Origin: Micromonospora sp. NBC_00421
GTDB lineage: Bacteria; Actinomycetota; Actinomycetes; Mycobacteriales; Micromonosporaceae
DNA: 64,000 nucleotides
Assembly (NCBI RefSeq): GCF_036017915.1
Contig: NZ_CP107929.1
Span: 5,150,001 to 5,214,000 of the forward strand
Direction: 5' to 3'
In this document: positions 1-64,000 of the stretch, in pieces
How the letters are laid out: every line of letters starts with the position of its first letter
How positions within the stretch are numbered: the first letter of the stretch is position 1
Made by a program: the position numbers and the translations under genes
Notes under the pieces: model-generated
Seen by the model: only the letters and a program-made list of their open reading frames with translations
What the model was told of the DNA's origin: nothing
Database searches by the model: none

Positions 1-562
1 CGAGATAGCTCTGTGCCACCTCCGGTCGTAGCGACGTGGTCGACACGATCGCCTCCGACCAGGTGTGGAACCGGTCCTGGTCGGCGACCGGCACCCCGAG
101 CATGTCGCAGATGACCCGGATGGGCAGCGGGGTGGCGACGTGCGCGACCAGATCGGCCGGTGACCCGGCGGCGATCATGCCGGCCACCAGTTCCCCGGCC
201 AGCTCCCGGGTACGCGGGCGGAGTTCCTCGACCCGGCGGGCGGTGAACGCCTTCGCCGCCAACCGGCGCAGCCGGCTGTGCTCGGGCGGATCCATTCCGA
301 GGATGCCGGCCTCCCGCTGGTACGGGATGCTGCGCGGCTCGTCCCGGCCGACGGCGGCGGCCCGGCTGAACCGGGGGTCGCCCAGCACGGTACGCACGTC
401 GGCGTGCCGGGTGGCCAGCCAGGCCGGTTCGCCGTACGGGAGTTGGACCCGGATCAGCGGCTCGTCGCGCCGCAGCCCGGCGTAGCGGGGGTCGACGTCG
501 AGCCGGTGCGGATCGCTGAACGGATACGGCCGGGCGATCGTGGCGTGCGTTGTCTCGGTCAC
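1..562 (-). CDS. Cytochrome P450, N-terminal part (runs off window)
   Basis: Heme-thiolate monooxygenase of the soluble bacterial CYP type; only the first 187 residues are in the window. Reading from a GTG at 562 gives MTETTHATIARPYPFSDPHR, then the C-helix stretch MDPPEHSRLRRLAAKAFT near residues 94-111, which is typical of actinobacterial P450s (HSRLRRL, AFT), followed by LPIRVICDMLGVP. The start is supported by AGGGAG eight bases upstream. The I-helix and heme-Cys motif lie beyond base 1, so the substrate cannot be inferred. A TACTAT -10-like hexamer (651-656 on this strand) and a GACTC-N6-GAGTC inverted repeat (620-635) lie in the leader. The family call is firm; the role is unknown. Confidence 0.9.
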   Translation of the reverse strand, partial: MTETTHATIARPYPFSDPHRLDVDPRYAGLRRDEPLIRVQLPYGEPAWLATRHADVRTVLGDPRFSRAAAVGRDEPRSIPYQREAGILGMDPPEHSRLRRLAAKAFTARRVEELRPRTRELAGELVAGMIAAGSPADLVAHVATPLPIRVICDMLGVPVADQDRFHTWSEAIVSTTSLRPEVAQSYL

Positions 563-704
563 CGGGGATGCTCCCTCTCGTCGACGGCCCGCAGTGCCGC
601 GCGCCGGTCCACTCCACACGACTCCACGGTGAGTCATGCCCCGACTGCGGATAGTAGCGAGACTCTTCGATGGTTGCCAGAGGTGAGCAGTTTTTGACAC
701 GACA

Positions 705-737
705 CTGCCGGGCCACCCGTGTTCGGTGGCCCGGCAG
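705..737. terminator. 13-bp perfect hairpin after the MT0933-type gene
   Basis: CTGCCGGGCCACC (705-717) pairs perfectly with 725-737 around a 7-nt loop. It begins 11 bases past the stop of the small minus-strand gene, and there is no U-tract, as is usual for actinobacterial terminators. Confidence 0.75.
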
Positions 738-748
738 GTGGGAAGCGC

Positions 749-931
749 TCAGCGACCCTGGTCGCCCTCACCGGTGCGCGCCTGGGCCGCGTCGACACCC
801 TTGTCGATCTGCTCGTCGTACCTGCCGCCGGTCCGCTTGTCGGCGTAGTCGCCGGCCTTGTCCAGACCCTGATCGACCTGCTTGTCGTGCTTGTCGGCGA
901 AGTCCTTGGCCTTGTTCATGAAATCGCTCAT
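749..931 (-). CDS. MT0933-like small antitoxin-type protein
   Basis: A 60-residue, highly charged protein, MSDFMNKAKDFADKHDKQVD and onward, with repeated Lys/Asp-rich helices (DFADKHDKQVDQGLDK, DYADKRTGGRYDEQIDKGVD). This matches the actinobacterial MT0933/Rv0909 antitoxin-like family. GAGGAGG lies just upstream of the ATG at 931. No toxin partner is adjacent, so a toxin-antitoxin role is doubtful here; many such proteins are abundant stress-associated helices. It is divergent from the AI-2E permease gene, with about 170 bp between them, and a hairpin follows the stop. Confidence 0.8.
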   Translation of the reverse strand: MSDFMNKAKDFADKHDKQVDQGLDKAGDYADKRTGGRYDEQIDKGVDAAQARTGEGDQGR

Positions 932-1100
932 GACGTCCTCCTCGTCGTCAGCCTGCTGGTTCCCCGACCACCCGGGCGCAAACACCACGGCGCGCCGTGG
1001 CACGGCGGCAGCAGGCGAGCCGGGGCGCGGGGTGGGCCGACCGGGTGTCGAGACCGACCGGGTCGGGTATCGACCCCGCCGAGACCGAGGAGGATCCGAC

Positions 1101-2267
1101 GTGGTCGAGGACGGTGCCGGGCGTACGCCCGAAGTGACGGCGGCGGGCGCCCGCCCCACCCCACGGCAGGCCTGGGCGACGCTGCCCTGGCTGGTCCGCA
1201 CGGCGGTGGTGTGGAGCGCCTGCCTGGTGGTCGTGGTGCTCGGGTGCTACCTGCTGGGCAAGGTGGCGGTGCTGCTGGCGCCGCTGGCGATCGCGGTGGC
1301 GGTGACCCTGTTCCTCACCGCGCTGCTGGATCCGGTGCTGCTGGGCCTGCGGCGGCTACGGGTGCCGGCCGCGCCGGCCGCCCTGCTGACCGTCCTGTTG
1401 CTGCTCGGCGTGCTGGTCGGGGTGGGGGTGCTGGTGTGGAACCTGACCGCCGCCCAGTTCGGGGAGCTGAGCCAACAGCTCGACGAAGGGCTGCAACGCT
1501 CCCGCGACTTCGTCACCGAGACCCTGCCGGTCAGTGACGCCCAACTCGACAAGCTGGTCGGGCAGGTCCGGGACGGCCTGGGCGGCGGCGCCCCCGACCC
1601 GGTCGGCGGGGCCCGTACGGCGGCCGAGGCGGCCGGCTCCACCCTGCTCGCCCTGGTGCTGCTGTTCTTCCTGCTCAAGGACGGCCGGTCGATGTGGCAC
1701 TGGGTGCTGCGCCGGATGACCGGCCCGAACCGTACGGTGACCGCCGAGGCGGGCCGGGCCGGCTGGCGGACCCTCGGCTCGTACAGCCGGGGCACGATGC
1801 TCATCGCGGCCATCGACGCGATCGGCATCGGGCTGGCGCTGGTGCTGCTCGGGGTGCCGTTGGCGCTGCCACTGGCGCTGATCACCTTCCTCGGCGGCTT
1901 CGTCCCGATCATCGGGGCGACGGTGGCCGGCGCGGTCGCCGTCCTGGTGGCGTTGGCCGCCAACGGCCCGACCACCGCGTTGCTGGTGCTGGCGGCGGTG
2001 ATCGCCGTCCAGCAGATCGAGGGCAACCTGCTGGAGCCGTTGATCATGAAGCGGCAGGTGCAGCTGCACCCGGCGGTGATCCTGGTGGTGGTCACCGCCG
2101 GCACGCTGATCGCCGGCATCGCGGGGGCGTTCGTCTCGGTGCCGATCGCGGCGGTCGCCTACCGGGTGGTCGACACAGTCCAGCGGCACCGCGAGCAGGC
2201 CGCGTCGACGCCGCCGGACGACCGCCCGCACCACCGCCACACCGACCCACCCGCCACCCCCGCCTGA
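1101..2267 (+). CDS. AI-2E family (PerM-like) membrane transporter
   Basis: A 388-residue integral membrane protein. The GTG at 1101 is chosen because GAGGAGG precedes it by about 8 bases; the open frame continues upstream without a good start. After a hydrophilic N-terminus (about 30 residues) there are two strong hydrophobic segments (WLVRTAVVWSACLVVVVLGC; LLAPLAIAVAVTLFLTALL), a soluble helical section (about 105-170), then LALVLLFFLLKDG and the family-typical C-terminal region ITFLGGFVPIIGATVAG. Family members export signals, indole or ions in different bacteria. The substrate here is unknown and there is no operon partner. Confidence 0.85.
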   Translation: MVEDGAGRTPEVTAAGARPTPRQAWATLPWLVRTAVVWSACLVVVVLGCYLLGKVAVLLAPLAIAVAVTLFLTALLDPVLLGLRRLRVPAAPAALLTVLLLLGVLVGVGVLVWNLTAAQFGELSQQLDEGLQRSRDFVTETLPVSDAQLDKLVGQVRDGLGGGAPDPVGGARTAAEAAGSTLLALVLLFFLLKDGRSMWHWVLRRMTGPNRTVTAEAGRAGWRTLGSYSRGTMLIAAIDAIGIGLALVLLGVPLALPLALITFLGGFVPIIGATVAGAVAVLVALAANGPTTALLVLAAVIAVQQIEGNLLEPLIMKRQVQLHPAVILVVVTAGTLIAGIAGAFVSVPIAAVAYRVVDTVQRHREQAASTPPDDRPHHRHTDPPATPA

Positions 2268-2299
2268 CCCACCGATCCATCACCCCCACACCGCTGGCC

Positions 2300-2403
2300 A
2301 TGATCGTGGAAAGGACGTGCGACAACGACGAGACGCCGCCGGGCCTCGTGTCGCCGCCCCAGCCGCCCCCGCGACCCGAGCCACCGCAGCTTTCCAAGAT
2401 CAT
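2300..2403. terminator. Bidirectional hairpin between convergent genes
   Basis: ATGATCGTGGAAAG (2300-2313) pairs with CTTTCCAAGATCAT (2390-2403), one mismatch, around a 76-nt loop. It closes the gap between the AI-2E gene and the hydrolase gene, whose stop codon starts at its right edge. Confidence 0.5.
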
Positions 2404-3074
2404 CACAATGAGGGCTGTCGGGTCGGGACGGAGAGGTGCCGGGTGAACCAGCCGGCGGCGGCGTCGGCGACCTCGTCCAGCGTGCCCGGTTCCTCGAACA
2501 GGTGGGTGGCACCGGGCACCACCCTCAGCTCGTGCGGGGCGGTCAGCAGCCCGGCGGCCTGCTCGTTCAGCGTGATCACCTGCTCGTCGAGGCCCCCCAC
2601 CAGCAGCAACGTCGGCGCGCGTACCTCGGCCAGGGCCGGGCCTGCCAGGTCGGGCCGGCCACCCCGGGACACCACCGCGCCGACCCGCTGCGGACGTCCG
2701 GCGGCGGCCACCAGGGCGGCGGCGGCACCTGTGCTCGCCCCGAACAGGCCGACCGGCAGCCGGCCCAGCGTGGGTTCCGCCCCGAGCCAGTCGACGATCC
2801 CGGCGAGCCGACCGGCCAGCAGGTCGATGTCGAAGCGCAGCTCGGCGGTACGGGCGTCGACCGCGTCCTCCTCGGCGGTGAGCAGATCCACCAGCACGGT
2901 CACCAACCTTCGGCGTTGGAGCACCCGGGCCACCGCCACGTTGCGCGGGCTGTGCCGGGAGCTGCCACTGCCGTGGGCGAAGAGCACCACACCTGTCGCG
3001 TCGTCCGGCCCGTCGACGTCCGCCGGCAACCGGGCGTCCGGCAGCGGCACCGTCGCCTCGGCGCGTACCCCCAT
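2403..3074 (-). CDS. Alpha/beta hydrolase (dienelactone hydrolase-like)
   Basis: A 223-residue cytoplasmic alpha/beta-hydrolase. Visible signatures are the oxyanion region VVLFAHGSGSS (about 28-38), the nucleophile elbow GLFGASTGAAAAL (Ser about 118), the acid strand PTLLLVGGLDEQV (Asp about 178) and the late His in GATHLFEEPG. GGAAAGGAG lies at optimal distance from the ATG. It is divergent from merR, so the 170-bp gap may hold promoters for both. The substrate is unknown; the family covers dienelactone hydrolases and thioesterase-like proteins. Confidence 0.85.
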   Translation of the reverse strand: MGVRAEATVPLPDARLPADVDGPDDATGVVLFAHGSGSSRHSPRNVAVARVLQRRRLVTVLVDLLTAEEDAVDARTAELRFDIDLLAGRLAGIVDWLGAEPTLGRLPVGLFGASTGAAAALVAAAGRPQRVGAVVSRGGRPDLAGPALAEVRAPTLLLVGGLDEQVITLNEQAAGLLTAPHELRVVPGATHLFEEPGTLDEVADAAAGWFTRHLSVPTRQPSL

Positions 3075-3185
3075 GGTGTTGCTCCTTTCCGCCCGTGCGG
3101 TCGGTGGCGGTTACCCGCCCGGTGGCCGATCTCACCCTTGCCGCCCTCGCCCGGTGCCGCGCTCGCCCGGTGCCGCGCTCGCCCG

Positions 3186-3216
3186 TTGCCTTGACACCGG
3201 CGACAAGGTCTAGCGT
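3186..3216 (+). promoter_or_regulatory. MerR-type promoter with operator in the 19-bp spacer
   Basis: TTGCCT (3186-3191) and TAGCGT (3211-3216) are separated by 19 bp. The spacer region carries the near-perfect palindrome CCTTGACACCGGCGACAAGG (3189-3208; 8 of 10 pairs). An overlong spacer with a central dyad is the hallmark of MerR-family promoters. The expected start is near 3223, and merR begins at 3245. Three near-copies of a CGCTCGCCCGGTGCC motif lie just upstream (3146-3190). Confidence 0.7.
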
Positions 3217-3244
3217 GACGCCAGGGACGGGCCGAGGAGGTCGG

Positions 3245-3637
3245 ATGCTGATCGGTGAGCTGGCGGAACGGGCCGGCACGAGCACCCGCACGCTGCGGTA
3301 CTACGAGACGCACGGGCTGGTCCGGCCACGCCGCTCGGCCAACGGCTACCGGGTGTACGACGAGGCCGAGCTGCGGGTGGTGCACGAGATCCGGGCGCTG
3401 CTGGCGGTCGGCTTCGGCCTCGACGACATCCGGCCGTTCGTGGCCTGTCTGCGGGCCGGCCACGCCTCCGGGGACGTCTGCCCCGACTCGGTCGCCGTGC
3501 TGCGCCGAAAGCTGGCCGAGGTGGACGCCTACCTCGACCGGCTCGGCACGGTACGACGCCAGCTGCACGAACAGCTCACCCAGGCCATCACGCAACGGGA
3601 GGAAACATGTCTCAGGACACGGCAGCGGGACCGCTGA
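3245..3637 (+). CDS. MerR family transcriptional regulator
   Basis: A 130-residue MerR protein. Winged HTH: MLIGELAERAGTSTRTLRYY (1-20), RPRRSANGYRVYDE wing (27-40), then a dimerisation helix. It has two cysteines, Cys68 and Cys79 (ACLRAGHASGDVC), that could sense thiols or metal. The start ATG has GAGGAGG upstream. Its 3' end overlaps the thioredoxin start by 31 bp, so the two genes form one operon. The operator-containing promoter just upstream implies autoregulation. A redox role is inferred from the thioredoxin partner and the Cys pair. Confidence 0.9.
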   Translation: MLIGELAERAGTSTRTLRYYETHGLVRPRRSANGYRVYDEAELRVVHEIRALLAVGFGLDDIRPFVACLRAGHASGDVCPDSVAVLRRKLAEVDAYLDRLGTVRRQLHEQLTQAITQREETCLRTRQRDR

Positions 3638-3954
3638 CCGCCGTCACCGACGCCACCTTCGCCGACACGGTGCTGACCGCCGACCGGCCGGTGGTGGTCG
3701 ACTTCTGGGCGGACTGGTGCCCGCCCTGCGTCGGGACCTCCCGACACCTGGCCGAACTGGCCGAGGAGTTCGGCGACCGGCTTCGGGTGGTCACCGTGGA
3801 CACCGACGCGAACCCCGCCACCGCCCGGACCTACGGGGTGATGTCGCTGCCCACCATGCTGGTGTTCGTCGGCGGCGAGGTGGTCGGCTCGATCATCGGC
3901 GCCCGGCCGAAGAACCACCTGCGGCTCGCCTTCACCCGCCACCTCGACGGCTGA
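3607..3954 (+). CDS. Thioredoxin
   Basis: A 115-residue thioredoxin-fold protein. Active site WADWCPPC (Cys39 and Cys42), with Pro-Pro instead of the canonical Gly-Pro, and the cis-proline loop SLPTM near residue 82. It is a cytosolic disulfide reductant, with no signal peptide. The ribosome site GGGAGG lies inside merR, which it overlaps, so translation is likely coupled. Control by the upstream MerR fits a redox-stress response. The CPPC centre usually gives a more oxidising potential than CGPC, so it may act as a specialised reductase rather than the main TrxA. Confidence 0.92.
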   Translation: MSQDTAAGPLTAVTDATFADTVLTADRPVVVDFWADWCPPCVGTSRHLAELAEEFGDRLRVVTVDTDANPATARTYGVMSLPTMLVFVGGEVVGSIIGARPKNHLRLAFTRHLDG

Positions 3955-4098
3955 ACACCGAACCGCACCGGCACGGCGGCGTCTGCCGCGATGTCCGGGC
4001 GGCGATGTCGGAGGCTGGTGCCGTTTGCGGCGGTGGCGGGCGGGAAGTCGGGCGGGACACCGGCGCAGCCGCGCCCCGCACGGATCACGAGGTTCGCC

Positions 4099-4278
4099 AT
4101 GGCCAAGCGGAAGGCACGTCAGCAGACCCGGACCATCGAGCAGGAGCGCCCCGAACAGGACGCCGAGCACAACCCCGACTGGGCGGACGAGGCGGCGCAG
4201 GCGCGTACCCCGGACGACCCGCGGGCGGTGGCACCGCGCGATGCCGCTGGCCGCCCCTCCGACGGCCCTCAGTTCTGA
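4099..4278 (+). CDS. Small charged hypothetical protein
   Basis: A 59-residue protein, MAKRKARQQTRTIEQERPEQ and onward, rich in Arg, Gln, Asp and Glu, with no hydrophobic core, so probably disordered. The ATG at 4099 is preferred over earlier in-frame starts because the product opens with a typical basic N-terminus. No Shine-Dalgarno is obvious (ACGAGGTTCGCC is weak). It lies downstream of thioredoxin and upstream of a strong hairpin. The function is unknown, and it could be a non-coding frame. Confidence 0.5.
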   Translation: MAKRKARQQTRTIEQERPEQDAEHNPDWADEAAQARTPDDPRAVAPRDAAGRPSDGPQF

Positions 4279-4324
4279 CCCCCCGGCGGCCGTCGGGGTC
4301 GAGGGAGGACACCAGGCACGTTGT

Positions 4325-4364
4325 GTGGACAGTTCTTGTCGCTCCCGCGACAAGAACTGTCCAC
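4325..4364. terminator. Perfect 18-bp hairpin between convergent genes
   Basis: GTGGACAGTTCTTGTCGC (4325-4342) is followed by TCCC and the exact complement (4347-4364). It lies between the small + gene and the GH65 gene on the minus strand, a position fit for a bidirectional terminator. It is less GC-rich than its surroundings. Confidence 0.8.
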
Positions 4365-4423
4365 GATGGACCCGGAACAGCACGACCGGCCGGACCGCAC
4401 GATGGACCCGGAACAGCACGACC
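4363..4423. repeat. Two 25-bp direct repeats, 36 bp apart
   Basis: Copies at 4363-4387 and 4399-4423 share ACGATGGACCCGGAACAG and seven further bases. They sit between the hairpin and the GH65 stop codon. No coding role is seen. Confidence 0.7.
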
Positions 4424-4440
4424 CGGTTGGCCGGGCGAGG

Positions 4441-6813
4441 TCAGGAGCGGGATTCCGGGAGGCGCAGCAGCGGGGCCCGACCGGGCGGCTGTTCCGGGTC
4501 GGGGCCGTCCTGGTGGGTCTGCGGTACGGGTACCGTCACCGGCGCGGCGGAGGTGACCCGGACGGTCTGGCCGTGGTGGCGCAGCTCCACCTCCGTGTCC
4601 GGGCCGCCGTTACGCAGTGAGTAGGTGGTCTGGTGCGGCCGGACGTCCACCCGCAACCGCATCGACCGCCACTGCAACGAGAACTCCAACCGGCTCAGCC
4701 GGCTGGACAGCCGGGGGGCGAACGACAGCTCGCCGTCGTGGTCGCGCAGCCCGCCGAAGCCGGCGACCAGCGCGATCCACGCCCCCGCGAGTGACGCCAT
4801 GTGTACGCCGTCGCGGGTGTTCTCGTTCAGGTCGTGCAGGTCCATCAGCGCTGCTTCCCGCAGGTAGCTGTGGGCCAGTTCGGGGTGGCCCACCTCGGCC
4901 GCGAGCACCGCCTGGGTGCAGGCCGACAGAGACGAGTCCCGCACCGTACGCCGCTCGTAGTAGAGGAAGTTGCGCAGCTTCTGCGCCTCGGTGAAGGCGT
5001 CCCCCCGCCAGTGCATCGCCAGCACCAGGTCGGCCTGCTTGACCACCTGCTTGCGATACAGATCGAAGTACGGGTAGTGCAGCAGCAGCGGGTACTTTTC
5101 GGCCGGGGTGTGCTCGAAGTCCCACTCCTGGAGCCGGGTGAAGCCCTCCACCTGCTCGTGCACATCGAGGTCCTCGTCGTACGGGATGTGCATGGCCTGG
5201 GCGGCGTCGCGCCACTCGGCCGCCTCCTCCTCGGTCACCCCGAGGTCGAGGGCCTCGTCGCGCAGGCGCATCGCGCAGTCGGCGGCGGTGAGCAGGTTCC
5301 GCTGCGCCATCAGGTTGGTGTAGATGTTGTCGTTCTTGACCGCCGTGTACTCGTCGGGGCCGGTCACCCCGTCGATGTGGAACCGGCCGTACCGGTCGTG
5401 GTGGCCCAGCGAACGCCAGAGCCGGGCGGTCTCCACGAGCAGTTCCAGGCCGATGTCGCGTTCCAGTTGCTCGTCGCCGGTGACCAGCACGTAGCGGCGC
5501 ACCGCGTCGGCGACGTCGGCGGCGATGTGGAAGGCGGCGGTGCCGGCCGGCCAGTACGCCGACGACTCCGGGCCCTCGATGGTGCGCCACGGGAAGGCCG
5601 CGCCGGCCAGGTTCAGCGTACGGGCCCGTTCGTGGGCCTGCTCCAGGGTGGCGTGCCGCCAGTACAGCGCGTCGCGTACCGCGCCGGGCTGGGTGTACGT
5701 CAGCACCGGCAGGACGAACATCTCGGTGTCCCAGAAGGCGTGCCCGTCGTAGCCGGGGCCGGTGAGCCCCTTGGCGGAGATCGGTCGCCGCTCGGCCCGC
5801 GCCCCGGCCTGGAGCACGTGGAACAGCCCGAACCGGACCGCCTGCTGCACCTCCGGGTCCCCCTCGACCCGGACGTCGGCGGCGTCCCAGAACTCGTCGA
5901 GGTATTTCCGCTGCTCCCGGTGCAGACCGTCCCAGCCGGTCAGCCGGGCGGCGGCGAGCGCCGCGCCGACCTGGTCACGCAGCGCCGGCAGGGAGCGCCG
6001 GCTGGACCAGCCGTAGGTGAGGTACTTGACCACCCGCAGCGACTCGCCGGGCTGGAGCACGCAGCCGACCGTGGTACGGACCCAGTCCTCGTACCCCTCG
6101 GACTCGATCGTGGTCCGGCTCGGTGCGGTGACGTCATGGCCCATCCCGGCGGCCACCCGCAGCCCGCTGACCTTGGTGCGGTGGATGAGCAGACCGCCGT
6201 CGTCGGTGGTCAGCTCCTCCTCGGCCTGCAACGGTGACTCCAGCACGGCGGCGACCCGGGGGTCGCGGCTCTGCGCCGGCAGGTTCTCGTTGGCGACCAG
6301 CTCGGACTGGAGGATCAGCCGCAGCGGGCCGCTGACCGCCTCCACCTCGTAGTGGATAGCGGCGACCGAGCGCTGGGTGAAGGAGACCAGCCGGGTGCTG
6401 CGGACCTTCACCTCCCGGCCGGCGGGCGAGCGCCAGTGCATCTCCCGGTAGAGGGTGCCGGCCCGCAGGTCGAGGACCCGTTGGTGGCTGAGCAGCTCGC
6501 CGTAGCGCAGGTCGAGGGGTTCGTCGTCGACGAGCAGCCGGATCAGCTTGCCGTTGGTGACGTTGACGATGGTCTGCCCCGACTCGGGGAACCCGAACCC
6601 GGCCTCCGCGTAGGGCAGTGGACGCAGCTCGTAGAAGGAGTTCAGGTAGGTGCCGGGCAGGCCGTGCGGCTCGCCCTCGTCGAGGTTGCCGCGCAGCCCG
6701 ATGTGGCCGTTGGAGAGCGCGAAGACCGACTCGGACTGGGCCAGCACGTCCATGTCGAGACGGGTCTCCCGGATGTGCCACGGCTCGACCGGATAGGCCC
6801 GTTCGCGGATCAT
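4441..6813 (-). CDS. Glycoside hydrolase family 65 disaccharide phosphorylase
   Basis: A 790-residue GH65 enzyme of the maltose/trehalose/kojibiose phosphorylase group. These cleave an alpha-glucoside with phosphate to give beta-glucose 1-phosphate and glucose. Domains: N-terminal beta-sandwich (about 1-270, with [21 protein letters not shown]), linker, (alpha/alpha)6 barrel (about 320-690) and a small C-terminal beta sheet. The general acid is the Glu of GVTGPDEYT (about 486); [13 protein letters not shown] and the KQADLVLAM region are also typical. Its ATG overlaps the stop of the HAD gene (ATGA), so the two are co-translated. The disaccharide cannot be told from sequence alone. Confidence 0.9.
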
Positions 6814-7559
6814 GCGGCCGGTCCGGTCAGCAGGTCAGCGAGGTCGGTGACCACCACGTCGGCACCGTGGGCGCGCAGCTCGTCGGCCTGCCCGGCGCGG
6901 TCGACACCGATCACGTACCCGAAGTCGCCGGCCCGGCCGGCGGCCACCCCGGCCAGCGCGTCCTCGAAGACGGCGGCGTCGGCGGGGGCCACCCCGAGCA
7001 GCTCGGCGGCGGCGAGGAAGGTGTCCGGATGCGGCTTGCCGCGCAACCCCTCGGCGCGGGCGACCAGCCCGTCGACGCGTACCTCAAGCATCGGTTCCAG
7101 GCCGGCGGCGGCGACCACGTCGCGGCAGTTGGCGCTGGCCGAGACCACCGCGCGGCGCAACCCCGCCCGCTCGGCCGCCTTCAGATAGGCCACCGATCCC
7201 TGGTACGCCTCGACGCCGTCGTGGTGGATCCGGTCGAGCAGCACCACGTTCTTGCGGTTGCCGACACCGTTGACGGTGTCCGCGCCCGGCGGGTCGTCCG
7301 GGCTCCCCTCGGGCAGGGTGATGCCCCGGGAGGCGAGGAAGGAACGCACCCCGTCGGCGCGTGGCTTCCCGTCCACGTAGCGGTTGTAGTCCGGGCCGGG
7401 ATCGAACGGCCGGAACGGTTCGCCGCTGGCCTCGGCGTGCCGGCGCAGCAGGTCGTCGAAGGTCTGTTTCCAGGCGGCGTTGTGCACCTTGGCGGTCTGG
7501 GTCAGCACGCCGTCGAGGTCGAAGAGGCAGGCGGTCACATGAGCAGGTAGGCCCAGCAC
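6810..7559 (-). CDS. HAD hydrolase, beta-phosphoglucomutase-like
   Basis: A 249-residue HAD phosphotransferase. The motif I nucleophile is FDLDGVLT (about 13-20), motif II is VVSAS, the Lys is in GKPHPDTF and motif IV is VFEDALAG. With the GH65 phosphorylase it would convert beta-glucose 1-phosphate to glucose 6-phosphate. The two genes overlap by four bases. The frame opens at GTG 7559 with no Shine-Dalgarno but a TAGATT hexamer ending 7 bases upstream, so a leaderless mRNA is likely. A second GTG at 7538 would start [10 protein letters not shown] and is also possible. Confidence 0.88.
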
Positions 7560-7565
7560 GCTACG

Positions 7566-7593
7566 AATCTATCCACCGTCCCGGTCGGGCAAA
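7566..7593 (-). promoter_or_regulatory. Putative leaderless promoter for the HAD-GH65 operon
   Basis: On the minus strand TTTGCC (7593-7588) and TAGATT (7571-7566) are 16 bp apart. The transcript start would fall on or next to the GTG at 7559. The -35 match is weak. Confidence 0.4.
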
Positions 7594-7642
7594 CCCCTTT
7601 CCCCACCCGCCACGCGGGCCGACAACCCGGGGCGGGGCAGGG

Positions 7643-8947
7643 TCAGCGCCAGCCGACGTCGATGCGGTCGCCGCGTTCGTCGAAGAAGTGCAGGGCGTCC
7701 ATCCGGACCGCGACCGCCATCGGGTGACCCGCCGAGATCGCCGGGTAGGGGGCGAGCCGTACCGCCAGCTCGGCCGGGCGGCGGTGGTGCCGGCCGGGGT
7801 CGTTCAGCACGCTGCCCCGGTTGCCGCCGGGCGTCGGGGCGGGCTCCTCCGGTTCGCCGGCCCGCCCGGTGAGCCGGGACATGACCTGGCCGAACCGGCG
7901 CAGCCCACGCTGGCCCGGGACGGCGTCCTCGGCGGGGGCGCTCATCTCGTCCACCATGATGGCGGTGGCGCCGATGTCGAGGAAGGCGAGCGACTCGTGC
8001 CCGTGGTGCTCCAGGTAGCGGACCCGCCCCTGGAGCACGTCACCGGGGGTGTCCGGGGCGACCGGGGTGAGCGCCTCGGCCCGCATCCCGACCACGATCC
8101 GCTCGCCGTGGTAGTGCGCCACCGCCCGACTGCGGATGTCGTCCCACGGCAGGTAGAGCGCCTGGTCACCGAGGGTGAGCGTGACGTACCTGTCGAGGTG
8201 GACATAGACCGACGCCTCGAGCAGGTTCATCCGGGGGCTGCCGAGGAAGGCGGCGACGTACAGGGTCGCGGGCCGGCCGTACACCTGGGTGGGGGTGCCC
8301 ACATCCTGGAGCACGCCCTTGCGCATGATGGCCACCCGGTCAGCCATGGTCAGCGCCTCGGCCTGGTCGTGGGTGACGTAGATGGTGGTGACGCCCAGCT
8401 CGCGGGTGAGCCCGGAGATCTCGGCCCGCAGCTCGGCGCGCAGGCCGCTGTCGAGGTTGGACAACGGCTCGTCCATCAGGAAGAGCCCCGGCCGGCGGAC
8501 GATCGCCCGGCCCATCGCGACCCGCTGCCGCTGACCGCCGGAGAGCTGACTCGGCTTACGGGCGAGCACGTCGCCGATGCCGAGCGCGCTGGCCACGTCC
8601 TGCACCCGCTCGCCGCGCGGTTCCGGCTCGATCCCGGACAGCTTCAGTGGGAAGCCGATGTTGTCACCGACCGACATGTGCGGATAGAGCGCGAAGTCCT
8701 GGAAGACCATGGCGATCCTCCGGTCGCGCGGCGGCAGGTCGTTGGCGACCTCACCGTCGAGCAGCACCGCACCACTCGTCGGGTCCGCCAGACCCGCGAT
8801 CATTCGCAAAACGGTTGATTTCCCGCAGCCGGACGGGCCGAGCAGCACCATGAACTCACCGTCGACGACGTCGAGGCTGACGTTGTCGACGGCGACTGTT
8901 CCGTCCTGGAAAACCTTTGTGACGTCCTTCAGCGCGACGGTGGTCAC
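7643..8947 (-). CDS. Sugar ABC transporter ATP-binding protein (MsiK/MalK/UgpC-like)
   Basis: A 434-residue ATPase of the carbohydrate importer type. Walker A GPSGCGKST (about 37-45), Q-loop VFQDFALYPHM, signature QLSGGQRQR (about 136-144), Walker B LFLMDEPLSNLD and the H-loop VTHDQAEA are all present, followed by a C-terminal OB-like regulatory domain (about 235-434). No permease or binding protein is adjacent, so it may be a shared ATPase that energises several sugar importers, as MsiK does in Streptomyces. GGGGGAGGAG precedes the GTG. It lies next to the GH65 pair, which fits disaccharide use. Confidence 0.9.
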   Translation of the reverse strand: MTTVALKDVTKVFQDGTVAVDNVSLDVVDGEFMVLLGPSGCGKSTVLRMIAGLADPTSGAVLLDGEVANDLPPRDRRIAMVFQDFALYPHMSVGDNIGFPLKLSGIEPEPRGERVQDVASALGIGDVLARKPSQLSGGQRQRVAMGRAIVRRPGLFLMDEPLSNLDSGLRAELRAEISGLTRELGVTTIYVTHDQAEALTMADRVAIMRKGVLQDVGTPTQVYGRPATLYVAAFLGSPRMNLLEASVYVHLDRYVTLTLGDQALYLPWDDIRSRAVAHYHGERIVVGMRAEALTPVAPDTPGDVLQGRVRYLEHHGHESLAFLDIGATAIMVDEMSAPAEDAVPGQRGLRRFGQVMSRLTGRAGEPEEPAPTPGGNRGSVLNDPGRHHRRPAELAVRLAPYPAISAGHPMAVAVRMDALHFFDERGDRIDVGWR

Positions 8948-9080
8948 CGTCTCCTCCCCCAGCTTGGCCGAACCCCGGGGTTGACTGTGACGAGCATCAT
9001 CGGGTTAGCACATCGGGTAAACGTGCCATGTTCGACTGATGACAGCCCTATTACGGGCCAGTACGGCGATCCACCACGGA

Positions 9081-11255
9081 TCACCCAGGTTCTCCGAGGA
9101 ACACCCGGCGGACCACCCGCTCGGCGGCGTGCCCGTCGTCCCAGCGGCAGAACCGCTCCCGGAACTCCTCCCGGGCCCGGTCGGCCGACGCCCCGGTCAC
9201 CGCGCCGGAGCGGAAGACCCCACATAGTTCGTCGAAGGTCGACGCGACCGCGCCCGGCGGCTCGGCGGTGACGTCGAAGTAGACCCCCCGGGCCACCCGG
9301 TAGGCGTCCCGGTCCGGCGCGTAGATCACGATCGGCCGGTCCAGGACCCCGTAGTCGAACATCGCCGACGAGTAGTCGGTGACCAGCACGTCGGCGGCCA
9401 GGTAGAGATCCTCGACGGCACCGACGGCACTGACGTCGACCACCCGTCCCCCGGTACGCCGCCGGTCCCGACCGTCCCGGTCGTGGAAGTAGTGGCTGCG
9501 CACCAGCAGCCGCCCCGCCGGCCCGAGCACCTCCAGCAGCCGGTACGGGTCGAACGGCGGCCGGTAGCCCGGCAGGTGCTCCCGGTGGGTGGGCGCATAG
9601 AGCACCACCCGCTCACCCGGGGCGATCCCGAGCCGGGCGCGCACCGCCCGCACCTCCTCGGCGCTGGCGGTGACCAGCCGGTCGTTGCGCGGATAGCCCA
9701 CCTCCAGCCGCACGTAGTCCGCCGGATAGGCGCGGTCCCACATCTGAGTGGAGAAGGCGTTGGAGGTGATGCTGTAGTCCCAGCGGTCCACCCGGCGCAG
9801 CAGCCCGGCGAAGTCCATCCCGACCGCGCCGAGCGGGTACCGCTGCTGGTCCAGGCCCATCACCTTGACCGGGGTGCCGTGGTGGGTCTGCACGTGCACC
9901 TGGCCCGGTCGCTTGCGGACGAAGTCGGGGAAGTTCACGTTGTTGACCAGCCACCGGGCCCGCGCCAGCGCCCGCTGACACTCGCGGGTGCCGGCGACGA
10001 CGTACTCGGTGCCGGGCGGGAGGGTGTCGATCCGGTCCCGCCGGACGATCCACACCCCCCGTACCTGCGGGGCGAGCCGGCGGGCGGCGGCGTCGATCGC
10101 CGCCGGGTTGCAGGCGTAACCGCGGTACCAGTAGGCGGCGTAGACGGCGAGCGTCGGGTCGATCGGCCGGCGCAGTTCGGCCCGGTAGTACTCGTGCAGC
10201 AGCGCGTCCCGGGCCAGCCGGGCGGTCCGCCGGGCCACCGGCCGGGCCCGCCGGCCGGCCACCCGCGCGGTCTCCCGGGCCTGGTTGACGGTACGCAGCG
10301 CGCTGAAGGTCCGCCACCGCCCGGTGGCGACCAGCAGGTGCTTGACCCCGTCCAACCCTCCCGGCACCGGGTAGCCCCCGGCCGGGTGGAAGCGCCTGTG
10401 GTCGGCGGTGATCCGCCGGAAGAACGCCTGCCGCAGTTCCGGGGCGATCCGGTCGCCGTTGCCGAGCACTGTCAGGTAGTGCCAGATCATCCGCTCGAAG
10501 ACCACCGGCCGTAGCCCGGCCGACTCCGGTCGGTCGTCGAGGAAGCCGAACACCCGGTGCCACTGGTCGAAGACCTCGAAGTGCCTGTCGTCGAGGGTCC
10601 GGGTGATCGCGCCCGCCCGGCGCTGCCGGTAGTTGACGCAGACCCGGTCGAGCACACCGATCCGGTCGGCGGCCAGCAGCACCGGGTAGCTGAATGCGAC
10701 GTCCTCGTACCAGCCGGGGGCGAAACGCAGCCCGAGGCCGGTCAGGAACTCCCGGCGGACCGGCCGGTTCCAGGCGGTGTGCAGCAGGCGTAGGGTCTGC
10801 GGCCGGTCCGCCAGCCGGAAGGTCGCCGCACCGGGCGGCTCGGGAAAGACCTCCGGCAGTGCGCTTCGGGTGGCGTGCCCGTCCCAGTGCACCCGGACGT
10901 GGTCGACAAGCAGCACGTCCGGTCGGGTGGCGGTGAGCCGGTCGGCCACCTCGGGCAGGCAGTCCGGGGTGAGCCAGTCGTCGCCGTCGAGGAACCAGAC
11001 GTACTCGCCAGTGGCCCGGTCCAGCCCGGCGTTGCGGGCCGGACCGAGCCCGACGTTGTGCGGCAGTCGTACCGCCCGGACCCGGGGGTCGCGGGCCGCG
11101 TACTCGGCGAGGATGTCGCCGCAGCCGTCCGGGGAGGCGTCGTCGACCCCGATCACCTCGATGTCCCGCACCGGCTGGTCGAGCAGCGAGTCCAGGCATT
11201 CGCGCAGGTAGCCCTGCACCCGGAAGGCCGGTACGACGAAGCTGATCAACGTCAT
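9081..11255 (-). CDS. Bifunctional GT2 / CDP-glycerol glycerophosphotransferase (TagF-like)
   Basis: A 724-residue fusion. The N-terminal GT-A family 2 glycosyltransferase opens MTLISFVVPAFRVQGYLREC, with VIGVDDASPDG and the metal motif FLDGDDWL (about 86-93). The C-terminal Glyphos_transf domain (about 350-715) has the catalytic QTHHGTPVKVMG (His-His) and LVTDYSSAMFDY with the CDP-binding Ser pair. Such proteins polymerise poly(glycerol phosphate)-type wall teichoic acid at the membrane. It is the last gene of the operon with the exporter genes and a CDP-alcohol transferase. The start is taken at ATG 11255, where the GT2 fold begins; 8 bases separate it from a repeated motif after the previous stop. 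Confidence 0.88.
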   Translation of the reverse strand: MTLISFVVPAFRVQGYLRECLDSLLDQPVRDIEVIGVDDASPDGCGDILAEYAARDPRVRAVRLPHNVGLGPARNAGLDRATGEYVWFLDGDDWLTPDCLPEVADRLTATRPDVLLVDHVRVHWDGHATRSALPEVFPEPPGAATFRLADRPQTLRLLHTAWNRPVRREFLTGLGLRFAPGWYEDVAFSYPVLLAADRIGVLDRVCVNYRQRRAGAITRTLDDRHFEVFDQWHRVFGFLDDRPESAGLRPVVFERMIWHYLTVLGNGDRIAPELRQAFFRRITADHRRFHPAGGYPVPGGLDGVKHLLVATGRWRTFSALRTVNQARETARVAGRRARPVARRTARLARDALLHEYYRAELRRPIDPTLAVYAAYWYRGYACNPAAIDAAARRLAPQVRGVWIVRRDRIDTLPPGTEYVVAGTRECQRALARARWLVNNVNFPDFVRKRPGQVHVQTHHGTPVKVMGLDQQRYPLGAVGMDFAGLLRRVDRWDYSITSNAFSTQMWDRAYPADYVRLEVGYPRNDRLVTASAEEVRAVRARLGIAPGERVVLYAPTHREHLPGYRPPFDPYRLLEVLGPAGRLLVRSHYFHDRDGRDRRRTGGRVVDVSAVGAVEDLYLAADVLVTDYSSAMFDYGVLDRPIVIYAPDRDAYRVARGVYFDVTAEPPGAVASTFDELCGVFRSGAVTGASADRAREEFRERFCRWDDGHAAERVVRRVFLGEPG

Positions 11256-11263
11256 CCGGCCGC

Positions 11264-11295
11264 CCCTGTCGTCAGCCCGCCCTGTCGTCAGCCCG
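11264..11295. repeat. 16-bp tandem duplication spanning a stop codon
   Basis: CCCTGTCGTCAGCCCG occurs at 11264-11279 and again at 11280-11295. The TCA at 11288-11290 is the stop of the CDP-alcohol transferase gene; the duplicate copy carries a second TCA just past the gene. Confidence 0.9.
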
Positions 11296-13288
11296 GCGAA
11301 CCACCCCGCACGGGTACGGCCGCCGCCCGGCTCGCGCGGGCCGGCAGGACCACCCAGGCCAGCACGACACTCGCCACGAAAACCACCAGAAGGTACGCAC
11401 CGAGTGTAGCCATGGCAGGGCCGGCAAATCCGGCGATCGCCGCCACCGCCAGCAGCACCGAACGCCCCTCCCAGCCCAGCGTCCAGGCGTGCAGTGGCGG
11501 GGCCGCCTGCCGCTTCTCCAACCGGGCGGTCAGGTCGTAGTGGTGCACGGTAAGCACGAAGACGTACCCGAAGATCAACCAGGCCGGCACCCCGCCGACC
11601 ACCCCGACCACCACGGCGAAGAGGTACTCGCCGGCCCGCAGCGCCGCCGGCACCAGCCAGTCCAGCGGCCCGTTGTGCGCCGCGCCCGCCCCCAGCCCGG
11701 CCACCAGCAGCACCAGCAGCGCCACCGGCAACCACCAGCGCAGGCCACCCGGGTCGGCGTCACCGGCCGACCGGAGCAACCCCACCACCAGCAGCACCGC
11801 CGGCCCTAGTGCCCCGAGCACCGCCAGGGTCAGCGGACCCATCGGGCGGACCACAGGCAGCCGGGCCGCCAGCGGGCCGTCGTCACGGTGCAGCGTCGCG
11901 TCGACCGTGTCCAGCACCGGCACCCACATCCAACGCGCCCGCAGGGTCCGCAGCGCACCCGTGTAGCCGAACGCCAGCACCCCCCACACCAGCACCGAGA
12001 CCAGGCTGACCAGCGGCCCGAACAGCGCGGCGGTGACCGCGATCAGCGCCCACCGCTCGCCGATCGGGAAGACCACCGTCCGCTTCAGCCAGTACGACAC
12101 CGAGCCGGTGTCCGCCTGCACCCGGGTCGAGGCGGCGTTCAGCTTCCCGCCGATCCCCCCGGCGGCCGGGGTGGCCGGGCGGGGACGCCGGGCCGCCTCG
12201 TCGTGCAGCACCCCGTACCAGGCGTCGGTCATGTGCCGGACGGTCTGCAGGGTCATCGCGGCGATGGCCAGCGCCCAGCCGTAGCGGAACCCGGCGTGCG
12301 TCGCGCCGTAGCCCAGCCCGGCGTAGACCAGGTACTCCTTCGCCCGGTCCGCCATCGTGTCCAGCCAGCCGCCCCAGGCGCTGAAGTGCCTGGTGTAGCG
12401 GGCCAACTGTCCGTCCACGCAGTCCAGCACGAAACCCAGGTAGAGCAGGACCGCGCCGGCCACCAGGGCGACCCGGCCACCGGCACCGAAGAGCACCGCC
12501 GCGACCACCGCGAAGAGCACCGAGATCATGGTGACCCCGGTCGGCGTCAGGCCCAGCCGGGCACACGCCTTCGTCACGTACGGCGACCAGGTGCTGACGA
12601 AGTAGGTGGTGAAGAAGTCGTCCCGCTCCTTCACCGACAGCCGCAACTCGGCCCGGTCCTCGTCCACCCCGGCCAGGGCCGCCTCGGCGGCGGCCAGCTC
12701 GGCCGGATCGGCCACCCGGTGCGCCACGAGCAGGCGTACCCGGTGGGCGAAGGTCAGGGTGCCGAGGTCGGTGAGCGCGGCGAACAGCCGGTCCACGGCG
12801 GAGCCGGCCGCGCCCCCCGCTACCGGGCTGTGGGCGGCCTGCGCCGTCACCGGGCCGTGGGCGGCGCGGGCCGCGGCGGCCAGCGCGGGCAGGTCGTCCG
12901 CGCCGACCCGCAGCGCGCCGCCGAAGACGCCTGTGGCGTCGGGCAGCTCCGGGCCGGCGTCGACCACCTGCCCGCGCTCCTCGCGGACCACCGTCCGGCC
13001 TTCGGCCGGCGGGTCGGTGAGCACCAGGGCCACCGTCGGGCCGACCGGACTGGTCACCAGATGCTTCAGTACGGCCGTGTGCGCGACCAGGTCGGCCCCG
13101 GTGACCAGGACCGGGCCGGTGACGGTGTCCACCAGGGCGGCCAGCTCGGTCAGACCGGTGACGGTGGCGACCCGGTCCGCCCCGGCCCGGCGCAACTGCT
13201 CGGCGAGCCGGTCGGCAAGTGGTCCGCCCGTGCCGGTGGGCGGGCCCGCGGCCGGCGCACCGGCGGCGAGCACGATCGCCACTGTCAC
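11288..13288 (-). CDS. CDP-alcohol phosphatidyltransferase fused to a nucleotidyltransferase-like N-domain
   Basis: A 666-residue membrane protein. The N-terminal part (about 1-220), MTVAIVLAAG and onward, looks like a degenerate sugar-nucleotidyltransferase fold. The middle carries the CDP-alcohol phosphotransferase motif DCVDGQLARYTRHFSAWGGW followed by LDTMADR, the complete D-x2-DG-x2-AR-x8-G-x3-D-x3-D signature with all catalytic Asp. Several more membrane segments follow to the end (DUF5941-type architecture). GTG 13288 overlaps the ATPase stop (GTGA), so translation is coupled. In this operon it may make the lipid-linked or phospho-alcohol precursor of a wall polymer; the exact alcohol is unknown. 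Confidence 0.82.
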   Translation of the reverse strand: MTVAIVLAAGAPAAGPPTGTGGPLADRLAEQLRRAGADRVATVTGLTELAALVDTVTGPVLVTGADLVAHTAVLKHLVTSPVGPTVALVLTDPPAEGRTVVREERGQVVDAGPELPDATGVFGGALRVGADDLPALAAAARAAHGPVTAQAAHSPVAGGAAGSAVDRLFAALTDLGTLTFAHRVRLLVAHRVADPAELAAAEAALAGVDEDRAELRLSVKERDDFFTTYFVSTWSPYVTKACARLGLTPTGVTMISVLFAVVAAVLFGAGGRVALVAGAVLLYLGFVLDCVDGQLARYTRHFSAWGGWLDTMADRAKEYLVYAGLGYGATHAGFRYGWALAIAAMTLQTVRHMTDAWYGVLHDEAARRPRPATPAAGGIGGKLNAASTRVQADTGSVSYWLKRTVVFPIGERWALIAVTAALFGPLVSLVSVLVWGVLAFGYTGALRTLRARWMWVPVLDTVDATLHRDDGPLAARLPVVRPMGPLTLAVLGALGPAVLLVVGLLRSAGDADPGGLRWWLPVALLVLLVAGLGAGAAHNGPLDWLVPAALRAGEYLFAVVVGVVGGVPAWLIFGYVFVLTVHHYDLTARLEKRQAAPPLHAWTLGWEGRSVLLAVAAIAGFAGPAMATLGAYLLVVFVASVVLAWVVLPARASRAAAVPVRGGSPG

Positions 13289-14028
13289 CTCGGCACCGCG
13301 GCGTGGTACGCGTCGAGCGCCTCGGCGACCGTCCCGTCCACGGTCAACCGCCCACCGTCGAGGTAGAGCCCCCGACGGCAGAACCGGGTCAGGTCCTTCT
13401 CGTTGTGTGACACCAGCACCAAGGTGCGCCCCTCCGCGAGCAGTCGGTCGATAGTCGAATAACACTTCTTGCGGAACTCCGCGTCGCCCACCGCGGTCAC
13501 CTCGTCCATCAGCAGGACCGGGTGCGGCAGGTGCGAGATGATCGCGAATCCGAGCCGTACCTTCATCCCCGATGAGTAGTGCCGGACCGAGGTGTCGATG
13601 GCCCGCTCCACCTGCTCACCGGCGAACGACACGATGTCGTCGAAGTGCCGCTTCAGGTAGCCCGAGGACAACCCGTGCAGCCCGCCGACCAGGTAGAGGT
13701 TCTCCCGCCCGGTCAGGTCGTTGGAGAACCCGGCGGAGAGCTCCAGCAGCGGCGCGACGTCGCCCCGGACCCGGATCCGCCCCTCGTCGGGGATGAGCAC
13801 CCCGGCGATCAACCGCAGCAGGGTGCTCTTGCCGGTGCCGTTGCGCCCGATCACGCCCAGCGTGTCGCCCGCCTCGACAGTGAACGAGACGTCCCGCAGC
13901 GGCCAGAACTGGCCCGCGACGGCGGCCCGACCGCCCCGGTGGATGAAGAGTTCCCGCAGCCGCAGCTGCCGACGACGGTTACGGACGAAACGGATGCCGA
14001 GACCCTGCGCCTCGATGATCGGCGGCAC
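13285..14028 (-). CDS. Polysaccharide/teichoic acid ABC exporter ATPase (TagH/Wzt-like)
   Basis: A 247-residue ATPase of the polymer export class. Walker A GVIGRNGTGKST (about 59-70), the polymer-exporter motif ELSAGFSNDLTGRENL, signature HYSSGMKVRL, Walker B PVLLMDEVTAVGD and H-loop VLVSHNEKDL. It pairs with the permease immediately upstream: that gene's TAG abuts this GTG with no gap. It would drive transfer of an undecaprenyl-linked wall polymer across the membrane. Confidence 0.93.
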   Translation of the reverse strand: MPPIIEAQGLGIRFVRNRRRQLRLRELFIHRGGRAAVAGQFWPLRDVSFTVEAGDTLGVIGRNGTGKSTLLRLIAGVLIPDEGRIRVRGDVAPLLELSAGFSNDLTGRENLYLVGGLHGLSSGYLKRHFDDIVSFAGEQVERAIDTSVRHYSSGMKVRLGFAIISHLPHPVLLMDEVTAVGDAEFRKKCYSTIDRLLAEGRTLVLVSHNEKDLTRFCRRGLYLDGGRLTVDGTVAEALDAYHAAVPR

Positions 14029-14856
14029 CTACAGTTCCTTCAGCACGGCCGGTTCGAGCCGGCGGAACGCCCACCAGCCGGCCACCAGCACCAGCAGGCT
14101 GCCGGCGATCGTGGTGGTCAGCAGCCGGGCGTCCGGGAACTCGTCCGGGTACCAGATGGCGTGCTGGAGCTGGAAGATGCCGACCAGCGGGTTCAGCTCG
14201 TACGCCACCTTCACCCAGGTCGGCATGCCGGACTCCCGGACCAGGCTCAACGGATAGATGATCGGGGTGGCATAGAAGAGCACCCGGATGACCAGCCGCA
14301 TGAACCGCTCCACGTCGCGCATCAGCACGTTCACCGCGGACAGCAGCAGGGCCAGCCCGACCAGCAGGGTGCCCTGCACGGCGACGGCCAGCGGCAGGCT
14401 CAGCAGCGACCAGCCCAGCTCGATCCGGCCGTGGGCGGCGTAGACGGCGGCGACGGCCAGCAGGATCGGCAGGCCGGCGACGTACTCGGCGAACCGGCCG
14501 GTGACCCGGCCGATCGGGAAGACCTGCCGGGGCACGTTCATCGTGGTGATCAGGCGGGACTGCCCGGTCAACGCGTTTGTCGCCTCGCTCAGTGCCGAAC
14601 TCGTCCACATCCAGGCGAAGATGCCGGTGATCAGGAAGAGCGGGTACGACCCGGCGGCCTCGCCGAGGTGCCGGTTGGTCGGCCCGGAATAGAGCACCCC
14701 GAAGACGAAGAAGTAGATCGCGCCCATCCCCAGCGGCTCGATCAGCGACCAGAAGTAACCGAGCACGGACTGCTGGTACTTCACCGCGAGATCGCGCCTG
14801 ACCAGGATGCGCAGCGAGTTGCGGTGCGACCACAACGCCGTGACGCCTGCGGTCAC
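14029..14856 (-). CDS. Polysaccharide/teichoic acid ABC exporter permease (TagG-like)
   Basis: A 275-residue ABC-2 permease with six predicted membrane helices. It shows the export-family N-terminus RRDLAVKYQQSVLGYFWSLI followed by EPLGMGAIYFFVFG, and the conserved LNPLVGIFQ near the C-terminus. GTG 14856 is chosen for the GGGAGG five bases upstream; the frame is open for 22 codons before it. It is the first gene of the wall-polymer operon (permease, ATPase, CDP-alcohol transferase, GT2-TagF). Confidence 0.92.
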   Translation of the reverse strand: MTAGVTALWSHRNSLRILVRRDLAVKYQQSVLGYFWSLIEPLGMGAIYFFVFGVLYSGPTNRHLGEAAGSYPLFLITGIFAWMWTSSALSEATNALTGQSRLITTMNVPRQVFPIGRVTGRFAEYVAGLPILLAVAAVYAAHGRIELGWSLLSLPLAVAVQGTLLVGLALLLSAVNVLMRDVERFMRLVIRVLFYATPIIYPLSLVRESGMPTWVKVAYELNPLVGIFQLQHAIWYPDEFPDARLLTTTIAGSLLVLVAGWWAFRRLEPAVLKEL

Positions 14857-14915
14857 CGTCGCCTCCCGCCTGACAACAACGGACGACAGGTTAGCAGTCG
14901 GTGAACGAACGCCCC

Positions 14916-16286
14916 TCAGCACTCGATCACGTTGACGGCCAGGCCGCCGCGTGCCGTCTCCTTGTACTTGACCTTCATGTCCGCCCCGGTCTCGCGCATG
15001 GTCTTGATGACCTTGTCGAGCGAGACGTGGTGCACCCCGTCGCCGCGCAGCGCCAACCGGGCCGCCGTGATCGCCTTGATGCTAGCCACCGCGTTGCGCT
15101 CGATGCAGGGGATCTGCACCAGCCCCCCGACCGGGTCGCAGGTCAACCCGAGGTTGTGCTCCATGCCGATCTCGGCGGCGTTCTCCACCTGCTCGGGGGT
15201 GCCACCCAACGCCTCGGCCAGCCCGGCGGCGGCCATCGAACAGGCCGACCCGACCTCGCCCTGACAGCCCACCTCCGCCCCGGAGATGGAGGCGTTCTCC
15301 TTGAACAGCACCCCGATCGCCCCGGCGGCCAGCAGGAACCGCACCACCCCCTCGTCGGAGGCGCCCGGCACGAACCGGGTGTAGTAGTGCAGCACCGCCG
15401 GGATGATCCCGGCCGCGCCGTTCGTCGGGGCGGTGACCACCCGGCCACCCGCCGCGTTCTCCTCGTTGACCGCCAGCGCGAACAGGGTCACCCAGTCCAT
15501 CGCGCGCAGCGGGTCGGTCGAGCCGGCGTCCGCCTCCAGGCTGCGGCGCAGCTCGGCGGCGCGACGACGGACCCGCAACCCACCCGGCAGTACGCCGTCC
15601 CGCTCGCCGCCGTGCGCCACGCACTCCCGCATCACCCGCCAGATGTCCAGCAGCCCCGCCCGCACGTCCGCCTCGCTGCGCCAGGACAGCTCGTTGGCGA
15701 GCATCACCGCGCTGATCGACAGGCCGGTGCCGGCGGTGACCTCCAGCAGCTCGGCACCTGTGGTGAACGGATGCCGGACCGGGGTGGCGTCCGGCCTGAT
15801 CCGGTCCGCCCCGGCCGCCGCCTCGTCCACCACGAACCCACCACCGACCGAGTAGTACGTCCGGGTGAGGACCTGCTCCCCCGCCGCGTCCCAGGCCGAG
15901 AAGACCATCCCGTTCGGGTGGTACGGCAACGACCGGCGGCGGTGCAGCACCAGATCCCGGTCCGGCTCGAAGTCGATCTCCTGGGTGCCGAGCAGGGCGA
16001 GCCGGCGCTGGGCACGGATCTCGGCGACCCGGGGCCCGACGCTGTCGGTGTCCACCGTCTCCGGGCTCTCCCCGGCCAGCCCGAGCAGCACCGCCCGGTC
16101 ACTGCCGTGGCCGTGGCCGGTCGCGCCCAGAGAACCGAACAGCTCGGCCCGGACCCGGGCGACGGTGTGCAGCAGCCCGTCGGCCTTCAGCCCGGTGACG
16201 AAGGTACGCCCGGCCCGCATCGGGCCCACCGTGTGCGAGCTGGACGGGCCGATGCCGACACTGAAGAGGTCGAAGACACTGATCAT
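14916..16286 (-). CDS. sdaA: L-serine ammonia-lyase (4Fe-4S)
   Basis: A 456-residue single-chain L-serine deaminase that converts L-serine to pyruvate and ammonia in the cytosol. The beta domain comes first: [20 protein letters not shown] with GPMRAG. The alpha domain holds the cluster cysteines: [16 protein letters not shown] (about 340-355) and [14 protein letters not shown] (about 383-396), plus the Cys in the C-terminal VIEC that serves as intrinsic ligand in the family. The length is normal. The ATG lies about 170 bp downstream of a heptanucleotide array. It is transcribed in the same direction as the wall operon but separated by 59 bp. Confidence 0.95.
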
Positions 16287-16459
16287 CGCTGCGCTTCCTC
16301 GCCGTCGCCCCGGTGGTGCCGGGTCCGGCCGGGTTCGTGGCCACCCGGGGTCCCGGCGACCTGCGGATCCCGCCCGGGGTGGGGGCGGCGTCGACCGGCG
16401 AGCCTACCCGCCCACCCCGGGCCCACCCCACCCCACGCCCCACCCCACGCCCCACGCCC

Positions 16460-16592
16460 GCACCCCGCACCCCGCACCCCGCACCCCGCACCCCGCACCC
16501 CGCACCCCGCACCCCGCACCCCGCACCCCGCACCCCGCACCCCGCACCCCGCACCCCGCACCCCGCACCCCGCACCCCGCACCCCGCACCCC
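16460..16592. repeat. Heptanucleotide array GCACCCC, 19 copies
   Basis: Nineteen uninterrupted copies of GCACCCC (133 bp), preceded by degenerate CACCCCACGCCC units (about 16425-16459). It lies 174-306 bp upstream of the sdaA start. The unit length is not a multiple of three. Confidence 0.98.
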
Positions 16593-16675
16593 GCACCAAG
16601 ATCGTGCTACTTCCTGGTTGTCAACGTTGTTGCGTTAGGTGGAACGGCTGTTCGTCAACCAGCGCTGCCTCGCCG

Positions 16676-16745
16676 ATCATGGAGTTGTGGTGGGTAACAG
16701 AACGCCCGTAAAACCCCCAAAGTCGGCACCACCACTCCATGATCG
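16676..16745. terminator. 18-bp hairpin with long loop
   Basis: GATCATGGAGTTGTGGTG (16676-16693) pairs with CACCACCACTCCATGATC (16728-16745) with one mismatch. It is outside genes, with no T-run. It may be a terminator or an intergenic palindromic element. Confidence 0.45.
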
Positions 16746-16829
16746 CCGAGCGGGCCCACCCCGCTCCCCGATCGGGCACTTCCTGTCCCGGGTTGACCAG
16801 CCGCCCACGGCGTTAACGCAACGGGGTTG

Positions 16830-16877
16830 TCCTGGTTGTAGTGGCATCCCCGTGCGGCGAGGCCACTACAACCAGGA
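16830..16877. terminator. Perfect 16-bp hairpin
   Basis: TCCTGGTTGTAGTGGC (16830-16845) and its exact complement (16862-16877) flank a 16-nt loop. A matching CCTGGTTGT and a GTTGCGTTA/TAACGCAAC pair (16629 and 16814) suggest nested palindromes in this interval. Confidence 0.5.
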
Positions 16878-17205
16878 TCGAGCGCGGTCCTCCTCGGTGG
16901 CCCGCCAGCGGCGGACGGCCGGCGCCGGGCGGGGACAGCGAGGCAGCAGGGCAACGGCGCGGTGGCGGGACCCCGGGGCAGCGGCGCGGTGGCGGGGGCT
17001 TGGCGCGCGGCTGGCGGTGGGGGCGGCGCGGTGGCGGGGGCTTGGCGCGCGGCTGGCGGTGGAGGCGGGGCGGCGCGGTGGCGGGGCGGGCGGTGGGGGC
17101 GGGCGGTGGGGGCGGCGGGGCTCGCAGTGGAGGGCTTGGCGGGCCGGGCGGGGATGGGCCGGGCGGGGATGGGCCGGGCGGGTTCCGGGGGCGTCAGCTG
17201 AGGCC

Positions 17206-17230
17206 GACTCGGGTAACCACCTACGGGTAC
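17206..17230 (+). promoter_or_regulatory. Putative sigma-B-type stress promoter for pspC
   Basis: GACT (17206-17209), a 15-bp spacer and GGGTAC (17225-17230) fit the actinobacterial stress-sigma consensus GNNT-N14-16-GGGTAY. pspC starts 99 bases further on. Confidence 0.4.
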
Positions 17231-17328
17231 GGGGTCATCGGATCACCCTCGGGACGGAGGGCACGGTGGCCGCCCCTTCCTACCGTGGAGTGCAGCGCGG
17301 CGGATCGCCGCAGAGTGGGAGTACGACG

Positions 17329-17535
17329 ATGAGTCGCAAACTGGTCCGACCCCGTGAGGGGCGCATGCTCGCCGGTGTCTGTGCCGGCCTGGCCCGCCGG
17401 TTCAACACCTCGGCCAACCTGGTCCGGCTGCTGTTCCTGCTGTCGCTGCTGCTGCCCGGCACCCAGGTGATCGTCTACCTGGTGCTGTGGATCCTGATGC
17501 CCAACGAGGACCGGTACGCCACCACCACCTACTGA
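17329..17535 (+). CDS. PspC domain protein
   Basis: A 68-residue small membrane protein that is essentially a PspC domain: MSRKLVRPREGRMLAGVCAG, then LARRFNTSANLVRLLFLL and a second hydrophobic stretch GTQVIVYLVLWILMPNED. Such proteins sit in the inner membrane and take part in envelope-stress responses. GGGAG precedes the ATG. It is monocistronic, with a putative sigma-B-like promoter upstream and a very strong hairpin about 190 bp downstream. Confidence 0.9.
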   Translation: MSRKLVRPREGRMLAGVCAGLARRFNTSANLVRLLFLLSLLLPGTQVIVYLVLWILMPNEDRYATTTY

Positions 17536-17726
17536 CCGCGCCGGGCCACCGGCGAAGGCCGCCAGGATGCCGCCACCCCCGGCCGGGGAGACGGCATCCT
17601 GGCGTCCCCACCCCGCTGGCGCCAGTTCCCTCGACGCCCTCGATGCCCGCCAAGGTGCCACTCCCCGGCACCGGATCGGTCACCCGTCGACACGATCCAG
17701 TGCAGGTCGTACGCGGCGGGGTTGTG

Positions 17727-17792
17727 CCCGGTGATCAAGAGGTTTGCGTCAGCTTGAAGATCAAGACTGACGCAAACCTCTTGATCACCGGG
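17727..17792. terminator. Perfect 26-bp hairpin between convergent genes
   Basis: A 26-bp stem, 17727-17752 paired exactly with 17767-17792, and a 14-nt loop; the core is GTGATCAAGAGGTTTGCGTC. It lies between pspC (+) and the DUF4230 gene (-). The rest of 17536-17884 shows nothing coding. Confidence 0.85.
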
Positions 17793-17884
17793 ACCGCCGG
17801 CGCTGGTCCTGCAGCGCCATCGCCTCGCGGCCCCGGTGGCGCGTGGTGGTCTGCCCGGAACCCGAACGGTGGTGGCGCTGCAGG

Positions 17885-18658
17885 TCAGGGGGCCGTGTAG
17901 GTGATGGTGATCTTCTCGTAGCCGAGCGAGCGGAGCAGGCCCTCCAGCATCTTGCGGGTGTTCTCCTCGGCCCGCTGGGCCAGCCCGCTGTCCCGGGCCG
18001 CCGCGGTGATCCGCTCCTCGGCCATCCGGTAGACCTGCTGCTGCCGGTTGGGGTCGCCCTTGACCAGCTCACTGATCCGGTTGAACAGGCCGCGTTCCTC
18101 GGCGAAGACGTAGCTCTTGTCCAGGTCGAGGTTGGTCTTGCCGAGCTGCGGCGCGGGCAGCTTGACCTCGACGGACTTGCCGTCGGCCGACGGCACCACC
18201 GCCCCCTCGGAGATCTTGCCGAAGTCCACGTACGCCTCGACGCTGCCCGCCCCGACGAAGAGGGTCCGCTGGTTGAGCAGGAACTCCGGCACGTTGTTGC
18301 GGTCGTTCTGGAGGTCGACCACGACCTGGAAGTTGCCCTCCGCCGCGACGTAGCGGCTGAGATCCTGGATCGACTTGAGCAGCGGCGGCTGGCTGCGGTC
18401 GGTCTGTTCCTTGGCGAACGGGTTGCGGAAGTCCGGGAAGATCCCGGTCACCTGGGTGCCGAGCAGCACCACCACGACCAGCGCCGCCGCACCGAGCACC
18501 CAGAGCAGGCCCCTGGCCGGGCCACCCGCGCGGGGCGGGTCGGCCGGTGGGGTGTCGGGGTCGGCCGGGTCGCCCGACCGGGTACGCAGTGTGTCGGCGG
18601 TCGGGTAGCCGGGGAACTCACTCTGGGGGGTCTCACCGTCGCGGGCCATCGCCCTCAC
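17885..18658 (-). CDS. DUF4230 family membrane-anchored protein
   Basis: A 257-residue protein: a Pro-rich cytoplasmic N-terminus (about 1-48), one transmembrane helix LLWVLGAAALVVVVLLGTQV (about 51-70) and an extracytoplasmic DUF4230 domain (about 90-255: FQVVVDLQNDRNNVPEFLL, VYRMAEERITAAARDSGL, the end KITITYTAP). The molecular role of the family is unknown. It starts at GTG 18658 (GAGGA upstream); ATG 18649 is an alternative. It is alone between the convergent pspC gene and the acyl-CoA dehydrogenase upstream. Confidence 0.85.
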   Translation of the reverse strand: MRAMARDGETPQSEFPGYPTADTLRTRSGDPADPDTPPADPPRAGGPARGLLWVLGAAALVVVVLLGTQVTGIFPDFRNPFAKEQTDRSQPPLLKSIQDLSRYVAAEGNFQVVVDLQNDRNNVPEFLLNQRTLFVGAGSVEAYVDFGKISEGAVVPSADGKSVEVKLPAPQLGKTNLDLDKSYVFAEERGLFNRISELVKGDPNRQQQVYRMAEERITAAARDSGLAQRAEENTRKMLEGLLRSLGYEKITITYTAP

Positions 18659-18749
18659 CGTCCTCGTCAGACACGTGCATCTGTCGATGACGGTACGGGT
18701 ACCGTGCGACGCCCGCGCGGCGAGCGACCCGAACGGGTGACGGGTGGTC

Positions 18750-19913
18750 TCAGGCGAACGCGGACAACCCGGTGAGCCGCTGCCCGATGACCAGCTGGTG
18801 GATCTCGGAGGTGCCCTCGTAGGTGAGCACGCTCTCCAGGTTGTCGGCGTGCCGCATCACCGGGTACTCGCCGGAGACCCCGTTCGCGCCGAGGATCGTC
18901 CGGCACTGCCTGGCGATGGCCAGCGCCTCCCGGACGTTGTTCAGCTTGCCCACGCTCACCTGCTCCGGCCGCAGCGTCCCCGCCTCGGCCAACCGGCCCA
19001 GGTGCAGGGCGAGCAGCAACCCCTTGCTCCACTCCACCGCCATGTCGGCCAGCTTGGCCTGGGTGAGCTGGAACCCGGCCAGCGGGCGGCCGAACTGGGT
19101 CCGGGTGGTGGCGTACGACAGGGCGGTTTCCAGGCAGTCGCGGGCCGCGCCGAGCGCGCCCCAGACGATGCCCTGCCGGGCCTCGGTCAGGCAGCTCAGC
19201 GGCGCCCGCAGCCCGACCGCCTCCGGCAGCAGGGCGTCCGCCGGCAGCCGGACCCCGTCGAGGGCGATCTCACCGGTCACCGACGCCCGCAGCGACATCT
19301 TCCGCCGGATCTCCCGCGCGCCGACCCCGGGGGTGTCCATCGGTACGAGGAAACCCCGTACCCCCTGGTCGGTACGCGCCCAGACCACCCCGACGTCGGC
19401 GATCGGCGCATTGGTGATCCACATCTTCGCGCCGTCGAGGATCCAGTCGTCGCCGTCACGACGGGCCCGGGTCGTCATCGAGGCCGGGTCGGAGCCGTGG
19501 TCGGGCTCGGTCAGGCCGAAGCAGCCGATCGCCTCTCCGGCCGCCATCGCGGGCAGCCAGCGCTGTTTCTGCTCCTCGCTGCCGAAACGCCAGATGGCGT
19601 ACATGGCCAGCGAGCCCTGCACCGAGACCAGGGACCGGACGCCGGAGTCGCCGGCCTCCAGTTCCAGGCAGGCCAGCCCGTACGCCACGGCCGGGGCGCC
19701 GGCGCAGCCGTACCCGGTCAGGTGCATGCCGAGCAGGCCGAGCTTGCCGAACTCCCGGGCCAGCTCGCGGGCCGGGACCTGGCCGTCCTCGTACCAGCCG
19801 GCGACGTACGGGCGGACCCGGTCGTCGACGAGCCGGCGGACGACGGCCCGGATCTGCCGCTCCTCCTCGCTCAGCGAGGCGTCGACGTCCAGCAGGTCCA
19901 GCGCAGTGCCCAT
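18750..19913 (-). CDS. Acyl-CoA dehydrogenase, glutaryl-CoA dehydrogenase type
   Basis: A 387-residue FAD enzyme. N-terminal helical domain, FAD/substrate motifs CFGLTEPDHGSDP and WITNAPIADVGVVWARTDQG, and C-terminal catalytic region DNLESVLTYEGTSEIHQLVIG with the base Glu of YEGTSE. The sequence is closer to glutaryl-CoA dehydrogenases than to chain-length-general enzymes; these oxidise and decarboxylate glutaryl-CoA to crotonyl-CoA in lysine and tryptophan breakdown. ATG 19913 is preferred, with AAGG 8 bases upstream. A small conserved gene lies 32 bp upstream on the same strand. Confidence 0.88.
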   Translation of the reverse strand: MGTALDLLDVDASLSEEERQIRAVVRRLVDDRVRPYVAGWYEDGQVPARELAREFGKLGLLGMHLTGYGCAGAPAVAYGLACLELEAGDSGVRSLVSVQGSLAMYAIWRFGSEEQKQRWLPAMAAGEAIGCFGLTEPDHGSDPASMTTRARRDGDDWILDGAKMWITNAPIADVGVVWARTDQGVRGFLVPMDTPGVGAREIRRKMSLRASVTGEIALDGVRLPADALLPEAVGLRAPLSCLTEARQGIVWGALGAARDCLETALSYATTRTQFGRPLAGFQLTQAKLADMAVEWSKGLLLALHLGRLAEAGTLRPEQVSVGKLNNVREALAIARQCRTILGANGVSGEYPVMRHADNLESVLTYEGTSEIHQLVIGQRLTGLSAFA

Positions 19914-19945
19914 GGCCGCCACCTTAACGACTGCTCAGGAAGGCG

Positions 19946-20251
19946 TCACTCGGGCTGACCGTTGAACACCAGCACCCGGGCGTGGATCTGGTTGCGCTGC
20001 TGCAACGCCGCCCGCAGCGCCCGGTGCAGGCCGTCCTCCAGGTAGAGACCGCCGCTCCACTCCACCACGTGCGGGAAAAGGTCACCGTAGAAGGTGGAGT
20101 CCTCGGCGAGGAGCTTGTCCAGCGCCAGCTCGCGCTTGGTGGTGATGAGCTGGTCCAGCCGCAGCGGACGCGGCGGGATCTCCGCCCACTGCTTGAGAGT
20201 CAGGTTGTGTTCCGGGTAGGGACGCCCGTCCCGGACCGCTCTGAAGATCAC
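19946..20251 (-). CDS. Conserved actinobacterial 101-aa protein
   Basis: MIFRAVRDGRPYPEHNLTLK continues with QWAEIPPRPLRLDQLITTKR, EDSTFYGDLFPHVVEWSGGL and YLEDGLHRALRAALQQR. The family is widespread in actinobacteria and, to my recollection, often labelled a VapB-like antitoxin, but no toxin gene is adjacent. The EDGLHRALRA segment resembles the DGHHR helix of ParB-like proteins; this is only a pattern likeness. It may be co-transcribed with the dehydrogenase downstream. The function is unknown. Confidence 0.75.
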   Translation of the reverse strand: MIFRAVRDGRPYPEHNLTLKQWAEIPPRPLRLDQLITTKRELALDKLLAEDSTFYGDLFPHVVEWSGGLYLEDGLHRALRAALQQRNQIHARVLVFNGQPE

Positions 20252-20429
20252 GGCACGCTCCCCTCCCGTGGTCAGGCCGACCCTCGGCGTGGTGCCGGGC
20301 CACGCCGAAGTGCCGCACGGTGCGGCACCGATGACGGTGCCAGCCTATCCGCCCCCGCCACACCGCGTTTTGCTCCCCGTTGTCAGTTTCCGTCCCACCG
20401 GCATCCACCGCGGAGGGTACGAACCAGCG

Positions 20430-21032
20430 TCAACTCCACCGACCGCGCCGGACCACCTCGTCCACCGGCCGACGCCCCCGACGCAACGACGGTGACCGAT
20501 GATCGACGGCCCGATAACCTACCGTGATCGCGCCGATCGGGTGGTACTCCGGCGGCACCCCGAACGCCTCCCGGTACGGCGGCAGCCGGTCGGGTGGGAT
20601 GCCGAAGAAGCACGCCCCCAACCCCTCGTCCACGGCGGTCAGCAGCATCAGCAGCGCGGCGAAGCCGGTGTCGACATACCAGTAGGGCACCGGCCAGCGG
20701 TCCTCCGAGCGGTCCGCCCAGCCCTTGTCCGGCTCGGCGTAACGCTCCAGGTAGACCGACCGGTTGGCGTGCGGCACCACGATCAGCGGGGCCCGCCGCA
20801 TCCCCGCCAGCCACCGTTCCCGGCCACCGCCCGAGGGAGTGGTGGCCGCCCAGAACCGCTCCCGGTCGGCCGGCTCCTCAAGCACCAGGAAACCCCAGCC
20901 CTGGGCGAAGCCCGCCGACGGCGCCCGGACCGCGTGGTCGAGCAGCCGGTCCACCACCTCCGGCGGGACCGGACGGTCCGGGTCGTAGTTGCGCACCATC
21001 CGTCGTCGTCGGACCAACTCGCCGAACTGCAT
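20430..21032 (-). CDS. Nitroreductase family protein
   Basis: A 200-residue FMN-dependent nitroreductase-fold protein. MQFGELVRRRRMVRNYDPDR contains the RRxxRxY FMN-binding start, then APSAGFAQGWGFLVLE, and the late segment EGLGACFFGIPPDRL. It probably reduces a quinone, nitro or flavin-like substrate with NAD(P)H. The ATG is 2 bases after the stop of the epimerase gene upstream (TGAGCATG), so the two are translationally linked. The substrate is unknown. Confidence 0.85.
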   Translation of the reverse strand: MQFGELVRRRRMVRNYDPDRPVPPEVVDRLLDHAVRAPSAGFAQGWGFLVLEEPADRERFWAATTPSGGGRERWLAGMRRAPLIVVPHANRSVYLERYAEPDKGWADRSEDRWPVPYWYVDTGFAALLMLLTAVDEGLGACFFGIPPDRLPPYREAFGVPPEYHPIGAITVGYRAVDHRSPSLRRGRRPVDEVVRRGRWS

Positions 21033-21034
21033 GC

Positions 21035-21964
21035 TCAGACCCCGGGCCGGATGCCCCAGGTGCCCCGCCAGGTCTCCCCCGGGGCCAGCTCGATCACGTC
21101 CCGGCCGGACCGGAACGCGTCGGGCGGGCAGGTCATCGGCTCCACCGCCACCGACCTGCGGTGCCGCTCGCCGGTGAGCGCGTCGCCGGTGAAGACCTGC
21201 CACCAGCCGAACTCGCGGTCCGCCCAGAGGTGCACGCCGTCCGCGTCGTCGGGGGCGGCCAGGGTCACCGACGAGCCACCGTCGTCGTCCCGGATCACGT
21301 CACCGAAGCAGAGGTCGAGCTGGGCGTCCCCGATCGGCCTGGGGGTGGTCCAGTCGTACTCGGTGCCGGCCACCGGGGTCGCCCCGATCGGCAGCAGCCG
21401 GGCGTCGACCTGGAGCCGGCTGCGGGCCGGCATCCGCATCGTCAGGTCGTCCACCGCGACCCCGGCCAGCCGCAGGTACGGGTGGACGGAGAACCCGAAC
21501 GGGGCGGTCTCGGCCCCGGTGTTGGTCACCTCGTGCGCGGCCCGCAGCCCGTCCGCCCCCACGCTCCACCGGGTACGCAGCCGCAACGGCCACGGGTAGC
21601 CGGGGGTGGGCGGCAGCTCGTAACCGAGGGTGACCGAGTCGGCGGACTCCTCGACCGGCTGCCAGCGCACCCAGTTGACCAGGCCGTGCAGGGCGACCCC
21701 CCGGTCCGGCTCGGTCAGGTCGAGCTGCAGCGCGCGGTCGCCGAAGGTGTACTGCCCGTCCCGGATCCGGTTCGGCCAGGGGGCCAGCACGTGCCCGGCG
21801 CTGCCGGGGCTGATCTCGTCCTCGGCGTACCCGTCGAGGTAGTCCACCCCGTCCCGCCGGTACGTCCGTACCCCACCGCCGACCTCGACGATGACGGCCT
21901 CGTGGCCGTCGGCGGCGATGGTCCACTGTGTCCCCGAGGCGGGGCGGTGCGCGGCGTTGTCCAT
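21035..21964 (-). CDS. Aldose 1-epimerase family protein
   Basis: A 309-residue beta-sandwich mutarotase (GalM-like). NRIRDGQYTFGDR, ALHGLVNWVRW with the catalytic-type His, FGFSVHPYLRL with a second His, and VAVEPMTCPPDAF with the catalytic-type Glu are present. It interconverts hexose anomers in the cytosol. It forms a two-gene unit with the nitroreductase gene. The specific sugar is not clear. Confidence 0.9.
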   Translation of the reverse strand: MDNAAHRPASGTQWTIAADGHEAVIVEVGGGVRTYRRDGVDYLDGYAEDEISPGSAGHVLAPWPNRIRDGQYTFGDRALQLDLTEPDRGVALHGLVNWVRWQPVEESADSVTLGYELPPTPGYPWPLRLRTRWSVGADGLRAAHEVTNTGAETAPFGFSVHPYLRLAGVAVDDLTMRMPARSRLQVDARLLPIGATPVAGTEYDWTTPRPIGDAQLDLCFGDVIRDDDGGSSVTLAAPDDADGVHLWADREFGWWQVFTGDALTGERHRRSVAVEPMTCPPDAFRSGRDVIELAPGETWRGTWGIRPGV

Positions 21965-22031
21965 ACCGTGACCTTAGTCGGTGGCCTGCCCGGCCCGCCG
22001 GACCCGGCGCACCCGTCCCACCGGGCGCCGA

Positions 22032-23327
22032 TCAGCTACGGTCGCCCGCCGCCGCCCTGGTCGCCCGGTAGCGCAGCAGGGCCGGGAAGCTCACCACCAG
22101 CAGCACCGCCAGCGCGGCCGAGAGCAGGCCGCCGCCGACCCAGGCGACGCCGGTGCCGAACCCGGCGGCCATCGCCCCGGCCCGCAGGTCACCCAGGCGC
22201 GGACCGCCGGCCACCACCACGGTGTTCACCCCCTGGAGCCGGCCGCGCATCCGGTCCGGCGCGTAGACAAGCAGCATCGACTGCCGCAGCACCGCGCTGA
22301 CCAGGTCCGCCGCGCCCGCCACCGCGAGCAGCAGCACCACCAGCCAGAGCTGCCGGGCCAACCCGGCCGCCGCGATGGCCAGCCCCCAGCCGACCACCGC
22401 CACCACCAGGGCCAGCCCCTGCCGTCGCAGCCGGCCGATCCAGCCGGAGGTCAGGCCGCCCAGCATCGCGCCGATGGCGATGGCGCTGTAGAGCCAACCC
22501 ACCGCCGCCCCGCCGCCGAACCGCTCCTGCGCCACCTCGGGAAAGAGCGCCCGGGGCATGGCCAGGATCATCGCGATCAGGTCGATGGCGAACGACGAGA
22601 GCAGCACCGGTGTGGTGGCCAGGTAGCGGAAGCCGTCGAGGATGCCGGCCAGCCCACCCCTGCGCGCCTCACCCTCGGCGGGTGGGGCCGGTGGCATCGC
22701 GGGCAGCCGCAGCGTCGCCACCACCAGCGCGGTGAACAACAGCGCGTCGGCGGCGTACGCGATCGGCAGGCCGGTGCCGGTGCCGAAGGCGGCGAAGATC
22801 AGGCCGGCGGCCAGCGGCCCGACCACCGACGCGGCGGTGAAGGTGGTGTAGTTCAGGGTGCTGCCCGCCGGGACCAGCTCCCGCGGCAGCAGTCGGGGCA
22901 GGATCGCCGACCGGGCCGGCGAACTGATGGCGAACGCGATCGAGTGCACGGTCACCAGCGCCAGCAGCAGCACCGGGCTGCCGATCCCGGACAACGCGTG
23001 GCCGAGCAGGCCGAGCATCGACACCCAGAGCAGTGCCGAGCCGACAAGCAGCACCCGCCGCCGGTCCCGGGCGTCGGCGACCGCCCCGCCCCACAGCCCG
23101 AAGACCAGCAGGGGCAGGAAGCCGGCCACCCCGAGCAGACCCACCCAGAAGGAGTCGCGGGTCAGCGCGTACATCTCCACGGGTACGGCGACCGCGGTGA
23201 ACTGGAACCCGAACATCGCCACCGTGTTGCCGAGCCACATCCGGCGGAACGCGGGGATCCGCAGCGGGCGCAGGTCGATGGCCCAGCGTCGGGCGCTGTC
23301 CGACCGGCCCGGTTTGACGTCGGTCAC
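22032..23327 (-). CDS. MFS transporter
   Basis: A 431-residue major-facilitator protein of the MFS_3 (EntS-like exporter) type with about 12 hydrophobic helices. The N-terminal [20 protein letters not shown] and loop [17 protein letters not shown] (the A-motif between helices 2 and 3) are visible. GTG 23327 overlaps the pdxH stop (GTGA), so it is co-translated with pdxH. The cargo is unknown; the family often exports drugs or siderophores. Confidence 0.88.
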
Positions 23328-23983
23328 GGGGCCAGCCGCTCGACGACCCAGTCGTCCCCCTCGACCCGACGGAACCGCAGCCGGTCGTGCAGCCGGCCGG
23401 CCCGGCCCTGCCAGAACTCCACCGACTCCGGTCGGACCCGGAACCCGCCCCAGTGCGGGGGCGCCGGGACCGGCGTTCCGGCCGGAAAGCGCTCCGCCGC
23501 CGCCCGGTACGCCTCCTCCAGCGCGGCCCGGTCCGGCACCACCTCGGACTGGGTGCTCGCCCAGGCCCCGAGCTGGGAACCGCGCGGCCGGGTGGCGAAG
23601 TACGCCTCGGTCTCGGCCCGGTCGACGGGCGCGACCCGGCCGGTCACCACCACCTGCCGCTGGATGGCGAACCAGGGGAACACCAGACTGGCCCACGGGT
23701 TGACTGCCAACTCGGTGCCCTTACGCGACAGGTGGTTGGTGTAGAGGACGAAGCCCTCCCGGTCGTACTCCTTGAGCAGCACGGTCCGGCCACTGGGCCG
23801 GCCGGCGGCGTCCGCGGTGCCGAGGACCATCGCGTTCGGCTCGGGCAGTCCGGCGGTGACCGCGTCGGCGAGCCAGCGGCCGAACTGGGAGGGCCAGTCG
23901 GCGGCCAGGTCGGTCTCGGAAAGGCCCAGGTCGGCGGCGTACTCGTTCCGCATGGCCGCCAGGGCGGGTGTGTCCCCCGTCAC
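23324..23983 (-). CDS. pdxH: Pyridoxamine 5'-phosphate oxidase
   Basis: A 219-residue FMN oxidase that makes pyridoxal 5'-phosphate from PNP or PMP. Diagnostic pieces: [58 protein letters not shown] and the C-terminal substrate site LHDRLRFRR with [12 protein letters not shown], the normal end for the family. GTG 23983 is chosen because GGAGAGGGAGA lies just upstream. It is divergent from the citrate synthase gene. Downstream PLP users such as serC lie in the neighbourhood but not in the operon. Confidence 0.95.
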
Positions 23984-24225
23984 GTCGCTCTCCCTCTCCT
24001 CGGGCGGCCCGCGTCCTGACGACGCCGGTCGGCCCACTGATCAGTCTCACGGCAGGTGCCCCGGCGTCCAGCGGCGGGGATGTCGCGTGCAGCACAGTCG
24101 TCGCGGGTCGCGCACTTGGTTACTCACCAGGCAAGATGGCACGAACACATCCCTGAGGGTCGCCTAAGGTACCGGGCCGGACCGAGCCCGTGGCGGGCGC
24201 ACCGAGCCGGAAGCCAGGAGACGAC

Positions 24226-25332
24226 ATGGCCGACTTCAAACCGGGCCTCGAAGGCGTCGTAGCCTTCGAGACCGAGATCGCCGAACCGGACCGCGAGGGT
24301 GGCGCGCTGCGCTACCGGGGCGTGGATATCGAGGATCTGATCGGTCAGGTCTCCTTCGGCAACGTATGGGCGCTGCTTGTCGACGGGCGTTTCGGCCCCG
24401 GCCTGCCGCCGGCCGAGCCGTTCCCGGTGCCTGTGCACTCCGGCGACATCCGCGTCGACGTGCAGTCCGCGGTCGCCATGCTGGCCCCGTACTGGGGGCT
24501 CAGTCAGCTGCTGGACATCTCCGACTCCCAGGCCCGCGCCGACCTGGCCCGGGTCTCGGTGACCGCGCTCTCCTTCGTCGCCCAGTCCGCCCGCGGTCTG
24601 GGTCTGCCGGCGGTCCCGCAGAAGGAGATCGACAAGGCCGAGACGATCGTCGAGCGCTTCATGAAGCGTTGGCGGGGCGAGCCGGACCCCCGACACGTCA
24701 AGGCCGTCGACGCGTACTTCATCTCGGCCGCCGAGCACGGCCTGAACGCCTCCACCTTCACCGCCCGGATCGTCGCCTCCACCGGCGCCGACGCCGCGGC
24801 CTGCATCTCCTCGGGCATCGGGGCGCTCTCCGGCCCGCTGCACGGCGGCGCGCCGTCGCGGGTGCTCACCATGCTGGAGGCCGTCGAGCGCAGCGGCGAC
24901 GCCGAGGGGTACGTCAAGGGCGTCCTCGACCGGGGCGAGCGGCTGATGGGCTTCGGCCACCGCGTCTACCGGGCCGAGGACCCGCGCGCCCGGGTGCTCC
25001 GGCGCACCGCCCGGGAGCTGGGCGCACCCCGTTTCGAGGTGGCCGAGGCGCTGGAGAAGGCCGCGTTGGCCGAGCTCCAGGCCCGCCGCCCGGACCGCGT
25101 CCTCGCCACCAACGTCGAGTTCTGGTCGGCCGTCGTGCTGGACTTCGCCGAGGTGCCGGCGCACATGTTCACCTCGATGTTCACCTGCGCCCGGATGGGT
25201 GGCTGGTCGGCGCACATCCTGGAGCAGAAGAAGCTCCAGCGACTGGTCCGGCCGTCCGCCCGGTACGTCGGGCCGAACACCCGCAAGCCGCAGCAGGTCG
25301 AGGGCTGGGACGCCATCCCGCACGGCGTCTGA
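24226..25332 (+). CDS. Citrate synthase (actinobacterial type 2)
   Basis: A 368-residue citrate synthase that condenses oxaloacetate and acetyl-CoA at the entry of the TCA cycle. Signature LMGFGHRVYRAEDPRARVL (about 241-259) with the catalytic His; the GPLHGGAPSRV His motif and VEFWSAVVLDFAEVP with the catalytic Asp follow the usual order. ATG 24226 follows AGGAG by 5 bases. It is divergent from pdxH. A terminator hairpin follows within 20 bp of the stop. A 2-methylcitrate synthase role cannot be excluded, but no prp genes are near. Confidence 0.93.
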   Translation: MADFKPGLEGVVAFETEIAEPDREGGALRYRGVDIEDLIGQVSFGNVWALLVDGRFGPGLPPAEPFPVPVHSGDIRVDVQSAVAMLAPYWGLSQLLDISDSQARADLARVSVTALSFVAQSARGLGLPAVPQKEIDKAETIVERFMKRWRGEPDPRHVKAVDAYFISAAEHGLNASTFTARIVASTGADAAACISSGIGALSGPLHGGAPSRVLTMLEAVERSGDAEGYVKGVLDRGERLMGFGHRVYRAEDPRARVLRRTARELGAPRFEVAEALEKAALAELQARRPDRVLATNVEFWSAVVLDFAEVPAHMFTSMFTCARMGGWSAHILEQKKLQRLVRPSARYVGPNTRKPQQVEGWDAIPHGV

Positions 25333-25349
25333 TCCGGTTCCACCCGCGC

Positions 25350-25380
25350 AGGGGCGTCGACCGGTCGGGTCGACGCCCCT
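25350..25380 (+). terminator. 13-bp hairpin after citrate synthase
   Basis: AGGGGCGTCGACC (25350-25362) and its complement (25368-25380) around GGTCG, starting 18 bases past the stop codon. Confidence 0.8.
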
Positions 25381-25559
25381 ACGCGCGTACCCCGGGTCGA
25401 CCGCGCCGGTGTGGCCGACGCCTCAGGCCCGGGTCTGGGACCAGCCGGCATCCGACCCGGCACGGGTGCGAGGATGAAGGCCGGCAGTGTCGCCGGACCG
25501 GCCCGGACCCGGCAACGTCGTGCTCTCGCACGCGACCGCCGCAGGTCCGCGCCCGTTGA

Positions 25560-26726
<1,167 letters not shown>

Positions 26727-26735
26727 TCACACCCG

Positions 26736-26779
26736 TCACAGTGGGTGGTCGCAGCGGTCGCTGCGACCACCCACTGTGA
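26736..26779 (+). terminator. 19-bp hairpin after serC
   Basis: TCACAGTGGGTGGTCGCAG (26736-26754) pairs perfectly with 26761-26779 around six bases, 10 bases past the serC stop. Confidence 0.88.
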
Positions 26780-26915
26780 TCATTGCCGCAGCTCAGTCGC
26801 GACATGCGCGAGTCACATCCCCCACCTGTGGGCAGATAAGCGTACGGTGGTGCGAGGACGCCCGGGTGGCCGGCTCGTGGCGTGACGGCCAGCGAAGCGG
26901 GACGGAGGCTACGCC

Positions 26916-27995
26916 ATGCGCCCAGTACGCTTCGTCGCCCTCTCCGAGGACGGCCAGGCGCTGGTGCTCGCCGACGAGGTCGGGCGCCTGCTCGCCCTCC
27001 CCATCGACGAACGCATCGCGACCGTGCTGCACGCCGAGCCTGGTGCGCCGCCGCTCGCCGTGGTCCCCACCAGCGTCGACCCGACCCCCTCGCTGTCACC
27101 TCGGGACATCCAGGCCCGGATCCGCTCCGGCGAGTCCGCCGAGGACGTCGCCCGGATCGCCGGCGTCCCCGTCGACCGGGTGCTGCGCTATGCCGGCCCG
27201 GTGCTCCAGGAACGGGCCATGCTCGCCCAGCACGCCCGGCGCACCCGGCTCAAGGGGGCCGAAAAGGCCACCCCGCTGGCCGAGGTGGTCAACGGTCGGC
27301 TGGCCCAGCATGGCATCGACACCGAGAAGATCTCCTGGGACGCCTTCCGGCGCGACGACGGCACCTGGCGGATCATCGCCACCTGGCCCTCGGGCAAGGC
27401 CACCGCGCAGGCGGTCTGGGATCTCGACAAGCTCCGGCAGAACGTCACCCCGCACGACGACATGGCGCAGTACCTGTGCGCCGAGCGCCCCACGCCGATC
27501 CTCGGCCAGGAGCCGGCGCCGGAGCGGGGCGGTCACGCGCTGCCCGGCCCGTCGCGTGGTGAGCCGAGCCGGGGTGGGCACGGCCTGCCGGCCGCCAGCG
27601 AGCAGGCCCGTCCGGGCCGGGACCCGATCCGGGCCGGGCGGGACGCCCTGCTCGCGTCGCTCGACCGTCCGCTCGGCGGCACCTCGGGGCGGGGTCTCGA
27701 CCCGCGTTCCCCGGCGGCGTTGGCCGGCGCCGACGCACCCCGTCAGCGGGCCGTCGGCGGGGGCGCCGCCGCACTGCTCGGCGGTGGTCAGGGTTCCGCC
27801 TTCGACGACGACTCGGACGCGCCCAAGGAGATCCCCGCCGTACCCTCGCTGGCGGTGCTCCGGCCGCGACGCACGGGCGCGGCGGCGGCTGCCGGCGGCG
27901 AGTCGACGGACGCCTCGGGCAAGCCGCGCAAGCGCCTGCCGAGCTGGGACGACGTCCTCTTCGGCAGCGGCCCGGCCGCCCGCGAGTCCTCCTGA
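26916..27995 (+). CDS. sepH: Septation protein SepH
   Basis: A 359-residue actinobacterial cell-division protein (former DUF3071). The conserved N-terminal domain spans about 1-180: MRPVRFVALSEDGQALVLAD, the helix-turn-helix-like SAEDVARIAGVPVDRVLRYA (about 75-95), and DGTWRIIATWPSGKATAQAV. The C-terminal half is Pro/Gly/Arg-rich and disordered, ending RLPSWDDVLFGSGPA, a short motif often conserved in the family. In Streptomyces SepH binds FtsZ and stimulates its assembly. GGAGG lies 8 bases before the ATG. Confidence 0.92.
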   Translation: MRPVRFVALSEDGQALVLADEVGRLLALPIDERIATVLHAEPGAPPLAVVPTSVDPTPSLSPRDIQARIRSGESAEDVARIAGVPVDRVLRYAGPVLQERAMLAQHARRTRLKGAEKATPLAEVVNGRLAQHGIDTEKISWDAFRRDDGTWRIIATWPSGKATAQAVWDLDKLRQNVTPHDDMAQYLCAERPTPILGQEPAPERGGHALPGPSRGEPSRGGHGLPAASEQARPGRDPIRAGRDALLASLDRPLGGTSGRGLDPRSPAALAGADAPRQRAVGGGAAALLGGGQGSAFDDDSDAPKEIPAVPSLAVLRPRRTGAAAAAGGESTDASGKPRKRLPSWDDVLFGSGPAARESS

Positions 27996-28055
27996 CCCGA
28001 GGCACCACGCTGGCACCGCGAGGCACTTCTCCCCCGCACGTGTCAGGGTGGGGCC

Positions 28056-29042
28056 ATGGAGTACACCAATCTGGGACGCACCGGGCTGTCGGTGAGCCGG
28101 CTCTGCCTCGGCACGATGAACTTCGGGCGGCAGACCGCCGAGCCGGACAGCTTCACCGTGATGGACCGGGCGCTCGAACACGGCATCAACTTCTTCGACA
28201 CCGCCAACGTGTACGGCTGGCAGACCGGTGAGGGGATCACCGAGCAGATCATCGGTCGCTGGTTCGCCCAGGGCGACGGCCGGCGGGACAAGGTCGTCCT
28301 GGCCACCAAGGTCTACGGCAAGATGGGCGAGTGGCCCAACGAGCAGGGCCTGAGCGCCCGGCACATCATCCGGGCCTGCGAGGACTCGCTGCGCCGGCTC
28401 CAGACCGACGTGATCGACCTCTACCAGATGCACCACGTCTCCCGGACCACCCCGTGGGAGGAGATCTGGCAGGCGATGGAGACGCTGGTCGCCCAGGGCA
28501 AGGTGATCTACGTCGGGTCGTCCAACTTCGCCGGTTGGCACATCGCGCAGGCGCAGGCCGCCGCCGGGAAGCGCAACTTCCTCGGCCTGGTCGCCGAGCA
28601 GTCCATCTACAACCTGCTCACCAGGCACGTCGAGTTGGAGGTGATCCCGGCCGCGCAGCACTACGGCCTGGGGGTCATCCCGTGGTCGCCGCTGCACGGC
28701 GGGCTGCTCTCCGGGCTGCTGCGCAAGATGGCCGAGGGCAGCGCCTCGCGGGGCACCGGTGGTCGCGCCGCCGACGGGCTCGCCGTACACCGGTCGACAA
28801 TCGAGGCGTACGAGAAGTTCTGCGCGGACCTGGGTCACGACCCGGCGAACGTGGCGTTGGCCTGGTTGCTCTCCCGTCCCGGGGTGACCGCCCCGATCAT
28901 CGGCCCGCGCACCGTGGAGCAGCTCGACAACACCCTGGGCGCGCTCGCGGTGGAGATCGACGAGGCGACGGCGCAGCGGCTCGACGAGTTGTTCCCGCCG
29001 GTCGGCAACGGTGGCCCCGGCCCGGAGGCCTGGGCCTGGTGA
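28056..29042 (+). CDS. Aldo/keto reductase
   Basis: A 328-residue NADPH-dependent TIM-barrel oxidoreductase. Catalytic tetrad visible: Asp and Tyr in NFFDTANVYG, Lys in VLATKVYG, His in YQMHHVSRTT. The NADP-binding end VTAPIIGPRTVEQLDN is present. It resembles YghZ/PhnX-like general AKRs of actinobacteria; the substrate is unknown. It is monocistronic, convergent with the thpR pair. Confidence 0.93.
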   Translation: MEYTNLGRTGLSVSRLCLGTMNFGRQTAEPDSFTVMDRALEHGINFFDTANVYGWQTGEGITEQIIGRWFAQGDGRRDKVVLATKVYGKMGEWPNEQGLSARHIIRACEDSLRRLQTDVIDLYQMHHVSRTTPWEEIWQAMETLVAQGKVIYVGSSNFAGWHIAQAQAAAGKRNFLGLVAEQSIYNLLTRHVELEVIPAAQHYGLGVIPWSPLHGGLLSGLLRKMAEGSASRGTGGRAADGLAVHRSTIEAYEKFCADLGHDPANVALAWLLSRPGVTAPIIGPRTVEQLDNTLGALAVEIDEATAQRLDELFPPVGNGGPGPEAWAW

Positions 29043-29067
29043 CCCACCGCTGATCCGCGGGGACGGC

Positions 29068-29640
29068 TCAGAGGGGCCAACTGGCGAGCGGGGTGTAGCG
29101 GGGGCCGGGGCGGCTGTGCACCAGCACCATCCCGGTCGCCGGCCACCACTGACCGGTGTGGTCGTCGAGGGCGAGCCGATCGGCGTCCACCTCGGACGGG
29201 TCGAGCCGGTCCCCGGGGCGGGCCACCGTCAGGTGTGGGCGGAACGGTTTCCCGTCGTACGGCAGGCCGGTCCGACGCAGCTCGGCGCGGATCAGCCGGG
29301 CCAGCGTCCGCAGCGCGGCCACCTCGCCCTGGACGTCCACCCACAGCACGGTGGACCGGCCCTGTCCGAAGCGGCCCCCGCCGCCCAGCCGCAGCCGGGG
29401 CGGGCGGTCCCAGCCGGCGCGGGCGGTCCCGGCGGCCGACCCGAGGGCGTCCGCCACCTCGGGCAGCCGACCTGCCTCGACCTCACCGAGGAAGGCCAGT
29501 GTGACGTGCAGGTGGGCCGGCACGGCCAGGCGTACGTCGAGGCCGGCGGCGGTGGCCGTGCCGACCCGCAGGCGGGCCACCCGGGCGGTGAGTTCCGCGA
29601 CGGCGGACGGCGGCGGGTAGACCGCGACGAAGAGCCTCAC
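29068..29640 (-). CDS. thpR: RNA 2',3'-cyclic phosphodiesterase
   Basis: A 190-residue 2H phosphoesterase. Both catalytic motifs are present: HVTLAF (about 45-50) and HLTVAR (about 143-148), spaced as in LigT/ThpR. MRLFVAVYPPP is the typical N-terminus. It hydrolyses 2',3'-cyclic phosphate ends of RNA. GTG 29640 overlaps the stop of the upstream membrane protein gene (GTGA). Confidence 0.9.
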   Translation of the reverse strand: MRLFVAVYPPPSAVAELTARVARLRVGTATAAGLDVRLAVPAHLHVTLAFLGEVEAGRLPEVADALGSAAGTARAGWDRPPRLRLGGGGRFGQGRSTVLWVDVQGEVAALRTLARLIRAELRRTGLPYDGKPFRPHLTVARPGDRLDPSEVDADRLALDDHTGQWWPATGMVLVHSRPGPRYTPLASWPL

Positions 29641-30149
29641 GCCCGCCGGTCACGGGGGCGGCGATCGGCGCGGGTGGCGGGCAGCCCGAGCCCCGCCGAG
29701 GCCAGCAACCCCTCGACCCGGACCCGTTCGATCTCCCGGTCGACCCCGGTCAGCTCGGCCAGGTGCTCGACGATCCCCAATGCCCGGCAGGCGGCGCGGA
29801 GCCGGTCGTCGTACGCCTCGATCACCGACCGGTGGACGACCGAGCGACCGCCGGCGGCGAGCCGGTGGCGGCCCAGCCGCCGCAGGTCGGCGGCGAGAAG
29901 TTCGAGAGGCCGGCGGTCGGGCCGGTCCAGCTCGGTCAGGTCGACGTCCCGGGTGAGCGCGTCGGCGGCGAAGGCCCGGTCGAGCCGGGCGATGCTCCGG
30001 CGTTCCCGGCGGCGTTCCCGCCACTCGGACCAGCCGCAGACCACCCGGTCGGCGATCTCGTCGAGGCAGAAGAGCAGGACGAACACCACAGGCAGGCATG
30101 CCATGGCGAGGAAAGCCAGTATCAGCGTCAGCGTGCTCCCGCCTGCCAC
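29637..30149 (-). CDS. Membrane-anchored hypothetical protein
   Basis: A 170-residue protein with one N-terminal membrane helix (LTLILAFLAMACLPVVFVLL, about 7-26) followed by a basic, helical cytoplasmic part (WSEWRERRRERRSIARLDRA and on). It is seen in actinobacteria without known function. Its stop overlaps the thpR start, so the two are co-translated. Confidence 0.65.
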   Translation of the reverse strand: MAGGSTLTLILAFLAMACLPVVFVLLFCLDEIADRVVCGWSEWRERRRERRSIARLDRAFAADALTRDVDLTELDRPDRRPLELLAADLRRLGRHRLAAGGRSVVHRSVIEAYDDRLRAACRALGIVEHLAELTGVDREIERVRVEGLLASAGLGLPATRADRRPRDRRA

Positions 30150-30289
30150 ACCTCGACGCTACGGCCCACCGCCGCTGAGCGCCACCGCTTTGTTGCGGTC
30201 CGGAGTCGGTCCGCTCGCTCCTCCCGGCCACCGGCGACGCCGGGGCACGGGTGTCGGTCCGCACCGGCCGGTGGACAGCGGGTGACCGG

Positions 30290-31594
30290 TCACCGCCCGC
30301 TGGGGGTCAGCAACCGGGCCCGGGAGACCACGTAGAAGCGGGGCAGCGGCAGGACCCGGAAGCGCAGCCGGGCACCGGAGCGGCGTAGCTGCCAGGTAAG
30401 CGCGAGCAGGGCGGTGGCCAGCGAGATCAGTCCACCCATCCAGATGCTCGCCCCGGCACCCCAGGTCTCGGCGACCCAACCGATGATCGGCGCGCCGACC
30501 GGGTTGGTGCCCAGGAACACCAGCACCCACAGGGACATCACCCGCCCCCGGAACGCGGCGTCGGTGCCGAGCTGGACCCGCTGGTTGGCGGCCTGGGCGA
30601 AGAAGACCATGAAGAACCCGGTCGGCAGGAGCAGGGTCACCACCAGCCAGTACGCCGGGGCGAGGCCGACCAGGGTGCCGAACCCGGCACAGCCGACCGC
30701 CGCGCCGAGCACCAGCCAGACCGAGGGGCGGCTACGCCGACCGGTGCCGGCGAGCGCGCCGACCAGTGCACCGACCGCCAGCGCGGTGCTGAACAGGCCG
30801 AACGAGGCGGCCCCGGTGTGGAAGACCGTCTTGGCGAGCGCGGCGAGGGTGAGCTGGAAGTTGAACAGCGACATCCCGATGACCGACATGACCACCATCG
30901 GCAGCAGCAGGTCGGGGCGGCGCCTGACGTAACGCAGCCCGTCGACGATCTTCGCGGAGTCCCGTTCGCCGATCGGGAGGAGATCCTTGCGGTGCAGCTC
31001 GGCCGGGCGCATCCGGACCACGTTGGCCAGCGGCGCGATGGAGCTGACCGCAGTGAACAGGAAGACCGGGCCGACGTCGAAGGCGGCGATGGCCAGGCCG
31101 GCGACGGCCGGGCCGACGATCCGGGCCGAGTTGAACACCGCGGCGTTGAGGGAGAGCGCGTTGGGCAGCAGGGTGGTGCCGACCAGCTCGCTGACGAACG
31201 CCTGCCGGACCGGGGTCTCCACCGCGTTGGCGGTGCCGAGCAGGGCGGCGAACGCGAAGACGTGCCACAGCTCGACCAGACCGGTGAGCACCAGCAGGCT
31301 CATCCCCAGCGCCAGCACCGTCCAGAAGGCGTTGGCGACGAAGAGCAGCATTCGCTTGTCGTACCGGTCGGCAAGCCGGCCGGAGAGCAGGGTGAGCAGC
31401 AGCACCGGGGTGAACTGGAGCGCGGTCACCACGCCGAGCGCGGTGGCCGAGTTGTCGGAGAGCTCAAGGACGAGCCAGTCCTGGGCGATGAACATCATCC
31501 AGACGCCGATCAGTTTGATCAGCTGTCCGGTGGCGAAGAGCCGGTAGTTGCGGACTCGCAGGGACTGGAACATCGTGCTCAGCTTCGCCTGCAC
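30290..31594 (-). CDS. MFS transporter (MFS_3 type)
   Basis: A 434-residue exporter-type MFS protein with about 12 helices. Opens VQAKLSTMFQSLRVRNYRLF; the helix 2-3 loop is GRLADRYDKRMLL. GTG 31594 is preferred because GAGGAGG lies about 10 bases upstream; GTG 31633 would add 13 residues. It lies 66 bp downstream of a MarR gene in the same direction and is very likely controlled by it, a common drug-efflux arrangement. The cargo is unknown. Confidence 0.88.
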   Translation of the reverse strand: MQAKLSTMFQSLRVRNYRLFATGQLIKLIGVWMMFIAQDWLVLELSDNSATALGVVTALQFTPVLLLTLLSGRLADRYDKRMLLFVANAFWTVLALGMSLLVLTGLVELWHVFAFAALLGTANAVETPVRQAFVSELVGTTLLPNALSLNAAVFNSARIVGPAVAGLAIAAFDVGPVFLFTAVSSIAPLANVVRMRPAELHRKDLLPIGERDSAKIVDGLRYVRRRPDLLLPMVVMSVIGMSLFNFQLTLAALAKTVFHTGAASFGLFSTALAVGALVGALAGTGRRSRPSVWLVLGAAVGCAGFGTLVGLAPAYWLVVTLLLPTGFFMVFFAQAANQRVQLGTDAAFRGRVMSLWVLVFLGTNPVGAPIIGWVAETWGAGASIWMGGLISLATALLALTWQLRRSGARLRFRVLPLPRFYVVSRARLLTPSGR

Positions 31595-31660
31595 TCTTGG
31601 TGCGCCTCCTCGGGTCGCGTACGCGTCATCCACGGCGGACGGCGCGGACCCGGTGGGGCG

Positions 31661-32110
31661 TCAGGCGCGGGCGAGCTGCTGGAGGATCTCGGCGGCCCGC
31701 CGTAGCGTGTCGCGGTCGTCCTCCGTCAGCGCGGCGAGCCGGCTGGCCAGCCACTCGTCGCGGACCCGCTCGAACTGGTCGAGCACGGCCCGGCCCCCCT
31801 CGGTGGCCGCCAGGATGACCTGCCGGCCGTCGGTCGGGTGAGGGGTGCGCTGCACCAGGCCGCGCTCCTCCAGCTTCGCGACGATCTTGGTCATCGTCGG
31901 TGGCTGGACCCGTTCGACGTCGGCCAGTTCCCGGGGCGTCAGCGCGCCCGCCAGCCGGAGGCTGGTGAGCGCGGAGAGCTGGGTGACCGTCAGGTCGCCC
32001 ACCGGGCGGGCCTGCCGGACCCGCCTGTTGAGTCGGGTTATCGCATCACGCAGCTGGGGTGCCAGCTGCGCCGGTGGCACGCGGTTCGCCGTCACCGTCC
32101 GCTCCGTCAC
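31661..32110 (-). CDS. MarR family transcriptional regulator
   Basis: A 149-residue winged-helix repressor. DNA-binding part LTPRELADVERVQPPTMTKI followed by VAKLEERGLVQRTPHPTDGR (wing with the family DxR). GTG 32110 has no Shine-Dalgarno, so its transcript is probably leaderless. Inverted repeats directly abut the start, consistent with autorepression. It is first gene of a pair with the MFS exporter. Confidence 0.92.
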   Translation of the reverse strand: MTERTVTANRVPPAQLAPQLRDAITRLNRRVRQARPVGDLTVTQLSALTSLRLAGALTPRELADVERVQPPTMTKIVAKLEERGLVQRTPHPTDGRQVILAATEGGRAVLDQFERVRDEWLASRLAALTEDDRDTLRRAAEILQQLARA

Positions 32111-32111
32111 A

Positions 32112-32145
32112 GTCGTTAGCTTAACTAATGAGCCTGGCTAACGAC
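32112..32145 (-). promoter_or_regulatory. Candidate MarR operator
   Basis: GTCGTTAGC (32112-32120) and its exact complement GCTAACGAC (32137-32145) flank the marR promoter region; a nested TTAG-N5-CTAA (32116-32128) adds a second dyad. It lies 2-35 bases upstream of the marR start codon. Confidence 0.65.
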
Positions 32146-32236
32146 ACGCGATATGACCATGCTCACGAGGAGGAGTTCCGCCGTCGCGGACCGGGCATTC
32201 CGGTAGGGCTGCCCGGCCCGCGACGGCGGGGTGGCG

Positions 32237-33715
32237 CTACGTCAGCGCGGCCTCGATCGGCCCACGCAGGAAGTACAGCACGAACAGCACCGCCACCGCG
32301 TAGAGCAGCGGGTGGATCTCCCGCGCCTTACCCTTGGCCAGCTTGAGCAGGACGTAACTGATGATGCCCGCGCCGATGCCGTTGGAGATCGAGTAGGTGA
32401 ACGGCATCAGGGTGATGGTGAGGAACGCCGGGATGGCGATCTCGTAGTCGGTCCAGTCGATGGTCCGTACCGCGGTCATCATCAGGAACCCGACCACCAC
32501 CAGCGCCGTCGAGGCCGCCTCGAACGGGATCACCGTGGACAACGGCGACAGGAACATCGCCAACAGGAACAGGCCGCCGGCGACCAGGTTGGCCACCCCG
32601 GTCCGGGCACCCTCCGCGACCCCCGAGGCGCTCTCGATGTACGACGTGTTGCTGGAGACGCTCGCCGCGCCACCCGCCGCCGCGGCGATCGAGTCGACCA
32701 GCAGGATCTCCTTGGCCCGGGGCGGGGTGCCCTGCTCGTCGAGCATGCCACCCTCCTGGCCGATCGCGACCATCGTGCCCATCGTGTCGAAGAAGTCCGT
32801 GATCAACAGGGTGAAGACGAACATCAGCGGGATCAGCCAGCCGGCCCGTTCCCACGCGCCGAGCACGTTGAAGTTACCCAGCAGCGACAGGTCGGGGACG
32901 TCCACGATCCGCTCGGGCAGCTTCGGGACGTTCAACGACCAGCCCTCGGGGTTGGGCTTGCCGTCGACGAAGGACGGCCCCACCTTGGCCACCGCCTCCA
33001 CGACGATCGCCAGCGCGGTCGAGGCCAGGATGCCGATCAGGATCGCGCCACGCACCCGGCGCACCACCAGCACCAGCGTCACCAGCAGGCCGACCACGAA
33101 GACCAGCATCGGCCAGCTGACGATCTTGCCGTTGATGCCCAGCCCGACCGGCACGGTGCTGTTCGCCGCATCCGGCACCCGCCTGACGAAACCGGCGTCG
33201 ACCAGGCCGATGATGGTCAGGAACAGCCCGATGCCGACGCCGATCGCGGTCTTGAGCTGCGTCGGGACCGAGCGGAACACCGCCGTACGCAGGCCGGTGA
33301 GGACGAGGACGGCGATGAGCACACCCTCGATCACCACCAGCCCCATCGCGTCCGCCCAGGTCATCTCCGGGGCGATCTCGAACGCGACGAGGGCGTTCAC
33401 GCCCAGACCGGCGGCCAACGCCATCGGGAACCGGCCGACGACCCCCATCAGGATCGTCATCAGGCCGGCCACCAGCGCGGTCGCGGCGGCCAGGGCGGGA
33501 ATCGAGAGCTTCTGGTCGTCGCCGTCGGCGGCACCGCCGAGGATCAGCGGGTTCAGCACCACGATGTAGGCCATCGTGAAGAAGGTCGCCAACCCGCCCC
33601 GCACCTCGCGGCTCATCGTCGAGCCACGGGCGGAGATCTCGAAGAACCGGTCGAAACCGTTCCGGGGGTGGGCGGGATCGGGTGGAATGCCGTTGTCCGG
33701 CGGCGCAATGGCCAT
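32237..33715 (-). CDS. NCS2 family purine permease (AzgA/GhxP-like)
   Basis: A 492-residue permease with about 13 membrane segments. Family motifs: GLATFFTMAYIVVLNPLILG (about 41-60), AAGLGVNALVAFE, FTLLITDFFDTMGTMVAIG, the TSYIESASGVAEGARTG signature and VIPFEAASTALVVVGFLMM. This is the adenine/guanine/hypoxanthine branch, importing purine bases with protons. ATG 33715. It is divergent from the DUF2530 gene. Confidence 0.92.
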   Translation of the reverse strand: MAIAPPDNGIPPDPAHPRNGFDRFFEISARGSTMSREVRGGLATFFTMAYIVVLNPLILGGAADGDDQKLSIPALAAATALVAGLMTILMGVVGRFPMALAAGLGVNALVAFEIAPEMTWADAMGLVVIEGVLIAVLVLTGLRTAVFRSVPTQLKTAIGVGIGLFLTIIGLVDAGFVRRVPDAANSTVPVGLGINGKIVSWPMLVFVVGLLVTLVLVVRRVRGAILIGILASTALAIVVEAVAKVGPSFVDGKPNPEGWSLNVPKLPERIVDVPDLSLLGNFNVLGAWERAGWLIPLMFVFTLLITDFFDTMGTMVAIGQEGGMLDEQGTPPRAKEILLVDSIAAAAGGAASVSSNTSYIESASGVAEGARTGVANLVAGGLFLLAMFLSPLSTVIPFEAASTALVVVGFLMMTAVRTIDWTDYEIAIPAFLTITLMPFTYSISNGIGAGIISYVLLKLAKGKAREIHPLLYAVAVLFVLYFLRGPIEAALT

Positions 33716-33805
33716 CAGGTCCTCGCAGGTGATCTTCCGTTTGTCGCGCGCATCGTCCCAGATCAGCGGCGGGCCGGGAAAGTGCTACGCGGTACGCTTC
33801 TGCCC

Positions 33806-34063
33806 GTGCCACAGGAGCAACCACCCCGACCCGAGCCGCTCGACCCGCCGATGGTCCCGTTCGCGGTGGCCGGGCTGATCGCCTGGGCGGTGGCCGGCCT
33901 GGTGCTGCTGATCTTCTTCCGGGGCTGGCTCGACGAACACGGTCACCAGGGCTGGCTCTGGACCTGCCTGGCCGGGTTCCTGTGGGGCTTTCCCGGTCTG
34001 GCAGTGATGATGCGGCACGACGCCCACCGTCGTCGCCGTCGGCAGTCCACCCGTCAGGGCTGA
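33806..34063 (+). CDS. DUF2530 family small membrane protein
   Basis: An 85-residue protein with two predicted membrane helices (MVPFAVAGLIAWAVAGLVLL; LWTCLAGFLWGFPGLAVMM) and a basic tail HDAHRRRRRQ. It fits the actinobacterial DUF2530 family, function unknown. GTG 33806 is used because related proteins carry a similar Pro-rich lead; there is no Shine-Dalgarno, so it may be leaderless. It is convergent with the DUF3027 gene. Confidence 0.8.
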   Translation: MPQEQPPRPEPLDPPMVPFAVAGLIAWAVAGLVLLIFFRGWLDEHGHQGWLWTCLAGFLWGFPGLAVMMRHDAHRRRRRQSTRQG

Positions 34064-34099
34064 CCGCCCGCGCCGAGCTCCCGAACCCGGCCCGCCCGA

Positions 34100-34162
34100 G
34101 CGGACCAGCGGTCAGGAGGCGCGGACCAGCGGTCAGGAGGCGCGGACCAGCGGTCAGGAGGC
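34100..34162. repeat. 21-bp tandem repeat, 3 copies, spanning the DUF3027 stop codon
   Basis: GCGGACCAGCGGTCAGGAGG plus C, repeated at 34100, 34121 and 34142. The TCA in the last copy (34154-34156) is the DUF3027 stop; the same TCA recurs in the two copies past the gene. Confidence 0.97.
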
Positions 34163-34993
34163 GTCGGACGACTCCACCGGCGCGGACGACTCCACCGGAC
34201 CGGCAGCCCCGCTCACCGTCATCGACTCGACCGCGCTGTCGTCGTACACCGTGGGAAGCTCGTCGATCGCCGGCTCGGTGGTCTCCACCAGAGCCTCCGA
34301 GTGCGCACCGCAGCCGTGGTCGGCGCTGACCACCCGACCGTCGTCGGGTGCGTAGAAGTTGCCACAGGCCCCGAAGGTCTGCCGGAGCGCGCCGGCCAGC
34401 GGAAGGTAGAAACCACAGGTGCCGCAGCGGGCCGATGCGGGGGCGGCGGCGGAGATCGGCGCGGTCGGGCCGTGGTCCCCGTCGTACCAGCGCTGGGCCG
34501 CCTCGGCCCGGCCCTCGCGGGACAGCACCCGGGGGCGACCGAGGCCAAGCTCCCAGGAGGTCTCCTCGACCGCCGGGTCGTCGGAGAGCAGGTACCCGGG
34601 GGCGAGCCGGTCGTCGTCCGACGGGGTGAGCAGCAGGTCACCGGGGCCGAGGTCACCCGGCTTGAGGCGTTCCTGCCAGGGCAACCAGCCGGGCGCGAGC
34701 AACGCGTCGGAGCCGGGCAGCAGCACCGTCTCACAGACGGTGACCTGCCTGCTGCGCGGAACCCGGGTGACGGTCACCGCCCAGCGCCAACCCCGGTAAC
34801 CACCGAGCAGACATTCGAAGTAGTGGGTGACGACCCGGTCGCCCTCGGCAACCGCCCGCAGGTGGTCACCGATGTCGGCGGGCTCCACCTCGGTGATGGC
34901 GTCGCGGGCCACCTCGACGGCGGTAGCGCAGACCTGGTCGAGGCGGGCGGCACGGGCGGGAGCGGGCCTGGTCACCAGACCATTGTTCCCCAT
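34154..34993 (-). CDS. DUF3027 family protein
   Basis: A 279-residue actinobacterial cytoplasmic protein. N-terminal all-alpha/beta part with RGWRWAVTVTRVPRSRQVTV, middle PWQERLKPGDLGPGDLL, then a probable zinc ribbon (CGTCGFYLPLAG, FGACGN, GCGAHSE; Cys at about 191, 194, 212, 230). The last 40 residues are Ser/Glu-rich. The function is unknown but the gene is widely conserved. The 3' end lies in a tandem repeat that duplicates the stop region. Confidence 0.85.
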   Translation of the reverse strand: MGNNGLVTRPAPARAARLDQVCATAVEVARDAITEVEPADIGDHLRAVAEGDRVVTHYFECLLGGYRGWRWAVTVTRVPRSRQVTVCETVLLPGSDALLAPGWLPWQERLKPGDLGPGDLLLTPSDDDRLAPGYLLSDDPAVEETSWELGLGRPRVLSREGRAEAAQRWYDGDHGPTAPISAAAPASARCGTCGFYLPLAGALRQTFGACGNFYAPDDGRVVSADHGCGAHSEALVETTEPAIDELPTVYDDSAVESMTVSGAAGPVESSAPVESSDAS

Positions 34994-35079
34994 GCGCGGT
35001 ACGCACCGACAGGCACTCCCCGAGTGAGTCTTCCCCCGTGGTGCGGCGTACCTGGATCAGATGGGCAAGGATGGTGCAC

Positions 35080-36720
35080 ATGCCGCTGTTCTCCCGCTCC
35101 GGGCGGTCCGTGCTGGGACGGACCGTCGGCACCGGCATCCGCACCACCCGCCTGCTGCTGCGGGGCTCGGTCAACGGCGGGCGCTGGGTGACCCGGCGGG
35201 CCGGGTCGGCCCGCGCGAAGGGCGCCGGCGGCGAGGCCGGCATGGTCCGCCTGTTCGACCTGCACGCACTCTCCTGCGCCGGCGACACGTTGATCGCCAT
35301 CGGCCTGGCCGGGACCATCTTCTTCGACGTGCCGCTCGGTGAGGCCCGCAGCAAGGTGGCGCTCTACCTGCTGGTCACGATGGTGCCGTTCGCGATGCTG
35401 GCACCCGTGGTCGGCCCGCTGCTCGACCACTTCCGGCACGGCCGCCGGTACGCGCTGGCCACCACCATGCTCGGCCGCGCCTTCCTGGCCTGGTTGATCT
35501 CCGACTACCTCGGCAGCCTGGGGCTCTATCCCGCCGCGTTCGGCGTGCTGGCGCTCTCCCGGGCGTACGGGGTGGCCCGCTCCGCCGCCGTACCCCGGTT
35601 GTTACCGGAGGGCCTCGGGTTGTCCCAGGTGGGGGCGCGGGCCAGCGTCTACGGCACGGTGGCCGGGGCGTTGGTGGTCCCGCTGGGGCTGGCGACGTTC
35701 TGGTTCGGGCCGCAGTGGCCGCTCCGGGTCGCCTCGGTCATCTTCCTGGTCGGCATGGTGATCGCGCTGCGGCTGCCGCCCAGGGCGGACTCGGACCCGC
35801 CCGAGCGGGTGCCCCGTCCGCTGCGGGCGCTGCGCCGCAAGGGGGACCGGCCGCTGGGCCGGGGGCGGCCGGCGGGTCGGCTGGTGATCGCCACCCTGAT
35901 CGGTGCGGCGGGGCTCCGCGCGCTCTACGGTTTCCTCCTGCTCTTCCTGGCGTTCGCGCTGAAGAAGGGGGACCTGACCAACGACTTCTTCGGCCGGCGG
36001 CTCAACGACCAGGCGGCGCTGGGCATGATCGGCGGGGCGCTGGCGCTCGGTGGATTCCTGGCCACCGCGGTCGGCACCCGGTTACGCATCCACCGGCCGG
36101 TGGCGATCCAGTCCAGCACGATGATCATCGTGGCCGGAGTGGGGATCCTGGCCGTGCTGAAGTTCTCGCTGCCGATGGTGGCCCTGTTCTGCCTGGTCGC
36201 AGCCCTGGCCAGCGGGATCGCCAAGCTCGCCGTCGACGCCTCGATCCAGGAACGCATCCCGGAGCGGTTGCGGGCCAGTTCCTTCGCCCACTCGGAAACC
36301 GTCCTGATGCTCGCCTTCGTCGCCGGTGGTGGGCTCGGCCTCGTACCGTTCGAGGGCCGGATCGGCATCGCGGTCGCCGCCGGGGTGGGCTTCCTCGCCG
36401 CCGCCCGGGGGGTCGTCGTCGCCGGCCGGCTGCGCACCCAGCGGCTGCTGGGCCGACCGTTGACCGACGAGGAGTTGGCCGCCCAGGACCAGGCCGACCT
36501 GACGACCGGTCAGCTGGCCGTCAGCGCCGACGATGCGGCGGCCGAGGCGGCGGCCCGGGCGGCACCGACCTCACCGGCACCGAGCGGGGCGGGCGGCTCC
36601 GCACCTCACGGCGACACGCTGGCCCCGCCTGGCTACCACATCTACCGACCGTCCTCGGCGGTCCCGGGCAGCGGCGTCGACGACGAGCAGCGACGGCAGT
36701 CACCGGGTTCGGTGTCGTGA
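35080..36720 (+). CDS. MFS transporter
   Basis: A 546-residue MFS protein: a basic N-terminal 55 residues (RSGRSVLGRTVGTGIRTTRL), then 12 hydrophobic helices starting at LFDLHALSCAGDTLIAIGLA, and a Pro/Ala-rich C-terminal tail (about 455-546). ATG 35080 is chosen for an upstream AAGG; GTG 35038 would add 14 residues. Its stop overlaps mqnB (GTGA), so the two are translationally coupled, which is common in actinobacteria. The cargo is unknown. Confidence 0.85.
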   Translation: MPLFSRSGRSVLGRTVGTGIRTTRLLLRGSVNGGRWVTRRAGSARAKGAGGEAGMVRLFDLHALSCAGDTLIAIGLAGTIFFDVPLGEARSKVALYLLVTMVPFAMLAPVVGPLLDHFRHGRRYALATTMLGRAFLAWLISDYLGSLGLYPAAFGVLALSRAYGVARSAAVPRLLPEGLGLSQVGARASVYGTVAGALVVPLGLATFWFGPQWPLRVASVIFLVGMVIALRLPPRADSDPPERVPRPLRALRRKGDRPLGRGRPAGRLVIATLIGAAGLRALYGFLLLFLAFALKKGDLTNDFFGRRLNDQAALGMIGGALALGGFLATAVGTRLRIHRPVAIQSSTMIIVAGVGILAVLKFSLPMVALFCLVAALASGIAKLAVDASIQERIPERLRASSFAHSETVLMLAFVAGGGLGLVPFEGRIGIAVAAGVGFLAAARGVVVAGRLRTQRLLGRPLTDEELAAQDQADLTTGQLAVSADDAAAEAAARAAPTSPAPSGAGGSAPHGDTLAPPGYHIYRPSSAVPGSGVDDEQRRQSPGSVS

Positions 36721-37367
36721 CGGGTCTGCTGGTGCTGACCGCCGTACCGGCCGAGGCGGAGGCGGTCCGGGCCGGCCTGACCGATCCGACGGTGACGGTC
36801 CGGGCGATCGGCGTGGGCCCGGCCGTGGCCGGTGCCACCACGGCCCGGCTGCTGGCCCTGGCCGAGGCCGCCGGCCGCCCGTACCGCGCGGTGGTCAGCG
36901 CGGGGATCGCCGGCGGCTTCGCCGGTCGGGCCCCGGTCGGCGGTACGGTGCTCGCCTCCCGCAGCGTCGCCGCGGACCTCGGGGCGGAGTCACCGACCGG
37001 CTTCATCCCCGTCGACGAGTTGGGCATGCCACCGGAACTGCTCGGTGGCGGCCCCGCCATCGAGGTCGACCCGATGCTGCTGGGCGTGCTGCGCGCCGCC
37101 CTCCCGGAGGCGGTGGTCGGAGCGGTGTTGACGGTCGGCACGGTCACCGGCACGGCCGAGAGCACCGCCGCACTGGCGGACCGGCACCCCGACGCGGTGG
37201 CCGAGGCCATGGAGGGGTACGCGGTGGCGATCGCCGCCGCGCAGGCCGGCATCCCCTTCGCCGAGCTGCGTACCGTCTCCAATCTGATCGGCCCCCGGGA
37301 CCGCGACGGATGGCGGATGCGCGCGGCGTTCACCGCCCTGACCGAGGCAGCCTGCGCGCTGTCCTGA
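36717..37367 (+). CDS. mqnB: Futalosine hydrolase
   Basis: A 216-residue nucleosidase-fold enzyme that cleaves futalosine to dehypoxanthine futalosine and hypoxanthine in the futalosine menaquinone route. GLLVLTAVPAEAEAVRAGL is the family opening; VVSAGIAGGFAGRAPVG and AEAMEGYAVAIAAAQAG (the nucleosidase ME-G motif) are diagnostic. GTG 36717 overlaps the MFS stop. mqnD lies 3 kb downstream. The stop region is part of a duplicated 16-bp motif. Confidence 0.92.
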   Translation: MTGLLVLTAVPAEAEAVRAGLTDPTVTVRAIGVGPAVAGATTARLLALAEAAGRPYRAVVSAGIAGGFAGRAPVGGTVLASRSVAADLGAESPTGFIPVDELGMPPELLGGGPAIEVDPMLLGVLRAALPEAVVGAVLTVGTVTGTAESTAALADRHPDAVAEAMEGYAVAIAAAQAGIPFAELRTVSNLIGPRDRDGWRMRAAFTALTEAACALS

Positions 37368-37404
37368 CCGATACGGCCCGGACGATGGCCTGACCGATAC
37401 GGCC
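37363..37404. repeat. 16-bp direct repeat starting at the mqnB stop
   Basis: CCTGACCGATACGGCC at 37363-37378 and 37389-37404 (26-bp period). The first TGA (37365-37367) is the mqnB stop; the second is a copy beyond the gene. Confidence 0.9.
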
Positions 37405-37408
37405 GGGG

Positions 37409-38482
37409 CTACGGCGGTCGGGGTACTGGGCCGACCGGGCGTTGCAGGGACATGGCGAGGGGACGTCCGGTGGCCACCCGGAAGCCGCAGGCCGCCAGGA
37501 AGCGGGTGCCGAAGTGTTCCTCGACCACGGTACGGACCAGACCGATGCCCACCTCCTCCATCCGCTGTGCCATGGCTGCCACCAACCGGCTGCCGATACC
37601 GATCCGACGATGCCCGGCCGCTACCAGCACCCCGTCGAGCACCAGCTCGCGCGGCCAGTCCAGGTCGTCGCCGTAGACCAGCTGCGGATCACGCTCGTGG
37701 GCGCGCAGCTCCCCCAGCAGGGTGCCGTCGGGCAGTTCGGCCACGAACCGCCAGGCCGTCGGGGGCCGGCCGTCGCCCGCCACCCACCGGACCGTGGCGT
37801 CCCGACGGACCCGCTCCGCCGCCCGACGCTGGTCCCGGTAACCCCGGTTCCGTTCGTACGCCGCCGGCGGCAACCGCAGCGGCCACAGCGGAGGCGGCAG
37901 GTTGTACCAGTCTGCCCACCAGGCACCGGGCCAGTCCTTCGGCTCGTGCACCGGCCAGACGTCGAGGTGGGCGGGATAGCGACGCCCGGCGGTGTCCCGC
38001 AGGTCGTCGTGCGGCACCGGCGGCAGCGAACAGGTCATCCCCGCGGCCGATGTGTGACCGGTCGAAGTGACGGGGGTCGGTGCGGCGGTCGCGGTCTGGG
38101 ACTGGGGCGCGGTCTGGGACTGGGTCGCGGTCTGGGACTGGGTCGCGGTCAGTGCCGACGATGGGGTGGGGGCTGGGGCTGGGGCCGGGGCGGGAGTCGG
38201 GGGCGGGGCGGGAGTCGGGGGCGGGGCGGGAGGTGACGTGGTCGGCAGTGGGACCGTCGGCAGCGACACCGTCAGGGTCCCGCCGACCGCCTGCACCAGT
38301 CGCTCGATCGTGTGGAACCGTGGATCGACTGCCCTGCCCGACTCGATCCGGGCGATGGTCGCCTGGGGTACTCCCGAGCGCATGGCCAACTCCCGCTGGC
38401 TCAGATCGGCTTCTCGGCGTAGCGCCCGGACCGTCCGACCCAGATCGGCCGGTAGGGCGTCCCTGGTCGTCACGTCGACCAT
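37409..38482 (-). CDS. XRE-type HTH protein fused to a GNAT acetyltransferase
   Basis: A 357-residue fusion. Residues about 10-70 form a Cro/C1-type HTH (LRREADLSQRELAMRSGVPQ, ATIARIESGR). A low-complexity linker (about 75-140) has PPTPAPPPTPAPAP and TQSQTA repeats encoded by 18-bp units. The C-terminal GNAT-like domain (about 185-350) has the acetyl-CoA loop AAGHRRIGIGSRLVAAMAQR and VRTVVEEHFGTRFLAACGFR. It could be a regulator whose output is acetylation of a small molecule; the target is unknown. Alone on its strand, with two DnaA-box-like sites 44-64 bp upstream. Confidence 0.85.
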   Translation of the reverse strand: MVDVTTRDALPADLGRTVRALRREADLSQRELAMRSGVPQATIARIESGRAVDPRFHTIERLVQAVGGTLTVSLPTVPLPTTSPPAPPPTPAPPPTPAPAPAPAPTPSSALTATQSQTATQSQTAPQSQTATAAPTPVTSTGHTSAAGMTCSLPPVPHDDLRDTAGRRYPAHLDVWPVHEPKDWPGAWWADWYNLPPPLWPLRLPPAAYERNRGYRDQRRAAERVRRDATVRWVAGDGRPPTAWRFVAELPDGTLLGELRAHERDPQLVYGDDLDWPRELVLDGVLVAAGHRRIGIGSRLVAAMAQRMEEVGIGLVRTVVEEHFGTRFLAACGFRVATGRPLAMSLQRPVGPVPRPP

Positions 38483-38525
38483 GCTTCCGTTGTCCCGCTA
38501 CAGGTTCAACACCCTCGTTCCAGCC

Positions 38526-38546
38526 TGTGGATAACGCTGTGGACAA
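38526..38546. promoter_or_regulatory. Two tandem DnaA-box-like 9-mers
   Basis: TGTGGATAA (38526-38534) and TGTGGACAA (38538-38546) are complements of TTATCCACA and TTGTCCACA, the canonical and actinobacterial DnaA boxes, in the same orientation, 12 bp apart. They are upstream of the XRE-GNAT gene. They are too few for an origin. Confidence 0.55.
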
Positions 38547-38576
38547 CCGCCGGAGCTGGGGACAAGTTATTGAGGT

Positions 38577-38609
38577 CGCGTCCTTTGGAGCTGATGACGT
38601 CAGCGATTC
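38577..38609 (+). repeat. Dispersed 33-bp element, copy A
   Basis: Core TCCTTTGGAGCTGATGACGT continuing CAGCGATTC. It matches copies at 39922-39954 (minus strand) and 48144-48176. A 15-bp tandem array starts 122 bp downstream. The rest of 38483-38871 shows no gene. Confidence 0.9.
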
Positions 38610-38730
38610 ACCTCCCGGCTCACACATCCCGGCGATCTGTCGCTCTTCCTGGCCGGGGCTCTTCGGCACCCGGCCTCGACTCCACCGGAGGTTCCGGTCG
38701 CGGGCAGAGGCGGCTCGGGTGCGAAGCTGC

Positions 38731-38830
38731 GCCCGCCAGCCCACAGCCCGCCAGCCCACAGCCCGCCAGCCCACAGCCCGCCAGCCCACAGCCCGCCAGC
38801 CCACAGCCCGCCAGCCCACAGCCCGCCAGC
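38731..38830. repeat. 15-bp tandem array, six copies plus a partial
   Basis: GCCCGCCAGCCCACA repeats at 38731, 38746, 38761, 38776, 38791 and 38806, then GCCCGCCAGC. It lies 42 bp past the stop of the TPR-like gene. Confidence 0.97.
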
Positions 38831-38844
38831 CGGCGGGGCCGGCG

Positions 38845-38886
38845 GCGTGCCCATTTTTTGGCGAGGCGTGCCTATTCTTTGGCGAG
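38845..38886. repeat. 21-bp tandem duplication over the TPR-like gene's stop codon
   Basis: GCGTGCCCATTTTTTGGCGA plus G (38845-38865) is followed by a near copy (38866-38886, two changes). The second copy encodes the last residues LAKE and the stop of the gene on the minus strand; the first repeats them past the stop. Confidence 0.9.
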
Positions 38887-39333
38887 CTGCTGTGTCAGTA
38901 GATCCAGGCCACCCCTGATCAGCCTTCCGTAATCGTCGTCGCCGAGCGCGCCGATCCCCGCCTGCGCCTGCTGGAGGCACTCGCGTGCCCGGTCGAGATC
39001 GCCGAGCCTGCGGTAGCACTCTCCCAGGTTGAGGTGCAACGAGGGATACAGGGCAGCCACCGACATGGGCACCCCGGCCCGCGCGACCCGGTCGTCGGTG
39101 AGCAGATCCGCCGCCGCCAGGGCGCGCTGGTCCCAGACCAGCTCCTGCTGGACGTCGTCCTGCACATCGGCCATCGAGTGCGCAAGCACGCAGACATGCA
39201 GGGGATCACCCTGCTCCTCGCCGATTTCATCCCAGATCTGGGCGAACAGGTCGCGGGCAGCCGCAGGCCGGCCCTGCTGGTGGTGCAACTGCACGCCCTC
39301 GTTGATCCGGGTGAGCGTGTCATCGGTGTTCAT
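38872..39333 (-). CDS. Tetratricopeptide-like hypothetical protein
   Basis: A 153-residue all-helical cytoplasmic protein. MNTDDTLTRINEGVQLHHQQ starts a helical pair GRPAAARDLFAQIWDEIGEE, then HSMADVQDDVQQELVWDQRAL and a TPR-like unit SLHLNLGECYRRLGDLDRAR. GGGAGC lies before ATG 39333. It is common in actinobacteria as a solitary TPR protein; the partner is unknown. It is flanked on both sides by tandem repeats and by dispersed-element copies A and C. Confidence 0.75.
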   Translation of the reverse strand: MNTDDTLTRINEGVQLHHQQGRPAAARDLFAQIWDEIGEEQGDPLHVCVLAHSMADVQDDVQQELVWDQRALAAADLLTDDRVARAGVPMSVAALYPSLHLNLGECYRRLGDLDRARECLQQAQAGIGALGDDDYGRLIRGGLDLLTQQLAKE

Positions 39334-39514
39334 CGGCTGCTCCCGTGTCCGCCCTCGCCACCGGTACGCCCGCCGTCCGACAGTGACGCGGTGACACGTG
39401 CCTGTTCTCGCGACGATGGCATGGATCGTAGTTGCCGCGTGACCGTCAGCAGCGCGGGGATCGCACACCGCAGCCGGTACCGGGCCAGCGCCGAGATGGC
39501 CGACTGAGCCCCTG

Positions 39515-39850
39515 CCCTGCGCGGCGCGGCGCGGCGCGGCCCTGCGCGGCGCGGCGCGGCGCGGCCCTGCGCGGCGCGGCGCGGCGCGGCCCTGCGCGGC
39601 GCGGCGCGGCGCGGCCCTGCGCGGCGCGGCGCGGCGCGGCCCTGCGCGGCGCGGCGCGGCGCGGCCCTGCGCGGCGCGGCGCGGCGCGGCGCGGCCCTGC
39701 GCGGCGCGGCCCTGCGCGGCGCGGCGCGGCCCTGCGCGGCGCGGCGCGGCCCTGCGCGGCGCGGCGCGGCCCTGCGCGGCGCGGCCCTGCGCGGCACGGC
39801 GCGGCGCGGCGCGGCCCTGCGCGGCGCGGCGCGGCGCGGCCCTGCGCGGC
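39515..39850. repeat. 336-bp satellite of GCGGC and CCTGCGCGGC units
   Basis: Built of 5-bp GCGGC and 10-bp CCTGCGCGGC blocks; from about 39541 to 39680 the higher-order period is 25 bp, later it is irregular. It fills most of the gap between the TPR-like gene and mqnD. The rest of 39334-40311 holds dispersed-element copy C and a GGGCGGGAGC-rich stretch (about 40168-40232), with no credible gene. Confidence 0.97.
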
Positions 39851-39921
39851 GATGGCCGTCCCCTACGCCACCAGCGCGGACGTACTCACGCTCGCTCCCC
39901 TGCCATTCTGCTCTCCGCACT

Positions 39922-39954
39922 GACTCGCTAACGTCATCAGCTCGAAAGGGCGCG
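39922..39954 (-). repeat. Dispersed 33-bp element, copy C
   Basis: Read on the minus strand: CGCGCCCTTTCGAGCTGATG then ACGTTAGCGAGTC. It differs from copy A at about four positions. The satellite lies 72 bp away on the element's 3' side. Confidence 0.9.
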
Positions 39955-40311
39955 CAGGTGTACTCGTCGCCCCGCTCGGGTCGGGTGGGAGCCCGAGCCA
40001 GATGAAGGTCCGCGCCAGCCGGGCGAGGCCCAGCGGCCCGGACGACCTGCCCGGACGACCCGCCGGGGCGACCCCTCTCTCGGGGGAAGCCCTTTTCCGC
40101 TGCCGAGCCCCGGCCGGAACAGCAGCAGGGACGGGATCTCACAGAAGCGCGGCGGGCAACGGACATCCGGGAGCGGGCGGGCGGGAGCGGGCGGGAGCGG
40201 GCGGGCGGGAGCGGGCGGGAGCGGGCGGGCGGCATGCGTCCAGGGACGGGCGGGCGTCACATCGGGGTGGGGACGGCGGAACGGATCTCGGGGCGGGTTT
40301 ACGGTGGGGAC

Positions 40312-41268
40312 GTGGCGCTCTCCCTGGCGATCTCGCCCTGCCCCAACGACACGTTCGTCTTCGACGCGCTGGTGCACGGCCGGGTGCCGGGTGCTCCGCC
40401 GGTCGAGGTGACCTTCGCCGATGTCGACGTCACCAACACCGCCGCCGAACAGGGCGCTTTCGATCTGGTGAAGGTCAGCTACGCCGCGCTTCCGTGGCTG
40501 CTCGACGACTACCATCTGCTGCCCTGCGGCGGTGCGCTCGGCCGTGGCTGTGGCCCCCTCGTGCTCACCCGCACCGCCGAGACCCCCAAGGCAGGCAGCG
40601 CCACCCGCGAAAGCGGCCGCACCGCCCCCGAAACCCGCGACGCCGGGACCGCAGCGACCACCGGGACCGCAGCGACCACCGGGACCAGGGCAGGGCGGGC
40701 GGACCGGGTCGACCTGAGTGGGGCCACGGTGGCGGTGCCGGGCGACCGGACCACCGCGTACCTGCTCTTCCGGCTCTGGTCGGCGGGTCGGCCGCCGGCC
40801 CGGATCGAGGTGGTGCCGTTCCACGAGATCATGCCGGGCGTCGCGGCCGGCCGGTACGACGCCGGTCTGGTGATCCACGAGGCCCGGTTCACCTACCACC
40901 GGCACGGACTGACCGCCCTGGTGGACCTGGGCGAGTGGTGGGAGGCCGACACCGGCCTACCCATCCCGCTCGGCGCGATCCTCGCCCGCAAGGGCGCGGT
41001 CGACCCGGTGGCCGCCGCCGGCTGGGTCCGGGAGTCGGTACGCCAGGCGTGGGCCGACCCCTCGGCCAGCCGGGACTACGTGCTCGCGCACGCGCAGGAG
41101 ATGGAGCCCGACGTGGTGGACCGGCACATCGGCCTCTACGTCAACGAGTTCACCGCCGACCTGGGGGACGCGGGGTTCGCCGCCGTGGAGGCGCTGCTGG
41201 GCCGGGCCGCCGACGCCGGGCTGGTGCCTCAGACCTCCAACTCGCGGGCCACGGCGTGGACCAGTTGA
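40312..41268 (+). CDS. mqnD: 1,4-dihydroxy-6-naphthoate synthase
   Basis: A 318-residue enzyme of the futalosine menaquinone pathway that makes 1,4-dihydroxy-6-naphthoate from cyclic dehypoxanthinyl futalosine. Diagnostic N-terminus LAISPCPNDTFVFDALVHGR; also FDLVKVSYAALPWLL and ALVDLGEWWEADTGLPIPLG. GTG 40312 is used, with GGTGGGG just before. Residues about 84-128 are a low-complexity insert (TAATTGTAATTGT) encoded partly by an 18-bp repeat at 40645-40686, so it is longer than usual (about 280). The 3' end overlaps the convergent cold-shock gene by 40 bp. Confidence 0.92.
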   Translation: MALSLAISPCPNDTFVFDALVHGRVPGAPPVEVTFADVDVTNTAAEQGAFDLVKVSYAALPWLLDDYHLLPCGGALGRGCGPLVLTRTAETPKAGSATRESGRTAPETRDAGTAATTGTAATTGTRAGRADRVDLSGATVAVPGDRTTAYLLFRLWSAGRPPARIEVVPFHEIMPGVAAGRYDAGLVIHEARFTYHRHGLTALVDLGEWWEADTGLPIPLGAILARKGAVDPVAAAGWVRESVRQAWADPSASRDYVLAHAQEMEPDVVDRHIGLYVNEFTADLGDAGFAAVEALLGRAADAGLVPQTSNSRATAWTS

Positions 41269-41615
41269 GCGATCTTCTCCGCGGTCTTCCGGTCGGGGAA
41301 GCGGCCCCGGCGCAGGTCCGGCTGGACCTTGGCCTCCAGCACCTTGATCATGTCCTCGACCAGGCCGTGCAGCTCCTCGGCGGGTCGCCGACGCAGTTCC
41401 GCCATGGACGGCGGCGCATCCAGCAGCTTGACCCCCATCGCCTGGGTGCCCCGCCGGCTGTCCACCACACTGAAGTCGACCCGTTGACCACCCTTGAGCT
41501 CGGTGACACCCGCCGGCAGCGCGCCCTTCGGCAGGAACACGTCGCCCCCCTCGTCACTGGTGACGAACCCGTATCCCTTGGCCGCGTCAAACCACTTCAC
41601 TCGCCCCGTCGGCAC
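41229..41615 (-). CDS. Cold-shock domain protein with C-terminal extension
   Basis: A 128-residue actinobacterial Csp. The cold-shock beta-barrel (1-67) has RVKWFDAAKGYGFVTSDEGG (RNP1) and DVFLPKGALP (RNP2 region). The C-terminal helical extension (about 70-128), MAELRRRPAEELHGLVEDMI and onward, is typical of the longer actinobacterial form. It binds single-stranded RNA or DNA. The stop lies inside the convergent mqnD end, a 40-bp 3' overlap that could give antisense pairing. Confidence 0.93.
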   Translation of the reverse strand: MPTGRVKWFDAAKGYGFVTSDEGGDVFLPKGALPAGVTELKGGQRVDFSVVDSRRGTQAMGVKLLDAPPSMAELRRRPAEELHGLVEDMIKVLEAKVQPDLRRGRFPDRKTAEKIAQLVHAVARELEV

Positions 41616-41643
41616 CTTGGAACCCCTGCTTCACTCGACACGT

Positions 41644-42267
41644 CTACTGCTCCAAGGCTAGCCCGATGATCCGGTCGAGCGCCGCCGGGAATCCGGTGAG
41701 ATCGTCGAGCACCACCTGCGCCCCGGCGGCGCGCAGCTCGTCCGCCGGGCAGGGGCCGGTGGCCACTCCGACCCCCGGGATGCCGGCCGCCCCGGCCGCC
41801 GCCATGTCGGCCACGTGGTCACCGACGTAGAGCGCGGCACCGTGCTCCCGCAGCGACGTCGCCTTCTCCTCGGCGAACAGGTCCCCGGCCAACTCGTCGA
41901 CCGCCAGCCCGAGGTGGTCCAGGTGCAGCCGGGCCAGCCGACCGATCTTCGAGGTGACGACCATCACCCGACCGCCGTGCGCGTGCACCGCGTCGACCGC
42001 CTCCCGGGCGCCGGGCATCGGCACCGTCGGGGTGATCGCGTACGCCGGGTACAGCTCCCGGTAGGCCGTCACCGCCTCCTCCACCCGCTCGGCCGGGAAC
42101 CAGTGGGCGAGTTCGGTGCGCAGCGGCGGACCGAGCCGGGAGACCGCCAGCTCGGCGTCGACCGGCACGCCCGTCCGGGCGGTCAGCGCCCGGTAGGCGG
42201 CGGCGATGCCGGGGCGGGAATCGATCAGGGTCATGTCGAGGTCGAAACCGACCATCAGCGCGGACAT
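41644..42267 (-). CDS. HAD family hydrolase (phosphoglycolate phosphatase-like)
   Basis: A 207-residue HAD phosphatase. Motif I FDLDMTLIDSR, with Met where Gly is usual (DxDGT becomes DLDMTL), motif II VVTSK, a Lys in EEKATSLREHG, motif IV YVGDHVADMAAAG. The cap domain is about residues 15-80. The phosphate ester substrate is unknown. It is 28 bp from the cold-shock gene on the same strand and divergent from the helicase-associated gene. Confidence 0.88.
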   Translation of the reverse strand: MSALMVGFDLDMTLIDSRPGIAAAYRALTARTGVPVDAELAVSRLGPPLRTELAHWFPAERVEEAVTAYRELYPAYAITPTVPMPGAREAVDAVHAHGGRVMVVTSKIGRLARLHLDHLGLAVDELAGDLFAEEKATSLREHGAALYVGDHVADMAAAGAAGIPGVGVATGPCPADELRAAGAQVVLDDLTGFPAALDRIIGLALEQ

Positions 42268-42351
42268 CCTGCGAAGGTACCCGGACAGGTCAGGTCGAGC
42301 CGGACGTCCGGGGGGCGCGATCGCCCGGCAGCGGGCTAGCGTGGAACGACG

Positions 42352-44817
42352 ATGACCACCTCACTCGCCGACCACCTGCGCGCGCTGCCCGACGAGGCGC
42401 TCGCCGCGCTGCTCCAGTTGCGGCCCGACCTCGTCGTACCGGTGCCGGCCGATGTCTCCGCGCTCGCCCTGCGGGTCGAGTCGCGGGTGTCGGTCGCCCG
42501 GGCGCTCGACGGGCTGGACCAGTTCACCCTCCAGATCCTCGACGCCGCCCGGCTCACCCGGCACCCCTCGGACGGCACCACCTCCACCGAGGCCGTGCTC
42601 GCCATGGCCGCCGCCGGGCCGCACCCGCCCGCCCCGGCCACCGTCCGGGCCGCGGTGGACCGGCTCCGCGCCCGCTTCCTGTTGTACGGCCCGGAGCAGG
42701 CGCTCCGTGTCACCGGCAGCGTGGACGAGCTCGCCCCGTACCCGGCGGGGCTGGGTCGACCGGCGGAGGAGCTGGACCCACGGACGGCGGCGCTCTGCGC
42801 GGACCCCGCGAAACTGCGCCGGACGCTGCTCGCCGCGCCCCCGTCGGCGCGGGCGGTCCTGGACCGGCTCGCCGCCGGCCCGCCGGTCGGCAGCGTGCCC
42901 CCGGGCTCGTTGCAGGCCCCGGCGCTCGGCGCGGAGGACGACCTGCCCCCCGACCCGACCAACGGCGGCGCCCCGACCGGGTCGCCGGTGCGCTGGCTGG
43001 TGGAGGCCCGACTGCTGGTGACGGTCTCCGCCGGCACCGTCGAGTTGCCCCGCGAGGTGGGGTTGCTGCTGCGCCGGGACACCGGCCCGCTCGGGCCGCT
43101 ACGGACCAGCCCGCCGCCTGTCGAGTCGCCGCCCCGGGAGCCGAAGGCCGTCGACTCGGCCGGGGTGGGACAGACCATGGAGGTGGTACGGCACACCGAG
43201 GCGTTGCTGGAGGCGTTGACCGCCGAGCCGGCACCGGTGCTGCGCTCCGGCGGGATCGGGGTACGCGACCTGCGCCGGCTGGCCCGCTCGGTGGCCCTGG
43301 ACGAGCCGACGACCGCGCTGCTGGTCGAGGTGGCGTACGCGGCCGGTCTCCTCGGTGAGCTGGACCTGCCCGCCGCCGCCAGCCGGTACGGCGGCGAGCA
43401 GCAGGTCCTGCCCACCGGGGCGTACGAGGTGTGGCGGGCGATGTCGCTGGCCCACCGCTGGGAGCAGTTGGCCCGGGCGTGGTTGACGATGAGCCGGCAG
43501 GCCGGCCTGGTGGGGCAGCGCGACGACCGGGACCGCCCGATCAGTGCGCTCGCCCCCGAGGCGGAACGGGCCGGTGCCCCGGCCACCCGCCGGGCGGTGC
43601 TCGGGGTGCTGGCCGATCTGGAACCGGCCACCGCCCCCACCGCCGAGGAGGTCCAGGCGCTGCTGGACTGGCGGGTGCCACGGCGCAGCCGGGGGCGGGA
43701 GACCACGCACCGGGAGGTGCTGACCGAGGCGGCCCGGCTCGGGGTGACCGGCCTCGGCGCGCTCACCTCGTACGGGCGGCTGCTGCTCGCCGATGTCACG
43801 GAGACCGAAGAGCGGGGCGGTGACGACCCGCTGGGGTTGCGCGCCGACATCGGGAGCGGCGACCTTGCGAGCACGGTGCGGGCACTGGATGCGCTGCTCC
43901 CCGCCCCGGTCGACCACTTCCTGGTGCAGGCCGACCTGAGCGTGGTGGTGCCCGGCCCGCCCGACCCGACGTTGGCCGCCGAGTTGGAGGCGGTGGCCGA
44001 ACCGGAGTCGGCGGGTGGGGCCAGCGTGCACCGGGTCACCACGGCCAGCATCCGGCGGGCGTTGGACACCGGGTACACCGCCGACGATCTGCACGAACTG
44101 TTCCGCCGCCGGTCGCGTACCCCGATCCCGCAGGGGCTGACCTATCTGGTGGACGACGTGGCCCGGCAGCACGGCGGGTTGCGGGTCGGCTCCGCCGGTG
44201 GTTACGTGCGCAGTGACGACGAGGCGCTCCTCGCGGAGGTACTCGCCGACCGGCGGTTGACGCCGTTGGCGTTCCGCCGGCTGGCCCCGACGGTGCTCTG
44301 CACCTCGTACCAGGTGGGGCGGATGCTCACCGCGCTGCGCGACGCCGGGTACGCCCCGGTGCCCGAGGACGCCAGCGGCACGACGGTCCTGGCCCGGCCC
44401 CGGATCCGGCGGGCACCGGCCCGGACGCCGTCGACCAGCCGTACCCTCGATCCACTGGGCACGCCCCGGTTGGCGTTGCCCCGGCTGCTCGGCGTGGTGG
44501 AGCAGATCCGGCGGGGTGAGGCGGCGGCGCGGGCGGCCCGGCGGGCCCCGGCGGTGGTACGCGGCGGCGCGGCCCGTGCGGCGGCCGGACCGATGCCCGC
44601 GCACGGTCACGCCGAGGCGCTGGCGGTGCTCCAGCAGGCGGTCCGGGACAAGGCGCTGGTCTGGGTCGGTTACGTCGACGCGCACGGGGCGACGCTGTCC
44701 CGGCTGCTGCGGCCGGTGTCGATCGGGGCCGGTTACCTGCGTGCCGAGGACGAACGGACCGAGATGCTGCACACCTTCGCCCTGCACCGGATCACCGCAG
44801 CCGTGCGGGAGGACTGA
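42352..44817 (+). CDS. Helicase-associated domain protein (XPB-linked, Rv0862c-like)
   Basis: An 821-residue actinobacterial protein with a WYL/XPB-N-terminal-like architecture and no helicase motifs. Opens MTTSLADHLRALPDEALAAL with LDQFTLQILDAARLT; the C-terminal part (about 520-821) holds VDHFLVQADLSVVVPGPPD, the TASIRRALDTGYTADDLHEL winged segment and a WYL-like end KALVWVGYVDAHGATLSRLL. In mycobacteria the homologue sits beside the XPB helicase, as here 1.5 kb downstream, so a DNA-repair partner role is inferred. ATG 42352. Confidence 0.85.
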   Translation: MTTSLADHLRALPDEALAALLQLRPDLVVPVPADVSALALRVESRVSVARALDGLDQFTLQILDAARLTRHPSDGTTSTEAVLAMAAAGPHPPAPATVRAAVDRLRARFLLYGPEQALRVTGSVDELAPYPAGLGRPAEELDPRTAALCADPAKLRRTLLAAPPSARAVLDRLAAGPPVGSVPPGSLQAPALGAEDDLPPDPTNGGAPTGSPVRWLVEARLLVTVSAGTVELPREVGLLLRRDTGPLGPLRTSPPPVESPPREPKAVDSAGVGQTMEVVRHTEALLEALTAEPAPVLRSGGIGVRDLRRLARSVALDEPTTALLVEVAYAAGLLGELDLPAAASRYGGEQQVLPTGAYEVWRAMSLAHRWEQLARAWLTMSRQAGLVGQRDDRDRPISALAPEAERAGAPATRRAVLGVLADLEPATAPTAEEVQALLDWRVPRRSRGRETTHREVLTEAARLGVTGLGALTSYGRLLLADVTETEERGGDDPLGLRADIGSGDLASTVRALDALLPAPVDHFLVQADLSVVVPGPPDPTLAAELEAVAEPESAGGASVHRVTTASIRRALDTGYTADDLHELFRRRSRTPIPQGLTYLVDDVARQHGGLRVGSAGGYVRSDDEALLAEVLADRRLTPLAFRRLAPTVLCTSYQVGRMLTALRDAGYAPVPEDASGTTVLARPRIRRAPARTPSTSRTLDPLGTPRLALPRLLGVVEQIRRGEAAARAARRAPAVVRGGAARAAAGPMPAHGHAEALAVLQQAVRDKALVWVGYVDAHGATLSRLLRPVSIGAGYLRAEDERTEMLHTFALHRITAAVRED

Positions 44818-44821
44818 CCGC

Positions 44822-45073
44822 TCAGCGGCGGCTGCGGCGTACGGTGCCGATGACGGAGACGATGAGCAGCAGGGCGAACCCGGTGCCGGCGGCCTCACCG
44901 ACCGAGTCGATGAAGCCCTGCCGTTGCACCAGCCAGCCGAAGAGGAACCAGCCGACGACGGCGATCCCGGCGACGGCGTACCCGACCATGGTGGCCGTGG
45001 AGACCTCGTCGGTCGGTGTCACCCGGTCGCCGTTCGACGCGTCCTCGGCGATCATCTCGTGATCGACGGTCAT
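44822..45073 (-). CDS. Small two-helix membrane protein
   Basis: An 83-residue protein: an acidic N-terminus MTVDHEMIAEDASNGDRVTP, two membrane helices (ATMVGYAVAGIAVVGWFLFG; TGFALLLIVSVIGTV) and a basic end RRSRR. ATG 45073 has GGGAGGG upstream. It is convergent with the helicase-associated gene, five bases between stops. The function is unknown. Confidence 0.7.
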   Translation of the reverse strand: MTVDHEMIAEDASNGDRVTPTDEVSTATMVGYAVAGIAVVGWFLFGWLVQRQGFIDSVGEAAGTGFALLLIVSVIGTVRRSRR

Positions 45074-45219
45074 CCCAGCCCTCCCACCCCGTCCGGCCCC
45101 TGACTTCCAGGGTGGCACCCGGTCGCCAGGACGGACAGGGGGAAATACCCCCGATCCGGCCCCTATGGACAACTACCGAGGGGCCGGACCGAGACGGGCG
45201 GGGTGATCGGTCAGGAGGA

Positions 45220-46122
45220 TCAGGTGCCGGGGCGGCGGCCGACGAGGACCACCCGGGAGCCGACCTTGCCCAGCTCCCACCAGCGCACCGCGTCGGTGGG
45301 CAACAGGTTGACGCAACCGTGCGAGCCGATCCCCGCGTTGTGCAGGTAGGTGGTGGTCTGGTGGAAGCCGATCCCGCCGTTGAAGCGCTGCCAGTAGGGC
45401 AGCCACACCTCGTACGGGTTGGACCACTCCTTGAGGTTGCGGAGGTTCACCTTGTAGGTGCCGGCGGGGGTGGCGTAACCGGCCATCCCGGTACGGGTGA
45501 CTGTGGGCTTGGCGACCACCTTGCCGTCGCGCATCACCCAGGTGGTCTGCCGGGTCAGGTCGACGCAGAAGATGGTGCCGGAGCCGGCGGAGCAGCGCTT
45601 GACGTCGGTGGTGGCCAGCCGCTTCGCCACGTCGAGCGTCAACGGGCCGGCGCGACCCTCGGCGGGGCGGATGTCGTACCGCTGCTGGAACTTCTTGATC
45701 GCGGCGCAGTCGGCGTCGGTCTGCCGGCCGTCCACGGTGAGCTTGCCGAACCCGCCCAGCCTGGCCAGGTAGGTCTCCACCTCACGCTGGTGTTCGCCCT
45801 GCTGGCAGCGGGTCAGGTTGGCCTTGGTCGGGGCGGGCTGGCGGCGTCCGCTCGACGGCTTCGGGGTCTTGGCGGTGCGGGCCGGGTCGACGACGGCCTT
45901 CGCCTTCTCCTTCGACTTCGGGCGGGGCTTCGCGGTGGACCGGGTCAGCTGGTCGGGCAGGGCAGCGGCACCCGCCCCCGTTACCTGTTCCGCACTGCCG
46001 ACCGGGGCGAGCCCTCCTCCGGTGCCACCCGGGTCGGCCTGCCGATCGGGCGTGCATCCCCCCGCGCCGACCAGCATGACCATGGCCAGGGCGACGAGCC
46101 GGGCTCTGTGGCGGACCTGCAT
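45220..46122 (-). CDS. L,D-transpeptidase lipoprotein with peptidoglycan-binding domain
   Basis: A 300-residue lipoprotein. Signal and lipobox MVMLVGAGGC (Cys about 23), a Thr/Pro/Lys-rich spacer (about 40-100), a PG-binding-like domain (LTVDGRQTDADCAAIKKFQQ, about 128-147) and a YkuD domain with GIGFHQTTTYLHNAGIGSHG then CVNLLPTDA; the catalytic Cys of SHGCVN is about 268. It makes 3-3 cross-links in the cell wall. It is divergent from the XPB gene. Confidence 0.92.
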   Translation of the reverse strand: MQVRHRARLVALAMVMLVGAGGCTPDRQADPGGTGGGLAPVGSAEQVTGAGAAALPDQLTRSTAKPRPKSKEKAKAVVDPARTAKTPKPSSGRRQPAPTKANLTRCQQGEHQREVETYLARLGGFGKLTVDGRQTDADCAAIKKFQQRYDIRPAEGRAGPLTLDVAKRLATTDVKRCSAGSGTIFCVDLTRQTTWVMRDGKVVAKPTVTRTGMAGYATPAGTYKVNLRNLKEWSNPYEVWLPYWQRFNGGIGFHQTTTYLHNAGIGSHGCVNLLPTDAVRWWELGKVGSRVVLVGRRPGT

Positions 46123-46293
46123 GATGTGCCTCCCCGGATCGGTCGTCCCACTGGTAGACGCATGTCGTCTGGGAAACGTTGCACCCGATGTGAAGATTTT
46201 CTGGCACCGCCCCGCCTCCGTGCAACACTTGATGGTCGGCCTGCGGGTTTGTCTACCCGGGCCGACGCATTTCGGCCGAGGAGAGGACCTGGC

Positions 46294-47973
46294 GTGAGCG
46301 GTGGACCACTGATCGTGCAGTCGGACAAGACCCTACTGCTGGAGATCGACCACCCGGACGCGCAGTCCTGCCGGATGGCGATCGCGCCCTTCGCCGAGCT
46401 GGAGCGTTCCCCGGAGCACGTGCACACCTACCGGCTGACCCCGTTGGGCCTGTGGAACGCCCGCGCCGCCGGTCACGACGCCGAGGCGGTGGTCGACGCG
46501 TTGCTGAAGTACTCCCGCTACCCGGTGCCGCACGCCCTGCTGGTGGACGTGGCCGACACGATGGACCGGTACGGCCGGCTCCAGCTCGCCAACGACCCGG
46601 CGTACGGCCTGGTGCTGCGAGGGCTGGACCGGATGGTGCTGATCGAGGTCGCCAAGAGCAAGAAGCTCGCCGGGATGCTCGGTGACAAGATCGACGACGA
46701 CACGATCCGGGTGCACCCGTCCGAGCGGGGTCGACTCAAGCAGGCGCTGCTGAAGCTGGGCTGGCCGGCGGAGGACCTGGCCGGGTACGTCGACGGCGAG
46801 GCGCACCAGATCGAGCTGGCCGAGGCCGGCAAGGACGGCGGCAGGCCGTGGACACTGCGGTCGTACCAGCGGGAGGCGGTGGAGGCGTTCTGGGCCGGCG
46901 GGTCCGGGGTGGTGGTGCTGCCGTGCGGGGCAGGGAAGACCATGGTCGGCGCGGCGGCGATGGCCGAGGCGAAGGCGACCACACTGATCCTGGTCACCAA
47001 CACGGTCGCCGGCCGGCAGTGGAAGCGGGAGCTGATCGCCCGCACCTCGCTCACCGAGGAGGAGATCGGGGAATACTCCGGCGAGCGCAAGGAGATCCGG
47101 CCGGTCACCATCGCCACGTACCAGGTGCTCACCTCGCGGCGCGGCGGCGCGTTCACCCACCTGGACCTGTTCGGGGCCCGCGACTGGGGCCTGGTCGTCT
47201 ACGACGAGGTGCACCTGCTGCCCGCGCCGATCTTCCGGTTCACCGCGGACCTCCAGGCCCGCCGCCGGCTGGGCCTGACCGCGACCCTGGTACGCGAGGA
47301 CGGCCGGGAGGGCGACGTGTTCAGCCTGATCGGCCCCAAGCGGTACGACGCCCCGTGGAAGGACATCGAGTCGCAGGGCTGGATCGCCCCGGCCGAGTGC
47401 ACCGAGGTCAGGGTGACCCTGACCGACGCGGAACGGATGTCGTACGCGACGGCGGAGGCCGAGGAGCGCTACCGCATGGCGGCGACCGCCCGCACCAAGC
47501 TGCCGGTGGTTCGCGCCCTCGTGCAGCGGCACCCCGAGGACCAGGTGCTGGTGATCGGCGCGTACATCGACCAGTTGCACCAGCTCGGGGAATACCTGGA
47601 CGCCCCGATCATCCAGGGTTCCACCACCAACAAGGAGCGTGAGCGGCTGTTCGACGCGTTCCGTTCCGGCTCACTGCGCACCCTTGTCATCTCCAAGGTG
47701 GGCAACTTCTCCATCGACCTGCCCGAGGCGGCGGTGGCGATCCAGGTGTCCGGGACGTTCGGCTCCCGGCAGGAGGAGGCCCAGCGGCTGGGCCGGGTGC
47801 TCCGCCCCAAGGCCGACGGTCGGCAGGCGCACTTCTACACCGTCGTCTCCCGGGACACCATCGACACCGAGTACGCCGCCCACCGCCAGCGCTTCCTCGC
47901 CGAGCAGGGGTACGCGTACACCATCGTGGACGCCGACGACGTCCTCGGCCCCCGCCTCCCCACTGTCGACTGA
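46294..47973 (+). CDS. DNA repair helicase XPB
   Basis: A 559-residue SF2 helicase. N-terminal domain (about 1-180), then TLRSYQREAVEAF Q-motif, Walker A LPCGAGKT (about 209-216), DEVHLLPAP (motif II, about 305), LTATLVREDGREGDVF (motif III with RED motif) and motif VI RQEEAQRLGRVLRPK. It unwinds DNA 3' to 5' in repair; mycobacterial homologues act in UV-type repair. GTG 46294 has GAGGAGAGG upstream. The helicase-associated gene lies 1.5 kb upstream. Confidence 0.95.
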   Translation: MSGGPLIVQSDKTLLLEIDHPDAQSCRMAIAPFAELERSPEHVHTYRLTPLGLWNARAAGHDAEAVVDALLKYSRYPVPHALLVDVADTMDRYGRLQLANDPAYGLVLRGLDRMVLIEVAKSKKLAGMLGDKIDDDTIRVHPSERGRLKQALLKLGWPAEDLAGYVDGEAHQIELAEAGKDGGRPWTLRSYQREAVEAFWAGGSGVVVLPCGAGKTMVGAAAMAEAKATTLILVTNTVAGRQWKRELIARTSLTEEEIGEYSGERKEIRPVTIATYQVLTSRRGGAFTHLDLFGARDWGLVVYDEVHLLPAPIFRFTADLQARRRLGLTATLVREDGREGDVFSLIGPKRYDAPWKDIESQGWIAPAECTEVRVTLTDAERMSYATAEAEERYRMAATARTKLPVVRALVQRHPEDQVLVIGAYIDQLHQLGEYLDAPIIQGSTTNKERERLFDAFRSGSLRTLVISKVGNFSIDLPEAAVAIQVSGTFGSRQEEAQRLGRVLRPKADGRQAHFYTVVSRDTIDTEYAAHRQRFLAEQGYAYTIVDADDVLGPRLPTVD

Positions 47974-48143
47974 CCCGCGCGGCGGGGTGGGGCGCCGGTA
48001 GCCGGTAGCTAGCCGGTAGCCGCCGGCTTGACCAACGCGCAGGGTGACTGCGTTTGGGTCCGGGTGCGTTGGTCCCCTCGCGCGCCCGGGCCCCGTTGCG
48101 CTGGCCCCTCGCCCTGCGGGCGGCGGGTGTGGGTTGTCCCTCG

Positions 48144-48176
48144 TGCGTCCTTTGGAGCTGATGGCGTTAACGATTC
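48144..48176 (+). repeat. Dispersed 33-bp element, copy B
   Basis: TGCGTCCTTTGGAGCTGATG then GCGTTAACGATTC. It is followed after 30 bp by a 20-bp tandem array. The rest of 47974-48355 has TAGCCGG repeats near 47998 and no gene. Confidence 0.9.
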
Positions 48177-48206
48177 GGCCGGCAACTCCTCGGCCCGCCC
48201 AGCCGG

Positions 48207-48306
48207 GGCCGTCCCGCCCGACCGGGGGCCGTCGCACCCCGACGGTGGCCGTCCCGCCCGGCCGACGGCCGTCGCATCCCGCCGGTGGTCGTCGCACCCT
48301 GCCGGT
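48207..48306. repeat. Degenerate 20-bp tandem array, five copies
   Basis: Units beginning GGCCGTC or GGTCGTC at 48207, 48227, 48247, 48267 and 48287. Immediately after lies a perfect dyad ACTGTGTCCACAGT (48307-48320), 36 bp before the secreted SH3-like gene, a possible operator. Confidence 0.85.
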
Positions 48307-48355
48307 ACTGTGTCCACAGTCGACGATCGACGCCGGCACGTCGAAGGGAATCCGA

Positions 48356-48652
48356 GTGAAACGCCGACTTCTGCACGCCCTGACGATCGCGATCGTCGTC
48401 GGCCCGGGCACCGCCGTGGCCGCCACGCCGGCCTCGGCCAGCGACGCGCCCGGCTACCTGTGCAACCTCACCCAGAACACCTGGCTGCGCACGGCACCGC
48501 ACGGCCAGGTGCTGCGCACCCTGACCGCCGGGCGCGGGTTCCGCTGGCACGGCCAGGGCTGGGCCGAGGACAACGACAGCTGGATCTACGGCCACGGTGC
48601 CGAGGACCCGTCCCTGGACGGCTGGGTCCCCGCCGGCAACACCACCTGCTGA
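48356..48652 (+). CDS. Small secreted SH3-like protein
   Basis: A 98-residue exported protein. Signal peptide MKRRLLHALTIAIVVGPGTA with cleavage after ASA (about 31); the mature part is GYLCNLTQNTWLRTAPHGQV, LRTLTAGRGFRWHGQGWAED and WIYGHGAEDPSLDGWVPAGN ending TTC, a bacterial SH3-like (YgiM-type) fold with two Cys that could pair. It probably binds the cell wall. GTG 48356 has GAAGGGAA upstream. Confidence 0.8.
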   Translation: MKRRLLHALTIAIVVGPGTAVAATPASASDAPGYLCNLTQNTWLRTAPHGQVLRTLTAGRGFRWHGQGWAEDNDSWIYGHGAEDPSLDGWVPAGNTTC

Positions 48653-48689
48653 CCCCACCCGGCACGCGCCGCATGATCATCTCAGGGGA

Positions 48690-48735
48690 GGCGAGGGTAG
48701 CGGTATCGAACCGCATCGGACACCGCTACCTCGCC
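48690..48735. terminator. Hairpin between convergent genes
   Basis: GGCGAGGGTAGCGGT (48690-48704) pairs with ACCGCTACCTCGCC (48722-48735) with one bulged base. It lies between the SH3-like gene (+) and the gntR gene (-). Confidence 0.7.
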
Positions 48736-48872
48736 CCCACCGAGTCGATCAGAGGGCGGAAAATCAGGCCAGCCCCATTCGGCCACCACTACCGCAGCCG
48801 TCGGACTGTCGCCCTGCGGCGCTCAGGATCGTCGCCCACTACGCCCCAATCAGGCGCCAGCACCGCAGCCGG

Positions 48873-49100
48873 TCAGCGCCGGGTGGACTCCGCCACGAAC
48901 ACACCGCGCCCCGGCCGCCCGACCAACACACCCTGCTCCCGCAGCCTTGCCACCGCACGACTGATCGTGGACTGCGAAACGTCGTAGGCATCCGCCAGGT
49001 CCCGCCCCGAGGGGAGCTGAGAGCCTGGAGGGTAGCGCCCCTCCTTGATCTTTCTCAGCAAGTCGTCGAGCAACTCGTCCATGGTGGGCGGGATAGGCAC
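48873..49100 (-). CDS. GntR-type winged-helix regulator (HTH only)
   Basis: A 75-residue protein that is just a GntR DNA-binding domain: MDELLDDLLRKIKEGRYPPG, SQLPSGRDLADAYDVSQSTI, SRAVARLREQGVLVGRPGRG. There is no effector domain, so it may respond to DNA binding partners or levels. GTG 49100 is chosen for AAGGGG 7 bases upstream. It is divergent from a DivIVA-type gene pair; the 346-bp gap holds a TTGACA promoter and two 11-bp repeats that could be its operators. Confidence 0.88.
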   Translation of the reverse strand: MPIPPTMDELLDDLLRKIKEGRYPPGSQLPSGRDLADAYDVSQSTISRAVARLREQGVLVGRPGRGVFVAESTRR

Positions 49101-49176
49101 GCTGGGCCCCTTGCAGTCGGTTGGCACGCCCAGTATCGATCAGTGATTGCGGCAGAGGCAACGCACGTAGCAGCGG

Positions 49177-49239
49177 TGACATAGGTGGGTTGCTGACTCA
49201 AAGACATGCTTGACATAGGTGACTCGGTGGTCGTAGCGT
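49177..49239 (+). promoter_or_regulatory. TTGACA promoter with two 11-bp direct repeats
   Basis: TTGACA (49210-49215) and TAGCGT (49234-49239) are 18 bp apart. TGACATAGGTG occurs at 49177-49187 and at 49211-49221, over the -35. It is a candidate GntR operator. The leader to the DivIVA-like gene would be about 200 nt, with no convincing gene in it. Confidence 0.65.
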
Positions 49240-49446
49240 CACTGTCGGTGATGCGGTGCTGTTGCGGTCGGTTGGCACCTCTCGTACCGGCCTCGCATCG
49301 CCACCGGAACCTCGCCCTCCGCGCTCCCCCGGCGCGGCGCTGCCACCTGCCCGGCGGGTGGCGGCAGGGGTGGCCCCGCCGATCGCAAGCGGCCGGGGCC
49401 ACCCCTCCCCCAACCACCTGCGGCCTCTCCGAAGGGCGGTCACCCC

Positions 49447-49866
49447 GTGCGCCACCTGCTCCGCCGGCTGACCCGCCGGCCCCACGCCCCACGACCACCG
49501 ATGCCGATCGACCGACCGTCGACCCACCCGGCACGGCCCTGCGCCACACCGTCCGGCACCACACAGTCCGGCACCACACAGTCCGGCACCACACAGCCCG
49601 GCGCCACACAGCCCGGCGCCACACAGCCCGGCACGACGCCGGTGCGTCCGGCCCCGCTGCGCCCCTGGCAGATCCGCGAGCGCTGCTTCAACCTCCGTCG
49701 GCGCGGCGTCGACCCCGCCGAGATCCGCGCCTTCCTGCACCGGGTGGCCGACGAACTCACCGTCGCCCAGACCGCCCTGGTCGCGGCACAGGAGGAGAAC
49801 GTCCGCATCCGGAGGGCGCTGCGCGCGTGGCAGGGTGCCCAGTCCGCGAACCACCGCTACCGATGA
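49447..49866 (+). CDS. DivIVA-like domain protein
   Basis: A 139-residue protein: a basic N-terminus, a TTQSG/TTQPG/ATQPG linker (about 36-63) encoded by six 15-bp repeats (about 49551-49635), and a DivIVA-N-like helical domain LRPWQIRERCFNLRRRGVDP with EIRAFLHRVADELTVAQTAL and EENVRIRRALRAWQ. DivIVA proteins bind curved membrane, but this short form lacks the long coiled coil. The stop overlaps the next gene (ATGA). Its role in the GntR cassette is unknown. Confidence 0.75.
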   Translation: MRHLLRRLTRRPHAPRPPMPIDRPSTHPARPCATPSGTTQSGTTQSGTTQPGATQPGATQPGTTPVRPAPLRPWQIRERCFNLRRRGVDPAEIRAFLHRVADELTVAQTALVAAQEENVRIRRALRAWQGAQSANHRYR

Positions 49867-50120
49867 GCGGCAGATGGGTCATCCATCTGCCGGTCACCGC
49901 GCCCGACCTGCTGCGCGCCCGAATCTTCGCCCGCACCGCCGCCCGGGTGCTGGCCCGGCTCAGCGCCCGGGTCGAGCCCGGCGGGGTGACCGTGTCGGCC
50001 GAGGACCAGCAGGGCGTACACCACTGGGTCTTCTGTGACCGGCCGCTGCCCGGCGGCCGGTGTGCGCTGCCGGTCGACCACACCGCGCCCTGCACCCGGC
50101 GGGTGCCCTGGCGACGGTGA
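49863..50120 (+). CDS. Small conserved hypothetical protein
   Basis: An 85-residue protein, MSGRWVIHLPVTAPDLLRAR and onward, with ARIFARTAARVLARLSARVE and a Cys-containing end (VFCDRPLPGGRCALPVDHTA, PCTRRVPWRR) that could bind zinc. The ATG overlaps the DivIVA-like stop, so the two are co-translated. I do not recognise the family. Confidence 0.65.
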   Translation: MSGRWVIHLPVTAPDLLRARIFARTAARVLARLSARVEPGGVTVSAEDQQGVHHWVFCDRPLPGGRCALPVDHTAPCTRRVPWRR

Positions 50121-50182
50121 GAACGCCCGGCTCACCCGGGTCACGCCCATCTCGACCGGTAGCAGCGTCGAGCACGGTGGGC

Positions 50183-50905
50183 TCAGGCGGTCGCGCCGGC
50201 CGGCACCGCCGTCGCCGCCCGGCGGCGACGGCGTACCACCAGCCAGGTGGCCAGGATCGTCAGGGAGACCAGCGGGGCCGGATGGCCGAGCACCGTGGCG
50301 ACGGTGAGGTCCGCCGCGACACCGACGACGGTGGCCACGAACACCCAGCGGGGTGCCGTGGAGGCGGAGACCTGCCGGCGGTCCGCCGGCATCCACCGGG
50401 TCGTCGACCAGGGCTTGGCGATCGACACCCAGGCCTGGAAGGCGATCGCGCCGGCCATCAACGCCGAACCGGCCGCTATGGGCAGGGCCGGCCCCGCCGC
50501 ACCGGTGACCGCCACCGCTGCGCCCTCCGCTGCCGTCGCCGCGCTCCGCGCCGCCGACGCGGTGTCCGCCAGGACCCCGCTGAGGATGAAGATGCCCAGA
50601 TAGAGCTGGACCAGGGTGATCACGAACTTCACCAGCACCCACCAGTGCCGGAAGAACCCCCACGGGGTCGCGGCGGCGAGCATGAAACCCGTGAACGCCG
50701 AGGCGTTGGCGAGCGGGGCGAGCAGTCGGCCGTCGAGCAACTGGGCCATCGAGGTGGCGCTCACGGCCACCGCCGGGCTCGGCGTGGTCCGGCTGGTGAC
50801 CAGCAGCACGAACAGCACCAGGGCCAGGGCCATCCAACCCACCGAGGTGACCACGTGCAGCCAGACCACGAGCTGACGCCAGCGCCGTACGGGTCGGGAA
50901 ACCAT
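50183..50905 (-). CDS. Multi-helix membrane protein (DUF2269-like)
   Basis: A 240-residue protein with five or so membrane helices (LVVWLHVVTSVGWMALALVL; FTGFMLAAATPWGFFRHWWV; WVLVKFVITLVQLYLGIFIL) and a conserved loop WVSIAKPWSTTRWMPADR. Similar actinobacterial proteins have no known role. ATG 50905. Alone, convergent with the small gene at 49863 across about 60 bp. Confidence 0.7.
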   Translation of the reverse strand: MVSRPVRRWRQLVVWLHVVTSVGWMALALVLFVLLVTSRTTPSPAVAVSATSMAQLLDGRLLAPLANASAFTGFMLAAATPWGFFRHWWVLVKFVITLVQLYLGIFILSGVLADTASAARSAATAAEGAAVAVTGAAGPALPIAAGSALMAGAIAFQAWVSIAKPWSTTRWMPADRRQVSASTAPRWVFVATVVGVAADLTVATVLGHPAPLVSLTILATWLVVRRRRRAATAVPAGATA

Positions 50906-51011
50906 GACGCAACGCTGTCACCGACCCGCACCGCCGACCACCGGAGAATTCCCGGTCGTACGACCCGGAGCGCTGGCGTCCGTCCTCAGGGGACTCCCCT
51001 ACGTGGTGTGT

Positions 51012-51767
51012 TCAGAGCACCCGGGTGATCTGCTCGGCGGCCATCCGGCCGGCCGACCCGGCGGGGTCCAGGTTGGCGCAGATCACCACGGACGCGCCGG
51101 CTGCCAGGGGGGCGAGCAGCCACTTCACCGGTTGTTCGTGTTCGGCGGCGTCGACCAGCAGGCGGTCGCCGGGGCGCAGGTCGAGTTGGGCGGCGACCTC
51201 CTTCGCGAGGCGTCCCCAGACGGCGTAGCTCGTGCCGTCGGGGGTCGCCGGGGCGGCGGGGTGCACGGCGGCGTAGTCGGGCGGGGTGTCGGTGTGCCGG
51301 AGCACCTCGGCGGACCAGTCGAGCCAGCCCACCGGCACGTCGGCCAGCGCCCCGGGGGCGGTGCCGACCAGGTAGCGGTGCACCCCGTCGGGCACGTCCT
51401 CCAGCCAGTCGTCGAGGCGCTCCGGAGTGACGAACACCGCGTCGTACGGTCGGTCGCCGCCCGGTTCGAGCACCGGTAACCCGGCGGTGGCGCGCGGCCG
51501 GAACGACACCGCCATCCCCACCGACCAGGCCCCGAGCAACACCGCAGCGGTACGCCAGTGCGGCGGCAACAGCACCGCGACCCGGCTGCCCGGCCCCAGC
51601 CCGCACCCGTCGCGCAGCAGCCCGGCGGTGCGCGCCGCCCAACCACCGAGCTGACTCGCGGTCAACGCGGTCCGCTCGCCTGTCGCGTCGTCGCAATAGG
51701 TCAGCAACGGCCGATCCACCTGCTCAGGCACATCGGTCGACGGGGTGACGGCAAGCGGGGCAGCCAT
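51012..51767 (-). CDS. TIGR03089 family protein
   Basis: A 251-residue actinobacterial protein related to the N-terminal part of AMP-forming acyl-CoA ligases (LTASQLGGWAARTAGLLRDG; GPGSRVAVLLPPHWRTAAVL) but lacking the adenylation motifs, so probably not a ligase itself. ATG 51767 with AGGAGG upstream. The family is usually conserved near cell-wall biosynthesis genes; the role is unknown. Confidence 0.85.
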   Translation of the reverse strand: MAAPLAVTPSTDVPEQVDRPLLTYCDDATGERTALTASQLGGWAARTAGLLRDGCGLGPGSRVAVLLPPHWRTAAVLLGAWSVGMAVSFRPRATAGLPVLEPGGDRPYDAVFVTPERLDDWLEDVPDGVHRYLVGTAPGALADVPVGWLDWSAEVLRHTDTPPDYAAVHPAAPATPDGTSYAVWGRLAKEVAAQLDLRPGDRLLVDAAEHEQPVKWLLAPLAAGASVVICANLDPAGSAGRMAAEQITRVL

Positions 51768-52009
51768 CGGGCCTCCTGTCCGGACGGATCGCCTCACCCT
51801 ACCGGGCCCAACCGCCACCGAAAGGCCCAGCGACGGCCGCCACCAGAGCCGGGTTGCCGGGTTGGTGAACGGTTCCGCGACCGGCGGACAGCGACGGGGA
51901 GATTCCCCGACACCGACCGTTCCGGGCTGCCCGAATGGCGGATCACCGATCGCTGGACGTCAATCTAGGATCGTCGGGCAGGCTCCTCACCACTCCGGAA
52001 GGACTCGCC

Positions 52010-52273
52010 ATGCCACAGCCGTTCCGCCGCAGGCTCACCCGCCTCGCGGTGGTCGCCACCGCAGCCGCAGCCGTCAGTTTCACGGTCCAGCCGGCCCCGG
52101 CCGCCGCCGTGCCATTCGATTGGAACGGCGCTTTCGCCACCTACGACGAGTGCGAACTCTTCCGCCAGGATGTCGTCAGCGCGGGTGGTGAGGTCATGGG
52201 CGGCTGCGTGTACCGCACCCTGCCCGACAGCCAGTACAACGGCTGGTACTTCCGGGCCTGGCAGCCCGGCTAG
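52010..52273 (+). CDS. Small secreted protein
   Basis: An 87-residue protein. Signal peptide [20 protein letters not shown] through PAPAAA (about 33), then a short mature domain FDWNGAFATYDECELFRQDV with CVYRTLPDSQYNGWYFRAWQ. Two Cys (in DECELF and GGCVY) may form a disulfide. GGAAGGA precedes ATG 52010. Function unknown. Confidence 0.8.
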   Translation: MPQPFRRRLTRLAVVATAAAAVSFTVQPAPAAAVPFDWNGAFATYDECELFRQDVVSAGGEVMGGCVYRTLPDSQYNGWYFRAWQPG

Positions 52274-52325
52274 GACCACCGGGCGACCGGATCAGGGCGC
52301 GGCACCGGCGAATCCGAGGAATCGT

Positions 52326-52380
52326 CCCCGCGTGCGAGGGAGCAGGACCGGACCGACAGGGACACCCCTCGCACGCGGGG
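52326..52380 (+). terminator. 15-bp hairpin after the small secreted gene
   Basis: CCCCGCGTGCGAGGG (52326-52340) pairs perfectly with CCCTCGCACGCGGGG (52366-52380), 25-nt loop. Confidence 0.65.
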
Positions 52381-52450
52381 GATCTCCGGCCCACCGGGTT
52401 GAGTACGCGTACGCATGACAGTGGTCGTCACCGCGACCAGGATGGACCAC

Positions 52451-52732
52451 ATGCGAATGCGGATCATGATGGCTCTTGCCGGGGTCGGACTGAGCGGGCT
52501 GATGGTGACCAGCGGCTGCGGCTACCGGGAGAACATCTGTGGCGATGGCCAGTACCCGGCGATCGCGGTGGGCGGGCAGGGCGGCAGCGCCTGCTTCCCG
52601 GACGGGCAGGAACCGACCTCCCCCTACGTCCGCTATCCGGAGGGCAAGGTGCCGCAGCACGTCGACGACGAGTGGGACGTCTACTGGCGGGACCACGGCA
52701 TCGACGCGAACGGCGCCGTCATCGACAGGTGA
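52451..52732 (+). CDS. SCO0607-type lipoprotein
   Basis: A 93-residue lipoprotein. MRMRIMMALAGVGLSGLMVT with lipobox VTSGC (Cys about 23), then YRENICGDGQYPAIAVGGQG and VRYPEGKVPQHVDDEWDVYW, which match the Streptomyces SCO0607 family. ATG 52451 is chosen with AGGATGG upstream; upstream in-frame ATGs at 52415 and 52442 exist. Function unknown. Confidence 0.82.
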   Translation: MRMRIMMALAGVGLSGLMVTSGCGYRENICGDGQYPAIAVGGQGGSACFPDGQEPTSPYVRYPEGKVPQHVDDEWDVYWRDHGIDANGAVIDR

Positions 52733-52827
52733 CCCGGTCGGCCCCGCCCGGCCACCGCTTCGACCAGGGAAGACGGGCCGAAGCGACGAGGCCGGCGAGC
52801 CAGCTCACCGCCGGCGTGTCGCCGGTC

Positions 52828-52849
52828 GTTCACCCGACGGTCAACCTAC
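52828..52849 (+). promoter_or_regulatory. PHO-box-like direct repeats
   Basis: GTTCACCCGAC (52828-52838) followed directly by GGTCAACCTAC (52839-52849) fit the 11-bp PhoP direct repeat units of Streptomyces (GTTCACC-type). They overlap the expected -35 of a TACGCT -10 (52847-52852), the usual place for PhoP activation of phosphate-starvation genes. Confidence 0.7.
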
Positions 52850-52872
52850 GCTCGGTCGTACCTGCCAGCCTC

Positions 52873-52894
52873 CCTCCGAATCGACATTCGGAGG
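52873..52894 (+). promoter_or_regulatory. Shine-Dalgarno-sequestering hairpin
   Basis: CCTCCGAAT (52873-52881), CGAC loop, ATTCGGAGG (52886-52894): a perfect 9-bp stem that pairs the GGAGG ribosome site of the phytase-like gene. Confidence 0.6.
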
Positions 52895-52898
52895 AGCA

Positions 52899-55211
52899 GT
52901 GACAGCGAGAAGAGTGCTGGCCTCGACGGTGGTGGCTGGCCTGACGGTGGCCGCCCTGACCACCCCGGGCACCGCGAGCGCCGCCCAGCAGCAGTACCCC
53001 GACCGGAAGCTCAACTTCGACCGCACCGCCACCTACCCGGTGTTCCAGAACCGGCCCGAGGGCGAGGACCCGGCCACCGCGACGGTGGCCGAGATCTCCG
53101 CGGTCAGCCCGAACGGCCGTACCCTGGTCTACACCGACGCGGCGGCCCGGCGGATCGGCTTTCTCGACATCGGCAAGCCGGACCAGCCGCGCGGCCTCGG
53201 CACCCTCGCCCTGGCCCAGCTCGGCGACGCCGAGGACGAGCCGACCTCGGTGGCGATCGTCGGCCGGTACGTGCTGGTCGTGGTGAACACCAGCGCTGGC
53301 TACACCACCCCCTCCGGTCGCCTCGACGTGATCGAGCTGGCCACCCGGCAGCGGGTCCGCAGCATCGACCTCGGCGGCCAGCCCGACTCCATCGCGATCA
53401 GCCACGACGAGCGGTACGCGGCGATCGCCATCGAGAACGAGCGGGACGAGGACGCCACCCCGCCCGGCCGCAAGAAGGGTGACCTGCCGCAGGCGCCGGC
53501 CGGTTTCGTCCAGCTGATCGACCTCGACGGGAAGACGACCCCGCAGCGGTGGAAGCTGCGTACCGTGCCGCTGACCGGCCCCGACGGCCGGGCGCTGCCG
53601 GTGCTGGCCGCCGCCGGGATCACCGAGCCCACCGACCCGGAACCCGAGTACGTCTCGATCAACGAACGTAACCAGCTCGCGGTCACCCTCCAGGAGAACA
53701 ACGGCGTCGTCCTGGTGGACCTGCCCACCGGCCGGATCACCCGGGCCTTCAGCGCAGGCACCGCCTCGGTCGACGGCATCGACACGGTCAAGGACGGCCG
53801 GATCGACCTGACCGGATCGATCACCGACGTCCCCCGCGAGCCCGACGCGGTGGCCTGGGTCAACGACCGCTACCTGGCCACCGCCAACGAGGGCGACTGG
53901 CGGGGCGGCACCCGGGGCTGGTCCATCTTCGACAGCCGGACCGGCCAGGTGGTCTGGGACGCCGGCAACACCTTCGAGCGCCTCGCCGTCCGCTACGGGC
54001 TGCACAACAACGACCGGGCCGCGAAGAAGGGCACCGAGCCGGAGGGGGTGGCGATCGCCGAGTACCACGGCGTGCGGTACGCGTTCGTCGGCTCGGAGCG
54101 GAGCAACTTCGTCGCCGTCTACGACCTCACCCGGCCCACCGCCCCGGTGCTGCGCCAGGTGCTACCCACCACCAACGGCCCGGAGGGGCTGCTCCCCATC
54201 CCCTCCCGGGACCTGCTCGCTGTCTCCAGCGAGACCGACGACGCCTCGGTGGGTGTCCGCGCCTCGGTGTCGCTCTACCGGCTCGGTGAGCAGAAGCCGG
54301 GCTTCCCGAGCATCGTCTCGGCCGACGACGCGTCGGGTGCGCCGATCGGCTGGGGGGCGCTCGGCGCGCTGTCCGCCGTGCCGGGCCGGCCGCAGCAGCT
54401 CTACAGCGTCACCGACGCCGCGTACACCCCGACCCGGATCCTGACCGTCGACACCCGGAGGTCGCCGGCGGTCGTCACCGCCGCGACGACCGTGACCGAC
54501 GCGGCCGGCAAGCCGGTCGGGTACGACGCGGAGGGGATCTCCGCCCGGCCGCAGGGCGGCTTCTGGCTCGCCGTCGAGGGCGCGGAGGGCAGCGAGAACA
54601 GGCTGGTCCGGTTGAACGGCGACGGGCGGACCGAGCAGACCGTGCCGCTGCCGGCCCAGGTCGCCGCCGGGCTGGGCAAGCAGGGCTTCGAGGGGGTCGC
54701 CGCCGGCACCGACCGGCACGGCCGGGAGATCGTCTGGGCGGTGCTCCAGCGTGAGGTCGCCACCGACCCGACAGGCGTCGTCCGGATCGGCCGGTACGAC
54801 GTGACCGCCGACAGTTGGAGCTGGTTCGGCTACCAGTTGTCGAGCACCAGCGTCCCCGGGGACTGGATCGGGCTCTCCGAGATCACCGTGGTCGGTGACC
54901 GGCTCGCCGTGATCGAACGGGACAAGCTCAACGGCCCGGCCGCCGCCGTCAAGCGGATCTACACGGTGCCGTTGCCGACCGGTCCGGCCGCCGACGGCCC
55001 GCTCCAGGTGCTGCCCAAGACGCTCGCCGTGGACGTGCTGCCGGCGCTGCGGGCCACCGACGGCTGGACCCAGGAGAAGCTGGAGGGGCTGACCGTCGGC
55101 GGCGACGGTCAGGTGTACGCGATCACCGACAACGACGGTGTGCTGGACGCCACCGGCGAGACCGTGCTGCTGCGCCTCGGCACCTACCGGAAGGTCTTCG
55201 GGGCCCGCTGA
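52899..55211 (+). CDS. Secreted esterase/phytase-like protein
   Basis: A 770-residue secreted protein. Signal peptide MTARRVLASTVVAGLTVAAL to SAA (about 28). The first half forms a beta-propeller of the choice-of-anchor type (VAEISAVSPNGRTLVYTDAA, SIDLGGQPDSIAISHDERYA); the second half is the esterase-like phytase domain (GPEGLLPIPSRDLLAVSSET, YDAEGISARPQGGFWLAVEG, KQGFEGVAAG, EKLEGLTVGGDGQVYAITDN) with acidic EG motifs for Ca/phosphate. It probably releases phosphate outside the cell. GTG 52899 has GGAGGAG upstream, within a hairpin; PhoP-like repeats lie further up. Confidence 0.87.
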   Translation: MTARRVLASTVVAGLTVAALTTPGTASAAQQQYPDRKLNFDRTATYPVFQNRPEGEDPATATVAEISAVSPNGRTLVYTDAAARRIGFLDIGKPDQPRGLGTLALAQLGDAEDEPTSVAIVGRYVLVVVNTSAGYTTPSGRLDVIELATRQRVRSIDLGGQPDSIAISHDERYAAIAIENERDEDATPPGRKKGDLPQAPAGFVQLIDLDGKTTPQRWKLRTVPLTGPDGRALPVLAAAGITEPTDPEPEYVSINERNQLAVTLQENNGVVLVDLPTGRITRAFSAGTASVDGIDTVKDGRIDLTGSITDVPREPDAVAWVNDRYLATANEGDWRGGTRGWSIFDSRTGQVVWDAGNTFERLAVRYGLHNNDRAAKKGTEPEGVAIAEYHGVRYAFVGSERSNFVAVYDLTRPTAPVLRQVLPTTNGPEGLLPIPSRDLLAVSSETDDASVGVRASVSLYRLGEQKPGFPSIVSADDASGAPIGWGALGALSAVPGRPQQLYSVTDAAYTPTRILTVDTRRSPAVVTAATTVTDAAGKPVGYDAEGISARPQGGFWLAVEGAEGSENRLVRLNGDGRTEQTVPLPAQVAAGLGKQGFEGVAAGTDRHGREIVWAVLQREVATDPTGVVRIGRYDVTADSWSWFGYQLSSTSVPGDWIGLSEITVVGDRLAVIERDKLNGPAAAVKRIYTVPLPTGPAADGPLQVLPKTLAVDVLPALRATDGWTQEKLEGLTVGGDGQVYAITDNDGVLDATGETVLLRLGTYRKVFGAR

Positions 55212-55281
55212 TCCGATGCGACGGCTCGGCCACCCGGTTCACCCGGGGCGGCCGGGCCGTTGCGGCGTGGCACAGGGCCGT

Positions 55282-56193
55282 TCACGCCGCAGGCAGTTCG
55301 GGGCCGCCGTCGAGCAGCGCGGCGAGCAGGTCCCCCGACTTCTCGACCCGCCGCAACACCTCCCCTGCGGTGTACGGCTTCGCCGAAGGCCGTTTCCCCG
55401 CCGCCCCCGCCTCGACCTCGTCCCAGGTCAGCGGGGTGGACACCGCAGGGGTCGACTGCGCCCGCAGCGAGTACGGCGCGACCGTCGTCTTCGCCGCGTT
55501 GTTCTGACTCCAGTCGATGAAGACCTTCCCGGGCCGCAGGTTCTTCGCCATCCTCGACACGATCAGGCCGGGGTGCGTCTGCTCCAGTTCCTGCGCGATC
55601 CGCCTGGCGTAGCCGGAGACGACCTCGGCGTCCTGGGTGCCGCCGATGGGGCAGCAGAGCTGCATGCCCTTCTTGCCGGAGGTCTTCGGATAGGCCCGCA
55701 CCCCGTCGAGGGTGAGCCGGTCGCGCATCAGGACCGCCACCTGGCAGCACTGTCGCAACGATGCCGGCGGCCCGGGGTCGAGGTCGACGACCATCAGATC
55801 CGGGTGGGTGCCGATCCGCCACTGCGGGGTGTGCAGTTCGAGGGCGGCGAGATTCGCCAGCCAGACCAGGGTGGGCAGGTCGTCGGCGACCACGTAGTCG
55901 ATGGTCTCCCGGCCCCTGCTCGACCCGGGGACGGGCAGCGTCTCGGTGCGTACCCAACGGGGGGTTGCCGCCGGGGCGTTCTTCTCGAAGAACGAGCCGC
56001 CGGTGACGCCGTTGGGGAAGCGGATCCGGGTCAACGCCCGGTCGGCCAGGTGCGGCAGCAACACCGGGGCGATCCGGGTGTAGTAGTCGATCACCTCGCC
56101 CTTGGTGAAACCGGCCTCCGGGTAGAGCACCTTGTCCAGGTTGGACAGGTCCAGCGCCCGGCCGTCCACCTCGACCCGCACCCGTTCAGGCAT
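55282..56193 (-). CDS. NHEJ polymerase, LigD primase-polymerase domain
   Basis: A 303-residue archaeo-eukaryotic primase fold polymerase. MPERVRVEVDGRALDLSNLD and KVLYPEAGFTKGEVIDYY are the NHEJ primase opening; FPNGVTGGSFFEKNAP, catalytic VVDLDPG (metal Asp), YPKTSGKKGMQLCCPI and VSRMAKNLRPGKVFIDWSQN complete the family. It fills or extends ends at double-strand breaks with Ku and a ligase. It overlaps the ligase 3' end by 8 bp. The stand-alone form lacks ligase and nuclease domains. Confidence 0.93.
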   Translation of the reverse strand: MPERVRVEVDGRALDLSNLDKVLYPEAGFTKGEVIDYYTRIAPVLLPHLADRALTRIRFPNGVTGGSFFEKNAPAATPRWVRTETLPVPGSSRGRETIDYVVADDLPTLVWLANLAALELHTPQWRIGTHPDLMVVDLDPGPPASLRQCCQVAVLMRDRLTLDGVRAYPKTSGKKGMQLCCPIGGTQDAEVVSGYARRIAQELEQTHPGLIVSRMAKNLRPGKVFIDWSQNNAAKTTVAPYSLRAQSTPAVSTPLTWDEVEAGAAGKRPSAKPYTAGEVLRRVEKSGDLLAALLDGGPELPAA

Positions 56194-57124
56194 CCTCGAC
56201 CTCCCCGGGTGGCTTGTCGGGGCGCAGCCGCAGCACCCGGGGGAACCGCAGCCGCCCGTCCGGGGTGCGCTGGCCGTACTTGACCTCCACCACGATCCGG
56301 GGGGTCACCCAGATCGCCCCCCGGGCATCCTCGCGCGGCACGTCCCCGGCGAACGGCGACCTGTCGGCGCGCAGTGGTTCGAGCTCGCGCAGCAGTTCCC
56401 GTTCCAGGGCCGCGCCGATCCCGCCGCCGACCCGCCCCCGGTAGGTGAGCCGCCCGTCCGGGCGCGGCACCCCGACCAGCAGCCCACCGATCTTCCGGAC
56501 GCCGGGCCGCCAGCCGCCGACCACGAAGTCGCCTGTCACCTCCAGCTTGACCTTCACCCAGTCCGCCGAGCGCACCCCCGGTCGGTAGGCGGCCCCGACC
56601 CGCTTGGCCATCACCCCTTCCAGCCCGTGCTCGCCGGCCGCCTGGTAGGTCGCCGCACCGTCGGTGAAGAAAGGCGGGACCGCCCACCGCGCCGCCCCCA
56701 ACCCCAGGCCGTCGAGCGCCGCCCGCCGTTCGTGGTACGGCCGCCCGGTCAGGTCCTCGCCGCGCCAGCGCAACAGGTCGAAGATCATGTACGTGACCGG
56801 GATCGTCGCCGCCAGCCGGGCCGCCTTCGCCCGGTCCCGCACGTGCATCCGCTCCGCCAGGGCGGTGAACGAGGGCTGCCCGGCCGGGTCGAAGAGGACC
56901 ACCTCGCCGTCGAGCAGCGCGTCGTCGACCTGCTCGGCCAGGGTCACCAGCTCGGGGTACGCGGCGGTGATCTCCACGCCGGAGCGGGCGTACAGGTGCG
57001 GATGGCCGCCGACCAGGTCGGCGAGCGCGCGTACCCCGTCCCACTTGAACTCGTACGCCCAGCCGGCACCCACCGGGAGCGGCCCGGTCATCGCGAGCAT
57101 CGGCTTCAACGGCGCGCCGGGCAC
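56186..57124 (-). CDS. ATP-dependent DNA ligase (LigC/LigD type)
   Basis: A 312-residue ligase: nucleotidyltransferase domain with adenylation Lys in YEFKWDGVRA (about 27), motifs ALLDGEVVLF and GLEGVMAKR, DWVKVK near 200, and an OB-fold to the end. It seals breaks in NHEJ. GTG 57124, upstream of the polymerase gene and divergent from ku over 85 bp. Confidence 0.92.
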   Translation of the reverse strand: MPGAPLKPMLAMTGPLPVGAGWAYEFKWDGVRALADLVGGHPHLYARSGVEITAAYPELVTLAEQVDDALLDGEVVLFDPAGQPSFTALAERMHVRDRAKAARLAATIPVTYMIFDLLRWRGEDLTGRPYHERRAALDGLGLGAARWAVPPFFTDGAATYQAAGEHGLEGVMAKRVGAAYRPGVRSADWVKVKLEVTGDFVVGGWRPGVRKIGGLLVGVPRPDGRLTYRGRVGGGIGAALERELLRELEPLRADRSPFAGDVPREDARGAIWVTPRIVVEVKYGQRTPDGRLRFPRVLRLRPDKPPGEVEDA

Positions 57125-57209
57125 CTGTCCGACTGTAGTTGGGCACGGAAGCGGGTGCGGTGGCTTCGATCGTTTGCGATCCTGGTCAGATCGGGGAGAG
57201 GAGCAGGGG

Positions 57210-58250
57210 ATGCGGGCGATCTGGAAGGGAGCGGTGTCGTTCGGGCTGGTCTCGATCGGGGTGAAGCTCTACTCGGCCACCGAGGAGAAGGACATCCGGT
57301 TCCACCAGGTGCACCGGGACGACGGCGGCCGCATCCGCTACAAGCGCACCTGCTCGGTCTGCGGCGAGGAGGTCAGCTACGACGACATCGCCAAGGGGTA
57401 CGACCTCGGTGGTGGCGAGATGGTGATCCTGACCGACGCCGACTTCGCCGACCTGCCGCTCACCAGTTCCCGGGCGATCGACGTGCTGGAGTTCGTCCCC
57501 GCCGAGCAGGTCGACCCGATCCTCTACAACAAGGCGTACTTCCTGGAGCCGGAGGGGACCGCCACCAAGCCGTACGTGCTGCTGCGCGACGCGCTTGCCG
57601 ACTCGGAGCGGGTGGCGATCGTCAAGGTGGCGCTGCGCCAGCGGGAACAGTTGGCCACCCTGCGGGTCCGCGACGGGGTCCTGCTGCTCAACACGATGCT
57701 CTGGCCCGACGAGGTGCGCACCCCCGACTTCGGTTTCCTGGACGAGGACCTGAAGGTCCGCCCGCCGGAGCTGGCGATGGCCGCCTCGCTGATCGACTCG
57801 ATGGCCGGCGAGTTCCAGCCGGACGCCTTCACCGACGACTACCGGGCGGCGTTGCAGGAGGTCATCGACGCGAAGGTGGAGGGCCGCGAGGTGGTCCAGC
57901 CGGCGGAGGAGGAGGCCGCGCCGGCCGCCGCGGTGGACCTGATGGCGGCGTTGAAGGCGTCCGTCGAACGGGCCCGGGTCGCCCGGGGCGAGGCACCGGC
58001 AGGCGGGGCCGGCGAGCCGACGCCCATCTCGTCGGCCCGGTCGGCCAAGCAGGCGGCCGGGAGCCCGGGGGCGAAGGCCGAGCCGGCGAAGAAGACCCCG
58101 GCCGGCAAGGCCGCCGCGAGGAAGACCCCCGCGAAGAAGGCGGAACCGGCGAAGAAGACCGCCGCGAAGAAGACCCCGGAGAAGAAGGCCGCCAAGGCAC
58201 CCGCCAAGAAGACCACCGAGAAGAAGACCGCCCCGCGCAGGAGCGCCTGA
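57210..58250 (+). CDS. ku: Ku protein
   Basis: A 346-residue bacterial Ku. MRAIWKGAVSFGLVSIGVKL, FHQVHRDDGGRIRYKRTCSV and LVSF-like core motifs are present, followed by a long Lys/Ala/Pro tail (about 275-346) of AKK and PAKK repeats, the DNA-threading extension seen in actinobacterial Ku. It binds DNA ends and recruits the ligase/polymerase encoded divergently. ATG 57210 with GGAGAGG upstream. Confidence 0.96.
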   Translation: MRAIWKGAVSFGLVSIGVKLYSATEEKDIRFHQVHRDDGGRIRYKRTCSVCGEEVSYDDIAKGYDLGGGEMVILTDADFADLPLTSSRAIDVLEFVPAEQVDPILYNKAYFLEPEGTATKPYVLLRDALADSERVAIVKVALRQREQLATLRVRDGVLLLNTMLWPDEVRTPDFGFLDEDLKVRPPELAMAASLIDSMAGEFQPDAFTDDYRAALQEVIDAKVEGREVVQPAEEEAAPAAAVDLMAALKASVERARVARGEAPAGGAGEPTPISSARSAKQAAGSPGAKAEPAKKTPAGKAAARKTPAKKAEPAKKTAAKKTPEKKAAKAPAKKTTEKKTAPRRSA

Positions 58251-58351
58251 CCGGGTGCCCCGGCGGGTGCCGGAGAGCCACCCGTGGCCGACTCCGCGGT
58301 GCCACGACGCCCGGCGCGACGCAGCCGTCCCGCCGGGGTCCGTCCCGTCGG

Positions 58352-58483
58352 TCAGCCCATACCGAGCTTCTGGGTGGGCGTGATCCGGACGATCACCCGC
58401 TCCTCGCCGGGCCGCCGGAACGGGTAGGTGTCCTGCCCGTGGCACCCGCCGGAAATCGGGAGGAACGGGGGGCCGTGTCGCAT
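58352..58483 (-). pseudogene. Possible C-terminal remnant of a PPOX-fold protein
   Basis: A 43-codon frame from ATG 58483 ending HGQDTYPFRRPGEERVIVRI then TPTQKLGMG and stop. VRITPT resembles the C-terminal strand of F420/FMN pyridoxamine-phosphate-oxidase-like proteins, but the N-terminal domain is missing. It could also be chance coding in the 348-bp gap between ku and the FKBP gene, which holds nothing else. Confidence 0.3.
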
Positions 58484-58599
58484 CCGGGGACATGGTGGCG
58501 GGCGACCGCCCACCCACGGCATCTATCCGGGTACCGTGTGCGCTGGCCACGGCACCGGGTCGCCGGGCCGGCCACCCACATCAGCAGGGAGTCGAGGAC

Positions 58600-59259
58600 G
58601 TGAGCGAGCGTACGGAGAACCGTCCGGCAGACCAGGGCGAGGGCCAGGGCCAGGGCCAGGAGACGAAGGCACAGCGGCGGCTCGCCGCCCAGTTGGCGGC
58701 GCAGAAGGCCGCCGAGGCGCGCAAGCGCCGGCAGGCGTGGCTGGGCGCCGTCGCCGGTGTGGCCGTCATCGCGGTGATCGTCGGGGTGTTCGTGGTGGTC
58801 CGCAACGGCGAGAAGGACGACCCGAAGCCGGCGGCGGCTCCGGTCGGCTGCGCGGGTGACTTCCCCAAGCTGCCCGAGGGTGCCGACCAGGCGCTGTGCA
58901 CCAAGCCCCAGGCGACCAAGGGCGAGGGCGAGCTGACCGGGCTGAAGGCCACCCCGCTGATCCGGGGCACCGGCCCGGCCGCCCAGGCCGGCCAGCAGAT
59001 CACCGTCAACTACGTCGGTGTGTCGTACAAGACCGGTGAGGAGTTCGACGCCTCCTGGAAGCGGTCCGAGCCGTTCAGCTTCGGCCTCGGCCAGGGCAAC
59101 GTCATCCCGGGTTGGGACCAGGGCATGCAGGGCCAGACCGTGGGCAGCCGGGTCCAGCTCGACATCCCCGCCGACCTGGCGTACGGCGACAAGCCGCAGC
59201 GTCCGGGAGCACCGGCCGGCCCGCTGCGGTTCATCGTCGACGTGCTGGCGGTGCAGTAG
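58600..59259 (+). CDS. Membrane-anchored FKBP-type peptidyl-prolyl isomerase
   Basis: A 219-residue protein: a Gln/Gly/Arg-rich cytoplasmic N-terminus, one membrane helix AWLGAVAGVAVIAVIVGVFV (about 46-65), and an extracytoplasmic FKBP domain (about 110-219) with QITVNYVGVSYKTGEEFDAS, FGLGQGNVIPGWDQGMQGQT and GSRVQLDIPADLAYGDK. It speeds proline isomerisation of exported proteins. GTG 58600 with GAGGA upstream. Confidence 0.92.
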   Translation: MSERTENRPADQGEGQGQGQETKAQRRLAAQLAAQKAAEARKRRQAWLGAVAGVAVIAVIVGVFVVVRNGEKDDPKPAAAPVGCAGDFPKLPEGADQALCTKPQATKGEGELTGLKATPLIRGTGPAAQAGQQITVNYVGVSYKTGEEFDASWKRSEPFSFGLGQGNVIPGWDQGMQGQTVGSRVQLDIPADLAYGDKPQRPGAPAGPLRFIVDVLAVQ

Positions 59260-59362
59260 ACCACAGGGGTCTTCCGGCCCGACACCTACCAGCAGTAGGT
59301 TCGGGGTCACCGTGAGCGGCCGGTCCGCGCACGGTGACCCCTCACCGACGGCGGAGGTGCGC

Positions 59363-60226
59363 GTGCCGGCGCTTGACGTTCCCGGGCAGACCGCCCGGCT
59401 GATGTGGACGTACGTCGAACCCCTGCACGCGATCACCTATTTCCATCCCCGGGTCCGCGCCGCCCACGAGGCGATCGGGTTGCGCGGTTACTGGCGGGGC
59501 TACTTCGCCGGCCGGGCCGCCCCGCTCGGCCCGGTCGACGCCGCCCCGGTGATCGCGGCCTTCTTCACCTTCGCCCCGTCGATGGTGAGCCGCGCGCTGC
59601 CTGCCGTGTGGCAGCTGGCCACCCCCGAGGAGGCGTTGCGCGCCCGGCTCACCGGGGCCGTGCAGGCGCTTGCCGAACTCACCTACGAACTACCCGAGGC
59701 GCACCTGGCCGAGGCGGCCGAGTTGCTGGAGGTGGCGGCCGTCGGGGCCGACACCGGCGGGCGGGTGCTCGGCGCGGCCAACGCCGCCCTGCCGCGCGGC
59801 GACTACCCGTTGGCCCGCCTCTGGCAGGCGGCCACCACGCTGCGCGAGCACCGGGGCGACGGGCACGTGGCCGCCCTGGTCGCCGCCGGTCTCGACCCGG
59901 TCGAGACGTTGGCCTTCCGGGTCGCGGTGGACCGGCCGGCGGAGCACCTGCTCGGCCGGGGCTGGACCCCGGAGCAGTGGGCCGGGGCCAGGGCCAGGCT
60001 GGTCGACCGGGGTTGGCTGACCGGCGACGGCGAGCCGACCGAGGCGGGGCACAGCGGTTTCCGGGCCGTCGAGGACGCCACCGACCGCGCCGCCACGCGC
60101 CCGTGGCAGGCCCTCGGCCCGGACCGCACCGATCGGCTCCGCGAACTGCTCGACCCGGTCGCCCGCGCCTGTCACACAGTCATCCCCCCGGACAACCCCG
60201 TCGGGCTGCCCGCCCTGCGTTCCTGA
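59363..60226 (+). CDS. SCO6745 family protein
   Basis: A 287-residue actinobacterial protein, PGQTARLMWTYVEPLHAITY with FHPRVRAAHEAIGLRGYWRG and an HTH-like C-terminal part (GWLTGDGEPTEAGHSGFRAV). It matches the SCO6745 family of unknown function. GTG 59363 with CGGAGG upstream. Its stop codon begins a nine-copy 17-bp tandem array. Confidence 0.85.
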   Translation: MPALDVPGQTARLMWTYVEPLHAITYFHPRVRAAHEAIGLRGYWRGYFAGRAAPLGPVDAAPVIAAFFTFAPSMVSRALPAVWQLATPEEALRARLTGAVQALAELTYELPEAHLAEAAELLEVAAVGADTGGRVLGAANAALPRGDYPLARLWQAATTLREHRGDGHVAALVAAGLDPVETLAFRVAVDRPAEHLLGRGWTPEQWAGARARLVDRGWLTGDGEPTEAGHSGFRAVEDATDRAATRPWQALGPDRTDRLRELLDPVARACHTVIPPDNPVGLPALRS

Positions 60227-60369
60227 CCACCCGGCGTTCCTGACCACCCGGCGTTCCTGACCACCCGGCGCTCCTGACCACCCGGCGCTCCTGACCACCC
60301 GGCGCTCCTGACCACCCGGCGCTCCTGACCACCCGGCGCTCCTGACCACCCGGCGCTCCTGACCACCCG
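60217..60369. repeat. 17-bp tandem array, nine copies, starting in the SCO6745-type gene's end
   Basis: GCGTTCCTGACCACCCG (later GCGCTCCTG and on) repeated exactly every 17 bp from 60217 to 60369. The TGA of the first copy (60224-60226) is the gene's stop; eight more TGA copies follow past the gene. Confidence 0.98.
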
Positions 60370-60493
60370 GGTCGCGGCCCGTCATCCGGTGGTGGCCGCC
60401 GAACCGGGCTGAGCGTTCAGCCGCACGGTGGGCTGGTCGACCGCTGCCGAACGCCATCGGATCGACCCGGTCGCCGCGGCCATCGACGCGATA

Positions 60494-60543
60494 TTGACAC
60501 ATCTATTAACCTCGGTAAGACTGCGGCGTCGGGAGCGCTCCCA
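60494..60543 (+). promoter_or_regulatory. Promoter with CebR/CelR-like operator upstream of the NRPS genes
   Basis: TTGACA (60494-60499) is followed 16 bp later by TAAGAC (60516-60521). The palindrome GGGAGCGCTCCC (60531-60542) with a following A fits the 14-bp CebR/CelR box TGGGAGCGCTCCCA at 13 of 14 positions. It lies just past the expected transcript start, a blocking position for a LacI-type repressor. The leader to the 595-aa gene is about 180 nt. The rest of 60370-60709 shows no gene. Confidence 0.65.
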
Positions 60544-60709
60544 CGTCGGGGTGGAATGTCGTCTCCTACCCGCCGTGGCACCGTCACGGACCCTCCACTT
60601 CCAGGTCGGCTGCCGGACGCCACGAGCCCCTCGACCACCGCGACGGTGGCCGTCGCGCGAGCCGGCTCCCGCGCACGCCGCGGCCTGCCCGGTCGCGAAA
60701 GGTAGGAAC

Positions 60710-62497
60710 GTGCGACGTACGAAGACCGACCAATGGAGCCAGGAACTACGCGACGTGCGCGACCCCGCAGAGCTGTTCGGCGGGAGCGCCCAGACGGCGG
60801 TTCTCCGCCTGCTCACCATGGCGGGCAAGGTGCCCTTCCGGTCCGCCTTCGACGGTCTGACCCTGCGCGAGCAGGCGATCGTCCGGCACCTGCTCGGCCG
60901 GCAGGAACTGCGGCTGACACCACCCGGGGTCGACGTGCCGCCCGCCCCGTTCGTGCTGTGCCACTCGGCGCTCGGCAAGCTGACCGTGCACGAACCGGCG
61001 CGGGGTGACCTGCCGACCGAGGAGGTCGTGGCCGAGCTCGCGCTGCCCGGGTGGCTGGTCGAGATGCTCGACGAGGAGTGCCTGGCGGCCGAGGCCGAGG
61101 AGGAGCACCAGCGCTACGAGTTCGATCACCTGCTGCACACCTGGCACGCCGACGGCAGCCTGGCCGAACGGCTGGAGGAGGTCATCGACTGGGTCGAGCG
61201 CGTCGAGACCGTCCTGGTCTACGTCCGGCGTCGGGTGTTCTCCCGTTCCGACTCCGGGTCCAGCACCCTCATCCGCGACGGCGTGCTGCCCGCGCTGCGC
61301 GGCCGTCCACCTGCCGACTGGAGCCCGGAGGAGCGGCTGTTCGTGGCCGCCATCCAGCTGCTGTTCCGCACCGGCCGGGCGGTCCGGTTCGAGGAGTTCA
61401 ACGGCCGCCAGCTCAGCGCCGTCGGCCTGCGGCGGGTGCTCACCACCCGCTGCGCCGCGTACCTGGGGGTGCTCGGTGAGCCGGTCACCGGGCAGCTCAG
61501 CACCGCGACCCTGACCGAGTTGGCCGCGCTCGCCGGTGACCTGGTCGAACGCGTCGACGGCGGCGGTCACATGCGGTACCGGCGGGTCAACGGGCTGACC
61601 TACGCCAAGGACGAGTACCTGCTGCCGTGGGCGCAGGAGCAGCGCGGTCACACCGAGCTGCCCCGGGAGCTGCCCGCCCTGACCGGCGCCCCGACCGGGC
61701 CGGACGACGGCGAGGACCCCGCCGCCTGGGTACGGCGTGCCACCGCCGCCGCACTGCGTACCGCGCACCGCAGCGGCGACGAGCACGACCTGACCCGGAT
61801 CCTGGAGGGCCTCGTGCTGGGCGCGGTCGTCGATGCCCGCGCCGACTACGGCATGTCCAGCGGCATCCGCGACCTGTCCCGACTGGACGGACCGGCCGGT
61901 CAGTACGGTGAGGAGGTGGCGGGCCTGAAGAAGCCGGACTTCTTCTGCTGCGTGCTGCCCAGCCCCGCGATGGCCGTCGACCTGCCCACCGACGCGGTCA
62001 CCGACATCCTGTGGCAGGTCGCGCAACGGATGATGTACAACCGTTGGCACTTCGTGCCGGGCAACTTCGACCGGGTCGAGGTGCCCCGCCAACGGCACTA
62101 CTTCTTCCCACCGCTGGTGCCCGACATCGGCGAGTGGGGCGACCTGCGCCACGGCGGCCACAGCACCGCCCGCGTCCGTTACACCCTGCGGGCGCCCGGC
62201 GCGGCGATGTGGAAGCAACCGCTCACCGTCTCCGGACGGCAGTACCGGGGCGCGTTCGACATCCGGCTGGTACGCATGGACGGACCACCGTTCACCCTGG
62301 ACGACCTGCGGATCGCCTGCCGGTACTCGGCGCTTGTGGACGTACTCTGGCGGGAGATCGCCGGCTACGCCGAAGCCCACGACGGCTGGACCCCGACGAT
62401 CACCGCGTTCGGCGGCGACTGGTATGCGAAGAGCGCCTGGCACGTGCCCGTCGAGCGGCTGACCGCGACCGCGCAGCCGGTCGGCGGGATGGCGTGA
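60710..62497 (+). CDS. Unrecognised 595-aa protein of the NRPS cluster
   Basis: No known family recognised. It is a soluble protein without signal or membrane helices: N-terminal [20 protein letters not shown] and an acidic stretch [20 protein letters not shown]; middle [21 protein letters not shown]-terminal Trp/Tyr-rich region [40 protein letters not shown] and [20 protein letters not shown]. It has no HHxxxDG, adenylation or P450 motif. GTG 60710 follows AGGA. Its stop overlaps the MbtH-NRPS start (GTGA), so it is coupled to it. It could be a tailoring or scaffolding component; the role is unknown. Confidence 0.85.
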
Positions 62498-64000
62498 GCC
62501 CCCGCCCGCTCCACGTCGTCGTCAACGACGAGGACCAGTACTCGGTGTGGCCGACCGACCGGGCCCTGCCGGGCGGCTGGACGACGGTGTTCACCGGGGC
62601 GGTCGAGGCGTGTCTGGCGCACATCGCCGCGCACTGGACCGACCTGCGGCCCGCCTCACTGCGTACCACCGCGGGCGTTCCCGGCCGGGCCGTCACGGCG
62701 GCGCCGGCCACGGTGGACGCGGTGCGGTCGGTCGCCACCGGCCCGCGCCGCTCCTTCGGCCAGGCACCGTTGCACGTCCTCGTCGACCGGGCGCTGGCGG
62801 CCGATCCCGGGCGCGTCGCGGTGCGCTGTGCGGGGGCCGAGGTCACCGCGGGCGACCTGCTGACCCGGGTCCGGCACACCGCGCGGGTGCTGCGGGCGCA
62901 CGGTGCGGGGCCGGAGACGCCGGTCGCGGTGCTGCTGCCCCGGTCGGTGGACGCGGTGGTGGCGATCCTCGCGGTGCTGGCGGCCGGGTCGGCGTACCTG
63001 CCGCTGTCCGTCCAGGATCCGGCGGACCGGCGGGCCCGGATCCTTGCGGACGCGGGCGACCCGGTGCTGCTGGTCGGACCGGGGCAGCGAGGGCTGGTGC
63101 CCGCCGGCTACCCGGCGGCCGTACTCGACGTGACGGACCTGCCCGACCGGCTCGGCGACGACGGCGACGGCGACGGCGGCTGCCGGGTGGAGAACCTGGC
63201 GTTCGTCATGTACACCTCGGGCACCAGCGGGGCACCCAAGGGGGTGCTCGGCACCCACCGGCAACTGGTCAACTACGTGCACTGGTGCGCCGAGGAGTTC
63301 GCCTTCCAGCCGCAGGAGCGGGCCGTGCTGCACGCCCCGCTCTATTTCGTCGGCTCGGTGATGACGCTGTTCACCGCCCTGGTCGCGGGCTGGGAGCTGG
63401 AGGTCGCACCGGAGCCGGTCGCCTTCGACGACCTGATCGCGCTGACCGCCGCCGCGCCGTGCGGCTTCCTGAAGCTCACCCCGTCGCACGTGCGGGCGAT
63501 GACCGCCCTGGGCGGGGTGGACGACGTCGCCCGTCAGGTCATGATCGGCAGCGAGCCGCTGTACCTGACCCCCGAGTTCGACAGGTGGATCAGCAACAGC
63601 CCGAAGTCCGGTTTCGGCAACCACTACGGCATGAGCGAGACCGTCGGCGCCACCTGGTACTGGATCGGCACGGACCGTACGGTCGGTCGGCGGTTGCCGG
63701 TCGGCGCACCCATCCCCAACGCCGAGGTGCACATCCTCGACGAGGAGGGCCAGCCCGTGCCGCTCGGCGAGACCGGCGAGATCTGCCTGGGCGGGGCCGT
63801 CGTCGGCCGTGGCTACCACGGCCAGCCGGTGTTGACCGCCCAGCGGTGGATCCCGCACCCGGCGGGCGGTGGGGCACGCCTGCTGCGCACCGGGGACCTC
63901 GGCCGGTTGGGACCGGACGGGGTGCTCGACGTGCTCGGCCGCGCCGACCGGCAGGTGAAGATCCGTGGTCAGCGCGTCGAACCGCCAGCCGTCGAGGACG
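62494..64000 (+). CDS. MbtH-like domain fused to an NRPS adenylation domain (partial)
   Basis: An open frame to the window end (502 residues so far). The N-terminal MbtH domain (about 1-65) has [45 protein letters not shown], all family landmarks. The adenylation domain follows (about 85 on): A3 [20 protein letters not shown]5 [11 protein letters not shown]7-A8 [20 protein letters not shown] with [15 protein letters not shown]. Around A4, [15 protein letters not shown] has Val where the amine-binding Asp is usual, and Gly next, so a substrate without a free alpha-amine is possible. GTG 62494 is coupled to the gene before. Confidence 0.93.

Follow-up and report, generated by a model that had tools for sequence, protein, structure and literature searches.

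A candidate CebR operator at the predicted start of a five-gene NRPS operon conserved in Micromonospora and Catellatospora

Close to the end of the window, as the whole stretch of 64,000 nucleotides that was analysed is called here, lie a candidate promoter, a 14-base palindrome, a leader and the first genes of a five-gene operon, which together with its counterparts in other genomes is referred to as a cassette. The features of this region are the following:

60494..60499, + strand: -35 element TTGACA, read from the sequence
60517..60522, + strand: weak candidate -10 element AAGACT (3/6 to TATAAT), placed by eye with a 17-base spacer
60530..60543, + strand: candidate CebR/CelR operator CGGGAGCGCTCCCA, one mismatch to the consensus, predicted to span about +1 to +14
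60601..60615, + strand: second conserved block of the leader, around AGGTCGGCTGCC, in which 12 of 15 columns do not vary among 10 cassettes
60710..62497, + strand: gene A, the operon's first gene, an ORF for a 595-aa protein of unknown function with no Pfam or NCBIfam match
62494..64000, + strand: start of the NRPS gene (MbtH-A-T-C, 1150 aa; L044:4495-7944), which would end at window position 65946

Gene A is followed by the NRPS gene, which overlaps it by 4 bases and crosses the window end, and then, beyond the window, by the genes of a 324-aa sulfotransferase-like protein and of two ABC exporters. The sequence-only reading had placed the promoter in front of an NRPS cluster. An NRPS gene indeed belongs to the operon, but the gene that adjoins the promoter codes for the 595-aa protein and not for the NRPS. 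Neither gene A nor the sulfotransferase-like gene had a Pfam or NCBIfam match above cut-off, and no regulator was recognised by Pfam or NCBIfam among the five cassette genes. Some of the 92 homologues of the 324-aa protein carry the name sulfotransferase. The 88 homologues of gene A (a family at least that large) include none with a listed Pfam domain. Its predicted structure is confident (pLDDT 89.8) and gave no clear fold match, with only partial GAF-like structural matches in the C-terminal half.

The NRPS contains the domains PF00501, PF00550 and PF00668 in addition to MbtH (PF03621; all at L044:4495-7944). The NRPS carries the MbtH domain as an N-terminal fusion. An adenylation motif, FVGSVMTLF, is present in the window copy and in six of seven further NRPS copies, the motif search having given no match in the seventh, and the condensation motif of the window copy was read by eye as SHVALDG. 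In adenylation domains for alpha-amino acids, the second position of this motif is Asp (the Asp235 rule). Since Val stands at this position in the NRPS of the operon, its substrate, as judged from the motif, is probably something other than an ordinary amino acid.

The palindrome CGGGAGCGCTCCCA is identical to the CebR/CelR consensus TGGGAGCGCTCCCA at 13 of 14 positions, as had been claimed at first sight, and the sole difference is a C in place of T1. It is the only site in the window with at most one mismatch. The remaining six matches have three mismatches each, and the total of seven at up to three mismatches is an ordinary number for a sequence of this kind (shuffle mean 8.06). In the complete 7,231,838-base (7.23-Mb) genome, 14 sites were found at up to one mismatch, as opposed to none for the reversed control. 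When two mismatches were allowed, control and signal were equal (44 vs 43), and the cut-off was therefore set at one mismatch; sites with two mismatches, being mostly noise, were rejected as evidence in the host genome. Eleven of the 13 other sites sit at nine cellulose or plant-polymer genes of the host:

894095: GH1 gene
894567 and 894677: GH48 gene
1074234: GH5 gene
3505903: GH9 gene
3891414: GH9 gene
3903252 and 3903305: binding protein gene of the importer operon
4568544: GH12 gene
6689151: GH62 gene
7090228: GH6 gene

A CBM2 domain is present in seven of the nine proteins linked to these boxes, and the C1 variant seen at 60530-60543 recurs at cellulose-linked sites of the same genome, for example at 894095 and 3891414. 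Genome-wide scanning for the 14-mer, as proposed by the sequence-only reading, hence revealed boxes that mark cellulases and a cellobiose-importer-like operon. ORF starts were called mechanically for several of the genes, and some boxes lie inside the longest ORF.

Two of the 13 other sites, 7122023 and 5268878, are without a cellulose gene, so that a lone box in one genome is weak evidence. Single-genome statistics were rejected as sole proof, the case being carried by the cross-species footprint described below. The site at 7122023 (L056:9024) has the variant TGGGTGCGCTCCCA and belongs to an operon with genes for a binding protein, a LacI protein and a protein of the alpha-amylase family; this box is probably read by the LacI protein of its own operon. 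At 5268878 (L053:6879), TGGGAGCGCTTCCA is accompanied by an adjoining imperfect second copy and is flanked by a DEAD/DEAH helicase gene on one side and a small ORF on the other.

Matches to gene A were found in 22 of 160 genomes of Micromonospora, the genus of the host, eight of them at 83% identity or more (host included). A family search raised the number to 31 of 354 genomes and added two matches at 81-82% and one at 68%. In a named scan, 14 gene A loci were obtained, six of which, at 81-88%, belong to M. antibiotica (G004), M. wenchangensis (G155), M. echinofusca (G032), M. matsumotoense (G060), Catellatospora sp. KI3 (G250) and C. methionotrophica (G245). A class-wide sample of 394 genomes contained two matches at E<=1e-100, both among the known cassettes, and the eight matches on plasmids all had less than 60% identity and in no case covered more than 80% of the query. 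The cassette also has relatives in Streptomyces sp. NPDC007863, Kitasatospora sp. NBC_00315 and Sphaerimonospora sp. CA-214678, where gene A is 54-56% identical.

The order and strand of the five genes are equal in all 11 cassettes, the last gene of M. echinofusca being cut by the contig end. The cassette is located beside an FKBP gene (58492-59259 in the window) and a gene for a 273-aa protein (59404-60226) in five genomes; in the other six, neither of these genes turned up within the 8-13.5 kb of sequence read upstream. Since the flanks differ in 6 of 11 genomes, the box has been kept with the operon at more than one genomic place. It is present in all ten cassettes with a gene A at least 80% identical (eight in Micromonospora and two in Catellatospora), about 170-200 bases before gene A, in the versions CGGGAGCGCTCCCA (seven cassettes), GGGGAGCGCTCCCA (one) and CGGGAGCGTTCCCA (two). 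The last of these has two mismatches to the consensus, and the same change at its centre occurs in both boxes at the binding-protein gene of the host importer. The eleventh cassette (G234, gene A 68% identical) has a degenerate site, TGGGAGCGCTCTCC, behind TTGACA. At distant gene A loci the box was found in none of eight named loci (up to three mismatches) and none of 21 others (up to two mismatches), two sets that overlap by at least one locus and the second of which includes several short partial matches. Absence of the box from related clusters had been named beforehand as a finding that would speak against an operator; it is kept in the ten close cassettes and not at the distant loci. Box counts in the ten relatives were 13-36, compared with 0-3 for the control.

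Alignment of promoter and leader from the ten cassettes gave 318 columns, of which 77 are invariant. Twelve of the 14 box positions are among these, and no column before 60490 is. The best contiguous stretch of 15 columns contains 13 invariant ones, a number reached in four of 20,000 column shuffles (14 in none), which is a guide only, as the procedure assumes independent columns and ignores the species tree. TTGAC is present in all ten cassettes, at a spacing of 36-38 bases to GGGAGCG in each of them, and the sixth base of the -35 element is G in one (G156). A60520 and C60521 of the candidate -10 element are invariant too. Because all these relatives belong to one family, the footprint shows constraint and not which protein reads the box.

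In the host, the box starts 36 bases past the first base of TTGACA. At three of the 13 other sites, TTGACA or TTGACT precedes GGGAGCG by 32, 34 and 41 bases, as counted by eye. A -10 element at a 17-base spacer would put the start of transcription near 60529-60530, with the palindrome spanning approximately +1 to +14. The description of the promoter as a good one holds for its perfect TTGACA, but not for the weak AAGACT, and a strict promoter scan reported no promoter here.

A leader of 166 bases separates the box from gene A. No small ORF common to the cassettes was found when reading frames were compared by eye, comparison with Rfam gave no match up to E=1, and covariation in the leader RNA is weak, with two-sided changes in 5 of 36 predicted pairs (nine of the ten cassettes used). 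An explanation of the leader as a small ORF or a known RNA was rejected on these grounds. The second conserved block may be a sign of further control. It is accordingly possible, if rather unlikely, that CebR is one of two inputs, with 60601-60615 serving as a second control element and cellobiose alone being insufficient. The invariance of 12 of the 15 columns in a leader that has no shared small ORF argues for such an element, while the missing match to a known RNA family, the weak covariation and the lack of a recognised regulator gene among the five cassette genes argue against it. Two inputs would be compatible with the box being a CebR operator.

A CelR-like LacI gene is located at approximately G000:C1:3897331-3898600 (L050:11329-12597, - strand), so that the genome does possess the cebR-type gene whose absence would have told against the sequence-only reading. 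It is the last gene of a cebE-like importer/beta-glucosidase operon (L050 17247-11329, - strand). This operon runs from a binding-protein gene through a gene that stands where a permease would be expected (14751-15719), a permease gene and a GH1 gene to the LacI regulator gene, and is preceded by two boxes. The best solved relative of the regulator is 5ysz (397.9 bits; next 155), which we take to be Thermobifida fusca CelR. An orthologue of this CebR (at least 70% identical) is encoded in all 11 cassette genomes, and the first 60 N-terminal residues, which comprise the DNA-binding region, are identical in the eight Micromonospora.

The genome contains 29 LacI HTH matches. The closest paralogue of CebR, at G000:C1:6422473-6423459, matches the CebR query at 57% identity and has a different recognition helix (GVSRATVSRV vs GVGRGTVSRV in CebR). 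It was recognised by homology in a second operon (G000:C1:6414000-6433000; L117), together with GH1 and importer-like genes assigned by position and a look at the sequence. This operon carries the operator-like sequence AGAGAGCGCTCTCA, which is unlike the CebR box, and a search for the box at up to three mismatches yielded only AGAGAGCGCTCTCA and CCGGAGCGCTCCGA, both with three. The number of LacI-type proteins, the similarity of the paralogue to CebR and the box at 7122023, whose operon contains a LacI gene and a gene of the alpha-amylase family, would all be consistent with a LacI-family operator that is read by another LacI-type protein, most likely this paralogue, and maybe in response to a different sugar. 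Such a reader is nevertheless improbable given the divergent recognition helix, the three mismatches of the only candidate sites at the paralogue's GH1/importer-like operon, and the concentration of boxes with up to one mismatch on cellulose genes and the CebR operon.

The boxes in the regulon-wide set, the cebE-like operon, the conservation in relatives, the orthologues and the different site of the paralogue favour a real CebR operator. On the strength of these comparisons, the palindrome very probably is a CebR (CelR) operator that gates the five-gene operon via cello-oligosaccharides. It is highly improbable that the palindrome has been kept with no repressor involved, whether as a short hairpin at the mRNA 5' end or through chance combined with common descent. 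A stem of 4 bp with a loop of 4 bases can be drawn by eye at the predicted 5' end, and the C-to-T change of two relatives would fall in the loop. Against this, such a reading would not account for the recurrence of the 14-mer at nine cellulose or plant-polymer genes or for the 14 sites against 0 in the control, asymmetric variants among the cellulase sites, such as TGGAAGCGCTCCCA, break the stem, and the flanks diverge, with no invariant column before 60490.

For a CebR operator at this place, the binding, the direction of control, the inducer and the product are what we infer. When cello-oligosaccharides are lacking, CebR bound across approximately +1 to +14 would block transcription of the five genes. 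Once imported, cellobiose or cellotriose would free the operator from CebR, and it is proposed that the NRPS, the sulfotransferase-like protein and the exporters would then be made alongside the cellulases. The compound of the host would thus probably be made when sugars from plant cellulose are sensed. Going further, the cassette, with its own CebR operator at +1, could plug into the repressor of its host in place of a pathway regulator and, only while plant cell walls are being degraded, provide an exported, probably sulfated compound built on a non-standard adenylated acid, a conjecture on which we are evenly divided.

Release of a repressor by cello-oligosaccharides is the regulon logic set out in the relevant passages of PMC4898821, PMC5332605 and PMC3377646. 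The 14-mer and the kinds of target elsewhere in the host genome resemble the CelR/CebR regulon of T. fusca and Streptomyces, and in T. fusca, according to PMC3377646, the regulator gene likewise closes an importer/beta-glucosidase operon. Where that cellulase regulon has polysaccharide-use genes as its targets, the box described here stands at a natural-product operon. For this type of target the literature provided one case of direct CebR control, thaxtomin, and a search by title, with subscription papers largely outside it, did not find CebR control of a Micromonospora cluster. In S. scabiei, cGGGAGCGCTCCCA is given for txtA (-899) and txtR (-786) and gGGGAGCGCTCCCA for txtB (+1507) in a table of PMC5332605, a paper in which imperfect boxes are also reported as more weakly bound. 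No binding ranking of C1 boxes is drawn for the host, because C1 boxes are also found at its cellulose genes.

As described in passages of PMC8914351, cello-oligosaccharides affect 16 clusters of S. scabiei, thaxtomin alone being presented there as directly CebR-controlled, and three cryptic clusters without predicted sites are also up in a cebR mutant; induction of the rotihibin cluster is independent of cebR in the corresponding passage of PMC8552735. The thaxtomin system, as far as these passages portray it, is similar to the operon in the involvement of the CebR family, the C1 box variant at txtA and txtR and an NRPS product under a cellulose repressor. It differs in that the boxes listed for it are located far upstream or inside a gene, whereas the box described here overlaps the predicted start of the biosynthetic operon itself, and in its route via the activator TxtR, for which no counterpart was recognised among the five genes. 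The gene make-up, with a single-module MbtH-A-T-C NRPS, gene A, a sulfotransferase-like gene and two ABC exporters, is also unlike that of txt. In A. mirum, a CelR site within the polyketide synthase gene Amir_4019 was put forward in 2012 as a possible link to secondary metabolism (PMC3377646, in the passage on this site). That site is intragenic and was offered as a possibility, whereas the one described here lies at a predicted promoter and is conserved across species.

Regulator and box are known; what is new here, at the level of sequence, is a different operon and the direct placement at its predicted promoter. If CebR control is true, the operon would become the second directly CebR-controlled natural-product system, one that lies outside Streptomyces and shows no sign here of a connection with plant disease, and one operator would suffice to tie a biosynthetic operon to nutrient sensing. 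Cellobiose or cellulose would be the predicted inducer of an uncharacterised cluster in at least ten species, and why the compound accompanies cellulose degradation would become a directly testable question.

Just upstream of the operon promoter, positions 60213-60370 are occupied by a tandem array of 9.3 copies of the 17-base unit CCCGGCGCTCCTGACCA, with 98% matches.
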